Part shown: positions 1 through 64,000 of the stretch, piece by piece
Position numbering within the stretch: the first letter of the stretch is position 1
Layout: each line of letters begins with the position of its first letter
NCBI GenBank assembly: GCA_018829205.1
Contig: JAHJUE010000010.1
Location: 1 to 64,000, forward strand
DNA: 64,000 bases
Source of the DNA: Bacteroidota bacterium
GTDB taxonomy: Bacteria; Bacteroidota; Ignavibacteria; Ignavibacteriales; Melioribacteraceae
Direction: 5' to 3'
Translations under genes and position numbers: made by a program
Notes under the pieces: generated by a model
Told to the model about the DNA's origin: nothing
Databases searched by the model: none
Seen by the model: the letters and a program-made list of their open reading frames with translations, nothing else

Positions 1-404
1 CGCAGTTCTTTTTCAATTTCGGCGGTGTTAGGATTATTGGCAAAAAGCGTTCCTCTTGACGGAAAGAAAAATCCGTTTTCATCTACGAGTGATGGAACGG
101 CATCCTTACCTGCAACCGGACCCCATCTGTAATTTTTCCACTCCGCATTTAATGTTAAATGAATTCCTGCCGTAACGTGCGGCTGATTTTTAAGAATTTC
201 GACGGCTTCCAGATACCAGGGACAAACAAACATAACCGAAGCCGAAAAAGGAATTCCGGTGGCGGTCATTTCCTGGGCGGCTAAATTAACAGCATGCGAC
301 ATTCCGATATCGTCGCAGCGTATAATTAAATTCTTTCCGCTTTGGGCCGCGAGAACGCCGGTAAAAAATAAAACAGCTAAAATGAAAGTTTTCATTCTAA
401 TCAT
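1..404 (-). CDS. YdjC/ChbG-type carbohydrate deacetylase, truncated by the window edge
   Basis: The N-terminal 134 residues are visible and the C-terminus lies beyond base 1. A hydrophobic signal peptide (residues about 1-20, ending near LAAQ) is followed by LIIRCDDIGMSHAVN, which carries the Asp-Asp metal-binding motif of the YdjC/ChbG family, and by GIHLTLN, which holds a conserved metal-ligand His. Family members hydrolyse N-acetyl groups from chitooligosaccharides or related sugars. The signal peptide suggests a periplasmic or secreted version, whereas classical ChbG is cytoplasmic. Two in-frame ATG codons (404 and 395) are possible; 404 has a GGAA-like ribosome site in front. The family call is firm, the substrate is not known. 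Confidence 0.8.
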   Translation of the reverse strand, partial: MIRMKTFILAVLFFTGVLAAQSGKNLIIRCDDIGMSHAVNLAAQEMTATGIPFSASVMFVCPWYLEAVEILKNQPHVTAGIHLTLNAEWKNYRWGPVAGKDAVPSLVDENGFFFPSRGTLFANNPNTAEIEKEL

Positions 405-617
405 TTTTATTCCAGATTTTTTATAGTGCTGATGTAAATATTGCTAAAGAATATTTTGAATGCAAATTATTGCTTCTGCGGTGGGACCTAAATGGCAAAA
501 ATGAAAAACGGATTTCCAATCAATTATTAGAAAAAAAATAAATCGAATAACGGAGTTTTCGCCGACGGAAATCTACCGTTCAATAAACTTTAGGCTTATC
601 TCTTTTCAGCAGAATTA

Positions 618-926
618 TTAAATAAATGCGTCCGGGTAATAAAACGCGTTTACCTTCTTCTCATCCTCGAGCGTGCCGTTGCATTTTGAGCATTTATTAA
701 TATCGAAAATTATCGGCTCTTCACTCGGTTCGGCTTCAATAAAATTTACAATTGACTGGCAGTTATTGCATTGCACCATATGATGAGTATGAATTTTCTC
801 GCGGCAATTGGGACATAAAAACCCGGATTCGCCAATTATTTCCCGCGGATTAAAAAGAAAAAAAGAATTACATTTTGAATTATTACAACGAGCAATTCTG
901 TTAGAATCGGTAGATTGTATTTTAAT
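618..926 (-). CDS. small zinc-ribbon protein lacking an ATG/GTG/TTG start
   Basis: The reading frame is open from a stop at 942-944 down to the stop at 618-620. It encodes four cysteine pairs (CNNSKC, CPNC, CNNC, CSKC), enough for two zinc-binding sites, and ends in FYYPDAFI. The protein-like composition and paired cysteines make it very likely a real gene. No ATG, GTG or TTG precedes the first cysteine pair. A strong ribosome site, GGGAGG (plus-strand 932-937), lies five bases before an ATT codon at 924-926, so an ATT start (102 residues) is proposed. A later ATG (in HHM) would discard two cysteine pairs. Function unknown; a zinc-ribbon adaptor or nucleic-acid-binding protein is possible. 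A sequencing error near the start is the main alternative. Confidence 0.55.
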   Translation of the reverse strand: MKIQSTDSNRIARCNNSKCNSFFLFNPREIIGESGFLCPNCREKIHTHHMVQCNNCQSIVNFIEAEPSEEPIIFDINKCSKCNGTLEDEKKVNAFYYPDAFI

Positions 927-1054
927 AACGGCCTCCCAGCGTTAAAATTTACACGTCTGAAAATAAGATTATCCGTTTAACAAAGAAATGCAAAAAATAG
1001 TACTCTTTTTTTGATACATGCTTGATTAAAAAAACTTTATAAGTTAGAATTGTT

Positions 1055-1082
1055 TTGAAAATAGTTGAAAAATATATATAAT
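1055..1082 (+). promoter_or_regulatory. sigma-70-like promoter of the phosphohexomutase gene
   Basis: TTGAAA (1055-1060) and TATAAT (1077-1082) are separated by 16 bases, 35 bases before the phosphohexomutase ATG. The -10 box is perfect against the general bacterial consensus. The same 16-base spacing recurs before gltB and the PII gene. Confidence 0.55.
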
Positions 1083-1117
1083 TCAATTACATAAATACGC
1101 ATACAGAGGAGAAACGA

Positions 1118-2464
1118 ATGAATAAAATTCCGAGCTTTAAAGCTTATGATATTAGAGGCAAGGTACCTTCAGAATTAAACGCCGACCTGGCATATAAAAT
1201 AGGCAGATCCATTGTAACATACTTAAAGGCTAAAAAAGTAGTTATAGGAAGAGACGTTAGAAAATCATCCCCCGAATTATCCGCGGCGTTAACAAAAGGT
1301 TTAAATGACGCCGGATGCGATGTAATTGATTTGGGTTTATGCGGAACGGAAATGATTTATTTCGGAACTCCTTATTTTGACGCCGACGCGGGTGTAATGA
1401 TTACCGCAAGCCACAATCCTCCGGAATATAACGGGCTTAAATTCGTAAAAAAAGGCTCCGTGCCTATGGGTTATGATTCCGGTTTAAATGAAATTGAAAA
1501 TATGATTATGAATGTAGGGCTGGGAGACGTTTCGGAAATAAAAGGAAAAATTACCAATGTTGATCTGATGGAAGAATTTATAAAAAGTCTTTCAAAATTT
1601 TATGACGCGGAAAACATAAAACCCTATAAAGTTGTAGTTAACGCTGGGAACGGATGTGTAGGGCCGGCGCTTGACGCGATTGAACCTAAACTTCCGATTC
1701 AAATGATAAAATTATTTAACGAACCTGATTCGGATTTCCCTAACGGAGTTCCTAATCCACTTCTTCCTGAAAAAAGAAAACCGACAATTGACGCTATAAT
1801 TGAAAATAAGGCCGATCTTGGAGTAGCATGGGACGGCGATTATGACAGGTGTTTCTTCTTTGATGAAAAAGGAAATTTTATTGAAGGATATTATATTGTC
1901 GGTCTTTTGGCTAAATCTATTCTTAAAAAAAATCCGGGTCAAAAAATTGTTCATGATCCAAGATTAATTTGGAATACAATAGACATTGTAGCGCAAAACG
2001 GCGGTGAAGCGGTTCAGTCGGTAAGCGGACACGCGTTTATAAAACAGAAGATGAGAGAAGTTAATTCTATATACGGCGGCGAAATGTCCGCTCATCATTA
2101 TTTCAGAGATAATTATTATTCTGACAGCGGAATGATTCCGTTCTTATTAATTCTTGAATTAATGTCGCTTGAAAATAAACCTTTCAGCGAATTAGTAAAT
2201 GAAATGATATCTAATTATCCTTGTTCCGGGGAAATAAATACAACGCTTGAGAATCCCTTAGCAAAGGTTGAAGAAATAAAAGCAAAATACAATGACGGAA
2301 AAACAGATTATACCGACGGTGTAAGCGTTGAATATGACAACTGGCGTTTTAATGTGCGGATTAGCAATACCGAACCGCTGATAAGATTAAATGTTGAAAC
2401 CAAGAACGATTATAAATTAATGCAGGAAAAAACCGAAGAATTATTGAATTTAATTAGAAATTAA
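1118..2464 (+). CDS. phosphomannomutase/phosphoglucomutase (alpha-D-phosphohexomutase)
   Basis: Interconverts hexose 6- and 1-phosphates for polysaccharide and nucleotide-sugar synthesis in the cytoplasm. At 448 residues it has the normal family length. All four domain signatures are visible: the catalytic phosphoserine loop TASHNP with Ser98, the Mg2+ loop DGDYDR at 239-244, the sugar-specificity loop GEMSAH at 321-326, and the phosphate-binding loop RISNTEP near 414-420. GEMS is typical of the dual-specificity PMM/PGM (ManB/AlgC) subgroup. A clear ribosome site (GAGGAG) sits just before the ATG, and a promoter-like pair lies upstream. Mannose versus glucose preference cannot be decided from sequence alone. 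Confidence 0.93.
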   Translation: MNKIPSFKAYDIRGKVPSELNADLAYKIGRSIVTYLKAKKVVIGRDVRKSSPELSAALTKGLNDAGCDVIDLGLCGTEMIYFGTPYFDADAGVMITASHNPPEYNGLKFVKKGSVPMGYDSGLNEIENMIMNVGLGDVSEIKGKITNVDLMEEFIKSLSKFYDAENIKPYKVVVNAGNGCVGPALDAIEPKLPIQMIKLFNEPDSDFPNGVPNPLLPEKRKPTIDAIIENKADLGVAWDGDYDRCFFFDEKGNFIEGYYIVGLLAKSILKKNPGQKIVHDPRLIWNTIDIVAQNGGEAVQSVSGHAFIKQKMREVNSIYGGEMSAHHYFRDNYYSDSGMIPFLLILELMSLENKPFSELVNEMISNYPCSGEINTTLENPLAKVEEIKAKYNDGKTDYTDGVSVEYDNWRFNVRISNTEPLIRLNVETKNDYKLMQEKTEELLNLIRN

Positions 2465-2557
2465 TTGTTATTTCTCAGTATATTCGGTTTAATTATTATT
2501 GAACTACGGATTTGATACTCCGTCTAATGAAGAAATTTTAGAAAAGGAGATATAAAA

Positions 2558-2776
2558 ATGGCAGACGAAAAAGAAAGAGCAATTGATGTTGACAGACTGC
2601 TTAAAAACAAATTAAAAGCTGTTAGCCCTGCGGCTCTGGAAAACGCTATCGGTAAGGTTGTAAGTGAGTTGGTTGGTGAAGATTATAAGTGCACAATCGG
2701 CGAAATTAAATATACAATGTTCAGCGGAGCCGATTTTCATGTAAAAGTTGAAATGACTTATAATCCGGAAGAATAG
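2558..2776 (+). CDS. small conserved-looking acidic protein, unknown function
   Basis: A 72-residue soluble protein with no signal peptide or membrane segment. It has a charged N-terminus (MADEKERAIDVDRLL), a predicted helix, and a C-terminal part (TIGEIKYTMFSGADFHVKVEM) that looks like alternating beta strands. The ribosome site AAAGGAG is strong and well spaced, and a perfect 13-bp terminator hairpin follows directly, so this is an expressed gene. It lies 93 bases after the phosphohexomutase gene and may be co-transcribed with it. I do not recognise the family. Confidence 0.7.
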   Translation: MADEKERAIDVDRLLKNKLKAVSPAALENAIGKVVSELVGEDYKCTIGEIKYTMFSGADFHVKVEMTYNPEE

Positions 2777-2800
2777 CTTTAATTATTTTCAGATGAAATA

Positions 2801-2830
2801 AAAGCAGGAATAAATAATTATTCCTGCTTT
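2801..2830 (+). terminator. rho-independent terminator after the small protein gene
   Basis: Perfect 13-bp inverted repeat (2801-2813 with 2818-2830) around a 4-base ATAA loop, followed by TATTTTAAAT. The stem starts with AAA and ends with TTT, so it could also act on the other strand, although no minus-strand gene ends there. Confidence 0.8.
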
Positions 2831-2893
2831 TATTTTAAATACATAATATTATTATAGATAATCTATTACAGTAAACTAATAAACTAAATTTTT

Positions 2894-3820
2894 ATGGAAA
2901 TCTTTCTCAATATATTAATTATTACCGGTAGTATAATATTTTTATGGGGCGGCGCCGTTTGGGTTGTTGAATCCGCTTCTTTAATAGCTAAAAAACTTGG
3001 ACTCTCAGAACTTGTAATCGGTTTAACGGTAGTAGCTATAGCGACTTCATCGCCGGAGTTTGCGGTGTCAATTACCGCGGCGTTAAAGGGTCAATCGTCA
3101 ATTTCCGTCGGCAACGTAATCGGATCGAACATTTTTAACCTGGGAATCATTTTAGGCATAGTTGCCATTTTTAAGTCCGTTGATACAAACCGTCAAATAA
3201 TTTACCGCGACGGATTTTTATTATTTGCCGCGACAATATTGTTATTGGTATTTTTTAGTGATTTCAGGTTAAGTTTTACCGAAGGTGCTCTTCTGTTTGC
3301 CACATTAATAGTCTATATCGTAACCTTGATAAAACAGAAACAAAAAATTGATGACGAGATTCCCGAAGGGGAATTCAAATGGTATGACATTCCTAAACTC
3401 GCGGCCGGTGTCGCATTTATTATTTTTGCCGCCGATTATCTTGTATTCGGCGCGTCAAACATCGCGCGTATGTTCGGCGTTTCCGATTGGATGATTGGAA
3501 TCACAATTGTCGCCGCCGGAACTTCGGTGCCCGAACTAGCTACTTCAATGGTAGCTCTGGCAAAAGGCCGGCACGGGATTTCAATCGGTAATTTAATCGG
3601 CAGCGATTTGTTTAATGTATTCGGTGTGCTTGGTGTTGCCGCTATGCTGCGCCCGCTTTCTATTATGCAGAATGAATATACAAGCATAATTCTAATGCTT
3701 GTTAATGTATTAATTATACTCTTTTTTATGCGCACCGGCTGGCAGATAAAACGTCATGAGGCGGTTATATTAATCCTAATCGCATTTTTAAGATGGTTCT
3801 GGGATTTATTTAATTATTAA
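2894..3820 (+). CDS. calcium/sodium antiporter (CaCA family, YrbG-like)
   Basis: An inner-membrane cation exchanger of 308 residues with about ten hydrophobic segments. The two inverted alpha repeats that define the family are clear: ATSSPEFAVSITAALKGQ followed by GNVIGSNIFNLG in the first half, and AAGTSVPELATSMVALAKG followed by GNLIGSDLFNVFG in the second. The acidic Glu in each xSPE/SVPE motif is the expected ion ligand. A hydrophilic loop (KQKQKIDDEIPEGEF) links the halves. The ribosome site is weak. Its 3' end overlaps the convergent aminotransferase gene by 15 bases. Which ions it exchanges physiologically is not shown by sequence. Confidence 0.9.
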   Translation: MEIFLNILIITGSIIFLWGGAVWVVESASLIAKKLGLSELVIGLTVVAIATSSPEFAVSITAALKGQSSISVGNVIGSNIFNLGIILGIVAIFKSVDTNRQIIYRDGFLLFAATILLLVFFSDFRLSFTEGALLFATLIVYIVTLIKQKQKIDDEIPEGEFKWYDIPKLAAGVAFIIFAADYLVFGASNIARMFGVSDWMIGITIVAAGTSVPELATSMVALAKGRHGISIGNLIGSDLFNVFGVLGVAAMLRPLSIMQNEYTSIILMLVNVLIILFFMRTGWQIKRHEAVILILIAFLRWFWDLFNY

Positions 3821-4933
3821 TTCTTCTACAACCAAATCTATTTCTTCCTTTGTATTATAATAATGAGGGGAAAACCTAATCATGCCTTCGCGCAAGGAGC
3901 ATGAAATATTTTTCTTTTCCAGATTTAGAAAAATTCTTTTTGAGTTTTCGGTTTCTATTGTAACTATACCAGCCAAATTACCGGCAGACACATTATTTAA
4001 TAATGGTTTTAATCCGGCTTCGTTTAATTTATCAATAAAATATTTTGTGTTGGACAAAACATGACTCTCAACATTATTCATCCCAAACTCTTTAAATAAA
4101 TTTAACGACTCGTCAAAAGCTGTAATGCCAATCATATTTAATGTTCCGTTCTGATACCTTTCGGCATCTTCACGCAGAGTTAAATTATAATCAAGTAAAT
4201 TCCACGGATCAACTACCGAAGTCCAGCCTACATTCTTTTGATGTACTAAATCCTGCAGTTTTTTAGATATTACAAAATAGCTTGCGCCCTGCAGTCCCAT
4301 AAACCATTTATGAGAACCGCCCGTGAATAAATCGATATTACTTTCTTCAACATCAACATTTACTACTCCGCCCCCTTGAATTCCGTCTACAAAAAATAAG
4401 ATTTCTTTTTGTCTGCATATATCGCCTAATTTTTTTATGTCAATTCTGTACCCGGTTAAAAACTGAACCAGACTTACCGCAATTAATTTTGTTTTGGGAG
4501 AAATCAATTTTTCATAATCATCGGCATTTACAATTCCGTTTTGCGATTTAACAAAATCAATTTTAACGCCTAACGGTTTGAGATTTAGAAAAGGATAAAC
4601 ATTTGAAGGGAATTCCAGGTCGTTAAGTATTATCCTGTCGCCTGAGTGCCATTTAATACCTTGTACAATTCCGCTTATTGCGTTGGAAACATTATCAGCC
4701 CATGCGATTCTATCGGGGGAAGTTGAAAACATTTCGCTTAATTTATTCTTAGCGTTTTGAGAGGCGTTTAAAGATTTTTCGAAGTTTAAAATCATTTTAT
4801 GATTTCTTTCTTCGATATATTCAAACAATCTCTCTTTAACCCGGTTTGAAACCGGACCGTTTGAGGCGTGGTTAAAATAAACCTTATTTTCATTGATATG
4901 CGGAAACTGCGACCTTACGTCCGATAAGTTCAT
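3806..4933 (-). CDS. class V aminotransferase family PLP enzyme (cysteine desulfurase / isopenicillin-N epimerase-like)
   Basis: A 375-residue fold-type I PLP enzyme. The PLP-binding lysine is Lys209 in GGSHKW, and Asp183 in VDGIQG should contact the pyridine nitrogen. The N-terminal FNHASNGPVS matches the substrate-entry loop of the class V family. It lacks an obvious catalytic Cys loop of NifS/IscS type, so it is closer to the epimerase / selenocysteine-lyase-like branch, and its reaction is uncertain. It stands alone, converging on the cation antiporter (15-base overlap) and divergent from a small ORF, so context gives no pathway clue. Confidence 0.82.
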   Translation of the reverse strand: MNLSDVRSQFPHINENKVYFNHASNGPVSNRVKERLFEYIEERNHKMILNFEKSLNASQNAKNKLSEMFSTSPDRIAWADNVSNAISGIVQGIKWHSGDRIILNDLEFPSNVYPFLNLKPLGVKIDFVKSQNGIVNADDYEKLISPKTKLIAVSLVQFLTGYRIDIKKLGDICRQKEILFFVDGIQGGGVVNVDVEESNIDLFTGGSHKWFMGLQGASYFVISKKLQDLVHQKNVGWTSVVDPWNLLDYNLTLREDAERYQNGTLNMIGITAFDESLNLFKEFGMNNVESHVLSNTKYFIDKLNEAGLKPLLNNVSAGNLAGIVTIETENSKRIFLNLEKKNISCSLREGMIRFSPHYYNTKEEIDLVVEELIIK

Positions 4934-5039
4934 TTGATTATTTCCCCCGATTTAATAATTATTTTTAATTTTGCCGCTTAAAATCTATAAAAACTTTTAC
5001 TTTTTTTTCGATAATAAATTGTAATAAGGAATAAATAAA

Positions 5040-5198
5040 ATGAAAACTTTTATAGAATTAGCCAAAAATTTTTACGGAGTTCAAATCCCATTCTTCAAAA
5101 GAAAAGGTTTTTTTAATACCGTTATGGAATATTTAGAAAAAAGATATTCAATAGAAACCGCAATTGGAATGGCGATTGAGAAATTGAATTTAAACTAA
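5040..5198 (+). CDS. small ORF (52 residues), unknown
   Basis: Begins MKTFIELAKNFYGVQ and ends AIEKLNLN, with a basic central stretch (FFKRKGFF). The ATG is preceded by AAGGAA at a good distance, and a 10-bp terminator hairpin begins at the stop codon, which supports a true short transcript. There is no signal peptide or recognised domain. It is divergent from the aminotransferase gene. The paired ribosome site and terminator are the main evidence. Confidence 0.55.
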   Translation: MKTFIELAKNFYGVQIPFFKRKGFFNTVMEYLEKRYSIETAIGMAIEKLNLN

Positions 5199-5225
5199 AA
5201 ATCCCGGCAGACAAACCGGGATTTT
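5198..5225. terminator. bidirectional terminator between convergent genes
   Basis: A 10-bp perfect stem (AAAATCCCGG at 5198-5207 with CCGGGATTTT at 5216-5225), loop CAGACAAA, flanked by A and T runs. It lies between the small plus-strand ORF and the minus-strand M3 peptidase gene and can serve both. Confidence 0.75.
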
Positions 5226-5256
5226 AGTATTAAATTTATTAGGCTATAAGCCGCAA

Positions 5257-7140
5257 TTATTTCTTTGCCAAAATCTCTTCAATTTGATCCATCACGTCAT
5301 TCATTCTTTTTATTGTAATATCAAAAGCTTCGGAACCCAATGGGTCAATTCCTGCTTTCTTTACTAAATTAACTGGATAATCCGATCCGCCGCCTTTTAA
5401 AATTTTGTAATAATTATCAATTGCAGGCTGTCCTTCAGCTTTTATTTTTTCCGAAATGCCGGTAGCGTATATTAACGATGTAGAATACTGAAATACATAA
5501 TAAGTATAATTTAGAAAATGAGGAATATATGCCCATTCATATTGAATGTAATCATCAACAACACAAGCGCCGTTATCATGCCCGTAATATTTTTTTACAA
5601 TATTGTAATATATGTCGCTTAAAATTTGGCCTGTAAGCGGTTCATTATTTTCAATTTTTTTGTGAATCTCCAGTTCAAATTCCGCAAAAGAGGTCTGGCG
5701 GAATATTGTAGCGCGCAGTAAATCAAGATAACTTCCCAGCAGGAACAATTTTTCTTTTTCGGTTTTCGCGTTTTCAACCATATAATCATTTAGAAAATTT
5801 TCATTAATTGTAGAGGCGATTTCGGCTACAAATGTTGCGTACCCCGCATTAACAAAGGGCTGGTTTGTGTTCGAGAAGTAACTGTGCATTGTATGTCCCA
5901 GTTCATGAGCCAATGTAGATACGGAATTATAATCGTCGGTCCAATTCATAAGAATAACGGGATGAATGTCGTATGCAGCGCCGTGAGAATAAGCTCCGCT
6001 TCTTTTACCGGGAGTAGGATAATAGTCGATCCACCTGTTGTCAAAAGATTTTTTTACCGTATTAACATATTCTTCTCCCAACGGTTTAAATACTTCCAGC
6101 AGAAGATTCTGCCCTTCATCAACAGTATAATTCAGTTCCACATTTTCTACAAGCGGAGCGTACAAATCAAAATAATGAAGCGTATCAACGCCTAACATTT
6201 TTTTCTTTAAATCAAGGAATCTATGCAATGCCGGGAGATTTTTGTTAACCTGAGTTATTAAATTTTCATAAACCGATATCGGTATGTTATTGCCGTCAAG
6301 CGAACTTTCTAATGTTGAATTATACTTTCTAGTTTTAGCGAAAAACCAATCGGTTTTTAATTTACCGGCTAAATTTGCGCCGAACGTATTTTTAAATTTT
6401 TCATAACTTTCGAAATTCGCTTCCATTACGTTTTTTCTGTCTTCGCGGTTTGAAGAGCCGCGCCACCTTGAAAAACCCGCAGCGTCAACCGTTACCTGCT
6501 CGCCGTTTGAAAGTGTAACCGAGCTATTCGGTTTTTCAGCATTATCAAAAATATTATATACCGATGAATTGTTTGACCGAAGCATTCCGGCCGTGGCAAG
6601 CAATGATTCTTCAGCATCTGATAAAGTATGTTCTCTTAAGCGCTGACTGCTTTCAATAAAAAACTTATACTCATTTAATTCGGCTTTTTCATTTATATAT
6701 TTTTCAATAATTTCAGGGTCAATTGCCAAAAGTTCGGGCGTAATGTATGAAGAAGCCTCGGAAAATTGTGTGCCGAGCGAGCTTGTCTGCTGTACTAATT
6801 CCTGGTTTTCGGAAATATTCAGATCTTCATCACCAAGTCTGTATGCATAAACCAAAAGTTTGTAATACTTTTTTCTAAGATCAGTATAATTTGCTAAAGC
6901 GTTATAGAGTGTTTCGGAGCTTTCTCCGAGTTTCCCTTTATACATCTTTAATTTAGGGAGTCCGTCTTCAATTTCTTTGCGGCTTTCCTGCCATTCATAA
7001 TTGCTTTCAAAAAAATCTTTAAGATTCCATTTGTACTTTTCGGGTATGTCGCTTCTTTTCTGGTACTGTTGAGATTTAATTTCAACCGTGATTGATGTCA
7101 TAATAATTACCGTTAAAATAATTATGAAATAATTTTTCAT
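5257..7140 (-). CDS. pepF: secreted oligoendopeptidase F-like M3 zinc metallopeptidase
   Basis: A 627-residue protein with an N-terminal signal peptide (KNYFIIILTVIIMTSITVE), so it is exported, unlike the usual cytoplasmic PepF. The zinc motif is HELGH (His412, Glu413, His416), with the third ligand probably Glu440 in YATFVAEIAST. Both are diagnostic of the M3B oligoendopeptidase F family, which cleaves short peptides (about 7-17 residues). C-terminal YYGHDNGACVVDDYIQYEW is also typical. The ribosome site AAGGAAG is good. It is transcribed alone. Together with the secreted subtilase and OPT transporter at 23.6-28.4 kb it suggests peptide use by this organism. Confidence 0.9.
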   Translation of the reverse strand: MKNYFIIILTVIIMTSITVEIKSQQYQKRSDIPEKYKWNLKDFFESNYEWQESRKEIEDGLPKLKMYKGKLGESSETLYNALANYTDLRKKYYKLLVYAYRLGDEDLNISENQELVQQTSSLGTQFSEASSYITPELLAIDPEIIEKYINEKAELNEYKFFIESSQRLREHTLSDAEESLLATAGMLRSNNSSVYNIFDNAEKPNSSVTLSNGEQVTVDAAGFSRWRGSSNREDRKNVMEANFESYEKFKNTFGANLAGKLKTDWFFAKTRKYNSTLESSLDGNNIPISVYENLITQVNKNLPALHRFLDLKKKMLGVDTLHYFDLYAPLVENVELNYTVDEGQNLLLEVFKPLGEEYVNTVKKSFDNRWIDYYPTPGKRSGAYSHGAAYDIHPVILMNWTDDYNSVSTLAHELGHTMHSYFSNTNQPFVNAGYATFVAEIASTINENFLNDYMVENAKTEKEKLFLLGSYLDLLRATIFRQTSFAEFELEIHKKIENNEPLTGQILSDIYYNIVKKYYGHDNGACVVDDYIQYEWAYIPHFLNYTYYVFQYSTSLIYATGISEKIKAEGQPAIDNYYKILKGGGSDYPVNLVKKAGIDPLGSEAFDITIKRMNDVMDQIEEILAKK

Positions 7141-7662
7141 TACATACTTCCTTCGAATTAATTTTAATTATATACAAATTTAATAAATTTAATCGAATAC
7201 GTGATATGAATAGAAAGAAAAAAGTATAATTTAAAACACAAAACCTTGAGGGTAAATTAACCGTCAAGGTTTTGTAATCGAGGGGGTCCAACAACTATCT
7301 CTTTATCTTACAGGCTATAAGATAAACTTTTCAAAAAAACTTGTATTACTTAGCAAGCATTTGCTGCAGTTTTAACTGCATTTCAATTGACTGTAAATAA
7401 TACATCCTTACTAATATTATAAATGTCTGATACGTTTTTAATGTCATTTTATTATCTAAATCCCACTATTTCTTCTGTTATTATGATATATAATGACCAA
7501 CAACCGTACCAAATCAATAATTCCCTTTTTCGCTCAAAATAGAGATTTTTAATATTTATTTTTATGTGTGACCTGTATCAAATGGAGGGACTGTTTTAAA
7601 ATGAAGCACGGGATAAATTGTCTGATTTTTTCTTATTTATTGGGTGCACAAGAATGGATATT
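7141..7662. other. 522-bp intergenic region with hairpins and no convincing gene
   Basis: The left end holds the M3 peptidase ribosome site. At 7239-7274 lies a terminator-like hairpin (separate entry). A second 9-bp stem, TTTATCTTA (7302-7310) with TAAGATAAA (7318-7326), has no T-run on either side. A 33-codon minus-strand ORF (7346-7447) lacks a ribosome site. The rest is AT-rich sequence without recognisable features; a degraded gene cannot be excluded. Confidence 0.5.
7239..7274 (-). terminator. hairpin terminator downstream of the glycosylase gene
   Basis: An 11-bp stem (7239-7249 with 7264-7274) extended by an inner GGT/ACC pair. Read on the minus strand it is followed by TGTTTTAAATTATAC and then a T-rich stretch. 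It lies about 390 bases after the glycosylase stop codon and just before the M3 peptidase gene, so it may separate the two units. Confidence 0.5.
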
Positions 7663-8334
7663 TTACAAATCATTCAATATTTGAGTGTATTGGAGAATAT
7701 AATCGTTTACATTTTTGAATTTATACTGCATTATATAACGGGGATGATCAAAAACAATTATTTTTTCGAAATAATTTAATTCATTGTTTATTTCTTTCAG
7801 ATATAAATTATTTTTTTTACCGAGACAAATTACAACGTTTTTATCTGCTCCAAAGCTCAGCTGATTTTTAAATGAATTTATAATTTCATCTTTTAAAGAA
7901 TTATAAACTTCTTTACTGTCGTAATAGTTAAAATTTTTTCCATTGTTAATTAGTGCAAGAGGATACAAGGCAGTAAGAAAAAATTTCCCGTAAAACTTCT
8001 CCGGCCCTCCAAAATTATTAATTAATTTATAAATAAACTTAGATGAAAGTTCTGTTTGTTTATTTAAGTTATTTTTTATTCCGCAGTATTTTTCGAGATT
8101 AAATGGATCCGTAAACGCAATTCCCGTTGACCCGCCTCCGAACCTCCCGGGATTAATTCCTACAATAAATATTCTTTGATTCGAATCATTAAAATATTTA
8201 TCATAGAATTTCGCGACGATTTCGCGCCTTTCTTCCGATTCATAAGGATTAATTACGGAAATTCCCGCCGGAAGTTTAACAGGGTTTTTAAGAGATGTGA
8301 AAAAATTTACAGCGCTGCCAGCGAATGTTTTCAT
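7663..8334 (-). CDS. SMUG2-like uracil-DNA glycosylase
   Basis: A 223-residue cytoplasmic DNA-repair enzyme that removes uracil or oxidised pyrimidines from DNA. Motif 1 is GINPGRFGGG (residues 59-68) followed by TGIAFTDP, and motif 2 is DHPRY around His197-Pro198. This combination fits the SMUG2 branch of the UDG superfamily, where Asn61 of GINPG is the catalytic-site residue. There is no Fe-S cysteine set, so it is not a family 4/5 enzyme. No ribosome site is evident before the ATG. It lies downstream of the arginine deiminase gene on the same strand. Confidence 0.85.
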   Translation of the reverse strand: MKTFAGSAVNFFTSLKNPVKLPAGISVINPYESEERREIVAKFYDKYFNDSNQRIFIVGINPGRFGGGSTGIAFTDPFNLEKYCGIKNNLNKQTELSSKFIYKLINNFGGPEKFYGKFFLTALYPLALINNGKNFNYYDSKEVYNSLKDEIINSFKNQLSFGADKNVVICLGKKNNLYLKEINNELNYFEKIIVFDHPRYIMQYKFKNVNDYILQYTQILNDL

Positions 8335-8391
8335 AACAAAAAATATTTAATTTATATTTTATGTTTTGGATGGTTTAATAATTTTCAAACA

Positions 8392-9657
8392 TCAGGCTAA
8401 TTTTCTTCTAACCGGCATTGTCATGCATCTGCAGCCGCCGCCCCCGCGCGATAGTTCTGAACTGTCAATGGTAACAACATATTTGTCGTAATTTTTCAAA
8501 TCCTTTCTATTTTTAATAACGTCATTTGCTTTAATAATTTCATATCCGTGTTTATTCATTTCTTTTAATGTGTAAACATTGCGGCCGTATCCGAGCAGTT
8601 TACCTGGTCCCATTGCAAAAAGATTTGCTCCGCTGTGCCATTGCTCTCTTTCCTGAATCCACGGATCTCCTTTGCCGCCGCAATGAATAGGCTCAATATC
8701 AAATTTTAATTTTTTCAGAACTTTTAGAATATCAACCTGCTCGCTAATTTTTACTTCATTTTTTTCAATCTCAATTAAAATTGTTTTAAACTGATTGGGA
8801 TTCAGAATAACCGGTTCATAAATAAGCACTTCGTTTTTCGAAAGAAAAGTAAAAGTCATATCCAGATGTATAAACGATTCCGGAGAGCGAGGCAGTTCCT
8901 GCACAATTATATATTTTATTTTACTATCCGATTTTACTTTTTCAAGAATATAATCGATACCCTGAGCCGATGTACGCATACTGTTGCCAATAATTAATAC
9001 ATCTTCGCGGGCAACCAAAATATCCCCTCCTTCAATTGTAATATTAGGATCAAATTCTATTTTATTAGCGGGATTATAAGTTTTAGCCTGGAACATGGGA
9101 TGATTAATAAAAATTGTTTCCATTATTAATGCTTCTCTTTTTCTTACCTGGTTGGCCATCGGATTGATTAAAACAAAATCATTAATTGATACCGATGCGT
9201 CCCTGGTAAAGAAAAAATTATGAAGCGGTTTTAATGAGAACCTGTCTGTACTTAAGAATTTAGTTAATGTATTACGCTGAAGTTCAACCCCTTCTATTAA
9301 GTTTTTTGCGAGAGTATCCGGTTCCATTTCAATAAGTTTTTTCTTGATATGAAACACATTTTCGTTGGAACAAATATTTGTTATTAGGTTTTTCTTTACT
9401 GTTTCATTTAACAATATATCTTTTAACAGATCTTTTACTTCAATAGTTAATGCGTGTTTTTCGAGGACCGATTTAAACTGGGAATATTCTCTTGTTGCCT
9501 CGGAAAGATTTAAGATATCACTGTATAAAGCCCTTTCAGCGTTTTCAGGAGTCATGTTCTCCACCTCCTGCCCCGGAGAATGAATAATTACAGCTTCCAG
9601 TTCGCCGTATTCGGAATTAACATTAATATCCACTTTATCTTTATTATCGATCAGCAT
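8392..9657 (-). CDS. arcA: arginine deiminase
   Basis: Hydrolyses L-arginine to citrulline and ammonia. At 421 residues it has the usual length. Family signatures are present: TRDAS (151-155), EGGDIL (209-214), HLDMTF (264-269) and the C-terminal RGGGGCRCM. The nucleophile is expected to be Cys411 (in RCM); an extra Cys409 two residues earlier is unusual but was not checked against homologues. A ribosome site AGGAAA precedes the ATG. No ornithine carbamoyltransferase, carbamate kinase or arginine-ornithine antiporter gene is nearby, so a complete ADI energy pathway is not shown here. It may supply ammonia or act in acid or nitrogen response. Confidence 0.9.
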   Translation of the reverse strand: MLIDNKDKVDINVNSEYGELEAVIIHSPGQEVENMTPENAERALYSDILNLSEATREYSQFKSVLEKHALTIEVKDLLKDILLNETVKKNLITNICSNENVFHIKKKLIEMEPDTLAKNLIEGVELQRNTLTKFLSTDRFSLKPLHNFFFTRDASVSINDFVLINPMANQVRKREALIMETIFINHPMFQAKTYNPANKIEFDPNITIEGGDILVAREDVLIIGNSMRTSAQGIDYILEKVKSDSKIKYIIVQELPRSPESFIHLDMTFTFLSKNEVLIYEPVILNPNQFKTILIEIEKNEVKISEQVDILKVLKKLKFDIEPIHCGGKGDPWIQEREQWHSGANLFAMGPGKLLGYGRNVYTLKEMNKHGYEIIKANDVIKNRKDLKNYDKYVVTIDSSELSRGGGGCRCMTMPVRRKLA

Positions 9658-9755
9658 AAAATTTCCTATTAAGAATAAAAATATTTACTGCCCGAAAATA
9701 TAAAAAATAGAGGCTAATTACTTTATAAACTTTATATTATTAATTATTAAGAAGC

Positions 9756-9779
9756 CGGCAGTTTTTTTAACAACTGCCG
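9756..9779 (-). terminator. hairpin terminator after the NUDIX gene
   Basis: An 8-bp stem CGGCAGTT (9756-9763) with AACTGCCG (9772-9779), extended by one more G/C. On the minus strand it follows the NUDIX stop codon and is trailed by CTTCTTAATAATTAAT, which is only moderately T-rich. Confidence 0.6.
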
Positions 9780-9820
9780 AAAGTTAATTCTTATAAAGCA
9801 GAATCCGGGATTAAAGTTTT

Positions 9821-10453
9821 TTAGTCGAATAATGCAGGACGTTTAATATCGGCCAAATGCTTCTTAATTTCTTCAATATGCCTGATATTAGTTCTGTTAG
9901 GAGATAGCTGCGGAAGATCATTCAAATCAAAAAAATCTACCGCTAGCGTTTCCTCACTTTTGCACGAATGACCTCCTACAAGGTCGCATAAAAATATTAT
10001 TTTAAATGCATGGAAAAACTCAAGCGCTCTTCCGTTCCTGTTCGCGTCGAATACTCCGATTACCTTATTAACTTTTACATCAAAGCCGCTTTCTTCTTTA
10101 GTCTCTCTTACCGCTACTTGAGACGGATAGTCGCCAACATCAGCCCACCCTCCGGGCATCGCCCAGCATTTGTCATCGGATTCCTGCACCAATAAAATTT
10201 TCCCGTCCTTAATTACAGCGCTGCGAACGTCAATTTTTGGTGTTGCGTAACCCGTCTGATTCATTAATACTTTATTTACAGATTCTTTCTCAAGATTTGT
10301 ATGTTTTTCGACCATTTCTGAAGCTAATTCAATTAGTCTTGTGTTTCTGGCTTTTTCATAATGATTTTCACTAAAGGCCAATCCAATTTGTCCCAACGAT
10401 TGTATTTCTCTTGCCCATTGAAGCCATTGCGGTTCTTTATTTGTTTCTTTCAT
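9821..10453 (-). CDS. NUDIX hydrolase with N-terminal NUDIX-associated helical domain
   Basis: Residues about 1-60 (WLQWAREIQSLGQIGLAFSE) form the helical domain found before many NUDIX catalytic domains. The catalytic box follows as GWADVGDYPSQVAVRETKEE, matching G-x5-[E]-x7-REUxEExG except that the first Glu is Asp. The proposed ATG at 10453 (MKETNKEPQ, 210 residues) is preferred over an upstream TTG at 10462. Such proteins hydrolyse nucleoside diphosphates linked to another group, often ADP-ribose or a sugar; the substrate is unknown. It has its own terminator and stands opposite a divergent SDR gene. Confidence 0.85.
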   Translation of the reverse strand: MKETNKEPQWLQWAREIQSLGQIGLAFSENHYEKARNTRLIELASEMVEKHTNLEKESVNKVLMNQTGYATPKIDVRSAVIKDGKILLVQESDDKCWAMPGGWADVGDYPSQVAVRETKEESGFDVKVNKVIGVFDANRNGRALEFFHAFKIIFLCDLVGGHSCKSEETLAVDFFDLNDLPQLSPNRTNIRHIEEIKKHLADIKRPALFD

Positions 10454-10720
10454 ATTTACCAACTTTATTAAAAAATATTAAATGCATAAGATTAGAAGCA
10501 TAAGCAATAAAAATGTTTCATAAATTATTAGTAATAAATCGATTAATAAGTTAACACAAATTCTTTTCAAACAGTTTCTTATAATAAAGTCAAAAATAAT
10601 ACAATCCATTTTATAAACAGTAATTATTAAATTTTTACGGCAGCCTGAATTTTGTTTCCTTCAATAATATTTTCATATTTGGATTAGAATAATTTTTTAA
10701 TAATCAGTAAAACCAAATAT

Positions 10721-11533
10721 ATGATTAAACACATCAGCGTACTGGGATGCGGGTGGCTTGGATACCCGCTGGCAAAATATTTAATTGAAAAAAATTTTAA
10801 GATAAACGGATCAACGACAAATCCTTCCAAATTAGATTTTCTTCACAAGAAAGGGATAAAATCATTTTTGATTCAGCTGAATCCTGAATTATTGAGTGCC
10901 GGGAAATTCATGAACGCGGAAACTTTAATTATTAATATTCCTCCGCCAAGAGTGGATAATAAAATAGAGTATCATAAAAAACAGATCAGTTCTATATTAA
11001 ATGAAGCGAGAAAAAGCCGGTTAAATAATATTCTTTTTATAAGTTCAACATCTGTTTACGGCAATAATAATAAAGAAATAACTGAGACCGACGAACTAAA
11101 TCCCGATACTGAATCGGGCAAAGCCTTGGCGGAAGCTGAAATGCTTTTAACCGGTCAGAATGAAATTAAAATTACAATATTAAGATTCGGCGGATTGCTA
11201 GGTTATGACAGGCAGCCAGGCGCTTTTCTTGCGGGGAAAATTAATTTGAAAGACGGAAACGCACCGGTAAATTTAATACATCGGGACGACTGCATTTCCA
11301 TTATTCATAAAATAATTGAAAATAATATATGGGGTGAAACTTTTAACGCCTGCATGCCCGAACATCCTGAGAAAAAAATATTTTATACAGCCGCCGCTAA
11401 GAAATTAAATCTGGATCCTCCTCAATTTATTAATGATGTTAATAGTAATTTTAAGATAATTAACCCTGCAAAACTTATACATACGCTTAATTACAAATTT
11501 ATATACAGCAATCCAATGGACACTTTATTATGA
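10721..11533 (+). CDS. SDR-type NAD(P)-binding epimerase-like protein (YeeZ-like)
   Basis: A 270-residue Rossmann protein. The nucleotide-binding loop at the N-terminus reads LGCGWLGYPLA, and the extended-SDR features ISSTSVYG and LRFGGLLG follow, with a GxGWLG start as in YeeZ/YbjT-type proteins. The classical YxxxK pair is not obvious after SVYG, so epimerase activity is not certain. Its stop codon overlaps the start of the EamA transporter gene (ATGA), so the two are co-translated. The 258-base divergent gap to the NUDIX gene holds the likely promoter, but no clear consensus could be picked out. Confidence 0.75.
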   Translation: MIKHISVLGCGWLGYPLAKYLIEKNFKINGSTTNPSKLDFLHKKGIKSFLIQLNPELLSAGKFMNAETLIINIPPPRVDNKIEYHKKQISSILNEARKSRLNNILFISSTSVYGNNNKEITETDELNPDTESGKALAEAEMLLTGQNEIKITILRFGGLLGYDRQPGAFLAGKINLKDGNAPVNLIHRDDCISIIHKIIENNIWGETFNACMPEHPEKKIFYTAAAKKLNLDPPQFINDVNSNFKIINPAKLIHTLNYKFIYSNPMDTLL

Positions 11534-12372
11534 TCTCGCTACTATTAACAATTTTATGTTCATCAAGTATTGCATTAATAATAAAACAAAACAGCGAAAA
11601 GAAGGGGGAACCGCTTCTGCTTTTAGCAGGCAATTACCTGGCCGCGGCAATTATTAGCGGGACGCTTTTCATTTTAGAGGATCAATCCAATTACTCAATA
11701 TTCAGTTTTTTATTCGGCGCCGTTATGGGGGGATTATTTCTTTTTTCGTTTTTTGCTTTTACAAAAGCTGTTGAATCAGCAGGCACTGCTCTGGCTACCG
11801 TAAGTTCACGAATATCGGTAATTATTCCGGTGCTTTTATCAATTTTATTTTTTAATGAAATCCCTTCAATTAAAAATATCGCCGGAATATTTCTTGCAAT
11901 AATTACAATAATTTTTTTCTATTTCTCGTTAAAAACAATGACAGGCAAAACCTTATTAGGCAAAGATTATATGTATCTTTTTATTGTATTAATAGGAATT
12001 GGATTGGGCGACTTCGGGATGAAGGTGTTTCAGAATTTAAGCGGCAGAAATGAAGAACCTTTTTTTCTTTTTATGATTTTTTCATTTGCGTTTATTTATA
12101 CTTCAGTTTTTCTGAAATTAAAAAACATTAGAATTGAAAGTACTACCGCAATGCTGGGAGCAATACTTGGAATTCCCAATATTTTCAGTTCTTATTTTCT
12201 TCTCGGCGCCTTATCGGTTCTGCCGGCTATTGTTGTCTATCCGTCTGTGAACATTGGAGTAATATTAGTCACAACTTTTGGCGCGTATTTGATATGGAAA
12301 GAAAATATTAACAGGTTCGGGAAAATTGCTTTAGTTACAGGTTTGGCTGCAATACTGTTTTTAAGTTTGTAA
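11530..12372 (+). CDS. EamA/DMT-superfamily transporter
   Basis: A 280-residue inner-membrane protein with about nine or ten hydrophobic helices. The two-fold repeat typical of drug/metabolite transporters is visible: FTKAVESAGTALATVSSRISVIIPVLLSILFFNE in the first half closely mirrors GALSVLPAIVVYPSVNIGVILVTTFGAYLIWKE in the second. Transported substrate is unknown. It starts inside the stop of the SDR gene (ATGA overlap), which suggests that the two work together, for instance on a shared metabolite. It converges on gltD with a 90-base gap in which no hairpin terminator is clear. Confidence 0.8.
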   Translation: MISLLLTILCSSSIALIIKQNSEKKGEPLLLLAGNYLAAAIISGTLFILEDQSNYSIFSFLFGAVMGGLFLFSFFAFTKAVESAGTALATVSSRISVIIPVLLSILFFNEIPSIKNIAGIFLAIITIIFFYFSLKTMTGKTLLGKDYMYLFIVLIGIGLGDFGMKVFQNLSGRNEEPFFLFMIFSFAFIYTSVFLKLKNIRIESTTAMLGAILGIPNIFSSYFLLGALSVLPAIVVYPSVNIGVILVTTFGAYLIWKENINRFGKIALVTGLAAILFLSL

Positions 12373-12462
12373 TAATTTTGTTTAGAGCCGGCAGTCAAAA
12401 TAATTTATTTAACCCTTCCCATTTTAAAATTATTTAGATTAATAAATTTATATAACGTAAGA

Positions 12463-13902
12463 CTATGAATTATTTTTCTTTATTAAAAACTCATTTACAA
12501 ACTCAGCGGTTACTCTTCCTTCTTTAATTGCCCAAACAACCAGCGACTGCCCTCTTCTTAAATCACCAGCTGCGAAAACGCCTTCAATATTAGTCATTCT
12601 ATTTGTATCAGTTTTTACATTGCCCCTGTTATCATATTCAACTTTTAAGTCGTTTAAAAGTTTATTTTTTACCGGACCTAAAAAACCCATTGCAAGAAGC
12701 ACTAGTTCGGTTTTAATTTCAAATTCTGAACCGGGAATTTCTTTCATATTTCTTCTACCGGTAACGGGATCGGGATCGCTGAATTCTACTCTTACCGCGT
12801 GCAGTTTTTGTACATGTCCGTTTTCACCTGAAAATTTCTTTGTAAGAATTCCAAAATCTCTTTCGCATCCTTCGTCATGCGAAGTTGACGACCTTTCAAT
12901 AAAAGCCCACTGCGGCCATGGATTATCCAAAGTTCTTTCTTTAGGAGGACGCGCGAGAAGTTCATAATTTTTTACGCTTTTAGCTCCTTGCCTGTTAGCG
13001 GTTCCAATACAATCCGAGCCGGTATCTCCACCGCCGAGAACAACCACATTTTTATCTTTAGCATTAATAATATTTCCGCCTGTATAATTTGATCCTCTGT
13101 TTAATCTATTTTGATTAGGCAGATATTCCATCGCGAAATGGATACCGTTTAAATGTCTTCCTTCAACTGCAAGATCTCTCGCATGTTCTGCCCCGCCGCA
13201 AAGCACAACGGATTCATATTCATTTAGTAATTCTTCAGTCGTAATATCCTCGCCGACATTTGTACTTAATTTAAATTCAATTCCTTCATCTTCCATCAAA
13301 TTTATTCTTCTTTCAACAATTCTTTTTTCAAGTTTGAAATCAGGTATTCCCAGCGATAACAGTCCCCCGGCGAATTCATTTTTTTCAAAAACAGTTACTG
13401 TATGTCCGTATTTATTTAATTGATCTGCACAGGCAAGTCCGGCCGGACCTGAACCAACTACTGCAACTTTTTTGCCCGTTCGAAATTTCGGAGGATTTGG
13501 TTTAATCCAGCCTTCTTCAAATCCTTTTTCAATTATAGATACTTCAATATTTTTAATTGCAACAGGAGATTCCGTAATTGCGAGAGTGCATGAATTTTCA
13601 CAAGGAGCGGGACAAACTCTTCCGGTAAATTCAGGAAAATTATTTGTTTTTAATAGTCTTGTTAATGCATCTTTCCATCTATTACTATAAACCAGGTCGT
13701 TCCATTCAGGTATTAAATTATCTACCGGACAGCCGCTATGGCAAAAAGGGATTCCGCAATCCATACATCGCGCGGCTTGATCCTTTAATTCAATATCAGG
13801 CATCTTAATTGAGAACTCATTCCAGTGAGTAAGCCTGGTTTTAGGATGCTCTTTCTGAAAATCCTTTCTTTTATATTTTACAAATCCTTTTATATCACCC
13901 AT
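12463..13902 (-). CDS. gltD: glutamate synthase (NADPH) small subunit
   Basis: The beta subunit (479 residues) oxidises NAD(P)H and passes electrons to the large subunit for glutamate synthesis from glutamine and 2-oxoglutarate. The N-terminal cysteine-rich region (CMDCGIPFCHSGCP, then GRVCPAPCENSC) holds the two [4Fe-4S] clusters. A GSGPAGLACADQL FAD-binding loop, a GGGDTGSDC NADPH-binding loop and a C-terminal AAGDLRRGQSLVVWAI follow. It lies 20 bases after gltB, so the two form an operon. Confidence 0.95.
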   Translation of the reverse strand: MGDIKGFVKYKRKDFQKEHPKTRLTHWNEFSIKMPDIELKDQAARCMDCGIPFCHSGCPVDNLIPEWNDLVYSNRWKDALTRLLKTNNFPEFTGRVCPAPCENSCTLAITESPVAIKNIEVSIIEKGFEEGWIKPNPPKFRTGKKVAVVGSGPAGLACADQLNKYGHTVTVFEKNEFAGGLLSLGIPDFKLEKRIVERRINLMEDEGIEFKLSTNVGEDITTEELLNEYESVVLCGGAEHARDLAVEGRHLNGIHFAMEYLPNQNRLNRGSNYTGGNIINAKDKNVVVLGGGDTGSDCIGTANRQGAKSVKNYELLARPPKERTLDNPWPQWAFIERSSTSHDEGCERDFGILTKKFSGENGHVQKLHAVRVEFSDPDPVTGRRNMKEIPGSEFEIKTELVLLAMGFLGPVKNKLLNDLKVEYDNRGNVKTDTNRMTNIEGVFAAGDLRRGQSLVVWAIKEGRVTAEFVNEFLIKKNNS

Positions 13903-13922
13903 TGTATCACCATTATTAAATT

Positions 13923-16900
13923 TTACGCTACTATTTTTCCGCCTTCTTTGGAAGGGTATTCTATTTCTGGTTCCGAATCAATATCGTCTTGTGTTTCAGC
14001 AAGAACGCGCTGATAATCTTTCGGGAATACTTTAATAAAATACTTCGATTCTTCTTCCCAGTTATCCAAAATATACGCCGCTACGGAACTACCCGTATAA
14101 TTTAAATGGCGCTGAATCATATTTCTTAATTCAAGAGTATCTTTTGAGTTTTTTATTTCGAATAAATCAACCATTTCCAAATTGCAGTGATTTTTAAAAT
14201 TACCGTCCTTTGCCGAATCTCCAGATTTTCTATTTTCTTTTTTATTCCAAACATAAGCTATACCTCCGCTCATTCCGGCCGCAAAGTTCCTCCCCACTTC
14301 ACCAAGAATCGCGATTCTTCCTCCAGTCATATATTCACAACCGTGATCACCAATTCCTTCGACCACTGCGTTTGCTCCGCTGTTTCGAACCGCGAATCTT
14401 TCACCTGCTCTTCCTCTTAAATAAAGTTCGCCTTTTACCGCGCCGTATAAAACAACGTTTCCGGCAATAATATTTTCTTCGGGAATAAAACCTGATTCGT
14501 AATGAGGGATAATAATTATTTTTCCGCCCGACAAACCTTTACCAACGTAATCATTTGAATCGCCTTCGAGACGGAATGTAACACCTTTTGATAAAAAAGC
14601 GCCGAAACTTTGTCCGGCCGAGCCTTCAAAGTCAACCTGAATTGTGTCCTCTTCTAATCCGGCTAATCCATATTTTAAAGCAATAATTGAACTGAGCATT
14701 GTTCCTGTAGTTCTGTTTGTATTGTTTATTAAACAAGCGAACCGGACAGGAATTTTATTATAAATTGCTTTTTTAGATGACTCAATTAATCTGTTATCCA
14801 GAATATTCTCTAATTGATTCTCCTGGCGCTCGGAATTATAAAGCGGCACTTTGTAGGGGATGTCAGGTCTGTGCAGCACAGCGGTTAAATCCAGATACTT
14901 CGCCTTCCAATGGTCAATTTCTTTGATCTGCTCAAGAAAATCGGAGCGTCCGATAAGCTGATTAAATCTGCGTATACCGAGCGCGGCCATAATTTCTCTA
15001 ACTTCTTCGGCAATAAAATAGAAATAATTAACAACGTGTTCTGGTTTGCCCATAAAATTTTTACGAAGTTCTTTATCCTGAGTTGCAACTCCAACAGAAC
15101 AAGTATTCAAATGACATTTACGAAGCATAATACATCCCATTGAAATTAAAGCCGAAGTTGCGAAACCAAACTCATCAGCTCCAAGCATTGCGGTTAATAC
15201 AACGTCTCTTCCGGTTTTCAGCTGGCCGTCTACCTGTACTCTAATTCTTCTTCTTAAGTCGTTCATTACTAATACTTGCTGTGTTTCGCCAATGCCTAGT
15301 TCCATTGGCAGACCCGCATGTTTAATTGAGGTTTGCGGAGAAGCTCCTGTTCCGCCTTCATAACCGCTTATTAAAACATGATCAGCTTTCCCCTTGGAAA
15401 CACCGGCTGCAATGGTTCCAACGCCGGCTTCGCTTACAAGTTTTACGCTTATGTCGGCTTTGGGATTTGAGTTCTTTAAATCAAAGATCAATTGCGCCAA
15501 ATCTTCAATTGAATATATGTCATGATGAGGCGGCGGTGATATAAGTCCTACTCCCGGAGTTGTATAACGAGTTTTTGCAATTTCTTCACTAACTTTATGA
15601 CCGGGAAGCTGCCCGCCTTCACCGGGCTTTGCTCCCTGCGCCATTTTAATTTGAAGCTGATCGGCATTTACAAGATACTCAATTGTAACTCCAAACCGGC
15701 CTTGGGCAATTTGTTTGATTCTGCTTTTTCTTAAATCACCGTTTTCATCAATTAAAAATCTTTCAGGATCTTCGCCTCCTTCGCCTGTATTTGAAAATCC
15801 GCCCAGCCTGTTCATAGCTATCGCTAATGTTTCATGCGCCTCTTTAGAAATTGATCCGTAGCTCATAGCCCCTGTGGCAAATCTTTTTACAATTTCGGAA
15901 GCCGATTCAACATCTTCAATAGGAATTGGTTTTCTGTCTTTAAATTTCAGCAAAGAACGAATTGTTGAAAAATTTGTATCGGATGAATTAACAAACGAAG
16001 CGAACTTTTTATAAATCTTATAATCCCCCGACCTAACAGCATGCTGAAGCATTGCGATTGTTTGAGGATTCCATTGATGATACTCGCCTGTTTCGCGCCA
16101 GTGATAAAAACCTCCGTCGTCCAATAGTTCATTATTATCATTATTAAAAGCGAAGTCATGACGCATTAAAGACTCTTTCGCAATAATTTTTAGACCTATC
16201 CCGCCGAGTCTTGACGGAGTAGCGGTAAAATATTTTTTTATTACTTTTTCATTTAATCCGACTGCTTCAAAAATCTGCGCTCCGCAATACGATTGTATTG
16301 TTGATATACCCATTTTAGAAATAATTTTATATAGTCCGGCCGTAGTGGATTTTAGGAAATTCTTTTTAGCCGTATTAGAATCAATATCAGTATTTAAATT
16401 ATTGCTATTAATTTCGTTTTCAATAATTTCAAAAACCAGGTAAGGATTAATTGCGTTTGCCCCGAAACCAATAAGCACGGCGAAGTGGTGCATTTCTCTG
16501 GCTTCGCCTGTTTCAATTACAATGCTTACCTTGGTTCTAGTTCCTCTGCGGATTAAATGATGATGAAGTCCCGCGCAGGCAATAAGCGATGGTACAGCCA
16601 AATTATTTTCGTCAACTCCTCTATCAGATAAAACAAGAATTGAACAGCCGTCCGATATTGCTTTGTCCGCTTTTTGAAATAATTCTTTGAGAGATTTTTT
16701 TAATCCTTTTTCCATTAATTTTTTATTAAATAGAATAGAAAGAGTTTTAGCTTTTATACCGCTTTCGTTTACAGCTTTTATTTTTTGAATCTGCTCATTA
16801 TCAATAACGGGTTTGGATAATTTTAATCTTCTGCAGTGAGCCGGAGTTTCATCAAGTAAATTTTGCTCGGCGCCTAATAATACTTCTTCCGACATAATTA

Positions 16901-18506
16901 TCTCTTCGCGAATAGCGTCGATAGGAGGATTAGTGACCTGAGCAAAAAGCTGTTTAAAATAATTAAATAATAATTGAGGCTTTTTACTCAAAACCGCCAG
17001 CGGGGTATCCGCGCCCATTGAACCAAGCGCCTCTTTTGCGTCAATAGCCATAGGCGGAATAATCATTTTTATATCTTCGTTTGTGTATCCGAAAGCTTTC
17101 TGCTGTTTTACTAAATCTTCTTTTGTAATTGAAGATATTTCATTTTGAAGAGATAGATTATCTACATCCACTAAGTTTTCGTTAAGCCATTTTTTATAAG
17201 GTCTCCTATGAATTACCGATTCTTTTATTTCGCTGTCGTCAATCATTCGTCCTTCAAAAGTATCCACAAGGAAAATTTTTCCGGGCTGAAGCCGTCCTTT
17301 TTTTAATACGTTATCAGGTTCAATATTTAGGGCTCCTGTTTCGGAAGCCATAATTACTTTATCATCCTTTGTAATCCAGTATCTTGAAGGTCTTAGTCCG
17401 TTTCTGTCAAGCACCGACCCTATATATCTTCCGTCGGTAAAAGAAATAGTAGCCGGTCCGTCCCATGGCTCCATTAAACACGAATGATATCTGTAAAACG
17501 CTTTTTTGTCCTCATTCATATTATTATCGCCTGTAAACGCTTCGGGAATCATCATCATAACGGCGTGCGGCAATGATCTTCCGGAAGCAACAAGCATTTC
17601 GAGAGCATTATCAAAAGCGGCCGAATCACTTTTACTCGGCGCTATAACAGGCAGAATTTTGGGAAGATCATTTCCGAAAATATCCGAGGAAAATTGTTTT
17701 TCTCTTACATTAAACCAATTAGTATTTCCTCTCAGAGTATTAATTTCGCCGTTATGAGCAATCATTCTAAAAGGATGCGCAAGCGCCCAGGTTGGGAAAG
17801 TATTTGTACTATAGCGGGAATGAACAAGAGCAATTGAAGAAATTAGATCATTTGACGAAAGATCCGGGAAAAAATCTTCGAGTTGTTCTGCCATCAGCTG
17901 ACCTTTATATATTAATACTTTTGAAGAAAGGCTGCATATATAAAAATAATTTTTTTGCGGAAGGTCAGTTGTTCTGATCTCGAGACCCATTTTTTTTCTA
18001 ATTACTAAAAGTTTTCTTTCAAAATCTTCAGGCGGGGTAAAATTTCCTCTGCCTATAATAACATGTTTAAATTCCGGCATAACTGATTTTGCGACTTTTC
18101 CGATTTTATCTGGATTATGCGGTACATCGCGGAAGCCTAAAAATTTTTGACCTTCCTCATTCGTTACATGTTCGAATATACTTTCAACAATATGCCTGTC
18201 GGAAGGAATTGGCGGAAGAAATACTAGTCCAACTCCATAATCTCCTTCTGAAGGTAAATCAATATCAAGTCTTGCGCATTCCTTTCTGAACAAAGGATCA
18301 GGCAGCTGTATTGTAATCCCGGCTCCGTCTCCGGTTTCTGGATCGCTTCCGGTTGCTCCGCGATGAGCCATGTTTTTTAGTATTTCAATACCGCTTTTTA
18401 CAATTGTGTGCGATTTATTCCCTTTAATATCCGCAATAAAACCTACACCGCAGGCATCGTGTTCAAATTCAGGATTGTATAATCCTTGCTTATTAGGAAA
18501 ATGCAT
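13923..18506 (-). CDS. gltB: glutamate synthase large subunit
   Basis: At 1527 residues it has the full length of bacterial alpha subunits. The class II amidotransferase nucleophile is Cys19 (HDACGVGFIAD), exposed after removal of an 18-residue propeptide. The central FMN/2-oxoglutarate domain shows GEGGEDPERF and KPGEGGQLPGHKV. The 3Fe-4S cysteines lie in GCIMLRKCHLNTCSVG. The C-terminal GXGXG beta-helix (GDHGCEYMTGGRIAILGEVG) is also present. The ribosome site AGGAAAAG is good. A 235-base structured leader and a promoter precede it. It is the first gene of the gltB-gltD unit, next to an Amt-PII pair. Confidence 0.96.
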   Translation of the reverse strand: MHFPNKQGLYNPEFEHDACGVGFIADIKGNKSHTIVKSGIEILKNMAHRGATGSDPETGDGAGITIQLPDPLFRKECARLDIDLPSEGDYGVGLVFLPPIPSDRHIVESIFEHVTNEEGQKFLGFRDVPHNPDKIGKVAKSVMPEFKHVIIGRGNFTPPEDFERKLLVIRKKMGLEIRTTDLPQKNYFYICSLSSKVLIYKGQLMAEQLEDFFPDLSSNDLISSIALVHSRYSTNTFPTWALAHPFRMIAHNGEINTLRGNTNWFNVREKQFSSDIFGNDLPKILPVIAPSKSDSAAFDNALEMLVASGRSLPHAVMMMIPEAFTGDNNMNEDKKAFYRYHSCLMEPWDGPATISFTDGRYIGSVLDRNGLRPSRYWITKDDKVIMASETGALNIEPDNVLKKGRLQPGKIFLVDTFEGRMIDDSEIKESVIHRRPYKKWLNENLVDVDNLSLQNEISSITKEDLVKQQKAFGYTNEDIKMIIPPMAIDAKEALGSMGADTPLAVLSKKPQLLFNYFKQLFAQVTNPPIDAIREEIIMSEEVLLGAEQNLLDETPAHCRRLKLSKPVIDNEQIQKIKAVNESGIKAKTLSILFNKKLMEKGLKKSLKELFQKADKAISDGCSILVLSDRGVDENNLAVPSLIACAGLHHHLIRRGTRTKVSIVIETGEAREMHHFAVLIGFGANAINPYLVFEIIENEINSNNLNTDIDSNTAKKNFLKSTTAGLYKIISKMGISTIQSYCGAQIFEAVGLNEKVIKKYFTATPSRLGGIGLKIIAKESLMRHDFAFNNDNNELLDDGGFYHWRETGEYHQWNPQTIAMLQHAVRSGDYKIYKKFASFVNSSDTNFSTIRSLLKFKDRKPIPIEDVESASEIVKRFATGAMSYGSISKEAHETLAIAMNRLGGFSNTGEGGEDPERFLIDENGDLRKSRIKQIAQGRFGVTIEYLVNADQLQIKMAQGAKPGEGGQLPGHKVSEEIAKTRYTTPGVGLISPPPHHDIYSIEDLAQLIFDLKNSNPKADISVKLVSEAGVGTIAAGVSKGKADHVLISGYEGGTGASPQTSIKHAGLPMELGIGETQQVLVMNDLRRRIRVQVDGQLKTGRDVVLTAMLGADEFGFATSALISMGCIMLRKCHLNTCSVGVATQDKELRKNFMGKPEHVVNYFYFIAEEVREIMAALGIRRFNQLIGRSDFLEQIKEIDHWKAKYLDLTAVLHRPDIPYKVPLYNSERQENQLENILDNRLIESSKKAIYNKIPVRFACLINNTNRTTGTMLSSIIALKYGLAGLEEDTIQVDFEGSAGQSFGAFLSKGVTFRLEGDSNDYVGKGLSGGKIIIIPHYESGFIPEENIIAGNVVLYGAVKGELYLRGRAGERFAVRNSGANAVVEGIGDHGCEYMTGGRIAILGEVGRNFAAGMSGGIAYVWNKKENRKSGDSAKDGNFKNHCNLEMVDLFEIKNSKDTLELRNMIQRHLNYTGSSVAAYILDNWEEESKYFIKVFPKDYQRVLAETQDDIDSEPEIEYPSKEGGKIVA

Positions 18507-18612
18507 CTTTTCCTCATTTTCTATTTATAATCGTTTGTTGTGTTGACTGAGCCGATTAAACTAAATTATTAACAGCGGCACGTCAGTAAAGAGATGAAGT
18601 AACACGTTGTAC

Positions 18613-18696
18613 TTCGGGAAGTTATTCTAAGGTCGTTAGAAAGGAGACTTCCCGAAACTTCAATTTCGCAGGGATCAACCTCGAATTGTATTGAAG
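18613..18696 (-). promoter_or_regulatory. structured 5' leader of gltB: two adjacent complex hairpins
   Basis: Two hairpins sit in tandem in the gltB untranslated leader. The first (18658-18696) pairs CTTCAAT with ATTGAAG and then TTCG with CGAA, closed by a short GG/CC stem. The second (18613-18656) is a perfect 10-bp outer stem (TTCGGGAAGT with ACTTCCCGAA) plus a 6-bp inner stem (TTCTAA with TTAGAA). Only one base separates them. No T-run follows, so this is not a simple terminator. It does not match the glutamine-riboswitch consensus I know. A regulatory RNA or protein-binding leader is plausible. Confidence 0.55.
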
Positions 18697-18741
18697 CGGT
18701 CAATGGCGTTATTTTGCATATCAATTTCATATTCAAACTGC

Positions 18742-18769
18742 ATTATAATATATTTTTGCAAAAATGCAA
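18742..18769 (-). promoter_or_regulatory. sigma-70-like promoter of gltB
   Basis: Read on the minus strand, TTGCAT (18764-18769) and TATAAT (18742-18747) are separated by 16 bases. The predicted transcript starts near 18735 and would carry the structured leader and about 230 untranslated bases before gltB. Confidence 0.6.
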
Positions 18770-18819
18770 GAATAGAAAATATTTAAATGTATATAACCTT
18801 GTTTCTATTGTATATTTAT

Positions 18820-19518
18820 TTATAATGAAACTCCGAAAACCATATATGCAATTTCTGCTTTTGGATTTATTATAAACGAAGTAAATACAGGTAATTGAAA
18901 ATCATCGGTAATTTTAATCGATTTACTGGCGGTTACTCCAATATTAATAATCGCTAAATTATCTGATCCGTAATAACCCGGATTATCTTCACTTCCCGGA
19001 GTACCTCCGACAAATAAGTCTAAACCCACTTCACCGACAGAGGTTGAATATCCGATTTCGAAATAAATATTATTCCCCACATCATTATGAAAATTATAGT
19101 AAGCTGCAATCGAGATTGGTCCGGAATATGCAGCTCCTATTTCTAATGTATGAGCGCCTGCACCTTCGCCGTCAAATTTTCCTATTTTGGTGCCGGCTTC
19201 AGGAAAGTAATAATCTGTTAATATTAATCCGAAATCTCCGAAGGAATATCCTACGTAAGCATCAATTTCAAAATTTGCAATATCACTAACATCTTTAACC
19301 AAAGCATAGGATCCCCAAAATCCGGCTTCAAACCCAGAGTTGCTGTAAGATAAAGACGGCTGAATATTAGGAGCTTTATTAATTTCCAAACCTCTCCACA
19401 TATATTTACTTACAATATCGGCACCTAAATTAATTTCTTGAGCATTTAAATTAAAAGAAGAAAAAACAAAAGTGAGAGCTATAAAAACCGCGGTAAAAAA
19501 TTTATTAATATTTTTCAT
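18820..19518 (-). CDS. TIGR02001/TorF-like putative outer-membrane porin
   Basis: A 232-residue exported protein. The signal peptide (KNINKFFTAVFIALTFVFSS) ends at NAQ. The mature part begins with the family hallmark GADIVSKYMWRGLEINK, then PSLSYSNSGFEAGFWGSY, and continues with alternating aromatic/hydrophobic beta strands up to a C-terminal EIAYMVFGVSL, as expected for a small beta-barrel. In many bacteria members of this family are encoded beside amtB and PII genes, as here, which suggests a role in outer-membrane passage of a nitrogen compound. A good ribosome site (AGAGGA) precedes the ATG. Substrate unknown. Confidence 0.75.
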   Translation of the reverse strand: MKNINKFFTAVFIALTFVFSSFNLNAQEINLGADIVSKYMWRGLEINKAPNIQPSLSYSNSGFEAGFWGSYALVKDVSDIANFEIDAYVGYSFGDFGLILTDYYFPEAGTKIGKFDGEGAGAHTLEIGAAYSGPISIAAYYNFHNDVGNNIYFEIGYSTSVGEVGLDLFVGGTPGSEDNPGYYGSDNLAIINIGVTASKSIKITDDFQLPVFTSFIINPKAEIAYMVFGVSL

Positions 19519-19599
19519 ATAATCCTCTAGAAATGTTAGTATAAAACTATTATAAAAATAATGTTAAATATAAATTTAATTTAAGAATGATTTTTAAAA

Positions 19600-20853
19600 T
19601 TAATATCTAGCTTTTTCAAATTCAGGATATGCTTCCATTCCATGCTCACCGTAATCCAAACCTTCAACTTCTTCTTCCTCGCTTACTCTAATTCCAATTG
19701 ATTTTTTCAGCGCATACCATAAAAAAGATGAAAACAACAAAATAAAAATACCAACAGACCCTACTCCAACTATTTGAAACCACAATTGTTCAAAACCGGC
19801 CTTACTACCAAAAATACCTACGGCAAGAGTTCCAAAAATACCGCAGACTAAATGAACAGAAAGAGCACCGACAGGGTCATCAATTTTTATTTTATCGAAA
19901 AATATCACTGAAAACACTACAATTATTCCGGCGATAAATCCTATAATTAAAGATTCAAGCGGACTCATTAAATCTGCCCCTGCGGTAATTCCGACTAATC
20001 CGGCTAAAATGCCGTTCAATACCATTGATATATCAGGCTTCTTCAACAAAATCCATGCAGTTATCATTGCCCCGACTGCTCCTGCGCTGGCTGCCAACGA
20101 TGTTGTAACAAACACAAGTGAAACAAGTCCGGCATCTGCCGAAAATACGGATCCGCCGTTAAATCCGAACCATCCCAGCCAAAGCAGGAAAACACCTATA
20201 GTCGCAAGCGGCATACTATGCCCGGGTTTAGGATTAATTTTATTGCCGACATATTTGCCTATCCTAGGCCCAAGGAAAATAATACCTGTAAGCGCTCCCC
20301 ATCCTCCTACGGAGTGAACTAGGGTAGAACCTGCGAAATCATAAAAGCCAAGTTCGTTTAAAAATCCGCCGCCCCATTTCCACATTCCTGCAATTGGATA
20401 TGCTATACCTACAAATAATGTTGCGAAAAGAAGAAAGCTCGAAAGTTTAATTCTTTCAGCGACAGCGCCCGAAACAATTGTAGCGGCAGTTGCGGCAAAC
20501 ATTCCCTGGAATAAAAAATCAGTCCAATACGTATAACCAATGTTATATGCGCTTGTAATTCCAGCTTCATTTGTGCTTATTCCAAATCCCGCAAAACCGA
20601 AAAGTCCTCCCGCAAAATCGGAACCTGGATACATTAGATTAAAACCTACCAAATAGTATGTAATGATTCCGATAGCAGGAATAACTGAATTTTTAAATAA
20701 TATGTTAACTGTGTTTTTAGATTGAGTAAGTCCCGTTTCGAGAGTTGCAAAACCAAGGTGCATTATAAATACCAGCGCTGTTGCAATCATCATCCATAAA
20801 TTATTGATTGTAAACAGATTATTAGTAACCATATTTGTTATTTCATTATCCAT
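19600..20853 (-). CDS. amtB: ammonium transporter (Amt/Mep/Rh family)
   Basis: A 417-residue inner-membrane channel with about 11 hydrophobic helices. The family signature DFAGSTLVHSVGGWGALTG contains the first pore-lining His, and the region MHLGFATLETGLTQSKNTVNI near the N-terminus is also diagnostic. The C-terminus (DYGEHGMEAYPEF) is the conserved tail that docks PII. The ribosome site AAAGGGA is good. It lies 54 bases after the PII gene and 81 before the porin gene, so PII-amtB-porin is probably one transcript. Confidence 0.95.
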   Translation of the reverse strand: MDNEITNMVTNNLFTINNLWMMIATALVFIMHLGFATLETGLTQSKNTVNILFKNSVIPAIGIITYYLVGFNLMYPGSDFAGGLFGFAGFGISTNEAGITSAYNIGYTYWTDFLFQGMFAATAATIVSGAVAERIKLSSFLLFATLFVGIAYPIAGMWKWGGGFLNELGFYDFAGSTLVHSVGGWGALTGIIFLGPRIGKYVGNKINPKPGHSMPLATIGVFLLWLGWFGFNGGSVFSADAGLVSLVFVTTSLAASAGAVGAMITAWILLKKPDISMVLNGILAGLVGITAGADLMSPLESLIIGFIAGIIVVFSVIFFDKIKIDDPVGALSVHLVCGIFGTLAVGIFGSKAGFEQLWFQIVGVGSVGIFILLFSSFLWYALKKSIGIRVSEEEEVEGLDYGEHGMEAYPEFEKARY

Positions 20854-20907
20854 ATATTTTCCCTTTAAATTTTCTTTAAATAAGTTTCAAATAATATTAT
20901 TCTGAAA

Positions 20908-21246
20908 TTAAATTGCTCCTTCGCCCGACTCTTCGGTTCTTATTCTAATAGCCTCTTCAATATTATAAATGAATATTTTACCGTCGCCTATTTCACCTGT
21001 TTTGCATTTCTCAACAATAATAGAAACGGCTTTTTCCGCGGCATCGTCGGTACAAACAAGTTCAACCTTTACTTTAGGCACAAACTCAAGATTGTATTCG
21101 GAACCCCTGTAAATTTCTTTATGCCCTTTTTGTCTGCCGTATCCCCGCACTTCACTTACAGTGATGCCCGCAAACCCGGCATCCTGAAGTTCGGTATGAA
21201 GATCTTCTAATTTATGAGGACGAATAATGGCTTCAACTTTTTTCAT
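20908..21246 (-). CDS. glnK: nitrogen regulatory protein PII
   Basis: A 112-residue trimeric signal protein that binds ATP/ADP and 2-oxoglutarate and plugs the Amt channel when nitrogen is plentiful. The T-loop carries GRQKGHKEIYRGSEYN with Tyr51, the usual uridylylation site, and the ATP-binding KVKVELVC and GDGKIFIYNIEEAIRIRT motifs follow. The start at 21246 (MKKVEAII) is chosen because GGAG is placed correctly in front of it; a longer in-frame start at 21258 would bury that site in coding sequence. Its linkage to amtB makes GlnK the better name than GlnB. Confidence 0.93.
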   Translation of the reverse strand: MKKVEAIIRPHKLEDLHTELQDAGFAGITVSEVRGYGRQKGHKEIYRGSEYNLEFVPKVKVELVCTDDAAEKAVSIIVEKCKTGEIGDGKIFIYNIEEAIRIRTEESGEGAI

Positions 21247-21579
21247 ATATTTCTCCATTTTATTTTGAAACGGCTTATTTTATTTGGTTTATTTTGATCT
21301 TTACCTTAATTTATAAGTTATTGAGGGGCAAATATAATACTTTATTAGTTTATTGCAACGCTTTGCCTAAATAATTTATGTAAAAAATTGTCACGGCCTT
21401 ATAAAAGCAACATTTTTATGAATATTATTTAATTTTTTAATACGCGGGTGAGAATTAATTCATTTTTTAATTTGACAAAGTCCGAAAGTATCTAGATAGT
21501 AAGTATTATTGGAATTATGTTTTCGTATTCATATATTCATTCATCTTCTTAATGTTTAATAAATTATGCAGGTAAACTT
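21247..21579. other. divergent promoter region between PII and DUF4412-like genes
   Basis: About 330 bases without a gene. It holds the PII promoter-like pair (separate entry), a plus-strand TTGACA at 21472-21477 about 105 bases before the 21580 gene but without a convincing -10 box, and otherwise AT-rich DNA. No hairpin or operator stood out. Confidence 0.45.
21331..21358 (-). promoter_or_regulatory. sigma-70-like promoter of the PII-amtB unit
   Basis: On the minus strand TTGCAA (21353-21358) and TATATT (21331-21336) are 16 bases apart, about 85 bases before the PII start. The -35 element and spacing resemble the gltB promoter, consistent with shared control of the nitrogen genes. Confidence 0.5.
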
Positions 21580-22392
21580 ATGAATAGCAGAAAAATTTTA
21601 TTCATTGTAGGTGTTTTTGTTTCCACATTTAGTTCGGCGTCAATGTTTGCCGGGGGCATCATAACTATTGAAGAAAACAGAAGAAACAAGACTGTAATTA
21701 ATAAAACGTTTATCGAAAAGCATTTAATGCGAATGGAATCTAAGATTGATGATGAAATGTATATAGCAATATTTAATGCGGAAAAAGAAATTCTATATAA
21801 TCTGGATATTCAAAACAAAACATATGTTCAAATTACAAAAACCGACCTCGAAAAGGTAGGCAGTAAAATGAACAACGTAAATAGTATGCTGGAAGAGAAA
21901 CTAAAAGATCTTCCTGAAGAGCAGAAAGAAATGATGAGGAAAATGCTTCAGCAAAAAATGCCCGGTCAAGCCGAACAGAAAAAAGACAAAACATATTCGC
22001 TTATCAGTGAAAATGAAAAAGTAATGAATTGGAAGTGCGATAAATATAGAGTAAAAGAAGGGGATGATTTGCTGAAAGACGTATGGGTTACTGACTGGAA
22101 AAACTCAGGATTAAAAGTTGAATATAAAAATGTTTTAAAATCGATGGAAAAGTTTTTTAATTTTTTCACCTCTCAGCTTGGAAACCAGGTTAAATCTCAA
22201 TCATTAAATCTTGATTTCAGTCTTGCGGATAAAGGAATTCCCGTTAAAACAATTTATTACGCAAACGGAGAAGAAAACGGATCTTCGATTGTAAAAGAAA
22301 TTAAAGAAGAAGAACTGCCGATTACTTTGTTTATTGTACCGACCGATTTTAAAAGATCCAATCCATTTGAACAGTTTCAAATAACAGATTAG
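21580..22392 (+). CDS. secreted DUF4412-like protein, unknown function
   Basis: A 270-residue exported protein: hydrophobic N-terminus (KILFIVGVFVSTFSSASMFAG) followed by a beta-rich region (GGIITIEENRRNKTVINKTFIEKHLMRMES). A basic, Met/Gln/Lys-rich helix (KEMMRKMLQQKMPGQ) sits in the middle, and a conserved-looking MNWKCDKYRVKEG with a single Cys follows. The layout resembles DUF4412 proteins of Bacteroidota, whose function is not established. It is divergent from the PII gene and convergent with the 16-residue-repeat gene (only 5 bases between stop codons). Confidence 0.6.
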   Translation: MNSRKILFIVGVFVSTFSSASMFAGGIITIEENRRNKTVINKTFIEKHLMRMESKIDDEMYIAIFNAEKEILYNLDIQNKTYVQITKTDLEKVGSKMNNVNSMLEEKLKDLPEEQKEMMRKMLQQKMPGQAEQKKDKTYSLISENEKVMNWKCDKYRVKEGDDLLKDVWVTDWKNSGLKVEYKNVLKSMEKFFNFFTSQLGNQVKSQSLNLDFSLADKGIPVKTIYYANGEENGSSIVKEIKEEELPITLFIVPTDFKRSNPFEQFQITD

Positions 22393-22397
22393 TATTA

Positions 22398-23513
22398 TTA
22401 CAAATGTAAATTTACAAACGGAAGCACTTTAAAAGGTTGGGGATTATTATCGGCAATATTAATCAATCCTATTTGTACTCCGTTTAACATTTCTGCTATA
22501 TTAAATAACCCTATTGTCAAACCGAATTGTTCTTTTATTTTATTATAACCTGAAAAAGAAACCCCTTTCAATAAATCTATTTCAGTCCAGCAAATTGAGA
22601 AGTTGGCTCCGTAATAATTTTCCGCTTCGGTTTTATAGCCAGCAAATGATAATCCTTTAATATCCGAAAAAGTTGAAATTTTACCAATGGCCGTGCTTAT
22701 TCCTACTATATCTCCTTCTTCAGAAATAACTCCAAGACCACCAAAATTTATTCCTTTAATTCCTTTAATACCCACTAATGCAAGTCCGCCAAAATTAAAA
22801 CCATAAATTGATTCCTGCGATACTAAAGCGAGACCGGCGGCATTAAATCCTGTTATATTTGAATTTGAAACAGCTGCCAGACCGGCAATATTAATCCCTT
22901 TAATTTCAGATTGAGAAACAAGTGCCAGAGAACTTAAATTCATACCAAACATTTCTTTTTCTGAAACTAAAGCTAATCCGCCTAAATTTATACCGCTAAT
23001 TTTTCCCTGGCATACAAGTGCTAATCCGCCAATGTTTATTCCTTTTATATTGTTTTGGGCGACTTGTGCAAGACCGCCGATATTTACACCGATAATATCG
23101 CCGCCGGAGACTAAGGCCAATCCTCCCAAATTAAATCCGGTCATTCTTTCACTTGAAATGGAAGCGGCTATACCTAGATTAATACCGTGAATTCTGCTTG
23201 CCAAGGTAGCCAAACCAATAGCCGCCCCGTTTATTTCAGAATTAGGATTTTCTTCAGGTTTCCAAAGCGAAATATTAATTCCATTAATTTCTTTTATACC
23301 GCAATCTGAAAAATTAACTCTTATGCCGGTATGATATGACGAATTGCCGAAACTAATTCCGTAATTTTTATATCCTAAATTAATGTCCTTATGGTTGCAA
23401 TCGGAAAGAGTTGAATCTTCTTCAAATAAATCACTGTTTACATTTATTTGAGAATATGAATTTGAAGTGAAGAAATAGATTAGGATTATAACTGAATAAA
23501 TAATTACTTTCAT
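22398..23513 (-). CDS. secreted protein of exact 16-residue repeats (LA_2272-like surface repeat protein)
   Basis: A 371-residue protein with a signal peptide (residues 1-21). From residue about 110 to 270 it consists of ten consecutive repeats of exactly 16 residues, of the form GxNxGGLALVSxxxIx (glycines at 110, 126, 142, 158, 174, 190, 206, 222, 238 and 254). The C-terminal part has looser GLTIGLFNIAEMLNGVQIGL-type repeats. Such regular Gly-Asn turns with buried Leu/Ala/Val suggest a beta-solenoid or a beta-rich outer-membrane fold. It resembles the Leptospira LA_2272 type of surface repeat proteins, by my recollection of the repeat. Function unknown. Confidence 0.7.
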   Translation of the reverse strand: MKVIIYSVIILIYFFTSNSYSQINVNSDLFEEDSTLSDCNHKDINLGYKNYGISFGNSSYHTGIRVNFSDCGIKEINGINISLWKPEENPNSEINGAAIGLATLASRIHGINLGIAASISSERMTGFNLGGLALVSGGDIIGVNIGGLAQVAQNNIKGINIGGLALVCQGKISGINLGGLALVSEKEMFGMNLSSLALVSQSEIKGINIAGLAAVSNSNITGFNAAGLALVSQESIYGFNFGGLALVGIKGIKGINFGGLGVISEEGDIVGISTAIGKISTFSDIKGLSFAGYKTEAENYYGANFSICWTEIDLLKGVSFSGYNKIKEQFGLTIGLFNIAEMLNGVQIGLINIADNNPQPFKVLPFVNLHL

Positions 23514-23566
23514 ATTTATTACCGGATTATTTTCACATTAGACTAATACTGACATAAATATGTTAC

Positions 23567-23596
23567 AAAAAAAAAGCCTCGAATAATCGAGGCTTT
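23567..23596 (-). terminator. strong rho-independent terminator of the subtilase-OPT operon
   Basis: A 10-bp perfect stem (23573-23582 with 23587-23596), loop of four bases, followed on the minus strand by nine T residues. It lies 28 bases after the OPT stop codon and isolates the operon from the repeat-protein gene. Confidence 0.9.
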
Positions 23597-23623
23597 ACAA
23601 TTATTTTACACTTTTAAAACAGA

Positions 23624-25606
23624 CTAATCCTCTTTTTTCGCTCTCATGGAATCAAAATACATATATGAACAAAGCGCTGCCAGCATAAAGAAAGCTGTTA
23701 TTTCTCCGGCATTTGATTCGGCCCATTCAGCTGCGAACCAATTTATTCCCGAAGATTTTAATATTACGCTTACTACACCCATTAAAGCTCCGCCTGCAAT
23801 AAAACCTGAAGCAATAAGAATTCCTTTTTCTTTTCTGGCTTTATTTAATTCTTCGTCTTTACTTCTTGTAGAGACCAAATGAGAAATGATACCGCCAAGC
23901 AAAATCGGAGTGTTTAATTCCATAGGCAGATACATACCTAAAGCAAAAGCAAGCGCGGGTACTTTAATCATTGTTAAAACTAATGCCATAAATGCTCCGG
24001 CAATATACATCATCCAAGGAGCAGGCTGGTTGGACATAAGAGGCTGAATTACGGCAGCCATTGCGTTAGCCTGAGGAGCCGGCAATGCGCTTCCTGTAAA
24101 GCCGTAGGTGTCATTTAGCAACAATATAACCCAGCCGACTGTCGCTGCCGAAACAATAGTCCCCAAGAATTTCCATTTTTCCTGTTTATAAGGAGATGAA
24201 CCCAACCAATACCCGATTTTAAGATCAGTAATAAAAGCTCCCGATACTGAAAGAGCCGTGCAGACAACTCCGCCGATAAGTAAAGCAGATACCATTCCAG
24301 CCGGCCCTGTTAATCCAACGGAAACAAGAATTACGGATGATAAAATAAGCGTCATTAATGTCATTCCTGAAACAGGGTTGGTTCCCACAATTGCAATAGC
24401 ATTAGCGGCTACAGTTGTAAAAAGGAAAGAAATAATTAATACAATAAGCAATCCAACTATTGCGTGAAGAAAATTATGAACTACGCCGAACATGAAAAAA
24501 ATAAATATTACAATTGCAGTAATTATTATTCCGATTGTAATAATCTTCATCGGAATATCACGCTGTGTTCTAAGCTGATTATTGGAATCACCCGATTTAG
24601 CATGCAATATTTCTTTAATTCCCAAAGCGAAAGCGCTTTTAATAATTCCAGATGAACGTATGATTCCTACTAATCCTGCCATCGCGATACCGCCGATACC
24701 TATGTGCCGCACATAGCTGCTGAATATTTGTTCGGCGCTCATATCTTTAATTAATGCGGTAACATTAGCTCCAATCGGGGATGTTATATAATCACCCAAA
24801 TATGCAAAAATTGGTATTATAACAAACCATGACACAAAAGATCCGGCTGCTATAATTGCTGAATATTTTAATCCAATAATAAAACCCAAACCGGTAACAG
24901 CCGCGCCTGTATTTATCTTAAATACCAATTTAAATTTATCGGCAAGGACTTCACCGTAAGGGATTACACGGGTAGAAAAAACTTCGCCCCACCATCCGAA
25001 TGTAGCTACAATAAAATCATAAGCGCCTCCAATAAGTCCGCTTACAACCAATACCATAGCCTGGCTTCCGCCTTTTTCTCCGGCTACTAAAACTTCTGTG
25101 GTAGCTGTAGCTTCGGGGAAAGGAAATTTACCGTGCATCTCAGCAACAAAATATTTTCTAAAAGGGATTAGAAATAATATTCCTAAAAAACCGCCAAGCA
25201 TTGATGCGATAAAAATTTGGAAAAAATCAACTTCAAGACCCAGAATATACAATGCGGGCAAAGTAAAAATTGCACCGGCAACTATGGACCCGGAAGTGGA
25301 GCCAATGGATTGAATAATAACATTTTCGCCCAATGCTTTATGTCTTTTAAAAACCGTAGAAAGTCCAACGGCTAAAATAGCGATAGGAATAGCCGCTTCA
25401 AAAACCTGTCCTATTTTTAAACCGAGATAAGCAGCGGCAGCTGAAAAAAGCATTGCCATTACTAATCCCCAAAGAACAGACCATATATTTACTTCAGGTA
25501 CATTTTCTTTCGGCGACATTATAGGTACATACTGTTCACCCGGTTTCAATTCAAAATATGCGTTATCGGGTAATCCGGCAATTTTTGTAACTTCATGTTC
25601 ACTCAT
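23624..25606 (-). CDS. OPT-family oligopeptide transporter
   Basis: A 660-residue inner-membrane protein with about 14-16 hydrophobic segments. The N-terminal EVNIWSVLWGLVMAMLFSAAAAYLGLKIGQ and FPFPEATATTEVLVAGEKGG are hallmark stretches of the prokaryotic OPT family, which imports oligopeptides (or, in some branches, metal chelates). Its ATG overlaps the stop of the secreted TPPII-like peptidase by four bases, so it is co-translated with a protease that would make small peptides. A strong terminator follows. The substrate is inferred from this linkage and not proven. Confidence 0.88.
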   Translation of the reverse strand: MSEHEVTKIAGLPDNAYFELKPGEQYVPIMSPKENVPEVNIWSVLWGLVMAMLFSAAAAYLGLKIGQVFEAAIPIAILAVGLSTVFKRHKALGENVIIQSIGSTSGSIVAGAIFTLPALYILGLEVDFFQIFIASMLGGFLGILFLIPFRKYFVAEMHGKFPFPEATATTEVLVAGEKGGSQAMVLVVSGLIGGAYDFIVATFGWWGEVFSTRVIPYGEVLADKFKLVFKINTGAAVTGLGFIIGLKYSAIIAAGSFVSWFVIIPIFAYLGDYITSPIGANVTALIKDMSAEQIFSSYVRHIGIGGIAMAGLVGIIRSSGIIKSAFALGIKEILHAKSGDSNNQLRTQRDIPMKIITIGIIITAIVIFIFFMFGVVHNFLHAIVGLLIVLIISFLFTTVAANAIAIVGTNPVSGMTLMTLILSSVILVSVGLTGPAGMVSALLIGGVVCTALSVSGAFITDLKIGYWLGSSPYKQEKWKFLGTIVSAATVGWVILLLNDTYGFTGSALPAPQANAMAAVIQPLMSNQPAPWMMYIAGAFMALVLTMIKVPALAFALGMYLPMELNTPILLGGIISHLVSTRSKDEELNKARKEKGILIASGFIAGGALMGVVSVILKSSGINWFAAEWAESNAGEITAFFMLAALCSYMYFDSMRAKKED

Positions 25607-28419
25607 TTAGCTTCTCCGTTATTAATTAATAAGGGCATTTCGTATTCGGTTCCGGTTTTGGATTTAAAATCTATTTTTCCAAAATATTTTGAGTCGCCCG
25701 GTTTTTCAAAAACCGGTTTTTCAATATTTAAATTTAAATGTGTTTCCATAGTAGGATAAAAACTTAATGAAGCCGGCACAATTTTAATACTTTGAGGTTT
25801 TTCGACAAATGTTTCCTCTCTAATCTTCAGACTAATAGCTTCATTCTCGTTTGTAAATCCGGGCACTATTTTTAACAAATATTTTTTTTCTTCATTCAAA
25901 GAACTGTTAGTTATAGAAATTTCAGTTTCAAAATAGGAAAAAGAAACGATTTCTTCTTTTTTACCGTTTTCGTCAAATATCAGCAGACTAAAATCCGTAA
26001 TCTTATTAAAGTCCTCTTTCAACATTGTTACTGTAAATTTTTTAAGATATTCACCTTTTTTTAGCGAGAACGGCATATCGTAACTTCTTACCTTGTTGAT
26101 TTGAATATCGTAATCTTTTTGATAACCTAAAATATCGCATTTAAGTGAATAAGATTTTACTTCATTAAATAAATTAATAACACTAAGCGAATTATTACCC
26201 AATGAAACCAAATTACTGCCAACCTTATTTATAGCGTCGAAATCAACCATCAAATCGAATTCAGAAGTATCGCCGGAATTATAGTTTGCAAGTACAACCA
26301 GTTCGTAAACACCGGGTTCTATTGGATAAATATGTTTTTCATAATATTCATCGGAATATGAAATATTGCAAAGACCGAAAGATTTTTGTCTGCCTACTTG
26401 ATCGTGCAGATAATATCTTACATTTGTAAATTTATTAATCCCGGAAGTAATTTTAATTCTTAAATTGGAAGTCCCGGCAGGAACGTTTAAGAAATATCTT
26501 TTATGCATTCCCGGCTCAAGTTTTTCATTCTCCCATTTTAACATAAAATTATTGGTCGAGTTAAATTCATACGGAATAACAACCGTTGCCATCATTTCAA
26601 ATTCAGGAGTATTAGTCTTATCATCCCTTGTACCGTAAATCATCCCGTTATATAAACCAGGGTTTTTCATTTTTGTTTTATCCAACATTACATCAATTGT
26701 TAACTGCTGATCGTTTCTGATGTGTGATTTGGACTGAGAAGGATTAAGCCAATCACTATCGCTTTTAATATTAAACAATCTGTAAAATTTATCTTTTTTA
26801 ATAAAATTATCGCGTTTAACGGTAAACTTAAATTTTTCATTTCCGTTTAGATAATTTCCGTTTCTTATATATAGATTAGGAGCTTTGTTATTAGGCATAT
26901 GAGGAGCAAAGGAACTGATTGAATAAGTTTCATAATTATTGAGCTCGCCGTTTTTAATATATTTTTTTAATAATTCATATGCGTTAACAACATTAATATA
27001 ACCTGCCCCTTCATCAACATGAGAATATTTTTCCCATTTAACCGCGCTTTCTCTTATTACTTTATATAAAAAATGTGATTTGATTTTTACATCGGGGAAT
27101 TCTTTTTGAGCGGCGCTTAATAATAGCGACATTACTCCAGCCGCATAAGGGCTTGACATACTTGTTCCCCATGAAATATCATTATTATCATAATTGGGGA
27201 CAGTAGAAACACAGGCGCCCGGAGCTGTAATGTCAGGTTTTGTGTATTCGGCTCCCCGCGAACTGAAATGAAGTATAATATCGCGGTTAAGAGTTGTTCC
27301 ATAAAAATTATTACCGACTTCTTTTGTTAAAACAGCGCCTACTGACAATACGCTATTTAAATTACAAGGCAGGCCCGCGGTTGAAATTCCGGGTCCGTCA
27401 TTGCCATTTGATTTTGCAATATATAAATAGGGATTCTCCAAAATTAGATTCTCAAGAAATTTTTCCATTTCGGATAAGCCTTCTAATTCCGAACCAATTC
27501 CGTAGCTCAAGTTAATAATACAAGGTTCATTTCTTTCTTTTGAAATTTTATCGGCGTATAAAAATGCGTTTTTCATACTTCCGTTTACCGTACCGCTGCC
27601 TAAAGAGTTATGTCCGATTTTTAATCCAATTAATTTCGCCCCAGGAGCCACACCGTTTATATTATTTTCTCCGATATTAAATCCGGTTGCTATTCCGGCG
27701 CAATGAGTACCGTGTCCGCCGTCGTCAAAAAAGAAATTCACCTTTTTATCATTAGGGAAAATATTTACAGCAATTGTTAAATCGGGAAGATCTATGCCGT
27801 TAGGAATAGAAAAGGAATCAAAGTTTTCTTTATAATTACGCAAAGGTTTTTCGTCCGATAAATTTCCGTCAGCGTTTCTATCAATATATAAAACCCAATA
27901 ACTGTTTTGGTTTTCAATTACGTTAAACGTAACGAAATAAAAATTGTCATCATCTTTGCCGTTGTTGTTAATGTCCGATACAACTGAATTAGAGTTCATC
28001 AGCAATTTTTCAGAAAAGTTACCTATAAAATATTTATCATCCGCAGCTTTCAGAGCGAGATTTCCAGCGCCATTAACTTTAAAGTTATTATCTTCATTAA
28101 TAAAAAATTCGATCCCATCCTCATCATCAATTTCAGCTTCGTAGAAAGGAATATCTCCTTGAAGGGTGAAATCCTGAACATCAATAACTTTATTCTTTCC
28201 GTCAGGTGTTTTTGTCAATCCATCAATTCCTATATCAATACCAGTATCAATAACGATTATTATTGTTCCGTCTCCGTCAAATTTCGGATTCTTAATTAAA
28301 AAATCCTCCACTCCTGTTCCTTTAAGCGGGATTTGAACCTGGGAGTTGTTTTGAGCATTATTACTGCTGACAGCAAAAAGTATAAAAATTAATAACAATT
28401 TAAAAAATTGAGATACCAT
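25603..28419 (-). CDS. secreted tripeptidyl-peptidase II-like subtilisin family (S8) protease
   Basis: A 938-residue exported serine protease. The signal peptide is residues 1-22. The catalytic triad is Asp58 (VIDTGID), His236 (GGHGTHCAG) and Ser420 (GTSMSSPYAAG), with the oxyanion Asn in KSNGNDGPG. The 178-residue gap between Asp and His, the N-terminal GTGVEDFLIKNPKFDGDGT, and the insert segment IDRNADGNLSDEKPLRNYKE match the eukaryotic TPPII arrangement rather than ordinary subtilisins. Two D-x-N-x-D/N-G loops in the insert may bind Ca2+. The long C-terminal half is beta-rich. It starts the operon with the OPT transporter. Confidence 0.9.
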   Translation of the reverse strand: MVSQFFKLLLIFILFAVSSNNAQNNSQVQIPLKGTGVEDFLIKNPKFDGDGTIIIVIDTGIDIGIDGLTKTPDGKNKVIDVQDFTLQGDIPFYEAEIDDEDGIEFFINEDNNFKVNGAGNLALKAADDKYFIGNFSEKLLMNSNSVVSDINNNGKDDDNFYFVTFNVIENQNSYWVLYIDRNADGNLSDEKPLRNYKENFDSFSIPNGIDLPDLTIAVNIFPNDKKVNFFFDDGGHGTHCAGIATGFNIGENNINGVAPGAKLIGLKIGHNSLGSGTVNGSMKNAFLYADKISKERNEPCIINLSYGIGSELEGLSEMEKFLENLILENPYLYIAKSNGNDGPGISTAGLPCNLNSVLSVGAVLTKEVGNNFYGTTLNRDIILHFSSRGAEYTKPDITAPGACVSTVPNYDNNDISWGTSMSSPYAAGVMSLLLSAAQKEFPDVKIKSHFLYKVIRESAVKWEKYSHVDEGAGYINVVNAYELLKKYIKNGELNNYETYSISSFAPHMPNNKAPNLYIRNGNYLNGNEKFKFTVKRDNFIKKDKFYRLFNIKSDSDWLNPSQSKSHIRNDQQLTIDVMLDKTKMKNPGLYNGMIYGTRDDKTNTPEFEMMATVVIPYEFNSTNNFMLKWENEKLEPGMHKRYFLNVPAGTSNLRIKITSGINKFTNVRYYLHDQVGRQKSFGLCNISYSDEYYEKHIYPIEPGVYELVVLANYNSGDTSEFDLMVDFDAINKVGSNLVSLGNNSLSVINLFNEVKSYSLKCDILGYQKDYDIQINKVRSYDMPFSLKKGEYLKKFTVTMLKEDFNKITDFSLLIFDENGKKEEIVSFSYFETEISITNSSLNEEKKYLLKIVPGFTNENEAISLKIREETFVEKPQSIKIVPASLSFYPTMETHLNLNIEKPVFEKPGDSKYFGKIDFKSKTGTEYEMPLLINNGEAK

Positions 28420-28459
28420 TTTAATATCCTTGTAAAAAGTTTTTTGTTATCGAAAAAAT

Positions 28460-28488
28460 ATTATTAAAAAACATATTGAAGTATACAA
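28460..28488 (-). promoter_or_regulatory. possible promoter of the subtilase-OPT operon
   Basis: On the minus strand TTGTAT (28483-28488) and AATAAT (28460-28465) are 17 bases apart, about 40 bases before the subtilase ATG, which has an AAGGAT ribosome site. The match is partial in this AT-rich gap. Confidence 0.3.
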
Positions 28489-28634
28489 ACGGGTGAAAAA
28501 TATTGGGGCTAAAAAGGGGTAAAAAATTAGAATTCATAAAAAGAATAATTTTGTCTTTTTTCTATAATTATGTCTTTAAACATACGGCAAACAGACTAAA
28601 AGAAGCAAACTTTATCTTGATTGGTTTGGGGGAT

Positions 28635-30512
28635 TTATTGCAGCGGGAATTCCAGAATTACAGTCGTGCCTTCGTTTAATTGACTGGAAATACTAAACTT
28701 GCCTCCCATTGCGGCTGTAAGTTTATAGGCAATTGTTAAACCCAGTCCGGCGCCTTCATATCTTCTTCTATATCCTTCATCTTCATCCTGAGCAAAAGGT
28801 TCGAGTATTGTAGAAAGTTTATCCTGTTCAATACCAATTCCCGTATCGGAAATTTTTATAAATGCGTTTCCGCCTGCAGTATATGTCTGAACATAAACAT
28901 AACCGTTTTCGCGGTTATATTTAACGGCATTATCAATTATCATAAATAATATTTTTTCGAATTTATCTTTATCAATAAAACAGAACAATTCTTGAGATAC
29001 CAAATCACCGTCAAATTCAATAGATTTATTTTCGAACTTGTTTTTTTTGAACTCAAAAACCTCTCTTACAGAAACGTTAATGTCCATTGTTGCCAAATCC
29101 AGGTCTAATTCACCGGACTCAATAATGGATGCTTCAATTATATTTTCCACAAGGCTAAGAAGTCTTTTAACGCCTTCTTTTAAGAATGATGTGTTCTCAA
29201 CTATTGAGTCAAATTCCTTTAATAAAACATCGTCTTCCAATAATTCGGAATAGCCAATAATAGCATTTAATGGAGTTCTGATTTCGTGGGACATATTTGC
29301 CAGAAAGGCGCTTTTTAATTTGTTTAATCTTATTTCTTTCTCATATGCTTCTCTTAATATTTCTTCATTCCTTAATTGTTCTGTTATGTCAGAAAAATTA
29401 ATTATATAAAGAATTGTTTTATCATAAGGATCTTCGGTAGATGTAAGTTTTCCTGTATATTCTTTTTTATTAATATTATCCGAAAAGTGGAATTTCAGAT
29501 TCTGTTTTTTATCTTCTTCGGATTTCAGAATACAATCGGTTATTGACTTATACAGATCGCCATTAATAATATCTTTTAATTCAGGTTTTCCGTTTGCGCT
29601 TTTAATAGTTTCGAATGAAGCGCAGAAACTCTCATTTACGCTTTCAATAAATAATTCATCATGTTTTTTATTTATAATAATCAATGGATCGGAAATATTA
29701 TTAATTATGGATTTCTGCCGTCTTTCGGAATTTTGAATTATTCTGTTTTTAAGTACATAATTTGTGATATCATGAGCGACAAGAATAAAACTAATTGTAT
29801 CGGAATCGGTTCTATAAACAGGGTTCAGTTTTATTTCTCTGAACCATAAATTACCGTCTTTACCGAGATCCGAAATTAGTTTAACCCAATCTTGATGAAG
29901 GTCAATGGAATCTCTTAGTTCAATAAGATCCTTGTTCGATAAATATGGCACCAGTACTTCGGTAATATTATTATTATAAAGTTTTTCAATTGTTGTGCTA
30001 AGTATATCTTCAAATGATTTTGACGAATAATTAATTTTCCCTTTGTCGTCCGTTATTAATACGGCAACGTCTCCGTATTCAAGAGCATTGTGCAGATTAT
30101 TAATTCTGCCTTCAATTCTTTTTTTAGCCAGATAGGAGTCAAAAGTAAAAAGCAGCAATTCGGTTCCGTCAATTAAAAGTCTATCAACATCAACATAATA
30201 ACTTGACGGTTCTTCGTCAATATTGTTATTAAACAACAGGTCGAAATGAAAATTTCTGTAATTACTGTTTTCAAGATTTTGAGTCACGGCGCCTAGATTA
30301 GGCTCAGAATTGATTTGATTAATTAGGCTTCCTATCCGGACATTGAATGTACGGTTGAATGATTGATTTGAATATAATATTACGCCTAATATATCCGTAA
30401 CTATTAATGGTTTTGTATCGGGGAGTTCAGTAAGTTCGCTGAATTTATTAATGGTTATTTTTTTCACAGAAGTTAGATCCGGTTCATCGTATTTAAGTAG
30501 ATCATTTTTCAT
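28635..30512 (-). CDS. soluble PAS sensor histidine kinase
   Basis: A 625-residue cytoplasmic kinase with no membrane segment. Three PAS-like regions can be followed: about 30-125, 140-255 (ITDDKGKINYSSKSFEDIL ... AHDITNYV) and 265-380 (ending INFSDITEQL). The DHp helix carries FLANMSHEIRTPLNAIIGYS with the phosphoacceptor His409, and the ATPase domain has DTGIGI and GAGLGLTIAYKL. It is the last gene of the flagellar block and overlaps its upstream neighbour by 11 bases. Nearby orphan receivers (31205, 31867, 33904) are likely partners. Signal unknown. Confidence 0.9.
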   Translation of the reverse strand: MKNDLLKYDEPDLTSVKKITINKFSELTELPDTKPLIVTDILGVILYSNQSFNRTFNVRIGSLINQINSEPNLGAVTQNLENSNYRNFHFDLLFNNNIDEEPSSYYVDVDRLLIDGTELLLFTFDSYLAKKRIEGRINNLHNALEYGDVAVLITDDKGKINYSSKSFEDILSTTIEKLYNNNITEVLVPYLSNKDLIELRDSIDLHQDWVKLISDLGKDGNLWFREIKLNPVYRTDSDTISFILVAHDITNYVLKNRIIQNSERRQKSIINNISDPLIIINKKHDELFIESVNESFCASFETIKSANGKPELKDIINGDLYKSITDCILKSEEDKKQNLKFHFSDNINKKEYTGKLTSTEDPYDKTILYIINFSDITEQLRNEEILREAYEKEIRLNKLKSAFLANMSHEIRTPLNAIIGYSELLEDDVLLKEFDSIVENTSFLKEGVKRLLSLVENIIEASIIESGELDLDLATMDINVSVREVFEFKKNKFENKSIEFDGDLVSQELFCFIDKDKFEKILFMIIDNAVKYNRENGYVYVQTYTAGGNAFIKISDTGIGIEQDKLSTILEPFAQDEDEGYRRRYEGAGLGLTIAYKLTAAMGGKFSISSQLNEGTTVILEFPLQ

Positions 30513-31152
30513 TTATTACCGTAACTTTTTGAATCCTGATGGGATTTTCACTTCCTCCGTTAAAAACAAATTCGTTCACTATGTTATACTTTCCCAGTTT
30601 ATTAATAAATGTATAAAGATGATTAGTTATAATCTGAAATTCCAAAGTCAATTCGTCTTTTAATCCTTCGATAAAATTATTGTAGTCAAAGTTTACGTCA
30701 TACTCAGAAATTGAACTTGATATTTTTTCAAAGATTTTTTTTAAGGCTGTTAATTCTTCCAAATGGCGTTCGTCTTCAAGCATTATTTGTCCCTTGTGAA
30801 CATCAAAAACGATTAATGCTTTTTTAGATCCCAGGTCTTCAATATTTTTAGCGGAGACTTTAAATTTCTGGCGGCTGTTGGTATAAAAGTTAACAAAGTC
30901 TATTTCCGTATTAAAATCAAATCCGTCGATAATAAACTCAACCAAAACTTTTTCATCGCCGTGGTAAGAAATTTCTTTAAGCTGCCAATTAATTCTCGAT
31001 AAATATAAGGCGCCTGGGGAAAGACTAATAGAATCTTTTCCCATTTCTCTTTCAATGTTAGGCCTATGCAAAAACTTTTCAAAGTTTCCGCTTTTCTTTT
31101 TCCCTCCATTGTAAGGACTATTCGAGTTAATATTTGCAATTTTTTCAAGCAT
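30502..31152 (-). CDS. unknown protein, late flagellar-operon position
   Basis: A 216-residue soluble protein without a signal peptide. It begins with a low-complexity NSNSPYNGGKKKSGNF and a SISLSPGALYLSRINWQLKE segment reminiscent of short flagellar anti-sigma/regulator starts, but no firm match is claimed. It continues with alternating strands and a C-terminal helix-rich part. A good ribosome site (GGAGAA) precedes the ATG, and a sigma-28-like promoter lies just upstream, which would make it and the PAS kinase late, FliA-dependent genes. Its stop overlaps the PAS-kinase start. Confidence 0.65.
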   Translation of the reverse strand: MLEKIANINSNSPYNGGKKKSGNFEKFLHRPNIEREMGKDSISLSPGALYLSRINWQLKEISYHGDEKVLVEFIIDGFDFNTEIDFVNFYTNSRQKFKVSAKNIEDLGSKKALIVFDVHKGQIMLEDERHLEELTALKKIFEKISSSISEYDVNFDYNNFIEGLKDELTLEFQIITNHLYTFINKLGKYNIVNEFVFNGGSENPIRIQKVTVINEK

Positions 31153-31170
31153 GGATATTTCTCCAATTTA

Positions 31171-31197
31171 TTATCGGAGAAAAAACAGAAATGTTAA
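31171..31197 (-). promoter_or_regulatory. sigma-28 (FliA)-like promoter
   Basis: On the minus strand TTAA (31194-31197), 15 bases, then TCCGATAA (31171-31178), close to the TAAA-N15-GCCGATAA consensus for FliA. It lies in the only real gap (52 bases) near this end of the flagellar block. The start point would fall next to the GGAG ribosome site of the 31152 gene, giving a very short leader. Confidence 0.4.
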
Positions 31198-31204
31198 AAG
31201 AGAA

Positions 31205-31867
31205 TTAGTCGATTTTTAACATTTTATTATTGAGAGCATATCCCTCAAATTCGGGGTTTTGGAGGTTTTGGAGAGCTTCTATGAATTTTTTTATTCTTTC
31301 GATTGATTCTTCAATTACATAAAAATCTTCTTTATTGCTGTTAATTGTTTTTTCATTTAACTCACTTTGAAGATTTTTAACAGACATATGAAGGCTGCTT
31401 AAAGGATTATTAATTTTATGCCCAATTGTGCAAGCCATTTCTATTAATGCTTTGTTGTGTTCAATACTTTTTAATTCATACTGAAGATTATGTATTCTAA
31501 CGCCCGATCTTATTCTTGCAAGCAGTTCCTGATTTTCAACCGGTTTAACGAGAAAATCGTCGGCACCTACGTCAAGTCCGGTTACCCTGTCCTTTAAACT
31601 TGCTCTTGCAGTTAAAACAATAAAATATATTAATTTAGATTCCTCGTCGGCTTTTAAAATATTACATAATTTAAGTCCGTCCATTTGAGGCATTGTCCAA
31701 TCTGCAATAATAACCTTCGGTTTATAACTTTTAAGTACTTCGAGAGCAATAAGACCATTTTCGGCAGATTTTACCTCATAATCGTTTTTTTGAAGAAGTC
31801 TCTCCAAAATAAATCTTGTATCGGCTTCGTCTTCAACTATTAATATTTTATCTTTTTGCTGATCCAT
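31205..31867 (-). CDS. response regulator fused to a DHp helix without an ATPase domain
   Basis: Residues 1-122 form a receiver domain with acceptor Asp56 (IIADWTMP) and Lys108 (FLVKP). Residues about 130-200 look like a histidine-kinase dimerisation helix with His150 in IGHKINNPLSSL. The residue after His, normally Glu in AHEINNPL, is Lys. No N/G boxes of an ATPase domain follow; the protein ends at 220 residues. It could therefore be a phosphate shuttle or phosphatase partner rather than a kinase. It overlaps the upstream receiver gene by one base. Confidence 0.85.
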   Translation of the reverse strand: MDQQKDKILIVEDEADTRFILERLLQKNDYEVKSAENGLIALEVLKSYKPKVIIADWTMPQMDGLKLCNILKADEESKLIYFIVLTARASLKDRVTGLDVGADDFLVKPVENQELLARIRSGVRIHNLQYELKSIEHNKALIEMACTIGHKINNPLSSLHMSVKNLQSELNEKTINSNKEDFYVIEESIERIKKFIEALQNLQNPEFEGYALNNKMLKID

Positions 31868-32262
31868 TATTTTTCCACAAGTTGAGTTACTTTTTTTAAG
31901 AAAAGATTAAAATCAATTATCGGTTTTAAAATATAGTCATCAGCGAGACTTTCTTCAAAGTAATTTCTGCCGCCGTTTTTTTTCTGGTATGCCGAAATTA
32001 GAAGAATTGGAATAGAAGACATACTTAATTCTTTCTTAATTTTTCTTGAAATTTGAATTCCGTCAACTCGTTCATTGTCAATATAAGTATTCTTTAAATT
32101 TATATCTAAAATAATTAATGATATTTCTTCATTTTTTAGGAATTCGAATATTTCGTTCCCGTCCTCTGTAATGATAACTTTATAACCCGTTTTGCCGAAA
32201 ATATAATTATAGAATTGCTGAGTGAAGGGGTCGTCTTCAACTATAAGAATTGACTTAGACAT
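31867..32262 (-). CDS. single-domain response regulator
   Basis: A 131-residue stand-alone receiver domain (MSKSILIVEDDPFTQQFYNYIF). The acceptor Asp lies in LIILDINL, and the conserved Lys is in YILKPI. Such CheY/Spo0F-like proteins act by protein binding or as relay intermediates. The ATG at 32262 is preferred over an upstream TTG at 32265. The gene overlaps the end of motB2 and the start of the REC-DHp gene, so the three are translated together. Confidence 0.88.
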   Translation of the reverse strand: MSKSILIVEDDPFTQQFYNYIFGKTGYKVIITEDGNEIFEFLKNEEISLIILDINLKNTYIDNERVDGIQISRKIKKELSMSSIPILLISAYQKKNGGRNYFEESLADDYILKPIIDFNLFLKKVTQLVEK

Positions 32263-33031
32263 CAACAGTTTTAAACCTTACTATTATACTTATTCTTCTG
32301 TTTGACGCGCTGTATGGATCTTTGGGATTTTTGAGTCTATTATCAGCATAACCGCGTATTTCATTTATTTGAGTCGGTTCCAATCCGCCTTTTAACAAAG
32401 CTCTTCGAGCGGCATTTGCTCTGTCTGTGCTTAATTCATAATTAGTATAACCCAGTCCGCTGCCGGGGAATTGTCTTGAATCTGTATGACCTTCAAGAAC
32501 AATTCTATTATTAATTTGACTAAGTTGTTTGCCGATTTTAATTAATAAATCTTCAGAGTTTTCTTTAAGAGTAGCCGTTCCAATATCAAAAAAAGAATCC
32601 TGCTGGCTTTCCATTATTTCAATCAATAATCCTTCTTCGGTAATAGTGATTTCCATCTGATTAACCAGCGCTTTAAATTCTTCTTCATTGGTAAGCTGCT
32701 GAACAATATCTTTTCCCATTTCCTCTAATTTTTCTTTTTCTTTTTGTCTAAGAAAAACTTCATCCATTAAATCGGGTTTTATACTGTTTAAATTTTTCCC
32801 TTCCATTACGCTTGGACCGTTTCCAATTGCAAATCCGGAAGGATCTTTAAAATACTGGGATATATTTTCTTTAACCGAATCATCGGCGCCAAGAATCCAA
32901 AGAACAATAAAAAGAGCCATCATCGCAGTTACGAAATCAGCGTAAGCAACTTTCCAGGCGCCGCCGTGACCGGCTTCGCCTTTCTTTTTTGTTTTCTTAA
33001 TTATTATCTGTTGATTATTATCGTCGCTCAT
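32255..33031 (-). CDS. motB: second flagellar stator protein MotB
   Basis: A 258-residue inner-membrane stator subunit. The N-terminus GEAGHGGAWKVAYADFVTAMMALFIVLWIL carries the ion-binding Asp32 at the start of the single membrane helix. The C-terminal OmpA-like peptidoglycan-binding domain shows LEGHTDSRQFPGSG and NRRISIIVR. This N-terminal type (HGGAWKVAYADF) is distinct from the other MotB in the window (35283), so this is not a recent duplicate. It follows a second motA by two bases. Which ion drives this stator is not determined. Confidence 0.93.
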   Translation of the reverse strand: MSDDNNQQIIIKKTKKKGEAGHGGAWKVAYADFVTAMMALFIVLWILGADDSVKENISQYFKDPSGFAIGNGPSVMEGKNLNSIKPDLMDEVFLRQKEKEKLEEMGKDIVQQLTNEEEFKALVNQMEITITEEGLLIEIMESQQDSFFDIGTATLKENSEDLLIKIGKQLSQINNRIVLEGHTDSRQFPGSGLGYTNYELSTDRANAARRALLKGGLEPTQINEIRGYADNRLKNPKDPYSASNRRISIIVRFKTVDV

Positions 33032-33033
33032 TC

Positions 33034-33894
33034 TTAATCTTCTTTTTTACCTCTTAGATAATTTTCAAGTTCGCTGAAGGTCGGTCTCTCATCCGAAAAA
33101 ATTGTTCTTCTTGCAATTTCAACAGCAACAATAGGAGGGTTTCCTTTTGCATAGGCAACAACAGCGGCTTTAATAGTTTCTAGGTATCTAACTTCGTTTT
33201 CAATCATATGTTCAATATTCGCGGCCAAAGGACCAACAAAGCCATAAGACAATAACACTCCCAGAAAAGTACCTACAAGAGCTGCCGCAACGTGATGGCC
33301 TACGGCTTCGGCACCGTCACTAATACTTCCCATTGTAATAATAATTCCCAAAACAGCGGCAACAATTCCCAAACCGGGTAATGCGTCTCCGACTTTAGAA
33401 ATTAAATGCGGAACAGGTTTCGATTCCATTTCAAAAGTTTCTATTTCAGTTTCCATTAAAGATTCTATTTCATGAGGAGGAACACCTCCGGAAAGCATTA
33501 CTTTCAGAGTATCGGTAAAATATGTCATTGCTACTTTATTTTTAAGCAGTTTTTTGTTTACCGAAAGCACTTCGCTTTCTTCGGGATTTTCAATATGTTT
33601 TTCAATTGCCAATAGGCCGTCTCTTTGAGATACAAGAAACAATTCATAAAATGATTTTAAGAGTTCCAAAAAATCTTTTTTTGTTTCGTGTTTATGACTT
33701 ATTGCTTTGGGAATAGCGGCAATTACTTTTTTAATTACGGATACCGGAGCCGAAATAAGCATACTGCCGATAGCAGCGCCGCCAATAGTTATAAACTCGG
33801 ATATCTGCAATAATACTAGCAGATTACCGCCGGGCATTGTAAACCCGATAATAACCGAGGCAACAACAACGACAAAACCAATTATAATAAACAT
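33034..33894 (-). CDS. motA: second flagellar stator protein MotA
   Basis: A 286-residue inner-membrane protein with four hydrophobic segments. The second half has the typical pattern PGLGIVAAVLGIIITMGSISDGAEAVGHHVAAALVGTFLGVLLSYGFVGPLA, where the channel Pro/Gly and TM3-TM4 residues lie. The large cytoplasmic loop with HETKKDFLELLKSFYELF lies between TM2 and TM3. It pairs with motB2 directly downstream. The 286-residue length is close to Escherichia MotA and longer than the other MotA (258) here. Confidence 0.93.
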   Translation of the reverse strand: MFIIIGFVVVVASVIIGFTMPGGNLLVLLQISEFITIGGAAIGSMLISAPVSVIKKVIAAIPKAISHKHETKKDFLELLKSFYELFLVSQRDGLLAIEKHIENPEESEVLSVNKKLLKNKVAMTYFTDTLKVMLSGGVPPHEIESLMETEIETFEMESKPVPHLISKVGDALPGLGIVAAVLGIIITMGSISDGAEAVGHHVAAALVGTFLGVLLSYGFVGPLAANIEHMIENEVRYLETIKAAVVAYAKGNPPIVAVEIARRTIFSDERPTFSELENYLRGKKED

Positions 33895-33903
33895 ATATTT
33901 CTT

Positions 33904-34623
33904 CTAATTATTATTGAAATCCTTTTCAATTTGTTGAACTTCTTTAAATAAACGTTCGCATTTCATTTCGGCAAAAACCCAATCGATTGTAAGTTTAAAC
34001 TCTTTTTCTTCAATTTCTTTGCTTAAATTCGTTAATATTGGATAACCAATTGTTCCACCGGCGCCTTTAATTTCATGAATAACTGTTCTTAATTTTTCGG
34101 CGTCTTTATTTTTTAACGCATCTAAAATCATCCGCTTCTTAATATCGAAAGAATCGACAAAAAACTTTAGCACATTTCTTTTAATTTCAAATTTATCTTC
34201 ATCATTCAGAAGATTTTGTCCTTGAGGCGTATTAAAATTACTTCCGCCTAAAATCTCATTTACGAAATCAGCAATAATCTTAAGGTCAAGCGGTTTAGAA
34301 ATAACTTTATGAGCACCCGCTTCCATAGCCGCCATTACATTTCTACGGGCAGTATTTGCGCTTATAACAATAACAGGTATACTGCGTATATCTTTTAACA
34401 CATTTTTTACCTGCAGCATTTTCATACCGTCAAAATTGGGCATCATCAAATCGAGAAAAATCAAGTCCGGTTTTTCTTCTGCTGCTTTTTGAATTCCTTC
34501 AAGTCCGTCGGCACATGTAATTACTTCAAAATTATAATCTTCTAAAAAATCTTTTAATGTATTAAGAATAACGTCCGAGTCATCAACAATCAGCACTTTT
34601 AATTTTTTAATGTTATTAATCAC
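33904..34623 (-). CDS. response regulator with C-terminal Hpt domain
   Basis: A 239-residue fusion of a receiver domain (acceptor Asp58 in LIFLDLMMP, Lys110 in VISKPLD) and an Hpt domain with His183 ([15 protein letters not shown]). It can thus both receive and pass on phosphate, as in four-step phosphorelays. The start is a GTG (34623), overlapping the csrA stop by eight bases. It lies between csrA and motA2 and could link the PAS kinase to the REC-DHp and single-domain REC proteins of the same operon. Confidence 0.88.
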
Positions 34624-34870
34624 TTTTCGGTTTATTTAATTTATTAATGGATAGTTTTGACAAATCAGAGCTTTTAATTTCTTTGCTCATCAATGAAGCT
34701 TCAACCGTGTGTTTTTTAATATTCTCAAAAATTTCTTCCCGCAGAATTTTCACATCGCTTGGAGCATCAATCCCGATTTTTACCTGGTTCTCTGATACGC
34801 CTAGAATAGTAATAATAATATCGGAACCAATTCTGATTTTTTCATTTTGTTTTCTTGATAGTACAAGCAT
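34616..34870 (-). CDS. csrA: carbon storage/flagellin regulator CsrA
   Basis: An 84-residue RNA-binding post-transcriptional regulator. The N-terminus [15 protein letters not shown] and the VKIGIDAP and LREEI motifs are those of CsrA, with the RNA-contacting LSR and the C-terminal helix present. A basic, Ser/Lys-rich extension ([17 protein letters not shown]) follows the usual 60-odd residues. It lies 15 bases after fliW, its antagonist in the CsrA-FliW-flagellin homeostasis loop. The flagellin gene itself is not in this window. Confidence 0.95.
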
Positions 34871-34885
34871 AATATTTTCTTTTTT

Positions 34886-35269
34886 TTAGTTTTCGATAAA
34901 CAATTTGTAATCTATCGTGAATTCGTCATTATCAATTATTTTCTGAAAGCCTTTTTTAGTATTCTGATTAAGGTAAATAGGAGCTTTCATATTTAATGTT
35001 ATATCTTTCGGGTTTTTTTGAAGTTTAACAATCCCGAAAACTTCGAATTCCGCTACTTCCGGATAATTTTCCAATATAACCTTCATAGGGAATAATGGAA
35101 AAACCAATTCCGGTTCATCAACAGAAGTTAACCAGTAAAATATACCATCTTCTTCTGATATAACAATGAACTTTTTATGTTCATCGAAACCCAAAATTCC
35201 GCTTTCAAATTCGACTATTATGCTTTCATCGAATTCAATTTCGCCGAATTGATGTGTTTTTAGTTTCAT
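34886..35269 (-). CDS. fliW: flagellar assembly factor FliW
   Basis: A 127-residue cytoplasmic protein that binds flagellin and CsrA in turn, so that free flagellin releases or restrains CsrA-mediated repression. The family start MKLKTHQFGEIEFDESIIVEFESGILGFDEH and the FPLFPMKVI segment are diagnostic. A good ribosome site (AAGAAGG) precedes it. The fliW-csrA order is the common one. Confidence 0.94.
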   Translation of the reverse strand: MKLKTHQFGEIEFDESIIVEFESGILGFDEHKKFIVISEEDGIFYWLTSVDEPELVFPLFPMKVILENYPEVAEFEVFGIVKLQKNPKDITLNMKAPIYLNQNTKKGFQKIIDNDEFTIDYKLFIEN

Positions 35270-35282
35270 GTGCCCTTCTTCT

Positions 35283-36098
35283 TTATTTATTTAAGATTAC
35301 TATATCAACTCTTCTATTTTGCGCTCTGCCTTCGGGAGAATCATTAGGCGCGACAGGTTTGTTTTCAGAATATCCGACAACAGATACTCTTCCCTGCGGA
35401 ATTCTTTCTTCCGTCATTAAATAATACGCCGTATTAGTTGCGCGGGCTACCGACAAATGCCAGTTTGAAGAATAAGTATGCGAACTTATTGGAACGTTGT
35501 CAGTATGTCCTTCAATTCTAAGATCATTCGGAATTGTTCTAATTACATTAGATAATTTATTAAGAACATTTTTAGAACCAACTCCCAATTCCGCTTTTCC
35601 CGATGCAAAAAGTATATCGTCAAGTATGCTAACTGTAATTCCTCTTTCATTTTGAATAAGCTTAACAGCGGCTCCGTAACCGTTTTCCGTTATAACACGT
35701 TCAAGCGATTCCATTAAACTTGGCGCCGATTTAAAGTTTTGGTTGTAATCCGGAGTTGATTTAATTGTTTTAATATTACCGGATGAACCGAATATATCAC
35801 CAAAAGTATTAACCGTTGCAGTATATTTATCCATATCTATATTTGACATCGCGTATAGAATAATAAATAGACCTAACAGCAATGTAATCAAATCGGCATA
35901 AGTTATTAAATACCTGTCTTTATCATTTTCCAGATATTCATCATGCGAAAATTCTTCTAAGCCGTTAAACCTTCTTGATCGTTTCTCGGGAGCATACTCG
36001 TCAATCTCGATTTGATTATCGTCGGTATCTCTCCGCTTTGAATCGCCAGAACCGCTTCCAAAGAAACTTCCATCATATGTTTTTCTTCTAAGTGACAT
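35283..36098 (-). CDS. motB: flagellar stator protein MotB
   Basis: A 271-residue stator subunit with the membrane helix starting at YLITYADLITLLLGLFIILYAMS; Asp69 is the ion-binding residue. The C-terminal OmpA-like domain has RIEGHTDNVPI and GRAQNRRVDIVI. The first 50 residues are long, charged and Ser/Gly-rich compared with usual MotB. The only ATG in frame (36098) lies 142 bases inside motA, an unusually long same-strand overlap in a different frame, with no clear ribosome site. A non-ATG start nearer the helix remains possible. Confidence 0.88.
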   Translation of the reverse strand: MSLRRKTYDGSFFGSGSGDSKRRDTDDNQIEIDEYAPEKRSRRFNGLEEFSHDEYLENDKDRYLITYADLITLLLGLFIILYAMSNIDMDKYTATVNTFGDIFGSSGNIKTIKSTPDYNQNFKSAPSLMESLERVITENGYGAAVKLIQNERGITVSILDDILFASGKAELGVGSKNVLNKLSNVIRTIPNDLRIEGHTDNVPISSHTYSSNWHLSVARATNTAYYLMTEERIPQGRVSVVGYSENKPVAPNDSPEGRAQNRRVDIVILNK

Positions 36099-36733
36099 TG
36101 TTTTAATTTATCTGCCAAAGGCAGCCAAAAAAAGTTAGCGCTTACAATTCCCCATAGCGTTGCTATAAAGGCTGAAGCAATATTATGAATTAATGCATTA
36201 GGATCCGTGCCGGCATTTGCGAGAGTCATAATTAATGCCATAACCGTACCGATAATACCCATTGTCGGCGCATATCCTCCCATTTTCAGAAAAATAAAAA
36301 TATTCGCGTTATGCCTATATTCCATAGATTTAATTTCTGTCCGGGCAATAGTTTCAAGCATATCGCTGTTCGTGCCGTCTAAAACAAATTTTACCATTTT
36401 CTGCGGAAAAAAATAAAGCAATTTGTAAAGATCATCTTCAACCGAAAGCAGACCTAGTCTTCTAGACTTAACAGACAGCTCAACAAACGAGTTGATCATA
36501 GCCTTTATATTATAATCATCAGGCAAATACGCTATTTTTATTAGTTGAAAAATCTTCAAAAATTTTCCCATTCCGAATCCAATAATGGTCGCGGCAAAAG
36601 TTCCGCCGAAAACAATTATAATCGGTGACAATAAAAACAGTGCTTTTAAAGAACCTCCTTCAAGAAAAAAAGCTCCGAACACCGCCAGCAATCCAAAAAT
36701 TAGTCCGTACAGACTAGTGCTTTTTCTAAACAT
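35957..36733 (-). CDS. motA: flagellar stator protein MotA
   Basis: A 258-residue inner-membrane protein with four hydrophobic segments. TM3-TM4 read MGGYAPTMGIIGTVMALIMTLANAGTD and IASAFIATLWGIVSANFFWLPLADKL, with the conserved Pro-Thr channel residues. The basic C-terminus (IKSRLTSMLP) is typical, so the long overlap with motB is real coding DNA here. The start codon shares one base with the flgL stop. It forms the first of two stator pairs in the operon. Confidence 0.92.
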   Translation of the reverse strand: MFRKSTSLYGLIFGLLAVFGAFFLEGGSLKALFLLSPIIIVFGGTFAATIIGFGMGKFLKIFQLIKIAYLPDDYNIKAMINSFVELSVKSRRLGLLSVEDDLYKLLYFFPQKMVKFVLDGTNSDMLETIARTEIKSMEYRHNANIFIFLKMGGYAPTMGIIGTVMALIMTLANAGTDPNALIHNIASAFIATLWGIVSANFFWLPLADKLKQCHLEEKHMMEVSLEAVLAIQSGEIPTIIKSRLTSMLPRNDQEGLTA

Positions 36734-37629
36734 TATAAATAATCCAATAATGATTTTGGTAAAATCATGGAAGAAACTTTATATGTTAAATCGAGATTAA
36801 ACTGCTGATTTTCATAATCAACAATTGCCCTCGCCATATCAACATCTTTTTCTTTAGAAATTAATTCTTCTACGTTAAGTTCCTGTGTTTTCAGAAGTTC
36901 TTCAGTATCCAGTAATCGATTTTTTATATTACCGGCAACCGAAAGTTTATTCAGAACTTTACCGTATATATCTTCCATCTCTTTAACTTCCGAAGCATCC
37001 GGTTTCACACCGCTTCGTAAGTTTACAATTATATCGTTTAATTTATTAAACATATCCGTACCGTCAATAGTCCCGAACAATTCTTCTCCGGTAATATTAA
37101 TTTTCTGAGAAATGTTTCCCGAAATCTTAATCTTCTGCTGTCCGCCGGCATCGGCTGTATTTTGAATATATTCCGGCGGAGGCGTTCCGTTTTTGCCGTA
37201 AGGTGCTTGCGAATTGTCAGTCCCTCCGAACAAATATTTCCCGTTAAAATTTGAATTTGCATATTCTAAAATTGAATCCAAAGAGACCTGCAGCTGGTCT
37301 GCAAACGTATCAAGATTTCCTTCAATAGTTGCGTTGTTGACCGAGGTTAAGTCCACAAGAACTGATTGAAGCTGATTTTGTATTCCATCCATAGCATTTA
37401 TAGTTGCGTCAACATTCGCAAAACTGTTGGTAACATTGTCAAGGTAAGTGGATATATTCTGCATTTCATTGTTAAGACGCAGCAGTCTGTTAGTACCCAA
37501 TGGAGAATCCGAAGGCCTATTAATTTTACTTTGTGTTGTTAATTGTTCCTGAGTTTTTGTAATTGAATTTTTATTTGTATTAAGATTATACAAATATGAA
37601 TTCTGCAAAAGTCTGTCGGTAACTCTCAT
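36733..37629 (-). CDS. flgL: flagellar hook-associated protein 3 (FlgL)
   Basis: A 298-residue junction protein between hook and filament. The N-terminus MRVTDRLLQNSYLYNLNTNKNSITKTQEQL and the C-terminus with DVDMARAIVDYENQQFNLDLTYKVSSMILPKSLLDYL match FlgL/flagellin-type termini that form the coiled coils of the filament. The central region FNGKYLFGGTDNSQAPY is the FlgL-specific domain. A good ribosome site (AAGGTG) precedes it, and it follows flgK by 24 bases. Confidence 0.93.
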   Translation of the reverse strand: MRVTDRLLQNSYLYNLNTNKNSITKTQEQLTTQSKINRPSDSPLGTNRLLRLNNEMQNISTYLDNVTNSFANVDATINAMDGIQNQLQSVLVDLTSVNNATIEGNLDTFADQLQVSLDSILEYANSNFNGKYLFGGTDNSQAPYGKNGTPPPEYIQNTADAGGQQKIKISGNISQKINITGEELFGTIDGTDMFNKLNDIIVNLRSGVKPDASEVKEMEDIYGKVLNKLSVAGNIKNRLLDTEELLKTQELNVEELISKEKDVDMARAIVDYENQQFNLDLTYKVSSMILPKSLLDYL

Positions 37630-37653
37630 AATTTCACCTTATTACATTATATA

Positions 37654-39012
37654 CTAAAATGCATTTAACAATGTTTGAAACATTTCATCGGCAACTCTAA
37701 TTAATTTTGCGGCCGCGTCATATGATCTTTGGAATTTTAATACGTTTACCATTTCTTCATCAACGGAAACACCGCTTGCTTCCGACACCTGCATATCCAG
37801 CTGATTTAACACAAGCTGATACGATTCGGTATTTTGGTTATGTGTTTTTAGATCATTAGCAATTTTGTTCACGAAATTGGAATACGTGTTTGTAATAGTT
37901 TCCCCGTCAATAAGTAATGCTTTCTGCAGGGCGGCAATTTGAAGTGCAATTTCGTTATTCCCGTCCTGTCCGTCTGCCGACGCGGCTATCAAACTCGGAT
38001 TATCAATTAAGTCTTCATTTAATTCCAAAATGCCGTTTGAATAATTACTGAAGAAGTTAACTCCTGTTTGAGTAGGATTAGTGTTAGTTTGGCCTGTTGA
38101 ATGCACGGAGTTTACGCTGTCATATATGGCTTGCCCAATAGTATCAATTTTATTTAGATAATCCGGGATTACATTATTAAACATATTCAGATTACCGAAT
38201 ATCTCTCCGGAATTTAACGACATTTTTGATTCGCCGTCCTGGGTTGTAACACTTAACTTACCTTTACTTTCCTCAACAATAAATTTTTGACTGTAAAGTC
38301 TGTCAACCGCATATACACCGCCCATTGAAATACTTACTGTATCATCCTGATTATATGTAACGTTTAAGTTAGCAAGCTTGCTTAACTCATTAATAATAGC
38401 TCCTCTTTCATCAAGTAAGTCATTAGGCGCGTTTCCGCTGGCTTTAACCGCGTATATTTCTTTGTTTAAAGTATGAATTTGTTCGAGATAACTATTAACA
38501 CTTTCAACCGACTGTGCGGTTTCAACCTTTAAATCCTTCTTTATTTGAGTATAACTTTCATAAAGGTTCTGCATTTTACCCGACATATTCTGCGCGGTGT
38601 TTAAAACGTTATTACGCAACGCGGTTGAATCCGGATCAACTGCAAGTTTATCCCATGAGTTAAAAAACTGCGATGTTAAATTTGATAAACCCAGCTCCGA
38701 AGGTTCGGATAATAACGCTTCAAGTTTATTAAGCGTTGACGCTTGTTTATCGGCAAATGAGTGCTTGCTGTTAAATGACCAAATCTGTGTATCAACAATT
38801 GTATCTCTTATTCTCTGAATATCATCCAATTTAACGCCGGATCCAAAAGAAAGATTAGCCGTATATTCCGGCCTTTCAGCCGCAAGCACAACTCTTTGTC
38901 TTGAATAATTGGGGTTGCTGGCGTTAGAAATATTGTTAGAAGTCGCGTTTAATGCTGACTGATACGTAAGCAAACTTCTTCTCGAAATATCAAATAATTT
39001 GTTGATACTCAT
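37654..39012 (-). CDS. flgK: flagellar hook-associated protein 1 (FlgK)
   Basis: A 452-residue hook-filament junction protein, somewhat shorter than the ~540 residues of enterobacteria. The N-terminal rod/hook-type motif reads LLTYQSALNATSNNISNASNPNYSRQRVVL, and the C-terminal SGVSVDEEMVNVLKFQRSYDAAAKLIRVADEMFQTLL is diagnostic. The gene is contiguous with flgN (its export chaperone) upstream and flgL downstream. Confidence 0.94.
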   Translation of the reverse strand: MSINKLFDISRRSLLTYQSALNATSNNISNASNPNYSRQRVVLAAERPEYTANLSFGSGVKLDDIQRIRDTIVDTQIWSFNSKHSFADKQASTLNKLEALLSEPSELGLSNLTSQFFNSWDKLAVDPDSTALRNNVLNTAQNMSGKMQNLYESYTQIKKDLKVETAQSVESVNSYLEQIHTLNKEIYAVKASGNAPNDLLDERGAIINELSKLANLNVTYNQDDTVSISMGGVYAVDRLYSQKFIVEESKGKLSVTTQDGESKMSLNSGEIFGNLNMFNNVIPDYLNKIDTIGQAIYDSVNSVHSTGQTNTNPTQTGVNFFSNYSNGILELNEDLIDNPSLIAASADGQDGNNEIALQIAALQKALLIDGETITNTYSNFVNKIANDLKTHNQNTESYQLVLNQLDMQVSEASGVSVDEEMVNVLKFQRSYDAAAKLIRVADEMFQTLLNAF

Positions 39013-39013
39013 C

Positions 39014-39469
39014 TTACACTTTCCTGTCTAATATTGATTTATTGTTCCCGCCGAAAACAGCTTTTAAAGTTGTATCAATAAACTGTTTTGAATGCTGGAT
39101 CAAAAACATATTTTGACTATTAGTTTGCGTTATTTCCTCAATAAAAATTCTAATTGCTCTTTCCGATTTTATAATAGCTTCTTTAGCTTCGTTGGTTAAA
39201 ACTTCGCCCAAGTTAAATGTAAGTTTTGCAAGTCTGAATTCATTTTCCTCAAAACCCTGCTCACGATTTATTTCTTTTATAGTTTCAATTCTGCCGCTTT
39301 CAGCTTTCTGCACGGCAAGAATTAATTTTTGTTCATCCTTTATGCATTCGTCTAAAAGCTCGCGGTTATTCGCAACAAGGGCATGCTGCTTCTTTCTTGC
39401 GTTATCAAGAAGTCTTTTTAAATTTTCTTTTTGCTTTAACAGCAGCTCAATTAACTTTGAAATTCCCAT
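39014..39469 (-). CDS. flgN: FlgN-like export chaperone
   Basis: A 151-residue helical cytoplasmic protein rich in Lys, Glu and Leu (MGISKLIELLLKQKENLKRLLDNARKKQHALV), as expected for the FlgN family, which escorts FlgK and FlgL to the export gate. Family sequence conservation is low, so the call rests largely on position, immediately before flgK, and on the coiled-coil character. Confidence 0.75.
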   Translation of the reverse strand: MGISKLIELLLKQKENLKRLLDNARKKQHALVANNRELLDECIKDEQKLILAVQKAESGRIETIKEINREQGFEENEFRLAKLTFNLGEVLTNEAKEAIIKSERAIRIFIEEITQTNSQNMFLIQHSKQFIDTTLKAVFGGNNKSILDRKV

Positions 39470-39470
39470 T

Positions 39471-40277
39471 TTATTCTTCCATATGTTTTAAATAACCCAA
39501 TACTCTTGAAACATAATTTTGTGTTTCATTAAACGGCGGAATGCCATTGTACTTCTGAACATTTCCCGGTCCGGCATTATAAGCGGCAAGTGATTTTTCC
39601 AAATCGCCGTCAAATTCTTTAAGCATCTGCGCGATGTATTTTGTGCCGCCTTGGATATTCTGAGCGGGATTCATAGAATTTCTTACGCCCAAATCTTTTG
39701 CGGTTGCATCCATTAATTGCATCAGACCTTTTGCGTTGGCTTTTGAAACTGCATTTTCTTTAGCGGCGGATTCAGTAAGAATTATTGATTTTATTAAATT
39801 AACGGGAACACCGTGTTTATTAGAAGCTTCCTGAATTATTGGTTCATACTTTTTTAGTCTTTCCGCCGCGCTGTATGAAGGCTTAATAGCATTACTATCT
39901 TTACCCGATTCGGTAATTAGTAAATCTTTAATTGCGGGACGATTCTTAATAACGAATTCTTTTAATGGAAGATCTTCTCCTGTCATTCTTTTATAAACAG
40001 ATTCGGCAATTCCTAATCCTTTTGAATCTGTTATTTTTCCCGCGAGTTCGTTTTCAAAAAAAGTATCGAATACATCATTGCCGTATCCGTTCTCGCCTAA
40101 AAGTCCGCCTGTAGTTTTGGTCATACTTTTAAGCATCAGCGAAGTAAGCATGGATTCAAAATCTTTCGAAGCTTTTTCAAGTTTCTTTTTTTCTTCAGGT
40201 GTAAAACGCGCTTCAACTTCAGCCGGCTTCTGAATATGCTTTTGAAAGTTCGATATTTTTAGATCAAGCTTTTCCAT
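39471..40277 (-). CDS. flgJ: FlgJ-type rod protein fused to a lytic transglycosylase (SLT) domain
   Basis: A 268-residue protein in two parts. Residues 30-100 (KKLEKASKDFESMLTSLMLK ... IAESVYKRMTG) form the rod-capping FlgJ domain. Residues 140-265 form a GH23/SLT lytic transglycosylase with catalytic Glu169 (ILTESAAKENAVS), GLMQLM and AAYNAGPGNV. Enterobacterial FlgJ instead ends in a GH73 glucosaminidase; an SLT ending has been described in other lineages. It would cut peptidoglycan as the rod passes through. It lies next to the ring genes. Confidence 0.9.
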   Translation of the reverse strand: MEKLDLKISNFQKHIQKPAEVEARFTPEEKKKLEKASKDFESMLTSLMLKSMTKTTGGLLGENGYGNDVFDTFFENELAGKITDSKGLGIAESVYKRMTGEDLPLKEFVIKNRPAIKDLLITESGKDSNAIKPSYSAAERLKKYEPIIQEASNKHGVPVNLIKSIILTESAAKENAVSKANAKGLMQLMDATAKDLGVRNSMNPAQNIQGGTKYIAQMLKEFDGDLEKSLAAYNAGPGNVQKYNGIPPFNETQNYVSRVLGYLKHMEE

Positions 40278-40278
40278 T

Positions 40279-41367
40279 TTATAAAATCACCAATTCTGCT
40301 GTTAATGCTCCTGCTTCTTTTAATGCCTGGAAAATCGCGATAATATCATGCGGTGAAACTTTTAACTGATTTAAGGCCGCAGCAACTTCCTGAACATTTG
40401 TCGCGCCTTCAATTGAAATTGATTTAGTATTTTCCTGTTCAACTGACGGAACAAGATTATTAAAAAATGATGTCTGCCCTTGCGAGAAAGCTCCGGGCTG
40501 TGAAATAACCGGATAAGATCTAACTGAAATATTTAAACTTCCGTGCGAAATTGTTACCGGTGAAATTCTTACATGATCGCCGGTTACAACTGTTCCGGTT
40601 CTTTCATTTAAAACTACTTTTGCAATTGCGTCTCTCTGAACCTCAATTGCTTCTAATCTCGCCATAAATGATACAATATCATTTTGACCGGCGGGAAGAT
40701 TTATTTTAACTTCAGAGCCGCTTTCAGCTAATGCCGTTCCGGCACCAAATTCAGAGTTAATTGCATTTACTACATTATTTAAAGTAGTGAAATCAGGCTG
40801 GTTTAATACAAGACCAATATTTGAAGGATCAATATTTCCTTCCATTATAGGCAGTTCCATTGCGCCGCCGTTCGGTATTCTGCCCGTTAAGGTATGATTC
40901 TTAGCAATACGGCCGCCGGATTCGGTACTAATATCATATCCGCCAACAGATACGGGACCTTGAGCAATTCCATAAACCTTTCCGTTAACACCCGAAAGCG
41001 GAGTCATCAATAATATAGAACCCGTTAAACTTGTAGCGTCGCCCATAGAGGAAACAATTATATCAAAATTAGAACCAGGTTTAATAAGGTTGCTGACTCT
41101 CGCGGTTATCATTACCGCGGCAACGTTTCTTGTTCTTAAATTTGTTTCCGGTACAGTTATACCGAATCTTTTAAGCATACTGATAACTGATTGCACGGTA
41201 AAAGAAGAACGGTAGCTGTCGCCCGTGCCTGCAAGTCCGACCACAAGTCCGTAACCAATAAGCTGCTCAGACTGAATGCCCTTTATAAACGCAATATCTT
41301 TAATACGCTGTGCGTTTATATTTGATGAAATGACCGCTAATATTATTATAATTAAAAACTTCTTCAT
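40279..41367 (-). CDS. flgI: flagellar P-ring protein FlgI
   Basis: A 362-residue periplasmic protein with a cleavable signal peptide (KKFLIIIILAVISSNINAQ). The family stretches RIKDIAFIKGIQSEQLIGYGLVVGLAGTGDS and GSNFDIIVSSMGDATSLTGSILLMTPL are diagnostic. It forms the P-ring in the peptidoglycan layer, which confirms a Gram-negative envelope. It sits one base after the flgJ-like gene and 10 before flgH. Confidence 0.95.
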   Translation of the reverse strand: MKKFLIIIILAVISSNINAQRIKDIAFIKGIQSEQLIGYGLVVGLAGTGDSYRSSFTVQSVISMLKRFGITVPETNLRTRNVAAVMITARVSNLIKPGSNFDIIVSSMGDATSLTGSILLMTPLSGVNGKVYGIAQGPVSVGGYDISTESGGRIAKNHTLTGRIPNGGAMELPIMEGNIDPSNIGLVLNQPDFTTLNNVVNAINSEFGAGTALAESGSEVKINLPAGQNDIVSFMARLEAIEVQRDAIAKVVLNERTGTVVTGDHVRISPVTISHGSLNISVRSYPVISQPGAFSQGQTSFFNNLVPSVEQENTKSISIEGATNVQEVAAALNQLKVSPHDIIAIFQALKEAGALTAELVIL

Positions 41368-41377
41368 TTTATCACCC

Positions 41378-41959
41378 TTAGAATAACCAGTGAAATATTT
41401 TTGTTAACCAGCCCGGATTTGTATTTGAATCAATCATACCGTTTCCTTCAAATGCGATTTCCGCTTCGGAAATGTTAAATGAATAAACAGTATTATCAGA
41501 TTTCAAATCGGCTGTTCTCAATAATCCTTTAATTGTAATTATCTGTTCTTCACCGTTTATTGATATTTTTCTGCTGCCTTTAATACGTACCAACCCGTTT
41601 GATAAAACCGAATCAATCAGAGCGCTTATAGTTGTTTTAATTACTCCGCTGGATTTAATTGTTCCTCCGCCTTTAAAATCATTATTCGATCCCAAAGAAA
41701 AATCTGTAGAAGGAATTAGTTCCCCGGTTCCTTGAGAGCCTTTTGCGCTTAAGCCAATATCGCTTGATCTCCCGGAAGTTTTCTGGGCCTGATTTGCGGC
41801 TTGTGATTCTTCAACAACAATTATGGTAACTGCATCGCCAAGCATCGAAGCTTTATAATCCGAAAATAATGAACGGCTTGTATTTTCTCTTAAATCCTGC
41901 GCGTTTAAAATTAAGCTGCAGGAAAAAAATAAACCGATGATTACAATTATATTTTTCAT
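41378..41959 (-). CDS. flgH: flagellar L-ring protein FlgH
   Basis: A 193-residue outer-membrane ring protein. The mature part starts SRSLFSDYKASMLGDAVTIIVVEESQ and contains GSRKISINGEEQIITIKGLLRTADL, both typical. Classical FlgH is a lipoprotein; here the signal peptide (IIVIIGLFFSCSLILNAQDL) has a Cys preceded by FFS, a poor lipobox, and a better ordinary cleavage site at NAQ. So it may not be lipidated. It lies between flgA and flgI. Confidence 0.92.
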   Translation of the reverse strand: MKNIIVIIGLFFSCSLILNAQDLRENTSRSLFSDYKASMLGDAVTIIVVEESQAANQAQKTSGRSSDIGLSAKGSQGTGELIPSTDFSLGSNNDFKGGGTIKSSGVIKTTISALIDSVLSNGLVRIKGSRKISINGEEQIITIKGLLRTADLKSDNTVYSFNISEAEIAFEGNGMIDSNTNPGWLTKIFHWLF

Positions 41960-41964
41960 GTTTA

Positions 41965-42624
41965 TTACTCTATTATTTTTACTTGTTGCGAATTAACGAT
42001 AAGAGCTTTGAATGTAAGTTTATCGTCTCTTACTATTCTAACTGTTTCGCCTATCCTTCCGTCTTCCCTTGCATAAGCGGGGAAAGATACGGTTACTGAT
42101 CCGACTGTAGAAAATGCGTAAATTTTATCCCCTGCTTTAATATCCGGCTGAGTTACAATCATATTATCCTGCAGAATCGCACCGTCGGCAATATTCATAG
42201 CTGCTTGATGATTATTAAATTCCGTTATGTTTTTTACAGTCGCGTTTCTTAAATGTGTAACTTCTTCTTCAACAAATGAAAAATCGGAGGCTGTAATAAC
42301 ATCCCCTTTTCTTATTTTTTTATTTGCTACAAAAACTTCGTTGAATAAATTCATTTTAATAGTTACGACTGATTGCGTTGTATTATCACCAGATCCTTTT
42401 ATTTCAACAGGTATATATGCGTATCCGTAATTGATTTTAAATTCGCGGTCGGAACTGATAGAAATTCTATCGTCGTTTATTGATTTAACAATAGAAGGCA
42501 AAGAAACTATTTCATACTCATATTTTTTATAATCAGCCAACTTCATGTTTAAATATGAGTCAAGTTCAGAGCTGCTTTCTCCGCTTATATTAAAAAACAA
42601 TATTGAAATTATAATTCCGATCAT
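41965..42624 (-). CDS. flgA: flagellar P-ring assembly protein FlgA
   Basis: A 219-residue periplasmic chaperone for FlgI. A hydrophobic N-terminus (IGIIISILFF) acts as export signal. The C-terminal SAF domain is clear: EVFVANKKIRKGDVITASDFSFVEEEVTHL, then GDKIYAFSTVGSVTVSFPAYARED. It is placed between flgG and flgH, the usual neighbours. Confidence 0.9.
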   Translation of the reverse strand: MIGIIISILFFNISGESSSELDSYLNMKLADYKKYEYEIVSLPSIVKSINDDRISISSDREFKINYGYAYIPVEIKGSGDNTTQSVVTIKMNLFNEVFVANKKIRKGDVITASDFSFVEEEVTHLRNATVKNITEFNNHQAAMNIADGAILQDNMIVTQPDIKAGDKIYAFSTVGSVTVSFPAYAREDGRIGETVRIVRDDKLTFKALIVNSQQVKIIE

Positions 42625-42632
42625 TTTAATTT

Positions 42633-43427
42633 TTATTTTAAGTTGTTAGCCATTGTCATCATTTCTTCCACTGTTTTTACAGTTTTTGAATTGATCTCAT
42701 AAGCTCTTTGAGCTGTAATCATAGAAATCATTTCTTCAACAATATCAACGTTGGAAGATTCTAAAAATCCTTGCTGAATCTCTCCGAAACCGTTAGAACC
42801 GGGGTTCCCTAAAATCGGAGCTCCAGAGGATTCGGTTTCTTCATAAAGATTATTGCCTAATGCTTTTAACCCGCCCGGATTAATAAATTTAGCAAGTTCA
42901 ATATTTCCGAGTTCAATTGATTCACCGCCTACTTCAAGAATTCGCACAAGTCCGTCAGGTGTTATACTAATATCTAAAGCTTCATTACTAATACTAAATC
43001 CCGGTTCAAGAACATGACCGCCCGAGGTAACAAGAGAACCGTCGGAGGACATCTTAAGCGCACCGTCGCGCGTATAAGCAAATGTACCGTCATTTCTTCT
43101 TACCTGGAAAAATCCTTCTCCGTAAATGGCAGTATCCATTTTATTCCCTGTCTGCTGAAGATCTCCCTGCTCAAATAATTTTTGAGTTGAGGAAAGAATT
43201 ACGCCGTTACCAACTTGAAGCGTTGAGTTTGAATTTTCAACAACACCAGGGGTTTCAAGATTTTCGGGACTGGCGGTTACTTCCTGATACATTAAATCCT
43301 GGAATTCCGCGCGGCTCTTTTTAAAACTGGTTGTATTTATATTCGCAATATTATTCGAAATTACTTCGATATTAATTTGCTGTGCGTACATTCCAGAAGC
43401 CGCTGTTGTTAGTGCTCTTGTTGACAT
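42633..43427 (-). CDS. flgG: flagellar distal rod protein FlgG
   Basis: A 264-residue rod protein. The N-terminus MSTRALTTAASGMYAQQINIEVISNNIANINTTSFKKSRAEFQDLMYQ and the C-terminus QGFLESSNVDIVEEMISMITAQRAYEINSKTVKTVEEMM match FlgG closely. The ribosome site AAGGAGGA is excellent. It follows flgF by 16 bases. Confidence 0.95.
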   Translation of the reverse strand: MSTRALTTAASGMYAQQINIEVISNNIANINTTSFKKSRAEFQDLMYQEVTASPENLETPGVVENSNSTLQVGNGVILSSTQKLFEQGDLQQTGNKMDTAIYGEGFFQVRRNDGTFAYTRDGALKMSSDGSLVTSGGHVLEPGFSISNEALDISITPDGLVRILEVGGESIELGNIELAKFINPGGLKALGNNLYEETESSGAPILGNPGSNGFGEIQQGFLESSNVDIVEEMISMITAQRAYEINSKTVKTVEEMMTMANNLK

Positions 43428-43443
43428 ATATCATTCCTCCTTA

Positions 43444-44151
43444 TTAAACTTTACCTACTTCGTTTGCCATACCCATAACGCGATCCATCGAGTTCATTAT
43501 TTTCTGCGAAGTTTCATAATCTTTATTAATTCCGATCATTGCCTGCATTTCCAATATCGGGTTTGTGTTTGATTCTTCAAGGTAGCCTTGAATTATATTA
43601 TATTTTTCCTCATCGGCCATATCGTATTCTTCGCCTTCAAGGTAAAAATTCTGAGATTCTGTTCTCATCAATTTTTCGGGATTTTCAACTTTAGCAATCA
43701 TTAATCTATCTACTACATCATCGCCAAGTTTAATTTCACCAAGTTTAGTAATTATAAGCGCTTTATTTTTGTCAAAAGCTTTTGCCGAAATATTAATTTC
43801 ACCTTTCGCGCTCATTACCTTGTTGCCCATAGCATTTATTAAAAAGCCGTCATCGGTTAAAGAAAATTTTCCGTTTTTAGTTATTTCAAGTCCTCTTTCA
43901 GTTTTAACCATAAAGAACCCTTCTCCGGAAAGCGCTAAATCCAAAGGGTTGCCTGTTAATGTAAACATGCCTTCGGTATAATCTGTTATTTGTTTTATAT
44001 CTTTTGCTTCGGCTCTCGATAAATATTCTGAAAAAGGTAATTCTCTTTTAAAGCCCGTGGAATTTATATTCGCTAGGTTATTAGCCACAATTTCTATGTT
44101 TTTCATATGATGGCTTAAGTTTTTCGCAATGGTATTTATTCCTTTATCCAT
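43444..44151 (-). CDS. flgF: flagellar proximal rod protein FlgF
   Basis: A 235-residue rod protein paralogous to flgG. The N-terminus HHMKNIEIVANNLANINSTGFKRELPF and the central GNPLDLALSGEGFFMVKTERG are family features; the C-terminus LEMQAMIGINKDYETSQKIMNSMDRVM closes the D0 helix. Named FlgF because it precedes FlgG and is shorter; the two are hard to separate by sequence alone. Confidence 0.85.
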   Translation of the reverse strand: MDKGINTIAKNLSHHMKNIEIVANNLANINSTGFKRELPFSEYLSRAEAKDIKQITDYTEGMFTLTGNPLDLALSGEGFFMVKTERGLEITKNGKFSLTDDGFLINAMGNKVMSAKGEINISAKAFDKNKALIITKLGEIKLGDDVVDRLMIAKVENPEKLMRTESQNFYLEGEEYDMADEEKYNIIQGYLEESNTNPILEMQAMIGINKDYETSQKIMNSMDRVMGMANEVGKV

Positions 44152-44347
44152 TTGATACTCCCCGGCTGCCGTTTTTTAAATCGACTAAAAAGTTCATTAA
44201 ATACGCTGTTACAATATTTAATCTTATTGGTAGTCTTCCCGCTTTTTTATTCTGCTCAACGCATTTTGATACAAAATCATCGGCGTTGGAAATTACTTTA
44301 GTTTTTAAAGCGAGTCTCATAACTTCTTTTGTAAAAATGTTTTCCAT
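44144..44347 (-). CDS. small unknown protein before flgF
   Basis: The ATG at 44347 (MENIFTKEVMRLAL, 67 residues) is preferred to the upstream TTG at 44365 because AAAGG stands at a correct distance. The protein is basic and helical (LKTKVISNADDFVSKCVEQNKKAG), without signal peptide. It overlaps flgF by eight bases and starts 11 bases after the 396-residue gene. A small rod-related or regulatory role is possible but unsupported. Confidence 0.6.
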   Translation of the reverse strand: MENIFTKEVMRLALKTKVISNADDFVSKCVEQNKKAGRLPIRLNIVTAYLMNFLVDLKNGSRGVSNG

Positions 44348-44357
44348 TTTTGCCCTT

Positions 44358-45548
44358 TCAAGCAAGTTTGTTTAAACTTTTAGATCGTGATAATGAATCG
44401 AACATCATTTCTTTTGTTTCATCAACAGTTACAGTTAGGTATGAATCGATATTAATTTCCTCAAATATTCTTGTATTAAGTTTGCACATATAATCTTCAA
44501 TTCTGGAAAAGTTAGCCATTGTAGTATTTACAACTCCGAATAATTTTGAACTGTTCATCATTGCTTGAATAGCAGTATTTTCGAATCGGCCTTGATCTGG
44601 GTTTATAAATATTCTGTATGTATCGTCTTTAGAAGCTGTGGATTTTTCAAACTTATAATTGATAAGTTCAAGTCTACTTCTGAATTTTACTACTACAAAT
44701 TCAGGATAAATATTGTACTTGTTATAAATAGATTTTTGAAGAATGTATTTTATCATTAAAGACTGAATTACTTCAAGTTCTTGAATTGAAGATTCTATAA
44801 GAATGTTTTTTTCTATTTCAGATTCTATTGTTCTAGCTAGCGATAAGAATTCATCTGATTTATCTCCAACCGATACAAGATTAAATTGATGAGCTTCATT
44901 TTCATAATCGAAAATCATTGCTTCATTGATCTTTAAATATATTTCCTGAGGAAGGTTAAGTCTGTTCAATCTTAACAATGACTCAAAAATTTCCGAACTT
45001 AATTTCTCAAACGACATATCAAATATTTTATGATATGAATTTGCTACATCTTTAAATCCTTCGTTTGAGTTATCCCATATTAAATTTATCAAAAGCACAA
45101 TTTGACTTTCGTCGAAATCAATTCCCGCTTTCTCAACGTAATTAATTAATTTTTCAAGCTTAGATTTTGTCAATGATTTTTTATTGGCAATCACATATCT
45201 CAGTATTTTTTCGGACAGCACAGATTTCGATAATTGCAATTTATCAAGAAGCAGAATTAATGCTCCTGATTCGGCGTTCAGCAAATTATCAAACTTATCA
45301 AGGGCTAATGTAAATGGATACTGCTGAAGTACTTTTGCTAATATCTCATCTCCTTTTTCCGCGTTTACTGGGAGCTGGGTTTGAAATACTTTACCGTTGA
45401 TTAATACTTTGTAATTATTGTTGAATTTTTCGAGGATATTAAGCAAAGCAGTTGAATTAACCGCCGGAAGATTGCTTATTGCCGTACCCGCATTTATATT
45501 AATTGTGCCCGCTGTCATGCTTGTTATATTTGAAACTGCAGATATCAT
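44358..45548 (-). CDS. unknown protein in the rod region of the flagellar operon
   Basis: A 396-residue protein, Ser/Ala/Thr-rich at the N-terminus (ISAVSNITSMTAGTININAGTAISNLPA), followed by VLINGKVFQTQLPVNAEKGDEILAKVLQQYPFTLALD, which looks somewhat like the strands before FliK-type domains. The remainder is helical and charged, with no signal peptide or membrane segment. The ribosome site GGTGAG is fair. It overlaps its upstream neighbour by four bases, so it is translationally coupled. Possible role in export or length control, but I do not recognise the family. Confidence 0.6.
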   Translation of the reverse strand: MISAVSNITSMTAGTININAGTAISNLPAVNSTALLNILEKFNNNYKVLINGKVFQTQLPVNAEKGDEILAKVLQQYPFTLALDKFDNLLNAESGALILLLDKLQLSKSVLSEKILRYVIANKKSLTKSKLEKLINYVEKAGIDFDESQIVLLINLIWDNSNEGFKDVANSYHKIFDMSFEKLSSEIFESLLRLNRLNLPQEIYLKINEAMIFDYENEAHQFNLVSVGDKSDEFLSLARTIESEIEKNILIESSIQELEVIQSLMIKYILQKSIYNKYNIYPEFVVVKFRSRLELINYKFEKSTASKDDTYRIFINPDQGRFENTAIQAMMNSSKLFGVVNTTMANFSRIEDYMCKLNTRIFEEINIDSYLTVTVDETKEMMFDSLSRSKSLNKLA

Positions 45549-46111
45549 TTGTACTCACCTGCTAATAATTGAATTTTTGCCGCGAGATGAATTTCACCTT
45601 TGCCGATACTGTTTTTTCGCGCCCTGAAGGTAATGTCTTTACCGTTATCGTCTGTTTTAATATTATAGTAACGAAGTTTACCTCTTAAAGTCGACAAATT
45701 GTTTTCTTCAATACTTCCAATTTGTTCTTCTCTTAATTTTTTAATATTGCTCTTAAGCATTTCCATTTTTCTTTTTTTATTTCTTTTAACTTTTGCTGCC
45801 CATAAATAGATAAGCCCCAAAAGCATTACAAGTTCAACAAGCACAAACAATTTTGCCGCAAAATCTTTTTGTAAAAACTCTAAAATATTTTTATCAATAT
45901 TAGAGTTACCCGCTTTAATTATTTCAGCGTTATTTATAACTTCTGCAGGTATTGCCGCCGCCTCATTTTCCTGCTGTTTTGCTCTAATCTCCGAAATTTG
46001 TTTATCAAGCATTGCGCGTACATCCACAGAAGAAGTGTCGACAATTTGCGCTGTATTTATTGAACAAAATATAAATGACAATACAAGTAATGTTAAAATT
46101 GTCTTTATCAT
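45545..46111 (-). CDS. unknown membrane-anchored protein in flagellar operon
   Basis: 188 residues: a signal peptide or first helix (TILTLLVLSFIFCSINTAQ), a periplasmic Gln/Glu-rich segment (ISEIRAKQQENEAAAIP), a membrane helix at about 88-106 (KLFVLVELVMLLGLIYLWAA), and a basic cytoplasmic tail (KVKRNKKRKMEMLKSNIKKLREEQ). The topology resembles a small bitopic regulator or a FliL/FliO-like factor, but fliL and fliO exist elsewhere in the cluster. Four-base overlaps on both sides tie it to its neighbours. Unknown function. Confidence 0.6.
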   Translation of the reverse strand: MIKTILTLLVLSFIFCSINTAQIVDTSSVDVRAMLDKQISEIRAKQQENEAAAIPAEVINNAEIIKAGNSNIDKNILEFLQKDFAAKLFVLVELVMLLGLIYLWAAKVKRNKKRKMEMLKSNIKKLREEQIGSIEENNLSTLRGKLRYYNIKTDDNGKDITFRARKNSIGKGEIHLAAKIQLLAGEYK

Positions 46112-47415
46112 TTTCTTATCTTCCTTCTTAAAGGGAATTTTAATGTTACGGCCGATCCGGTATTTTGATAAGAACTAATATTAAATTCACCTTCATGTTT
46201 TTTTATAAGGTTTTCAATTATTCTTATGTTTAATTCGGTCGGGTTATTAATAAAATTGTCTTTCGAAGAGTTTGTTTTTAAACTAGCCGTAGTAACAACT
46301 TTTAGAAGTATATAATCGTTGTTAAATCTTGTTTGAATAATTATTCCGCCTTTAGCGGTACTTCTGTTTTTTATTAAACCAATTACATTTGTGAGCAGCT
46401 GAAAAATATAATTTGGATGGCTTAAAATTGAAGGTATATTATTTTCAAAATCCAATACGCATTCAAGATTAACATTATCAAGTGTTGATTTAACCAGGCT
46501 GTAATATTCCGTAACAATTTCATTAATTTTTATCGGATGTATTTTATTGTTCTGCTGGTTAACACTTGCAAATTTTATAAGTCTTTTAACCGATGAATTT
46601 ATTTTTTTTATCTGCGATTTAATAAGTTTTACTTCTTCTTCCTGATCCGGAGTACTATTTAAAAATTCCACATTGCTCATTATAACCTGCATAGGTGAAA
46701 GCAGATCTTCAATAATACCTTGTGTTAATTCGCCAATAGCGGCAAGCCTAAAATCATTTGATAACTTTGCCTGGTAAGTTTGTAAATCTTCGTATGTTGA
46801 TGTCAACTTACTTTTAAGAATAATTTTATTAATTTTCGCGAGACTTAAATTAAGCAGCATTTGAATAGTCTGCTTATCCATTGAGCTGAAATTTGCGCTT
46901 GTAATTGTTGTAAGAATAGAAAGCAGACCAAGTCTTTTTCCGTCTTCGAAGAACGGGAATAACAGGTAGTTAAGTTTTGGACCTTCGTTGTTATAGCTGT
47001 TCAGCTCAGGAACAATCATCGGGCTAGCGCTTTCGAACAGAAGATTAAAAATCCCTTCCTTATATAAATGGTTCATTACTTTAACTAAATCAGAATTACT
47101 TTCGCCGTTAACGGGATTTAGAGAATGGTATGATTCATCAAAAAAAAGAATTACCGAATCTTTCATGGGAATAATTCTTTTTAATGATTTGTTTAGTTTA
47201 TCCGTTACGGTTGAGGCTTCTCTAGCGTTATCAGTTTCTTTTTCGAAAGTAGAAATATTTTGAAACATATGAGAATACTTTTCGAGCATTATCCCGTTAT
47301 TCTGGTAATTACTTAGATTAGAGTTCTTCGATTCAATTACTTCCTGAGTCTCAACATCCTTTAAGGATCTGTAGAAAGGCTCTATCTCAACGGTATTTTC
47401 TTTATGAAGTCTCAA
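46108..47415 (-). CDS. degenerate histidine-kinase-like protein (no phosphoacceptor His)
   Basis: A 435-residue soluble protein. Residues about 75-200 look like a GAF-type sensor domain (PMKDSVILFFDESYHSLNPV ... RLGLLSILTT). Residues 222-280 align with a DHp helix (FRLAAIGELTQGIIEDLLSP), but the usual His of GIAHE is Glu236. The ATPase domain remains only in outline (LLTNVIGLI; GSAVTLKFPLR) and the DxGxG loop is absent. It is thus likely a pseudokinase scaffold or allosteric partner. The start is a TTG (47415) with no clear ribosome site. Confidence 0.75.
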   Translation of the reverse strand: MRLHKENTVEIEPFYRSLKDVETQEVIESKNSNLSNYQNNGIMLEKYSHMFQNISTFEKETDNAREASTVTDKLNKSLKRIIPMKDSVILFFDESYHSLNPVNGESNSDLVKVMNHLYKEGIFNLLFESASPMIVPELNSYNNEGPKLNYLLFPFFEDGKRLGLLSILTTITSANFSSMDKQTIQMLLNLSLAKINKIILKSKLTSTYEDLQTYQAKLSNDFRLAAIGELTQGIIEDLLSPMQVIMSNVEFLNSTPDQEEEVKLIKSQIKKINSSVKRLIKFASVNQQNNKIHPIKINEIVTEYYSLVKSTLDNVNLECVLDFENNIPSILSHPNYIFQLLTNVIGLIKNRSTAKGGIIIQTRFNNDYILLKVVTTASLKTNSSKDNFINNPTELNIRIIENLIKKHEGEFNISSYQNTGSAVTLKFPLRRKIRK

Positions 47416-47419
47416 TGTT

Positions 47420-48301
47420 TTATATCTTGAAATTATTAGTTTCTTGCTGGAATAATTCTAAGTATGAATCAATTAATTCATTTAGTTTTTCTTCCGTATC
47501 AAGTTTTAATATGTCAATTACGTTTTTATCAAAAGTATAATCTTTGTCCCAGTAAAAATTTCCTGTCTGCAATTTTTGCGTTGCATAATCCGCCAAATGT
47601 ATTACCGAAGCTAATTCCGGACTGCTTTCGCATTTAGAGGGATTATGATGATTTAAGATTGCGTCGCAAAGTTCATCGGGCAGATTCCACTTTTTACCTA
47701 AAAAATTACCTACTTCCTGATGAGTTAAACCAAGTTCTTCAAACTCTAAATTAAGAGTTGATTGACAATCTGTAGCTTTATTTACAATATTTTCAAAACC
47801 TGAGTGGAAATATTTATGAATAACCGGAATGCCTAAATCGTGCAGAAGTCCCGCAACAAATGCTTCTCCGCCGATTTTCAAACCGAGATCGCTTGCAATT
47901 CTTTTTGCCGCATTTCCTGATATAACCGAGTGCAGCCAGAATTCGTTTTGATTTAGATTTTTATCGGTTTTGTTTTTGAATGACTCAATCATAGAAAGAG
48001 CGATTACAATATTTTTAATATCAAGATAACCGATAATTAAAATCGCAAAATCAATAGTAGAAACTTTACGAGGCAATCCGTATAAAGGAGAATTCGCAAT
48101 CGATAAAATCTTAGTAGCCAGACCCTGATCTTTGCCGATCATTTTGCTAAGAAGATTTGTATTTGTTGAAGAGTCGTCAAGTAATTTAGAGACCTCCACC
48201 ATAATATTAGACATTGCGGGCAGGTTATAAATATTTGCCAAAACCATTTCGGTTTTTTTTCTTTTATCAGATCCGGGTTTTGTTGTTATGTCGGTTATCA
48301 T
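47420..48301 (-). CDS. HDOD-domain protein (second of two)
   Basis: A 293-residue signalling protein with an HDOD domain (residues about 20-220). The core reads KDQGLATKILSIANSPLYG, then LLHDLGIPVI, LTHQEVG, NHHNP and HLADYA. The His/Asp positions that bind metal in related HD-GYP phosphodiesterases (LHS, HD, H, HH, D) are all present, though most HDOD proteins are not known to be enzymes. It is about as long as the neighbouring HDOD protein and shares its layout, so the pair is a tandem duplication. Its gene begins 10 bases after that one ends. Confidence 0.88.
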   Translation of the reverse strand: MITDITTKPGSDKRKKTEMVLANIYNLPAMSNIMVEVSKLLDDSSTNTNLLSKMIGKDQGLATKILSIANSPLYGLPRKVSTIDFAILIIGYLDIKNIVIALSMIESFKNKTDKNLNQNEFWLHSVISGNAAKRIASDLGLKIGGEAFVAGLLHDLGIPVIHKYFHSGFENIVNKATDCQSTLNLEFEELGLTHQEVGNFLGKKWNLPDELCDAILNHHNPSKCESSPELASVIHLADYATQKLQTGNFYWDKDYTFDKNVIDILKLDTEEKLNELIDSYLELFQQETNNFKI

Positions 48302-48311
48302 TTTTTCACTC

Positions 48312-49202
48312 TTATAGTTTTATAGATTCTAGTTGGCTTTCAAATAAATCTTTATATGTTTCAGTAAATGATTCAAGATATTCAAGACTTCCAAGTTTTA
48401 GTATTTCTACTACTTCCATGTCAAGTTCAAAATTCTCGTCCCATTTAAAATTTCCAATTCCAAATTTCGCAGTCATATAATCCGCTAAATGAATAACTGC
48501 GGAGAATTCTGCTTCATCACCAGCTTCGCTTGGTTTATGATGGTACCTAACTGCATTTTTTAATTTTTCGGGAAGGTTCCAGCGGTCAATAAGCATTTCG
48601 GCAATTTCACAATGTGAAACGCCTAATACCTCAATCTCAGCTTGGGTATAATTCATTTTACCTGTTTTTACAATTTTTTCTATTTCTTTATACTCATTAT
48701 TAAAATATTTATAAATAACTGGTATTCCCAAATCGTGCAATAAACCGGCGGTAAAAATCTCGCCGCTTAATATATAACCTAAATCGTCAGCTATTCTTTT
48801 TGAGGCTGTAGCAGTTAATAATGAATGTTCCCAGTAACTGTTCTGGTCAAATTTTGTGTCGCCTATGTTCTTAAAGGCTTCCATTAGCGACAAAGCTATT
48901 ACAATATTTTTAATATGATTGAAACCCAGAATAACAATAGCGAACTCAATTGTAGAAACGCGGCGGGGAATTCCGTATAAAGGAGAATTTGCTACAGCTA
49001 ATATTTTTGTTACAAGTCCCTGATCCTTACTAATCAATTGTCCTAACTGCGCGGCACTTGATCTCGGATCTTCAATTATTTTTGTAATTTCAAAAATAAT
49101 AGTAGGTATAGAAGGCAAATTATAAACAGAGGATAAAACTCTATTTACCTTTTTCTTGTTTTGTTCTTTTACTTCACCTGTATTTTTATCTGTTGTATTC
49201 AA
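48312..49202 (-). CDS. HDOD-domain protein (first of two)
   Basis: A 296-residue paralogue of the following gene, with KDQGLVTKILAVANSPLYGIPR, LLHDLGIPVIYKYFN, VSHCEIAEML and VRYHHKPSEAG. The start appears to be a TTG (49202), inside the end of fliA and without a good ribosome site; translation coupling to fliA is plausible. HDOD proteins often link motility, development and c-di-GMP responses, but a direct partner cannot be named here. Confidence 0.85.
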   Translation of the reverse strand: MNTTDKNTGEVKEQNKKKVNRVLSSVYNLPSIPTIIFEITKIIEDPRSSAAQLGQLISKDQGLVTKILAVANSPLYGIPRRVSTIEFAIVILGFNHIKNIVIALSLMEAFKNIGDTKFDQNSYWEHSLLTATASKRIADDLGYILSGEIFTAGLLHDLGIPVIYKYFNNEYKEIEKIVKTGKMNYTQAEIEVLGVSHCEIAEMLIDRWNLPEKLKNAVRYHHKPSEAGDEAEFSAVIHLADYMTAKFGIGNFKWDENFELDMEVVEILKLGSLEYLESFTETYKDLFESQLESIKL

Positions 49203-49812
49203 CTTGAAGTTTTTCCTTCATTTCTTTCATAATTTTTGAATGTATCTGTGAAACTCTAGATACGGTAATACCTAATGTATCGGCTATTTCCTTATAATTA
49301 AGATTTTCATAATAATAAAGAGAGATGATCAATCTATCGCGTTCTTCAAGACTTTTAATTAATCTAATTAAGATTTCTTTCTGTTCGTCTTTTTGCATTA
49401 TTTCATCAGGCTGTTCTGAGTCAGAAGGGATAATTTCGTGAAGCTGGTAACCGTCTTCGCCGTCGTAAGAATAATTCAAGGAAACATTTTTATATTGAAT
49501 ATCGGTTTCGGGATTTAAACTTCTTGGTTTTATCTGCAGCTTGCGAAGTTCATCTATAATTTTACCTCTGATTCTTTGAATTGCGTATGTTTCAAATTTT
49601 GTCCCGTAATCAGGGTCAAAACGATCAATAGCTTCACTTAAACCTTCTACGCCGAACTGAAAAAAATCTTTCTCATCAACCACAGTTAGATTCATAAATT
49701 TTGAATTATGAATCACATAATGAACCAAATTGGTATAGTTTACCATAATTTGTTTCTTTACTGAAGGTGATGGCTCTTGTTTAAAAGTGTCCCAAAGTGC
49801 CGCGTTATTCAT
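49186..49812 (-). CDS. fliA: flagellar sigma factor 28 (FliA)
   Basis: A 208-residue alternative sigma factor. Region 2 reads VDEKDFFQFGVEGLSEAIDRFDPDYGTKFETYAIQRIRGKIIDELR, as in FliA/WhiG, and region 4 has YYENLNYKEIADTLGITVSRVSQIHSKIMKEM. It should drive late flagellar genes, for instance from the sigma-28-like site at 31171-31197. A sigma-54-like promoter lies upstream of its cotranscribed neighbour. No FlgM anti-sigma gene is recognised in the window. Confidence 0.93.
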   Translation of the reverse strand: MNNAALWDTFKQEPSPSVKKQIMVNYTNLVHYVIHNSKFMNLTVVDEKDFFQFGVEGLSEAIDRFDPDYGTKFETYAIQRIRGKIIDELRKLQIKPRSLNPETDIQYKNVSLNYSYDGEDGYQLHEIIPSDSEQPDEIMQKDEQKEILIRLIKSLEERDRLIISLYYYENLNYKEIADTLGITVSRVSQIHSKIMKEMKEKLQVEYNR

Positions 49813-50044
49813 TTGGATTATTTCCTATTAAGTTATTCTCATCAAAATGTTTTTCTTTATCCATTGTGGCTTTGTTAATAGCTTTTAAGAAGGCTATTGC
49901 AAGAATACTTAGCATAATTGTAACAACAATAAAAACCGCAATTGATCTTAAAAGTACGTCATGGATTAGTAAGCCCTGCTGACTGAAGATTATGATAGAA
50001 ATAAAGAAAACGAGAAGTCCGAAGTAGAGTACTATTTTGTTCAT
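49805..50044 (-). CDS. small membrane protein before fliA, unknown
   Basis: 79 residues with two predicted membrane helices (IVLYFGLLVFFISIIIFS and LRSIAVFIVVTIMLSILAIAFL) and a charged Asn-rich tail (DKEKHFDENNLIGNNPNE). It overlaps fliA by eight bases and is the first gene after the sigma-54-like promoter. Position suggests a link to early flagellar gene control or membrane targeting; the family is not recognised. Confidence 0.6.
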   Translation of the reverse strand: MNKIVLYFGLLVFFISIIIFSQQGLLIHDVLLRSIAVFIVVTIMLSILAIAFLKAINKATMDKEKHFDENNLIGNNPNE

Positions 50045-50073
50045 AATCTGTCCATTTTTTTATATAAAGAAAG

Positions 50074-50088
50074 GCAAAGAACATACCA
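50074..50088 (-). promoter_or_regulatory. sigma-54 (RpoN)-like promoter before the fliA unit
   Basis: On the minus strand TGG (50086-50088) is followed after 10 bases by GC, giving TGGTATG-N4-TTGC, against the consensus TGGCACG-N4-TTGC. The essential GG and GC pair has the correct 10-base spacing. The start point would lie near 50062, about 18 bases before the ATG at 50044. Many bacteria drive middle flagellar genes in this way. No rpoN or flagellar activator gene is in the window. Confidence 0.5.
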
Positions 50089-50164
50089 ACAATTTTGGTA
50101 AAATTACTTTGTTTTTGGGCTTATTTAAGGGTTTTTTGATAATTAAATTAGTGGGGAGAAAATG

Positions 50165-50995
50165 CTACTGGTTATTATTAGCCACGTGTTTGATTTTTGT
50201 GAAATTTCCGGCCAGTACCTTTATTTCTTTGGCAATTCTGCTTTGAGAATTATTTTTTATTAAAAGACTTTGATTAAGAATTGATTTTCCGACTTCTTCT
50301 CCAAATTCAATTACACCAAGCAGTAAAAGTTCTTGTTTTAAGAAATGTACAGAAGCTTTATTTAGGTTTTCAAAAGAGTTTTTACCTTCAACTAGACTGG
50401 AGCTTTTGTTTATGATTATATATTTATCGACTTTATCATTATGTTTTGATAAAAGCTTTAAAATCACGTAGGCATCCATAATAGACGTAGGTTCGGGAGT
50501 TGTAACAATAACTGTAAATGTGCATCGAGAAAGAACCGAAATTATGTCGTTACCTGCACCGGCCGCGGTATCAAGAAATATAAAATCATATTTAGAAGAT
50601 ATTCCGTGAAGATGCTCAAAAAGATATTCTATATTTCCTTCATCCAAGGGCGGATGATCGGTTTTTCCAGAATCTCCGAATATAAAATCAAGATTCGGCT
50701 CATACTTATAAATCAGTTCGTTTAGTAATGCCTGATCTCTAAAAAAATGATATAGATTAATATCAGATTTTACATTCAGCATAATATTTAGGTTCGATAA
50801 ATTTGCGTCAAGGTCAACTACGAGAACTTTTTTATTTACTCTTGCAAGAGCATAAGCCAGGTTTAACGATGTGAAGGATTTCCCCGTTCCGCCTTTCCCG
50901 GAAGTAAACGCAACTATAGGACAGCCAGGATTTTTTTTGCCTGAAGCTCTTTTTAAGCTGTTAAGTTCATATAATCTTTCTGCCTGACCAATCAT
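50165..50995 (-). CDS. flhG: flagellar number regulator FlhG (MinD-like ATPase)
   Basis: A 276-residue ParA/MinD-type ATPase. The deviant Walker A is TSGKGGTGKS (31-40), Walker B region LDTAAGAGNDIIS, and the N-terminal GQAERLYEL is the remnant of the DQAxxLR motif that stimulates FlhF. It has a C-terminal basic end without a clear amphipathic membrane helix. It controls flagellar number and C-ring assembly. It overlaps flhF by four bases. Confidence 0.92.
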   Translation of the reverse strand: MIGQAERLYELNSLKRASGKKNPGCPIVAFTSGKGGTGKSFTSLNLAYALARVNKKVLVVDLDANLSNLNIMLNVKSDINLYHFFRDQALLNELIYKYEPNLDFIFGDSGKTDHPPLDEGNIEYLFEHLHGISSKYDFIFLDTAAGAGNDIISVLSRCTFTVIVTTPEPTSIMDAYVILKLLSKHNDKVDKYIIINKSSSLVEGKNSFENLNKASVHFLKQELLLLGVIEFGEEVGKSILNQSLLIKNNSQSRIAKEIKVLAGNFTKIKHVANNNQ

Positions 50996-52101
50996 TGATC
51001 AAAATTCCCGCTATAGATCATTTTTGAAATAAATTCAGAATCTGCCGCAATTATATCATCAGGTATAACCTGACCGTTGGTTAAGTATTTTATAGGCACA
51101 TTAAATTTATGCACAACATTTAAGATGTTTCCGTATGCCACTGCTTCATCAATTTTTGTAAATATGATTCCGTCGTATTTTATTACTTTAAATTTTTCCG
51201 CGATATCAACCATTGTTTTTAACGTTGTTGTGGCGCTTTGAACAAGATATATTTCGTCAACACTAACAGCGCTTAAGAAATCATTTATTCCTTTTAATAA
51301 TGACGCGTTCTTCTGGCTTCTTCCAACTGTATCAATAAATACAATATCCTTTTTCCTAAATTTGGCCATTAATTTAGGCATATCTGAAGGTTCATAGGCG
51401 ACTAAAAAATCAATATTGCTTACTTCAGCCAAAATTTTCAGCTGGTCTAAAGCTCCTAATCTGTATGTATCAATTGATATTAATCCAATGTCAAGGTTAT
51501 GCAGAATTTTTGAAATTACCGCAAGTTTCGCAATACATGTTGTTTTGCCCACACCGGTAGGTCCAACTAAAGAAATAATTTTCGGCTTTTTCTTTTTGTC
51601 ATATTGGAAACTTGAAGTCGGAATCATCGATTCGATTGTAGAGATAATATAATTATCTATAACGTCTTCTTTAACAAACTCTTTGTGTTTCTTAAGCTGA
51701 TTTAGAATAGTTTCAATAATAGGTTCATCAATTTCTCTTTGAATCAGCAGTTCTTTTATTTCATTATTAACTGTAGTCTTTTCCGCGTTAAAATATTGAT
51801 TAATTTTTTTCTTATTCACTTCAATATTAACTGGCGGTTTCTTTTCCTGCTGGCCGTAAATTTTTGTTGTAAGTTTTTTTAATTCATTTTCAAAATCGGT
51901 TTGTTCTTTAACTACTTTTTTAGCGCGCGGCTTTTCTTCGTAATTTTCGCCGTCATCCTCAACACCGGCAGTTAATTCAAATCTTTTATCATCGTCGTCA
52001 ATAACTTTCGTACTTAATACTAAAGCATTTTCACCCAGTTCTTCCTTCATTAAACTGATCGCTTCTTTTAAAGTACCGGCAGTAAATTTTTTTATCTGCA
52101 T
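50992..52101 (-). CDS. flhF: flagellar placement GTPase FlhF
   Basis: A 369-residue SRP-type GTPase. The N-terminal MQIKKFTAGTLKEAISLMKEELGENALVLSTK is the B domain start; the G domain has LVGPTGVGKTTCIAKLA (Walker A at about 178-188), DTVGRSQ and FTKIDEA. It sets the site and number of flagella together with FlhG. Lying between flhA and flhG, it follows the common order. Confidence 0.94.
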   Translation of the reverse strand: MQIKKFTAGTLKEAISLMKEELGENALVLSTKVIDDDDKRFELTAGVEDDGENYEEKPRAKKVVKEQTDFENELKKLTTKIYGQQEKKPPVNIEVNKKKINQYFNAEKTTVNNEIKELLIQREIDEPIIETILNQLKKHKEFVKEDVIDNYIISTIESMIPTSSFQYDKKKKPKIISLVGPTGVGKTTCIAKLAVISKILHNLDIGLISIDTYRLGALDQLKILAEVSNIDFLVAYEPSDMPKLMAKFRKKDIVFIDTVGRSQKNASLLKGINDFLSAVSVDEIYLVQSATTTLKTMVDIAEKFKVIKYDGIIFTKIDEAVAYGNILNVVHKFNVPIKYLTNGQVIPDDIIAADSEFISKMIYSGNFDQ

Positions 52102-52102
52102 T

Positions 52103-54142
52103 CTAGACCTCTAACTTTCCTAAAAATTCAATTTCAACATCAGCCGGCAATTCAGTATACGACAGCACCACTACATCATTAAAAGTAGAGTTTATCAATC
52201 TATAGAAATAAGGTCTGATTGTTGCCGATGTAATTAATATTGGAACATAACCGAAATTTCTGAACTGAATTAAATTCTGCTGTATAGATTCGTTTAATTT
52301 GCGCAGCATATCGGGACTTAAACCAAGAGTTTGAACAGCTTCTTTCTGTTTTGAAAGCGAATCGGTAATGTAGTTTTCAAGTTTTTCTCCTATTGCCATT
52401 GCATGAATAATACCGTTGCTGTCCTTATAATTATGCGCAATTGTTTCACCTAAGGAATGACGGACATATTCAGTCAGCACGTCAATATTCTTTGTAACTT
52501 TAGAATAATCAATAAGCGATTCTAGTATCTGCACAAGATCCTTAATTGCTACAAGTTCTTTTAATAAATTCTGGAGTACTTTCTGGATGCTTCCAAGCGG
52601 CAATACGTCAGGATTAATATCGTCAATAACAGCCGGATAATCCTTCTTTAAGTTTTCAAGCAATTGTTTAACCGATTGTCTTGTTAAGATTTTATCAAAA
52701 TTTTTCTTTATTGTTTCCTGTAAATGAGTTGAGAGAACGGAAATACTGTCGACTACCGTATAACCTGCAAGTTCTGCTTTGTCTTTTTCTTCATCATTAA
52801 CCCAGGCCCCGCTTAAATGGAATGCCGGGTCAGTAGTGGGAATACCTTCAAGCTGTTCATCAACATTGCCGGGATTCATCGCAAGAAAGCGGTCGCTGAA
52901 AATTTCATATGAGGCGACAACATTACCTTTAATTTTAATAATGTATTCATTAGGACTTAATTGTAAATTATCTCTAACCCTTACAGGCGGAACAAGCACT
53001 CCGTATTCAAGCGCGATATATTTTCTTGTTGAGGAAATTTTCTGGAATAAATTTCCTCCCTGGTTTTCATCAACCAATGAAATTAATCCGTATCCGATTT
53101 CTACTTCGATAGGATCCACCTGAAGGTATTCTTCAACTTTTTCTTCTACCGGTTCCGGTGTAGTTACTTCTTCTTTTTCAATTTTATCAGCTTCTGTTTT
53201 TCTGTTCTTAGTTATAACAATTGCCATTGATCCTAATGAACCGGCCAAAAGAACAAACGGGATAGTCGGCATACCGGGTACTAAAGAGAATAAAAATATA
53301 GCGCCCGAAACAGTTCCTAATACTCTGGGATTAGAAAACAATTGTGTTTTAAATTGAGAATCTAAGCTTTTGCCTTCCGCATTTTTTGTAATTACCATAC
53401 CGGCAGATGTCGCGATTAGCAATGCGGGAACCTGAGAAACAATTCCGTCGCCGATTGTTAGAATTGTATATGTCTGAACTGCATCTACAAAATCCATTCC
53501 GTTTTGTGCGACGCCAATTATAATACCGCCAATAATGTTTATAGAATTAATTAATATTCCCGCAATTGCGTCACCTTTAACAAATTTGCTTGCGCCGTCC
53601 ATTGCTCCGTAAAATTCAGCTTCACGAGAAATTGTTTCTCTTCTTTTGCGCGCATCGGCTTCATTAATTAAACCGCTGTTTAAATCGGCGTCAATCGCCA
53701 TTTGTTTACCCGGCATAGCATCAAGAGTAAATCTTGCGGCAACTTCAGAAATTCTGCCAGAGCCTTTCACGATAACAATAAACTGAATAATTACTAGTAT
53801 AAGGAAAATAATAAACCCGACTACATAACTTCCGCCTACAACAAATTGTCCAAAGGTTTCAATTACTTTACCTGCATATCCTTCCAGTAAAATTAATTTT
53901 GTTGAACTGATGTTAAGAGACAATCTGAATATTGTAAGTACAAGCAGCAGTCCGGGGAATACTGAAATATCCAATGGCGAATTTATATATAATGAAACAA
54001 TAAGTATCAATAAAGCCAATGAAATATTAATTGCTAAAAAGAAATCGAGCAAAAATGCCGGCAGCGGAATAATCATTAATCCTAGGATAAAAATTATTCC
54101 GAACGCGAATATTATATCGGTATTTGCTAAGAATCTTTTCAT
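52103..54142 (-). CDS. flhA: flagellar export gate protein FlhA
   Basis: A 679-residue inner-membrane protein, eight membrane helices in the N-terminal half and a large cytoplasmic domain. The linker region RFTLDAMPGKQMAIDADLNSGLINEADARKRR is the diagnostic FHIPEP motif. The C-terminal domain, which docks chaperones and FliH/J, is full length. It follows flhB by three bases. Confidence 0.96.
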   Translation of the reverse strand: MKRFLANTDIIFAFGIIFILGLMIIPLPAFLLDFFLAINISLALLILIVSLYINSPLDISVFPGLLLVLTIFRLSLNISSTKLILLEGYAGKVIETFGQFVVGGSYVVGFIIFLILVIIQFIVIVKGSGRISEVAARFTLDAMPGKQMAIDADLNSGLINEADARKRRETISREAEFYGAMDGASKFVKGDAIAGILINSINIIGGIIIGVAQNGMDFVDAVQTYTILTIGDGIVSQVPALLIATSAGMVITKNAEGKSLDSQFKTQLFSNPRVLGTVSGAIFLFSLVPGMPTIPFVLLAGSLGSMAIVITKNRKTEADKIEKEEVTTPEPVEEKVEEYLQVDPIEVEIGYGLISLVDENQGGNLFQKISSTRKYIALEYGVLVPPVRVRDNLQLSPNEYIIKIKGNVVASYEIFSDRFLAMNPGNVDEQLEGIPTTDPAFHLSGAWVNDEEKDKAELAGYTVVDSISVLSTHLQETIKKNFDKILTRQSVKQLLENLKKDYPAVIDDINPDVLPLGSIQKVLQNLLKELVAIKDLVQILESLIDYSKVTKNIDVLTEYVRHSLGETIAHNYKDSNGIIHAMAIGEKLENYITDSLSKQKEAVQTLGLSPDMLRKLNESIQQNLIQFRNFGYVPILITSATIRPYFYRLINSTFNDVVVLSYTELPADVEIEFLGKLEV

Positions 54143-54145
54143 TTA

Positions 54146-55231
54146 TTATACAATACTCTTTTTCTTTTTTCTGTTTTTCAACTGATAGATATAAGCCAAA
54201 ACCTGGGCAACTGCTTTAAATAACTTATCAGGAATTTCATCTCCGACTTCACATGCTTTAAAAAGAGCACGGGCTAACGATACATCTTCATGTAGCGGAA
54301 TTTTATTTTCCAACGCGATTTCTTTTATTTTTTGAGCAACTCTATCTGCCCCTTTCGCTATTACTCTTGGCGCGCTGTCTTTTCCAATTGAATATTTTAA
54401 AGCCACCGCAAAGTGAGTAGGGTTGGTTATAACTACATCCGCTTTGGGCACTTCCTGCATCATTCGTGAACGGGCCATTGCTAACTGTTTACCTTTAATC
54501 TGCCCCTTAATAAGAGGATCGCCTTCCTGCTGTTTAAATTCTTCTTTTACTTCCTGTTTGGTCATCATCAGACCTTTTTTGTGCTTATATTTTTGATAAG
54601 TAAAGTCGGCAGCAGCTATAACAGCGAACACCAATGAAATTTTCCATAAAAGATCAAATGATGTATCAATCATAAAATTTACGACATTGCCGATAGAATA
54701 ATTTACGAGTCCAATTGCGTCGGCAATTGAATCTTCTAAAACTAAATATGTAAACCAACCAATAATAATAATTTTTATAAGTGATTTAAGAACTTCTACA
54801 AACGGTTCGCTGGAAAAGAATTTATTCTTAATACCTTTTATTGGATTCATTTTAGAGAATTTTGGAGCCATAGCTTTCGGTGTAATTTTAAATCCAACTT
54901 GTCCGTAACCAACGACAAGCGATATAATCACTAAAGCAACAAATATGGGACTTAAAGTAACAAGGAAAAAACCGAGAGCTTTAACCGCAAAAAAACTTAC
55001 AAGGTTAGCCGTTATGTTTAATTGAGCGGCTGAGCTGAAAATATCTTTTGCTACTTCGGCCATGCTATCGCCAAGTTTTTCCTTATATATATATACCACA
55101 ATCAGACCAGTACTGAATATTGCAAGAGAGTTTAATTCCTGACTCTTCGCAGCTTGCCCTTCAGATCTGCTGTCATCCAACTTTTTCCCGGTTGGTTGTT
55201 CGGTTTTGTCCTGTCCGTCTGAGTCTGCCAT
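54146..55231 (-). CDS. flhB: flagellar export switch protein FlhB
   Basis: A 361-residue protein with four membrane helices and a C-terminal cytoplasmic domain. The auto-cleavage motif NPTH is at residues 270-273 (TNPTHFAVALKY), which changes export specificity from hook to filament. The N-terminus DKTEQPTGKKLDDSRSEGQAAKSQEL is also typical. Confidence 0.95.
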   Translation of the reverse strand: MADSDGQDKTEQPTGKKLDDSRSEGQAAKSQELNSLAIFSTGLIVVYIYKEKLGDSMAEVAKDIFSSAAQLNITANLVSFFAVKALGFFLVTLSPIFVALVIISLVVGYGQVGFKITPKAMAPKFSKMNPIKGIKNKFFSSEPFVEVLKSLIKIIIIGWFTYLVLEDSIADAIGLVNYSIGNVVNFMIDTSFDLLWKISLVFAVIAAADFTYQKYKHKKGLMMTKQEVKEEFKQQEGDPLIKGQIKGKQLAMARSRMMQEVPKADVVITNPTHFAVALKYSIGKDSAPRVIAKGADRVAQKIKEIALENKIPLHEDVSLARALFKACEVGDEIPDKLFKAVAQVLAYIYQLKNRKKKKSIV

Positions 55232-56008
55232 TTATCCGCTTATTGCTTTAATTAATTCAAATAATTTGTCTTCGTATTCCATTAAAAGATTACGTATTAA
55301 ATAAACATATACCGGCGTAAGAGTAATAAGTAAAATAAGGCCCAATGAAATTTTAAGAGGCTGTACTACAAAGAATATATTCATTTGCGGCATTACTCTG
55401 GCTACGATTCCGGCACCAATGTGCAGTAAAAAAAATGAAACCATAATCGGTGACGCTATTTTTACAGCCAGCAGAAATATCCCGGAAGAAAAACGAATAA
55501 GCGCGTCCAGCAAATTATGACTCATTTCAAAAGTTCCAAGCGGTACAACGCTAAATGAATAAGCTAATCCTCTTATTAAATAATGATGTCCGTTTATTAA
55601 TAAAAAAACTAATGTGCCCATTATCAGCATTGTTTGTCCAAGCAGATTGGTATCAGATTCAGTCGTCGGGTCGAACATTTGTGCCATCGCAAGCCCCATA
55701 TCATAACCTATTAACAGTCCACCGTACGAGAATCCGTAAAAAATAAAATTTAGCATAAACCCGATAAGGACACCTGTAATAACCTCTTTTACTCCAAGAA
55801 TAATTAAAGGCAGTATACTTTGATTTATATCATATTGAATATCTTCAACTGTAAAAAATATTATATACGCGAGAATTATTGAAAAGAATAATTTTGCGGT
55901 AACAGGAATAGAAGTATTGCTGAAAACAGGCGCGGAAAACATTACCCCGCTAATTCTCAGGAAAATCAATAATCCTTTTATAAAATCTATTACGAGTATA
56001 TCTGTCAT
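55232..56008 (-). CDS. fliR: flagellar export gate protein FliR
   Basis: A 258-residue inner-membrane protein with about six hydrophobic segments. Conserved SISGVMFSAPVFSN-like opening (residues about 17-30, RISGVMFSAPVFSNTSIP) and GYDMGLAMAQMFDPTTESDTNLLGQ are family marks. It is part of the FliPQR pore, coded in the usual order after fliQ (four-base overlap). Confidence 0.93.
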   Translation of the reverse strand: MTDILVIDFIKGLLIFLRISGVMFSAPVFSNTSIPVTAKLFFSIILAYIIFFTVEDIQYDINQSILPLIILGVKEVITGVLIGFMLNFIFYGFSYGGLLIGYDMGLAMAQMFDPTTESDTNLLGQTMLIMGTLVFLLINGHHYLIRGLAYSFSVVPLGTFEMSHNLLDALIRFSSGIFLLAVKIASPIMVSFFLLHIGAGIVARVMPQMNIFFVVQPLKISLGLILLITLTPVYVYLIRNLLMEYEDKLFELIKAISG

Positions 56009-56274
56009 TTTATTACTGTAGTTATCATATTAAAAATTTTGAGAGTAAATGAAATCATTTTATCGGCCATAAACGGAAGCATAATAACAATAGCAATAGC
56101 CGTAATAATAATTTTAGGAACAAATGTTAAAGTCATTTCCTGTATTGATGTAGCAGCCTGAAAAATTGAAATTGCTATACCTACTACAAGAGCAACTCCA
56201 AGTATCGGCAACAATATTATCAGCACTGTAGAGAATGTTTCACTTAGCACGTCAATAATTAATTCTAATGTCAT
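56005..56274 (-). CDS. fliQ: flagellar export gate protein FliQ
   Basis: The start at 56274 (MTLELIIDVLSETF, 89 residues) is chosen because it has a GGAG site in front and gives the standard FliQ length; a longer reading from 56316 would run inside fliP. Two hydrophobic hairpin helices (LIILLPILGVALVVGIAISIFQ and IITAIAIVIMLPFM) with QAATSIQEMTLTFVPKI are diagnostic. The start shares one base with the fliP stop (TAATG). Confidence 0.94.
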   Translation of the reverse strand: MTLELIIDVLSETFSTVLIILLPILGVALVVGIAISIFQAATSIQEMTLTFVPKIIITAIAIVIMLPFMADKMISFTLKIFNMITTVIK

Positions 56275-57035
56275 TATCCGAAACTCCTTACTAAAGAACC
56301 TATTATTAAATTCCATCCGTCAACAAGTATAAATAACAAAATTTTAAAAGGGAGCGAAACAAGCATTGGGGGGAGCATCATCATACCCATTGACATAAGT
56401 ATGCTTCCAACAATCATATCAATCATCAAAAATGGGATAAACAGAAAGAAACCTATAACAAATCCTGCTCTCAATTCACTTATAACAAATGCCGGAATTA
56501 ATGTCATTGTTGAAAGATCATCTTTTTTTTCGGGCTGTGTATCAGAACTAAGACTAATAAATAATTGCAGGTCTTCATCTCTCACATTGCGCAGCATAAA
56601 TTCCCGCACGGGTTTAATTCCGCGCGCATAAGCTGAATCGACCGTTATTTCATTATTTAGATAAGGTTGAAGAGCATTATCATTTACATTATTAATTGTA
56701 GGCTGCATAATAAAAAAGGTTACAAACATAGCAATGCCTGCCAAAAGCTGGTTGGGCGGCATCTGCATTGTGCCTAATGCCTGACGCAAAAAATGAAAAA
56801 CTATGATCAACCTTAAAAATGAAGTTGTCATTATAAGAATTGACGGGGCAAGAGACAAAATTGTTAAAAGCAGCAATAACTGCAAGGTTGAAGAAACTTC
56901 TTCGGGATTGCTTGATGTGCCTATATTAAAATCAATTTTGGGAATTGGGATTGAAGTCCCCTGCTGCGCGTATAAATCAGTTCCAGCAGCAATAAAAAAA
57001 ATTAATAAAAAAAATATTTTAGATATGCTTTTCAT
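56274..57035 (-). CDS. fliP: flagellar export gate protein FliP
   Basis: A 253-residue inner-membrane protein with a signal peptide (SISKIFFLLIFFIAAGTDLYAQ). The key stretches TILSLAPSILIMTTSFLRLIIVFHFLRQALG, MPPNQLLAGIAMFVTFFIMQP and FIPFLMIDMIVGSILMSMGMMMLPPMLVSLPFK are all present. It forms the core of the export pore. Confidence 0.95.
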   Translation of the reverse strand: MKSISKIFFLLIFFIAAGTDLYAQQGTSIPIPKIDFNIGTSSNPEEVSSTLQLLLLLTILSLAPSILIMTTSFLRLIIVFHFLRQALGTMQMPPNQLLAGIAMFVTFFIMQPTINNVNDNALQPYLNNEITVDSAYARGIKPVREFMLRNVRDEDLQLFISLSSDTQPEKKDDLSTMTLIPAFVISELRAGFVIGFFLFIPFLMIDMIVGSILMSMGMMMLPPMLVSLPFKILLFILVDGWNLIIGSLVRSFG

Positions 57036-57376
57036 TTGATACCCATGTTTCCTTTCAGCAGATCTAAAAAGTTCTTTTTTTCCGTAGAGCTGTTTACTTC
57101 ATTTTCCGCTTCTTGCAAGAAATTGTCCTGTTTGTCAATAAGAGTAATCGAATTGTCGCTTATACCCAATACATAAATTTTATCTCTTATTTTTATAACA
57201 GAGATATATTTTTTAGGCATTAGTACCTGAGTTGATAATACACTTATGTTTATAAGTTTTGATGCTTTTTTATCGTATGTAAATAAATACTTTTTAACCA
57301 GATAAAGCATTACATACATTACTCCAAGCAGTAAAAACAAAATAAAGAAGATTTGAGCAATGTCGCCGAAACCCAT
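57032..57376 (-). CDS. fliO: FliO-like flagellar export assembly factor
   Basis: A 114-residue protein with one N-terminal membrane helix (IAQIFFILFLLLGVMYVMLYLV) and a basic beta-rich cytoplasmic part (ISVLSTQVLMPKKYISVIKIRDKIYVLGISD) as in the poorly conserved FliO family. Its place between fliN and fliP (overlapping both) supports the name. Confidence 0.82.
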   Translation of the reverse strand: MGFGDIAQIFFILFLLLGVMYVMLYLVKKYLFTYDKKASKLINISVLSTQVLMPKKYISVIKIRDKIYVLGISDNSITLIDKQDNFLQEAENEVNSSTEKKNFLDLLKGNMGIK

Positions 57377-57732
57377 TATTTTATTCCTTTCAGGCGGTCG
57401 GATGTATCAATTAAATTTGTGATACGTATACCGAAATGTTTATCAATTACAACCACTTCCCCTTCAGCTATTTTCTTATTATTAACAAATACATCAACAG
57501 GTTCGCTTGCGAGTTTTTCAAGTTCGATTACATAACCTCTTTCCAGTTCAAGAATGTCTTTAATTTCCATTTTTGTTCTGCCCAATTCAATGTATACATT
57601 CAATTGAAGGTCTTTTAAAAAATCGAGCTTATCATCATCGGCAAAACCTTTTTTTGATGATTCGTCAAATTCAGGGAAATCCGCCATGCTACCAAGAACA
57701 GAGCTTTGTTCGTTTTCCAAATTATCAGCCAT
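57376..57732 (-). CDS. fliN: flagellar motor switch protein FliN
   Basis: A 118-residue C-ring protein made of an acidic N-terminus and one SpoA domain (LQLNVYIELGRTKMEIKDILELERGYVIELEKLA and VFVNNKKIAEGEVVVIDKHFGIRITNL). It lies eight bases after fliM, as in most flagellar operons. Confidence 0.94.
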   Translation of the reverse strand: MADNLENEQSSVLGSMADFPEFDESSKKGFADDDKLDFLKDLQLNVYIELGRTKMEIKDILELERGYVIELEKLASEPVDVFVNNKKIAEGEVVVIDKHFGIRITNLIDTSDRLKGIK

Positions 57733-57739
57733 TATATGA

Positions 57740-58720
57740 TTACTCCTTGTTTTCTACTTTTGATGTTATTTTTACTGCTTTACGATTGTTCACGGAACCT
57801 ATATTTCCTTTAAATAACTGTTTCTCACCAATTTTAATTTCGACCTGCTCGCCAATTCTTTTATCTAGTATTAATATGTCGCCGTTTTTAAGCTGCATTA
57901 ATTGTGAAAAAGATATTTGAGTTTTACCGAATTCAACTTCAACGTTTAAAAGAGTTTTTTTCAAATGTTCCATTACAATATTTTTTGCGGTTGATCCGCT
58001 GTTGTATTTTACGGGACGGATTGTGGAAAGGTTCTGGTTTGATAATTTTGAAAGTATTGAATCAAACGCATATGTTGCAAAACATAAATTCATTAAATAA
58101 GATTGTTCGCCGATAAATATTTCAAATGTTATAAGAAGCACGCTTTCGCTTTGTGATGTAATCTGCGCAAAATCAATATCCGGTTCAAATCTGTCAACTA
58201 AATATTCAAAGTCATCAATTATCTGCCATGATTTTCTTAAGTCCTGCATTATTGTTTCAACAACAACATAAAGTACTTTCTGTTCAATTGGTGTAATAAC
58301 CTTTGATTGCTTAGAGCCTTCGCCGTAACCTCCAAGAAGTCTGTCAATAAGTGTTAAAGCGAGTTCGGGGCTGAATTCAAGAATTCCTCTAATGTCTGTA
58401 TTATTTATATCAAAGGTAAATAGACATGCGGGGTTAGAAACCGAAAGAACATATTCGGAATAATAAATTTGATCAACAGAGATAACATTAATATTAATTA
58501 TAGACTGAAGTTTTCCCATTAGAAACGAGCTGAAAGTTTCCGCAAAATTTTCATGTATATTACGGATAGTTCTCAACTGGTTTTTTGAAATTCTGTTCGG
58601 AAGTCTGAAATCAAAAGGGATAGCTTCTTTATCGGTACCAGAAGATTCCGGCTGCTGTTCGCCGGTTTTCATGTTATTAAGCAGCTGGTCTATCTCTTGT
58701 TGTGAAAGTACTTCAGCCAT
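57740..58720 (-). CDS. fliM: flagellar motor switch protein FliM
   Basis: A 326-residue C-ring protein. The N-terminal LSQQEIDQLLNNM is the CheY-P docking peptide, the middle GGYGEGSKQSKVITPIEQKVL is the GGXG FliG-binding region, and the C-terminal SpoA domain matches FliN. CheY itself is not obvious in the window; the orphan receivers could serve. Confidence 0.95.
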   Translation of the reverse strand: MAEVLSQQEIDQLLNNMKTGEQQPESSGTDKEAIPFDFRLPNRISKNQLRTIRNIHENFAETFSSFLMGKLQSIININVISVDQIYYSEYVLSVSNPACLFTFDINNTDIRGILEFSPELALTLIDRLLGGYGEGSKQSKVITPIEQKVLYVVVETIMQDLRKSWQIIDDFEYLVDRFEPDIDFAQITSQSESVLLITFEIFIGEQSYLMNLCFATYAFDSILSKLSNQNLSTIRPVKYNSGSTAKNIVMEHLKKTLLNVEVEFGKTQISFSQLMQLKNGDILILDKRIGEQVEIKIGEKQLFKGNIGSVNNRKAVKITSKVENKE

Positions 58721-58721
58721 T

Positions 58722-59291
58722 TTAGTTTATCACGTATTTACTGAAATAAACACTATTAATTTTGATTTTAGGTAAAAGCGTTGTTAATCCTTTTGAGATT
58801 TCCGCTTTTAAGGAATCTTTTTGTCCGACAGCGCTAAGTTCACTCATAGATTTGCTTGATAGAGTTGAAATGACCATATCTTTAATTATTACTTCTTTTT
58901 TCCCGATGGTCGCCAACTGTTCTTCTGTCGCAACATCGAATGCCATTGATACTAGAAGTAAACGTTGACCATTTGTTCCTGTAGGATTTACAATAATATC
59001 TTCAATCGAAAAAATATTTTTTCCGAGTTCAATATTTTGTCCGTTTTCGTCAGAACTGTCATTTAATTCGTTGCCAACAGCTTCGGTGTTTTCTCCCTTT
59101 GTTTTAGAAGGGGCACTTTCTTGTTTAGTTAACAATATGTTCGCCGTAACGAAATACACTATTATTAACTGAACCACAAAAAGAGGAAGTCCTATTATAA
59201 ATACTTTCGGATTAAGACTTTTTTTAGAATCATCCTTTAATCCAATCGGATCCTCTAATTGTCCTTCGATATTTTCATTTTCTTTTGCCAT
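58722..59291 (-). CDS. fliL: flagellar basal-body-associated protein FliL
   Basis: A 189-residue bitopic inner-membrane protein: one helix (FIIGLPLFVVQLIIVYFVTANILL) after a short cytoplasmic head, then a Ser/Asn-rich linker and a periplasmic domain with LLVSMAFDVATEEQLATIGKKEVIIKDMVISTLSSKS. It supports stators. It is the first gene after the flgE terminator and likely starts a new transcript. Confidence 0.9.
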   Translation of the reverse strand: MAKENENIEGQLEDPIGLKDDSKKSLNPKVFIIGLPLFVVQLIIVYFVTANILLTKQESAPSKTKGENTEAVGNELNDSSDENGQNIELGKNIFSIEDIIVNPTGTNGQRLLLVSMAFDVATEEQLATIGKKEVIIKDMVISTLSSKSMSELSAVGQKDSLKAEISKGLTTLLPKIKINSVYFSKYVIN

Positions 59292-59442
59292 ATGCTCTTT
59301 TTTATTTCAAGAGATATGCCAGTAAATTTCTTTAATTTCTTTTGTTTTTTGATCAATAAAGGCGTTTATAAATAATAAAGTTAAGTTTTATGGCTAATAT
59401 TACACAGTTGAATAAATGTGAAATTTGAAGGTATTTTTGGTT

Positions 59443-59480
59443 TAAAAAAGGAAAGGGAGCAAATCCTTTTACTCCCCTTC
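59443..59480 (-). terminator. terminator-like hairpin between flgE and fliL
   Basis: On the minus strand GGGGAG pairs with CTCCC (one-base bulge) around a 12-base loop, followed by TTTCCTTTTTT. It follows the palindromic repeats after flgE and should cut the transcript before fliL. Confidence 0.6.
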
Positions 59481-59506
59481 AGGAATGAAGCAGAATGGAA
59501 TATTTA

Positions 59507-59586
59507 TTCCCGCGAAGGCGGGTAACACTCGCTGACGGGAATCCACTAACCGTTTACACAGTAGTGGTCACCCGCTTCTGCGGGTG
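59507..59586. repeat. compound palindromic (REP-like) element after flgE
   Basis: Three stems in 80 bases: CCCGC/GCGGG (59509-59522), CCACTA/TAGTGG (59543-59567) and CACCCGC/GCGGGTG (59569-59586); TTCCCG can also pair with CGGGAA at 59536-59541. The GC-rich palindromes stand out sharply from the AT-rich surroundings and resemble the interspersed 'TTCCCGC..GCGGGAA' repeats of many genomes. The third stem ends four bases from the flgE stop codon. Confidence 0.6.
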
Positions 59587-59589
59587 AGT

Positions 59590-61236
59590 TTATCTAACTA
59601 AATTAGTTGTTTCTTGAAGCATTGAATCCGAAACTGTAATTACTCTGGCATTCGCTTGGAAACCTCTTTGCGAAACGATCATTTTTGTAAACTCTTCCGA
59701 CAAGTCGACATTTGATTGCTCTAAAGCACCGGATTGTATGGTAGAGTTAGTTGTTTCGCCAGGTTCACCAATTATAGGATCACCCGAGTTGGCGGAAACA
59801 ACGTACATGTTTTCGCCTTGTCCGGCAAGCGCGCTTCTATTTGCAAAAGTGGCAACCATTATTTGCGCCAGGTTTTTAGAATATCCGTTTGAATAAACAC
59901 CGACAATAAATCCGTAATTATCAATACTTACATCTGAAAGAGTTGCCGATGAAGATCCGTTTTGACTTAATGCAGAGACAACTGAATCTGATGAAGTTTG
60001 TGTTATACCGCTGAACTTTTCGCCAAAATTCAAATCTATATTCTGCTGACTTGCACCGCCTGACGGAGCGAATGTAATTGTACTGGCGGATGTCTGTTTA
60101 ATTGATCCGTCGCTTTCAAAAATAACAGTTCCGCTTGCGCCCGTTAAAGTTCCACTTGCTGTTGGCACAGTTGCATTCCAGTTCCAATTATTGTTATCCG
60201 TTTTAGTAAATTTTATAGATAATGAATGTGATTTTCCTAATGAATCAAATACTGTAACAGTACCGTTAACAATAGTAGCTTCTCTATTGCTATCGGCGGC
60301 GGCACTAACCGTATTTGTTCCAGATGTTTGTGTAATAGTTGATAGATCTAACTCAAAATTTAGATTAAGTGTTGTATCAGTAATAGTTTCTAACGCTGGT
60401 GGAGCGCCGCCGTCCCAGCCGGTTGCAGGATCAATATCGCCGTTAGCATCAAATATTACTTCTTTGGCTGCGGCAGAACTTAATACTGATGTTCCTGTTG
60501 AATCTGTAACGTCCCATGTAAAATCCCAAGTGTCGGCCGCTGTTTTAGCGTAACTTGTTGTGAGTGTATATTCATTGCCGTTATCATCATAAATTGCAAC
60601 TCCGCCATTGGTAACAACATCAGCAACAGCGCTGGCTGAGTTTACGTTTCCGCTTTCAACCACGCTTTCACTTCTAGTTACAGAAGATGTACTATCTAGA
60701 TTTCCGCCCCAAGTTGTTTTCGATGTCGCAACTGCGGCTAATTTTTTCAATTCTGTCGTAATCTGAATATCTTCAAGACTATTGCCCGGAGGTACAACAC
60801 CGTCTGAAGTTGCCATTTTACCCTGAACTATAGCGCCGTTTTGAGGATTAACTAAATTTCCCTCGGCGTCAAATGTAAAAGCGCCCGCTCTTGAGAAGAA
60901 TTTTGAACCGTTGCTTTCAAGAATGAAAAGCCCTTCTCCCTGTAACGCCAAATCAGTTGTAATACCAGTTCTTTCAAATGTACCCTGGTTCCAGTTACGG
61001 TCAACTGAGTTCAATTTCATTCCCAATCCAACTTGATAAGCATTAGTACCGCCGGATGTTCCGGAAGGATTTGTACCTGATCTGACAAATTGATTAAATG
61101 TATCGCTGAAAGTTACACGTGAGCTTTTAAAACCAATTGAGTTAACGTTGGCAATATTGTTACCAATTACATCCAACATTGTTTGATGATTTTTTAAACC
61201 GGATACGCCTGAGAATAATGAATTAAGAAGTGACAT
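59590..61236 (-). CDS. flgE: flagellar hook protein FlgE
   Basis: A 548-residue hook subunit, larger than the ~400 residues of enterobacteria. The N-terminus LLNSLFSGVSGLKNHQTMLDVIGNNIANVNSIGFKSSRVTFSDTF and the C-terminus SGALEQSNVDLSEEFTKMIVSQRGFQANARVITVSDSMLQETTNL are diagnostic. The middle is Ser/Thr/Ala-rich, with two similar variable-domain parts (residues about 205-300 and 310-420), each with a TINLxFELDLS or NIDLNFGEKFS strand. It has an excellent ribosome site (AGGAGG) and a structured leader. Confidence 0.95.
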   Translation of the reverse strand: MSLLNSLFSGVSGLKNHQTMLDVIGNNIANVNSIGFKSSRVTFSDTFNQFVRSGTNPSGTSGGTNAYQVGLGMKLNSVDRNWNQGTFERTGITTDLALQGEGLFILESNGSKFFSRAGAFTFDAEGNLVNPQNGAIVQGKMATSDGVVPPGNSLEDIQITTELKKLAAVATSKTTWGGNLDSTSSVTRSESVVESGNVNSASAVADVVTNGGVAIYDDNGNEYTLTTSYAKTAADTWDFTWDVTDSTGTSVLSSAAAKEVIFDANGDIDPATGWDGGAPPALETITDTTLNLNFELDLSTITQTSGTNTVSAAADSNREATIVNGTVTVFDSLGKSHSLSIKFTKTDNNNWNWNATVPTASGTLTGASGTVIFESDGSIKQTSASTITFAPSGGASQQNIDLNFGEKFSGITQTSSDSVVSALSQNGSSSATLSDVSIDNYGFIVGVYSNGYSKNLAQIMVATFANRSALAGQGENMYVVSANSGDPIIGEPGETTNSTIQSGALEQSNVDLSEEFTKMIVSQRGFQANARVITVSDSMLQETTNLVR

Positions 61237-61266
61237 TTTAACCTCCTAAGGTTTTTAAGTTATTGT

Positions 61267-61320
61267 TGATTCAGCTTCAGTCAGTCCGCCGAATCAGGGC
61301 GTCCTTAAAAGGTCCCGCCC
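61267..61320 (-). promoter_or_regulatory. two hairpins in the flgE leader
   Basis: In the 107-base gap before flgE, GGGCG/CGCCC (61297-61301 with 61316-61320) closes around CCTT/AAGG, and TGATTC (61267-61272) pairs with GAATCA (61291-61296). They lie between the TIGR02530 gene and the strong flgE ribosome site and could protect or time flgE mRNA, or act as a processing site. Confidence 0.45.
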
Positions 61321-61343
61321 GCTGTTATTATTTAATTAAACTT

Positions 61344-61724
61344 CTATGTTGCGAATACTACGCTGTCAATATTTGTAAATACATTTTCGCTTCCCTGCTC
61401 AACTGGTAATGCTGTTACTACGGTTTTGTTCGGAATATTTACAATGTATGCCGTATCACTCATCATAACCAAAGAGTCTTTTGCCCCTTTTAGTTCCGCT
61501 CTATTTACAGCTTCATTAAGTCTTGCCATATCACTATCCGAGAGCTGAATGTTTCTTGATTCCAATCTTTTTGTAGCGTGGGCCGAAAACTTTATATTCT
61601 CCAGCTCTTCTTTAAAGATTGTTTCGAAACGAGAGCCTGAAGGCGCGTTCGTCGGTTTTTGAACCGTGCCTTCGCCTGGTATTATCGGTACAAAGGGGAC
61701 TCTTATTCCGTTAATTTCTGCCAT
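61344..61724 (-). CDS. TIGR02530 flagellar operon protein
   Basis: A 126-residue protein with the family pattern: Pro-rich start (GIRVPFVPIIPGEG), FKEELENIKFSAHATKRLESRNIQLSDSDMARLNEAVNRAELKGAKDSLVMMSDTAYIVNIPNKTVVTAL. Members sit between flgD and flgE in many non-enteric bacteria and are needed for hook formation in some, but the precise role is not settled. The ribosome site AGGAGA is good. Confidence 0.85.
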   Translation of the reverse strand: MAEINGIRVPFVPIIPGEGTVQKPTNAPSGSRFETIFKEELENIKFSAHATKRLESRNIQLSDSDMARLNEAVNRAELKGAKDSLVMMSDTAYIVNIPNKTVVTALPVEQGSENVFTNIDSVVFAT

Positions 61725-61738
61725 TGTTTTTTTATCTC

Positions 61739-62434
61739 CTAACCTGCAGTGTTATTAGTTTGCTCTGAATTTATGATTTCATAAACATCGGATAAATTAT
61801 ACTGTACACCGTCGACCATTAGAACCGCGCCGTTTTCAGTATATCGAACAGCTCCTATTTCTCCTACTCTATACTGAGTAACGAATAATTCATCTCCGGT
61901 TGATGCTTTAGCCACAATTTCAAATGAGTAATCACCACTCGGTAATTTCTCACCTTTATTATCGGTAAAGTCCCAAGAAAGTTTATGGTCTCCTTTCGAA
62001 GAATCAACATTTTCCATAACTTTTACTAAAGTTCCCATACTGTCATAGATATTAACATTTACTTCATGGGCATCAGCCAGTAAATTATAACCTAGACCAA
62101 TGTCGCCTTGTCCAACATTTGATAAAGCAGTCCCCTCAAGTTTTGCTTCTTTGCCGATTAATGCAGCTGTCATGGTGTTATTAACCGACTGCGTCAATTG
62201 AAGATTCGCTAGAATACTTTGATCCAGCGAACTTGACATATTGCTCAATTGTTCAAGCGAACTGAACTGAGCAAGCTGAGCAGTAAATTCGGTTCCTTCC
62301 ATTGGAGCAAGCGGATCTTGATATTTTAACTGAGCTATCATAAGATTTAAAAAATCTTCTTTGCCAAGTTCACTTTTACCTTTTGCGGCATTTAAATTAT
62401 TCTGATTGCTTGCCGAAGAAATTCCGTCTATCAT
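61739..62434 (-). CDS. flgD: flagellar hook capping protein FlgD
   Basis: A 231-residue protein that caps the growing hook. The N-terminal ELGKEDFLNLMIAQLKYQDPLAPMEGTEFTAQLAQFSSLEQLSNM is the diagnostic start; the C-terminus has the FLG-TYR / FnIII part (VNIYDSMGTLVKVMENVDSSKGDHKLSWDFTDNKGEKLPSGDYSF). It precedes the TIGR02530 gene by 14 bases. Confidence 0.95.
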   Translation of the reverse strand: MIDGISSASNQNNLNAAKGKSELGKEDFLNLMIAQLKYQDPLAPMEGTEFTAQLAQFSSLEQLSNMSSSLDQSILANLQLTQSVNNTMTAALIGKEAKLEGTALSNVGQGDIGLGYNLLADAHEVNVNIYDSMGTLVKVMENVDSSKGDHKLSWDFTDNKGEKLPSGDYSFEIVAKASTGDELFVTQYRVGEIGAVRYTENGAVLMVDGVQYNLSDVYEIINSEQTNNTAG

Positions 62435-62444
62435 AATTTTTTCC

Positions 62445-64000
62445 TTATGCTAAATATTCTACTGTGTTATAACCCATCATTTTAACTTTTTCTTTTTCAG
62501 CTTCATCCATATTTTTATCATTCGTATCAAAACCAGTTGACTTCTTCTTATTTGCAAATTGTTTCGCGGTTTTCTGTTCCCCTTCAGACAACATAACATT
62601 CACAGAAGTTAATTGAATCCCGCTCTTGCTCATTTGATTTTGCAGTTCTGATATATTTTTTTCAATAATTGTTTTTACAGCTTCGTTTTCCACATGGATA
62701 TTTGCTTTTACACTTTGTTCAGTTATATCCATTGTGATTTTAACCTTTCCCAATTCTTCAGGAGAAATCTTAATTGTTAAAGTTGAGTTATCCTGTTTTT
62801 CAATAAACTTTGAGATTTCTTTCATAATCTCAGCTGCTTTAACAATTCTATCTGAATTTGAATTTGGAGTTAAAGTCTCCAGTGTAAACTTTTCTTTCAC
62901 ATCGCCTGTAGTAACTCTATTTGTTTCGATCGGAACATTTTTATTATCTTCGTTTTGTTTAGAAGAGTTTTCATTCTGCGAATAATTCTTTTCGTTTGAA
63001 TCAGATATTTGAATCTTGCCGCTTTGATCATCACTTTTATTTATTTTTGTATCTGTATTCTCTTTAACAGTCTTATCAACGTTCTGGCTTTGAGTATTTT
63101 CTGATTTAATTGTGGTTATGTTTTTTACGGCTTTGGCTACTTTCAAGTTTAACTGTTCATTTTCTTTGTTTTCTGCAGCAAACTTTTCAAAACTTTTCGG
63201 GTTTACTTCCTTTGTATTATTATCATCAGTTTTTTCTTTTGATTTATTTACGGGAGTTTCATCAATATGATCTAAAACTTCTTTTTTCAATTCCGGTTTA
63301 TTTTCCTGTATTACTTCCGACTTTGATTGGGTGTTGTCGGTTAATATATCCTTGATCATGGTTTTTGAAAAACCTTCAGCTTTTAACTCACCATTTTTTA
63401 TTTCACTATTAAGACTGTCCTTTTGATTTTTAAACTGTTCATGAGATACTTTTTCATCTTTTAAACTGATCTTACTTGGATTTACAGATTCAGCAACATT
63501 AGTTTTTGATGAAGCTGTTTTTTCAGGGTTTATTTCTTGTCCGGTTGTTTTAACCGAAGTATCATTTAATTTTTCATGATTACTTTTCTGTCCAGATACA
63601 TTAACCTGCTCACTTTTTATTTTACCGGATGTTTTTACTTCCTCCGGAGGTGAATTTAAATTTGGTTTTTGCATTACTTGTTTTGCCTCAACAATTTTCC
63701 CCTCAATTGTTACCGGAGATTGATTTGTTGAATTTGGAATAACGGCTTCTGTTTTTAAATTCTTCGCTCCTTCACCGGTTAAAATTTTTACTTCTTCGTT
63801 TACCGTCTCGCCGTTAGTTTTATTCTGCGTTGCTGCTTCATTAATTTGAAAATGCTGACTATCTTTAGTGCCATTTTCGGAATTAATTTTAACAGGGCTG
63901 CCTTCAATATTTATTTTGTTTTTTAGCGGATCAGGCAATGAGTTTTCACTGCCGGGATTCTGATATTTAAATACCTTTAATTTTACAAAGAGACTGGAAT
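62445..64000 (-). CDS. fliK: flagellar hook-length control protein FliK, cut by the right window edge
   Basis: The C-terminal Flg_hook domain is clear (TLTIKISPEELGKVKITMDI ... VKTIIEKNISELQNQMSKSGIQL), preceded by a long Asn/Lys/Glu/Ser-rich ruler region. Reading from a TTG at 63938 gives 497 residues, but that codon has no ribosome site and the frame is open for a further 20 codons up to the edge (including LFVKLKVFKYQNPGSENS), so the true start is probably beyond base 64000. Length control depends on the ruler, so the full length matters. It is co-directional with flgD 10 bases later. Confidence 0.9.
   Translation of the reverse strand, partial: SSLFVKLKVFKYQNPGSENSLPDPLKNKINIEGSPVKINSENGTKDSQHFQINEAATQNKTNGETVNEEVKILTGEGAKNLKTEAVIPNSTNQSPVTIEGKIVEAKQVMQKPNLNSPPEEVKTSGKIKSEQVNVSGQKSNHEKLNDTSVKTTGQEINPEKTASSKTNVAESVNPSKISLKDEKVSHEQFKNQKDSLNSEIKNGELKAEGFSKTMIKDILTDNTQSKSEVIQENKPELKKEVLDHIDETPVNKSKEKTDDNNTKEVNPKSFEKFAAENKENEQLNLKVAKAVKNITTIKSENTQSQNVDKTVKENTDTKINKSDDQSGKIQISDSNEKNYSQNENSSKQNEDNKNVPIETNRVTTGDVKEKFTLETLTPNSNSDRIVKAAEIMKEISKFIEKQDNSTLTIKISPEELGKVKITMDITEQSVKANIHVENEAVKTIIEKNISELQNQMSKSGIQLTSVNVMLSEGEQKTAKQFANKKKSTGFDTNDKNMDEAEKEKVKMMGYNTVEYLA

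Follow-up and report, generated by a model that had tools for sequence, protein, structure and literature searches.

The gene block between fliA and flgF holds a histidine-kinase-like gene that, to judge from comparison of related genomes, appears to have gone from a once-working sensor kinase to a dead one without leaving its gene position, across the taxonomic order to which this genome belongs. The block lies in the window, that is, the whole stretch of 64,000 nucleotides that was analysed, and we put at about even the chance that it forms a sigma-28-proximal regulatory and export-switch segment, with the dead kinase placed in a phosphorylation-independent scaffold or checkpoint. A regulatory or assembly checkpoint is our best guess at its function from the sequences.

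The conserved unit starts with orf79 (49805..50044, minus strand), a hydrophobic protein of 79 amino acids with two membrane stretches by inspection, whose gene overlaps fliA, and it is bounded downstream by flgF (43444..44151, minus strand; PF06429, 2.5e-10). All the genes that the original prediction had placed between flgF and fliA were found at those places on the minus strand. Its account of their spacing holds for the short overlaps and for the gaps, which reach at most 10 bases, but not for a longer, 17-base overlap between HDOD2 and fliA, and of the two HDOD genes that it counted, both present, HDOD2 (48312..49202) falls outside the interval given. Over related loci, with duplicates left in, the median spacing is −8 bases for fliA/HDOD2 (n = 86), +10 for HDOD2/HDOD1 (n = 80), −4 for HDOD1/kinase (79 of 80 within 400 bases), −4 for kinase/bitopic (n = 85), and −2.5 for bitopic/396-aa (n = 34); because this tight spacing is kept across relatives, the coupling is not a matter of chance. 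From orf79 to flgF, the stretch is uninterrupted in all 59 distinct loci that hold both ends, in the sense that no more than 150 bases in a row are left uncovered by the block's own families, except for a small-gene slot of 175 to 251 bases in 13 of them, so that the poor conservation of gene order once named as an argument against the block does not hold. Of the 69 distinct kinase loci, 65 contain orf79, and a distance rule finds flhG directly upstream of it in 53 of these 65; among the remaining 12, flhG is clearly elsewhere in 8 and is still the neighbor of orf79 in 2 that the rule missed (L045 and L132), while 2 (L101 and L105) hold little sequence upstream of orf79.

The distribution of the kinase-like gene follows that of FliP. 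A full-length kinase-like gene (matches of at least 364 bits, the next match scoring 89 bits) occurs in 41 of 58 relatives and FliP also in 41, with both in 39 (p = 5.7e-10); FliP is found without the kinase gene in G043 and in G019 (68% complete), and the kinase gene without a FliP match in G020 and G032. This conservation in FliP-bearing relatives agrees with the earlier view that the block is part of the flagellar program. One cultured relative, Melioribacter roseus, is described as motile by means of flagella. The arrangement fliA-HDOD-kinase-(bitopic)-flgF also extends to nine loci outside the order but within the same class, found among 25 such genomes with a FliP match (one of them weak) by a search that scored at most four candidates per genome and may have missed some.

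The window's kinase-like protein (435 amino acids; 46108..47415, minus strand) has a probable GAF domain together with DHp and CA parts. It carries Glu236 at the phospho-His position, lacks the N, G1, and G2 boxes, and matches HisKA below the cut-off (2.7e-4); by sequence it is a pseudokinase, as it had been called from the start. The consensus of 69 copies from the order matches HisKA at 3.7e-6 and, weakly, GAF_2 (0.0037) and HATPase_c (0.0053). Neither DxGxG nor the N-box pattern is present in any of the 69 aligned copies, the phospho-His is kept in only two, and alignment with class-level kinases shows the G2 and lid region to be missing as well. By contrast, the kinase in the same place is intact in all nine syntenic class-level loci, which come from four families and include two near copies (L176 and L177): each has the H-box His, DxGxG, and GTGLGL. 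In an unrooted tree of 33 kinases, the 19 copies from the order make up one side of a single branch (100%, length 2.15), and the best curated match of the window protein, AtoS, is also that of the two class-level kinases scanned; a search of viral contigs with the kinase gave nothing useful. That the intact kinase represents the earlier state is the simplest reading of these sequences, although unproved.

Fifteen positions are invariant over 35 kinase-like copies. The invariant or nearly invariant positions number 28, of which 10 fall in residues 215 to 247; this clustering in the first DHp helix, despite the lost His, would also suit a DivL-like reverse sensor. In that reading, the conserved DHp face of the dead kinase would capture a CheY-like receiver in its phosphorylated form and signal to the HDOD proteins and to the bitopic protein, and the block would set chemotaxis or flagellar number instead of assembly order. 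DivL, described in PMC4211667 as having Tyr in place of His and a DHp-CA region that binds DivK, offers a precedent, and genes for receiver, receiver-HisKA, and receiver-Hpt proteins are encoded within the window at 31205-34623. However, the unit itself contains no receiver gene, and DivL, according to the same description, keeps the N, G1, F, and G2 boxes that are gone here; we consider this explanation unlikely.

In the proposed scaffold, the pseudokinase would be joined by the adjacent HDOD proteins. HDOD1 (293 amino acids; 47420..48301, minus strand; PF08668, 1.7e-52) and HDOD2 (296 amino acids; minus strand; PF08668, 7.4e-61) are identical at 136 of 293 aligned positions, and the Cj0248 structure 1vqr is among the matches. 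The partial correlation of evolutionary rates between the kinase and HDOD1 (0.65) is the highest of all pairs compared, with 0.57 for HDOD2 and fliA. In class-level relatives, an HDOD protein with a sigma region 4-like tail is found. The FliA protein beside them (208 amino acids; 49186..49812, minus strand) matches FliA_WhiG at 2.2e-47 with 161.7 bits, below the cut-off of 189.6, and in Pfam it matches Sigma70_r2 and Sigma70_r4 with no match to _r3; aligned with class-level FliA, the order's FliA shows a gap between regions 2 and 4, and the missing stretch is presumably sigma region 3. Among the genomes seen, kinase death and FliA shortening look specific to the order, and to that extent the block deserves the label lineage-specific that it had been given; as a gene arrangement it does not, since the nine class-level relatives share it with an intact kinase. 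It is possible, if on the doubtful side, that the order rebuilt its sigma-28 hub: FliA would have lost region 3, HDOD proteins with the FliA-like region 4 seen in relatives would have turned into plain paired HDODs, and the dead kinase would remain as scaffold. The result would be a checkpoint independent of phosphorylation, perhaps one that binds FliA, and unlike the flagellar regulators known to us.

Two further expectations concern transcription. An FlgM-like frame of 89 amino acids lies outside the window (G000:C3:81572-81718; E 0.056 for the full-length profile), so FlgM is seemingly encoded elsewhere and the block need not replace it; identification of the 67-aa protein as FlgM was likewise unsupported. 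If the ancestral kinase fed a regulator of the NtrC type, a link to sigma-54 would be expected, but it finds no clear support: at up to one mismatch, no sigma-54 promoter was found in the window, where 1.18 were expected. A looser scan, which counted sites wherever they lay and took its expectation from a crude shuffle, gave 10 sites in the nine class loci, where 20.1 were expected, and 28 in 16 loci of the order, where 11.3 were expected; the latter excess runs against a plain absence of sigma-54, but on this basis we draw nothing from it.

The bitopic protein (188 amino acids; 45545..46111, minus strand) is the candidate membrane component. Its predicted structure, which agrees with the topology first proposed, has a signal-peptide-like helix (by inspection) at residues 2 to 19, a second helix at 30 to 51, a long helix at 70 to 126, and C-terminal helices, a layout like that of FipA with a membrane anchor, a coiled coil, and a C-terminal helical domain. 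PMC11620751 describes FipA as crossing the membrane once, with a coiled coil and a C-terminal DUF2802; its gene lies just downstream of an operon with flhA, flhF, flhG, fliA, and chemotaxis genes. This likeness in layout and gene position raises the alternative of a distant FipA, in which the bitopic protein would bring FlhF to the pole, with the kinase-like protein and the HDODs tuning placement. In its favor, the conserved C-terminal Glu-x2-Leu motif (Glu173 and Leu176, found in all 65 filled rows) has the same spacing of 3 as the FipA counterparts E126 and L129, and HDOD1 and FlhF show a rate partial correlation of 0.57. Yet the Gly that is invariant in FipA, 16 residues before the Glu, is retained in just 13 of 67 rows, and the rate correlation of the bitopic protein itself with FlhF is 0.07; it covaries with none of its partners, at distances near saturation. 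PF10975 (DUF2802) gave no match above cut-off in 58 genomes, the bitopic gene surfacing once at E 0.48 (G013). Among seven class-level copies, DUF2802 was matched in two (0.049 and 0.29) and DUF6115 (PF19610) in four (2.2e-4 to 0.09, all below 27 bits), again all below cut-off, as was the single DUF6115 match (0.001) among 35 members from the order. The class-level bitopic genes are themselves assigned from weak HMM matches (16 to 24 bits) in seven of nine loci; for L176 and L180 the assignment goes by position only. The window protein never reaches the cut-offs for membership in either family, its consensus was of no help against Pfam, and no structure in the PDB matched its model at E below 1. 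By sequence, then, it weakly resembles DUF6115/DUF2802 (FipA-type) proteins, and recruitment of FlhF as the purpose of the block strikes us as improbable. Its identification as FliO was rejected, fliO being located at 57032-57376.

The two genes next to flgF tell a different story from the claim that none of the block's products is a standard flagellar part, as they are probably an eroded FliK2-FlhB2 pair that is present in addition to canonical fliK and flhB (with NPTH). The 67-aa gene (44144..44347 from its ATG, minus strand; an upstream TTG at 44365 would give 73 amino acids) has no Pfam or NCBIfam match in the window. In the same slot, relatives carry FlhB2 copies of 94 to 96 amino acids; intact FlhB2 is found there in L029, L032, L033, and L108 (C-terminal part of PF01312, 3.4e-19 to 2.4e-23) and also in class-level L180. 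The 67-aa family (17 sequences) matches FlhB2 with an HH probability of 92 (E 6.7e-7), compared to at most 1.2 for 12 other families against FlhB2 and at most 0.7 for 11 against the 67-aa family, and a bridging copy, L049, matches the FlhB2 HMM at 4.7e-7 and TIGR00789 at 0.0012. Because the family profile, the bridging copy, and the shared slot point the same way, we infer descent from FlhB2; as the match covers only columns 35 to 92 of the 96-column FlhB2 profile, the 67-aa protein is, on sequence evidence, a truncated FlhB C-terminal paralogue (FlhB2/FlhX) reduced to its helical half.

Its neighbor (396 amino acids; 44358..45548, minus strand) is probably a diverged and eroded second FliK, and the FliK-like strand motif first noted in it proves right for the family. 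In the window protein, PF02120 finds no match at E up to 10, and it is found in 2 of 15 family members from the order (best 5.3e-5) and, above the cut-off of 29.8, in class-level L180 (1.5e-8, 34.8 bits); in G038 and G036, FliK2 is the second-best PF02120 match of the genome. Against the canonical FliK C-terminus, the C-terminus of the whole family reaches a probability of 31.8 (E 4.9e-4) and the FlhB2-bearing subgroup 59.7 (E 8.9e-5), where controls stay at or below 4.8; members without FlhB2 reach only 1.0 by themselves but match the FlhB2-bearing subgroup at 99.05. The locus class that pairs FliK2 with the small gene includes L041, where no small gene was found, and L052, whose 107-aa frame is of unsure kinship. 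The window model shows an OB-like N-terminal barrel (weak structural matches), a helical middle, and a T3S4-like C-terminal domain, and the second-ranked Foldseek match is the PscP switch domain 5cuk (prob 1.00, E 0.031, TMt 0.51). The PscP domain is absent among the 50 VIA-align matches listed, which comprise OB-fold, MamM-type, and other matches at Z 4.8 to 6.1. Searched against PDB sequences, the FliK2 profile found chance-like matches only, comparison of the model with viral structures gave nothing useful, and the consensus was of no help against Pfam. No family or fold match pointed to a motor component, which had been among the suggested roles.

The erosion of this pair raises the question of whether most of the block is disappearing without function through ordinary decay, its genes joined only by transcription. 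FlhB2 is truncated, FliK2 is absent or eroded in many relatives (down to a 141-aa remnant in L122), and the kinase has lost its catalytic features, all as decay would have it. Against this, the kinase-like gene persists in 39 of 41 FliP-positive relatives, the HDOD and bitopic genes travel with it in nearly all loci, and its 15 invariant positions are not expected under decay, making this account very unlikely.

We favor instead the regulatory and export-switch segment, read in the order fliA, HDOD adaptors, NtrB-like sensor kinase, bitopic protein, FliK2, FlhB2, and flgF. A pseudokinase dimer and the paired HDODs would form a cytoplasmic scaffold independent of phosphorylation, which may sense how far the basal body has been assembled via the bitopic protein at the membrane, in a FipA- or SwrB-like role, and pass the signal on to export or to expression that depends on FliA. 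FliK2 and the 67-aa protein would either be left over from a second FlhB/FliK switch, alongside the canonical pair, or adjust such a switch in a minor way. In the order, FlhB2 is cut to a helical remnant or lost, and FliK2 is eroded or lost. Among the titles and abstract openings listed by searches of the open-licence literature on HDOD and motility, on HDOD, histidine kinases, and GAF, on Ignavibacteria flagella, and on flagellar pseudokinases, none described the block. The block provides an apparent before-and-after pair for the origin of a pseudokinase whose gene has kept its position, in flagellar assembly, where read-outs are easy; it also shows a second FliK-FlhB2 switch pair wearing away stepwise next to a shortened sigma-28. 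Together these allow direct tests of what a sensor kinase contributes to flagella after losing phosphorylation.

Several known systems resemble parts of this segment. NtrB-type flagellar sensor kinases, such as FlgS and FleS/FlrB, are likewise soluble kinases encoded in flagellar operons, whereas the unit here comes without a response regulator and without clear sigma-54 sites, and its kinase is catalytically dead in the order. DivL is alike in retaining a histidine kinase fold though the phospho-His is lost, and differs in the boxes it retains. As described, FipA and SwrB, the latter a membrane protein whose gene closes the fla/che operon, share the single membrane anchor, whereas in the bitopic protein the membrane helix is preceded by a signal-peptide-like start and a further helix. 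FliK2 resembles FliK and YscP/PscP (PF02120, T3S4) in that sequence shows the C-terminal switch domain in some family members and the model of the window protein suggests its fold, and as a second switch protein it adjoins an FlhB C-terminal paralogue in relatives; unlike canonical FliK, it is a short second copy with an OB-like N-terminal barrel and a helical middle. Relatives carry FlhB2/FlhX/HP1575-type (TIGR00789) copies in the slot where the window copy retains the helical half alone; HP1575 was reportedly the subject of a 2006 study by Wand. PMC9321776 notes flhX-fliK as paired genes in Nitratiruptor. Finally, the HDOD domain is shared with GsmR, Cj0248, SadB, and PSPTO_4229, for which effects on swimming are reported, and in contrast to these regulators, the HDOD proteins here are two paralogues fixed beside fliA.

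Within the minus-strand flagellar operon of the window, we observed the gene order flhA, flhF, flhG, orf79, fliA, HDOD2, HDOD1, kinase-like gene, bitopic 188-aa gene, 396-aa gene, 67-aa gene, flgF, flgG, flgA, flgH, flgI, flgJ, flgN, flgK, where flhF, flhG, fliA, both HDOD genes, flgF, flgN, and flgK are named by family match and the remaining genes by inspection. From fliA to flgF, overlaps do not exceed 17 bases and gaps do not exceed 10. The canonical fliK (from 62445; PF02120, 3.7e-19) and the canonical flhB (NPTH at residue 270) lie elsewhere in the window, where fliO and flgN are also sited. The 79-aa product of orf79 (49805-50044), which overlaps fliA, is a conserved small hydrophobic protein with a weak, sub-cut-off holin-like Pfam match (0.0014). 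Elsewhere in the window, two motA/motB-like pairs lie a few kilobases apart (32255-33894 and 35283-36733), a hint of two stator sets, and near motA/motB a receiver domain is followed by a HisKA-type domain without an ATPase domain (31205-31867).

The block is conserved in the order Ignavibacteriales. FliP and a full-length kinase-like protein (at least 364 bits; next match, 89) were each found in 41 of 58 relatives, together in 39 and neither in 15 (Fisher p 5.7e-10); FliP occurs without the kinase-like gene in G019 (68% complete) and G043, and the reverse holds for G020 and G032. A one-peptide-pattern scan, limited to one genome per species, returned 53 loci labeled Ignavibacteria, Ignavibacteriae, Ignavibacteriales, Ignavibacteriaceae, Melioribacteraceae, Melioribacter, Chlorobiota, Bacteroidota, Bacteroidetes, or plain "bacterium." The kinase-like gene is missing from 6 of 40 stretches from relatives; in five of them (L020, L051, L053, L054, and L055) flgF is missing as well, and the sixth (L052) starts downstream of the kinase-like gene. 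L020, from G043, is a FliP-positive order member without the module: other genes come after flhG, and a FliK search up to E 1 gave no match there.

Among 69 distinct kinase-like sequences pooled from relatives (L136 partial), 59 come from loci with orf79 as well as flgF; in all 59 the interval between these two genes contains no stretch of more than 150 bases outside the block families, the small-gene slot excepted (175 to 251 bases uncovered in 13 loci). The spacing, this unbroken interval, and the co-occurrence of kinase and FliP bear out the original prediction of a coupled flagellar module. The architecture fliA, two HDODs, kinase-like gene, bitopic gene, flgF is found in 38/69 loci, with FliK2 (the 396-aa family) added in 16/69 and with FliK2 and FlhB2, a paralogue of the FlhB C terminus, in 4/69; the other 11 show contig-end cuts, a different HDOD number, or a FliK2 remnant. 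Three HDODs occur in the block of L115, and one each in L030 and L101.

The same prediction had held that no part of the block is standard, which proved half wrong: the 396-aa and 67-aa genes appear to be the eroded remains of a FliK2-FlhB2 pair. The small slot of L029, L032, L033 (family f2), and L108 is occupied by a 94- to 96-aa protein corresponding to the FlhB C-terminal domain (PF01312, 3.4e-19 to 2.4e-23; TIGR00789, 88.9 to 95.7 bits, below the cut-off of 117.35). The 67-aa family (17 sequences), which retains the helical half of this domain, matches these four copies with an HH probability of 92 (E 6.7e-7) and canonical FlhB C termini with 15.8; 12 control families reached at most 1.2 against FlhB2, and 11 at most 0.7 against the 67-aa family. 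On the FliK2 side, PF02120 is matched by 2 of 15 members (best, 5.3e-5), and in G038 and G036 the family gene ranks second in the genome for this profile, behind canonical fliK. When the FliK2 C terminus was compared with canonical FliK, the HH probability was 59.7 using the FlhB2-bearing subgroup, 31.8 using all family members, and 1.0 using only the members without FlhB2 (no control exceeded 4.8); a comparison of the two subgroups gave 99.05. With the predicted structure of the window's FliK2 (pLDDT 81.7, pTM 0.76) as query, the second-ranked Foldseek match was 5cuk, the switch domain of PscP (prob 1.00, E 0.031); 5cuk was not among the matches in the VIA-align list. In the same slot, the class-level locus L180, outside the order, carries an FlhB2 and a 422-aa gene above the PF02120 cut-off (1.5e-8). 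A tree from FlgG, FliA, and FlgF (66 rows) places intact pairs at two separate positions and a truncated FlhB2 in the sister group containing the window, with absence in 40/66. In Salmonella, the FliK C-domain is known to bind that of FlhB (PMC6972891).

From its sequence, the real oddity of the block appears to be a sensor kinase that has lost catalysis yet been retained by the order; how it acts there is inferred. Across 69 order copies (the window and 68 relatives), DxGxG is missing in all, the N-box pattern in all, and the phospho-acceptor His in 67, with Glu at that site in 52. Thirty of the 69 match a loose GxG[LIMV] pattern; in rows aligned with class-level kinases the G2 region is gone, and the pattern can only stem from a GGGI-type strand. 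Two close kin, L022 and L125, carry the phospho-acceptor His but likewise have no ATP boxes. Searching 395 genomes across the phylum added 13 genomes that belong to the class but not to the order (130 to 230 bits), nine of them syntenic (orf79-fliA-HDOD-kinase-bitopic-flgF; bitopic gene by weak HMM matches in seven and by position in L176 and L180). These nine, from four families and including the near copies L176/L177, all have intact kinases (H-box, DxGxG, and GTGLGL); the other four matches (L184 to L187) lack synteny. Because 25 class genomes outside the order gave a FliP match (a weak one in G308), the block belongs to only part of the class. Seven stretches from FliP-positive class genomes without a kinase match (L188 to L194, two of them short) showed no such block. 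In a 33-kinase tree, unrooted and quick, with warnings on letter make-up, 19 order copies form one side of a branch (100%, 2.15 changes per column). The simplest reading is an early change, within the order, from kinase to pseudokinase at an unchanged gene position.

Order and class also differ in FliA, which measures 205 to 219 aa in 65/66 order members and 242 to 255 aa in the nine class-level loci. The eight order rows aligned lack the stretch between regions 2 and 4, which we take to be sigma region 3 and which the class-level proteins keep to varying extents; Pfam found no region 3 in the window's FliA (49186-49812). Besides plain HDODs, all six further class HDODs scanned, next to fliA, carry a sigma region 4-like tail (L175:7975-9063, L175:9054-10100, L178:8004-9077, L179:8003-9169, L180:10851-11540, and L182:1708-2766), matching FliA_WhiG in five (4.1e-15 to 6.7e-7) and Pfam Sigma70_r4 in the sixth (3.8e-8); in L182, the general sigma-70 model scores slightly above FliA_WhiG. 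Order HDODs measure 280 to 329 aa, and Pfam found no such tail in the window's HDOD1 and HDOD2. An 89-aa FlgM-like frame outside the window (G000:C3:81572-81718) matches the full profile, but weakly, and relatives repeatedly show such frames of about 80 to 115 aa.

When the evolutionary distances of 13 families, four of them serving as reference, were compared across 40 taxa, the partial correlation was highest for kinase-HDOD1 (0.65), followed by HDOD1-FlhF and FliA-HDOD2 (both 0.57), with FlhF-FlhG at 0.49; the bitopic protein showed none with the other families. As a guide to protein contacts these values are a hint only, because genes adjacent on the chromosome have a common history and the reference lacks independence.

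The predicted model of the bitopic protein comprises helices at 2-19 and 30-51, a long helix at 70-126, and three C-terminal helices; Glu173 and Leu176 are conserved in 65/65 filled rows. Its class-level orthologues share the C terminus (32 columns aligned at an HH probability of 94.8; none of 14 controls exceeded 0.3) and weakly match DUF6115 (4/7) and DUF2802 (2/7). FipA is a DUF2802 protein whose gene comes after a flhA-flhF-flhG-fliA-chemotaxis operon and in which a change of Gly110 or Leu129 abolishes contact with FlhF (PMC11620751). In B. subtilis, the fla/che operon ends with the gene for SwrB, an activator of the export apparatus (PMC4526659). By analogy, FipA and SwrB may serve as models for how the bitopic protein works, rather than as family memberships.
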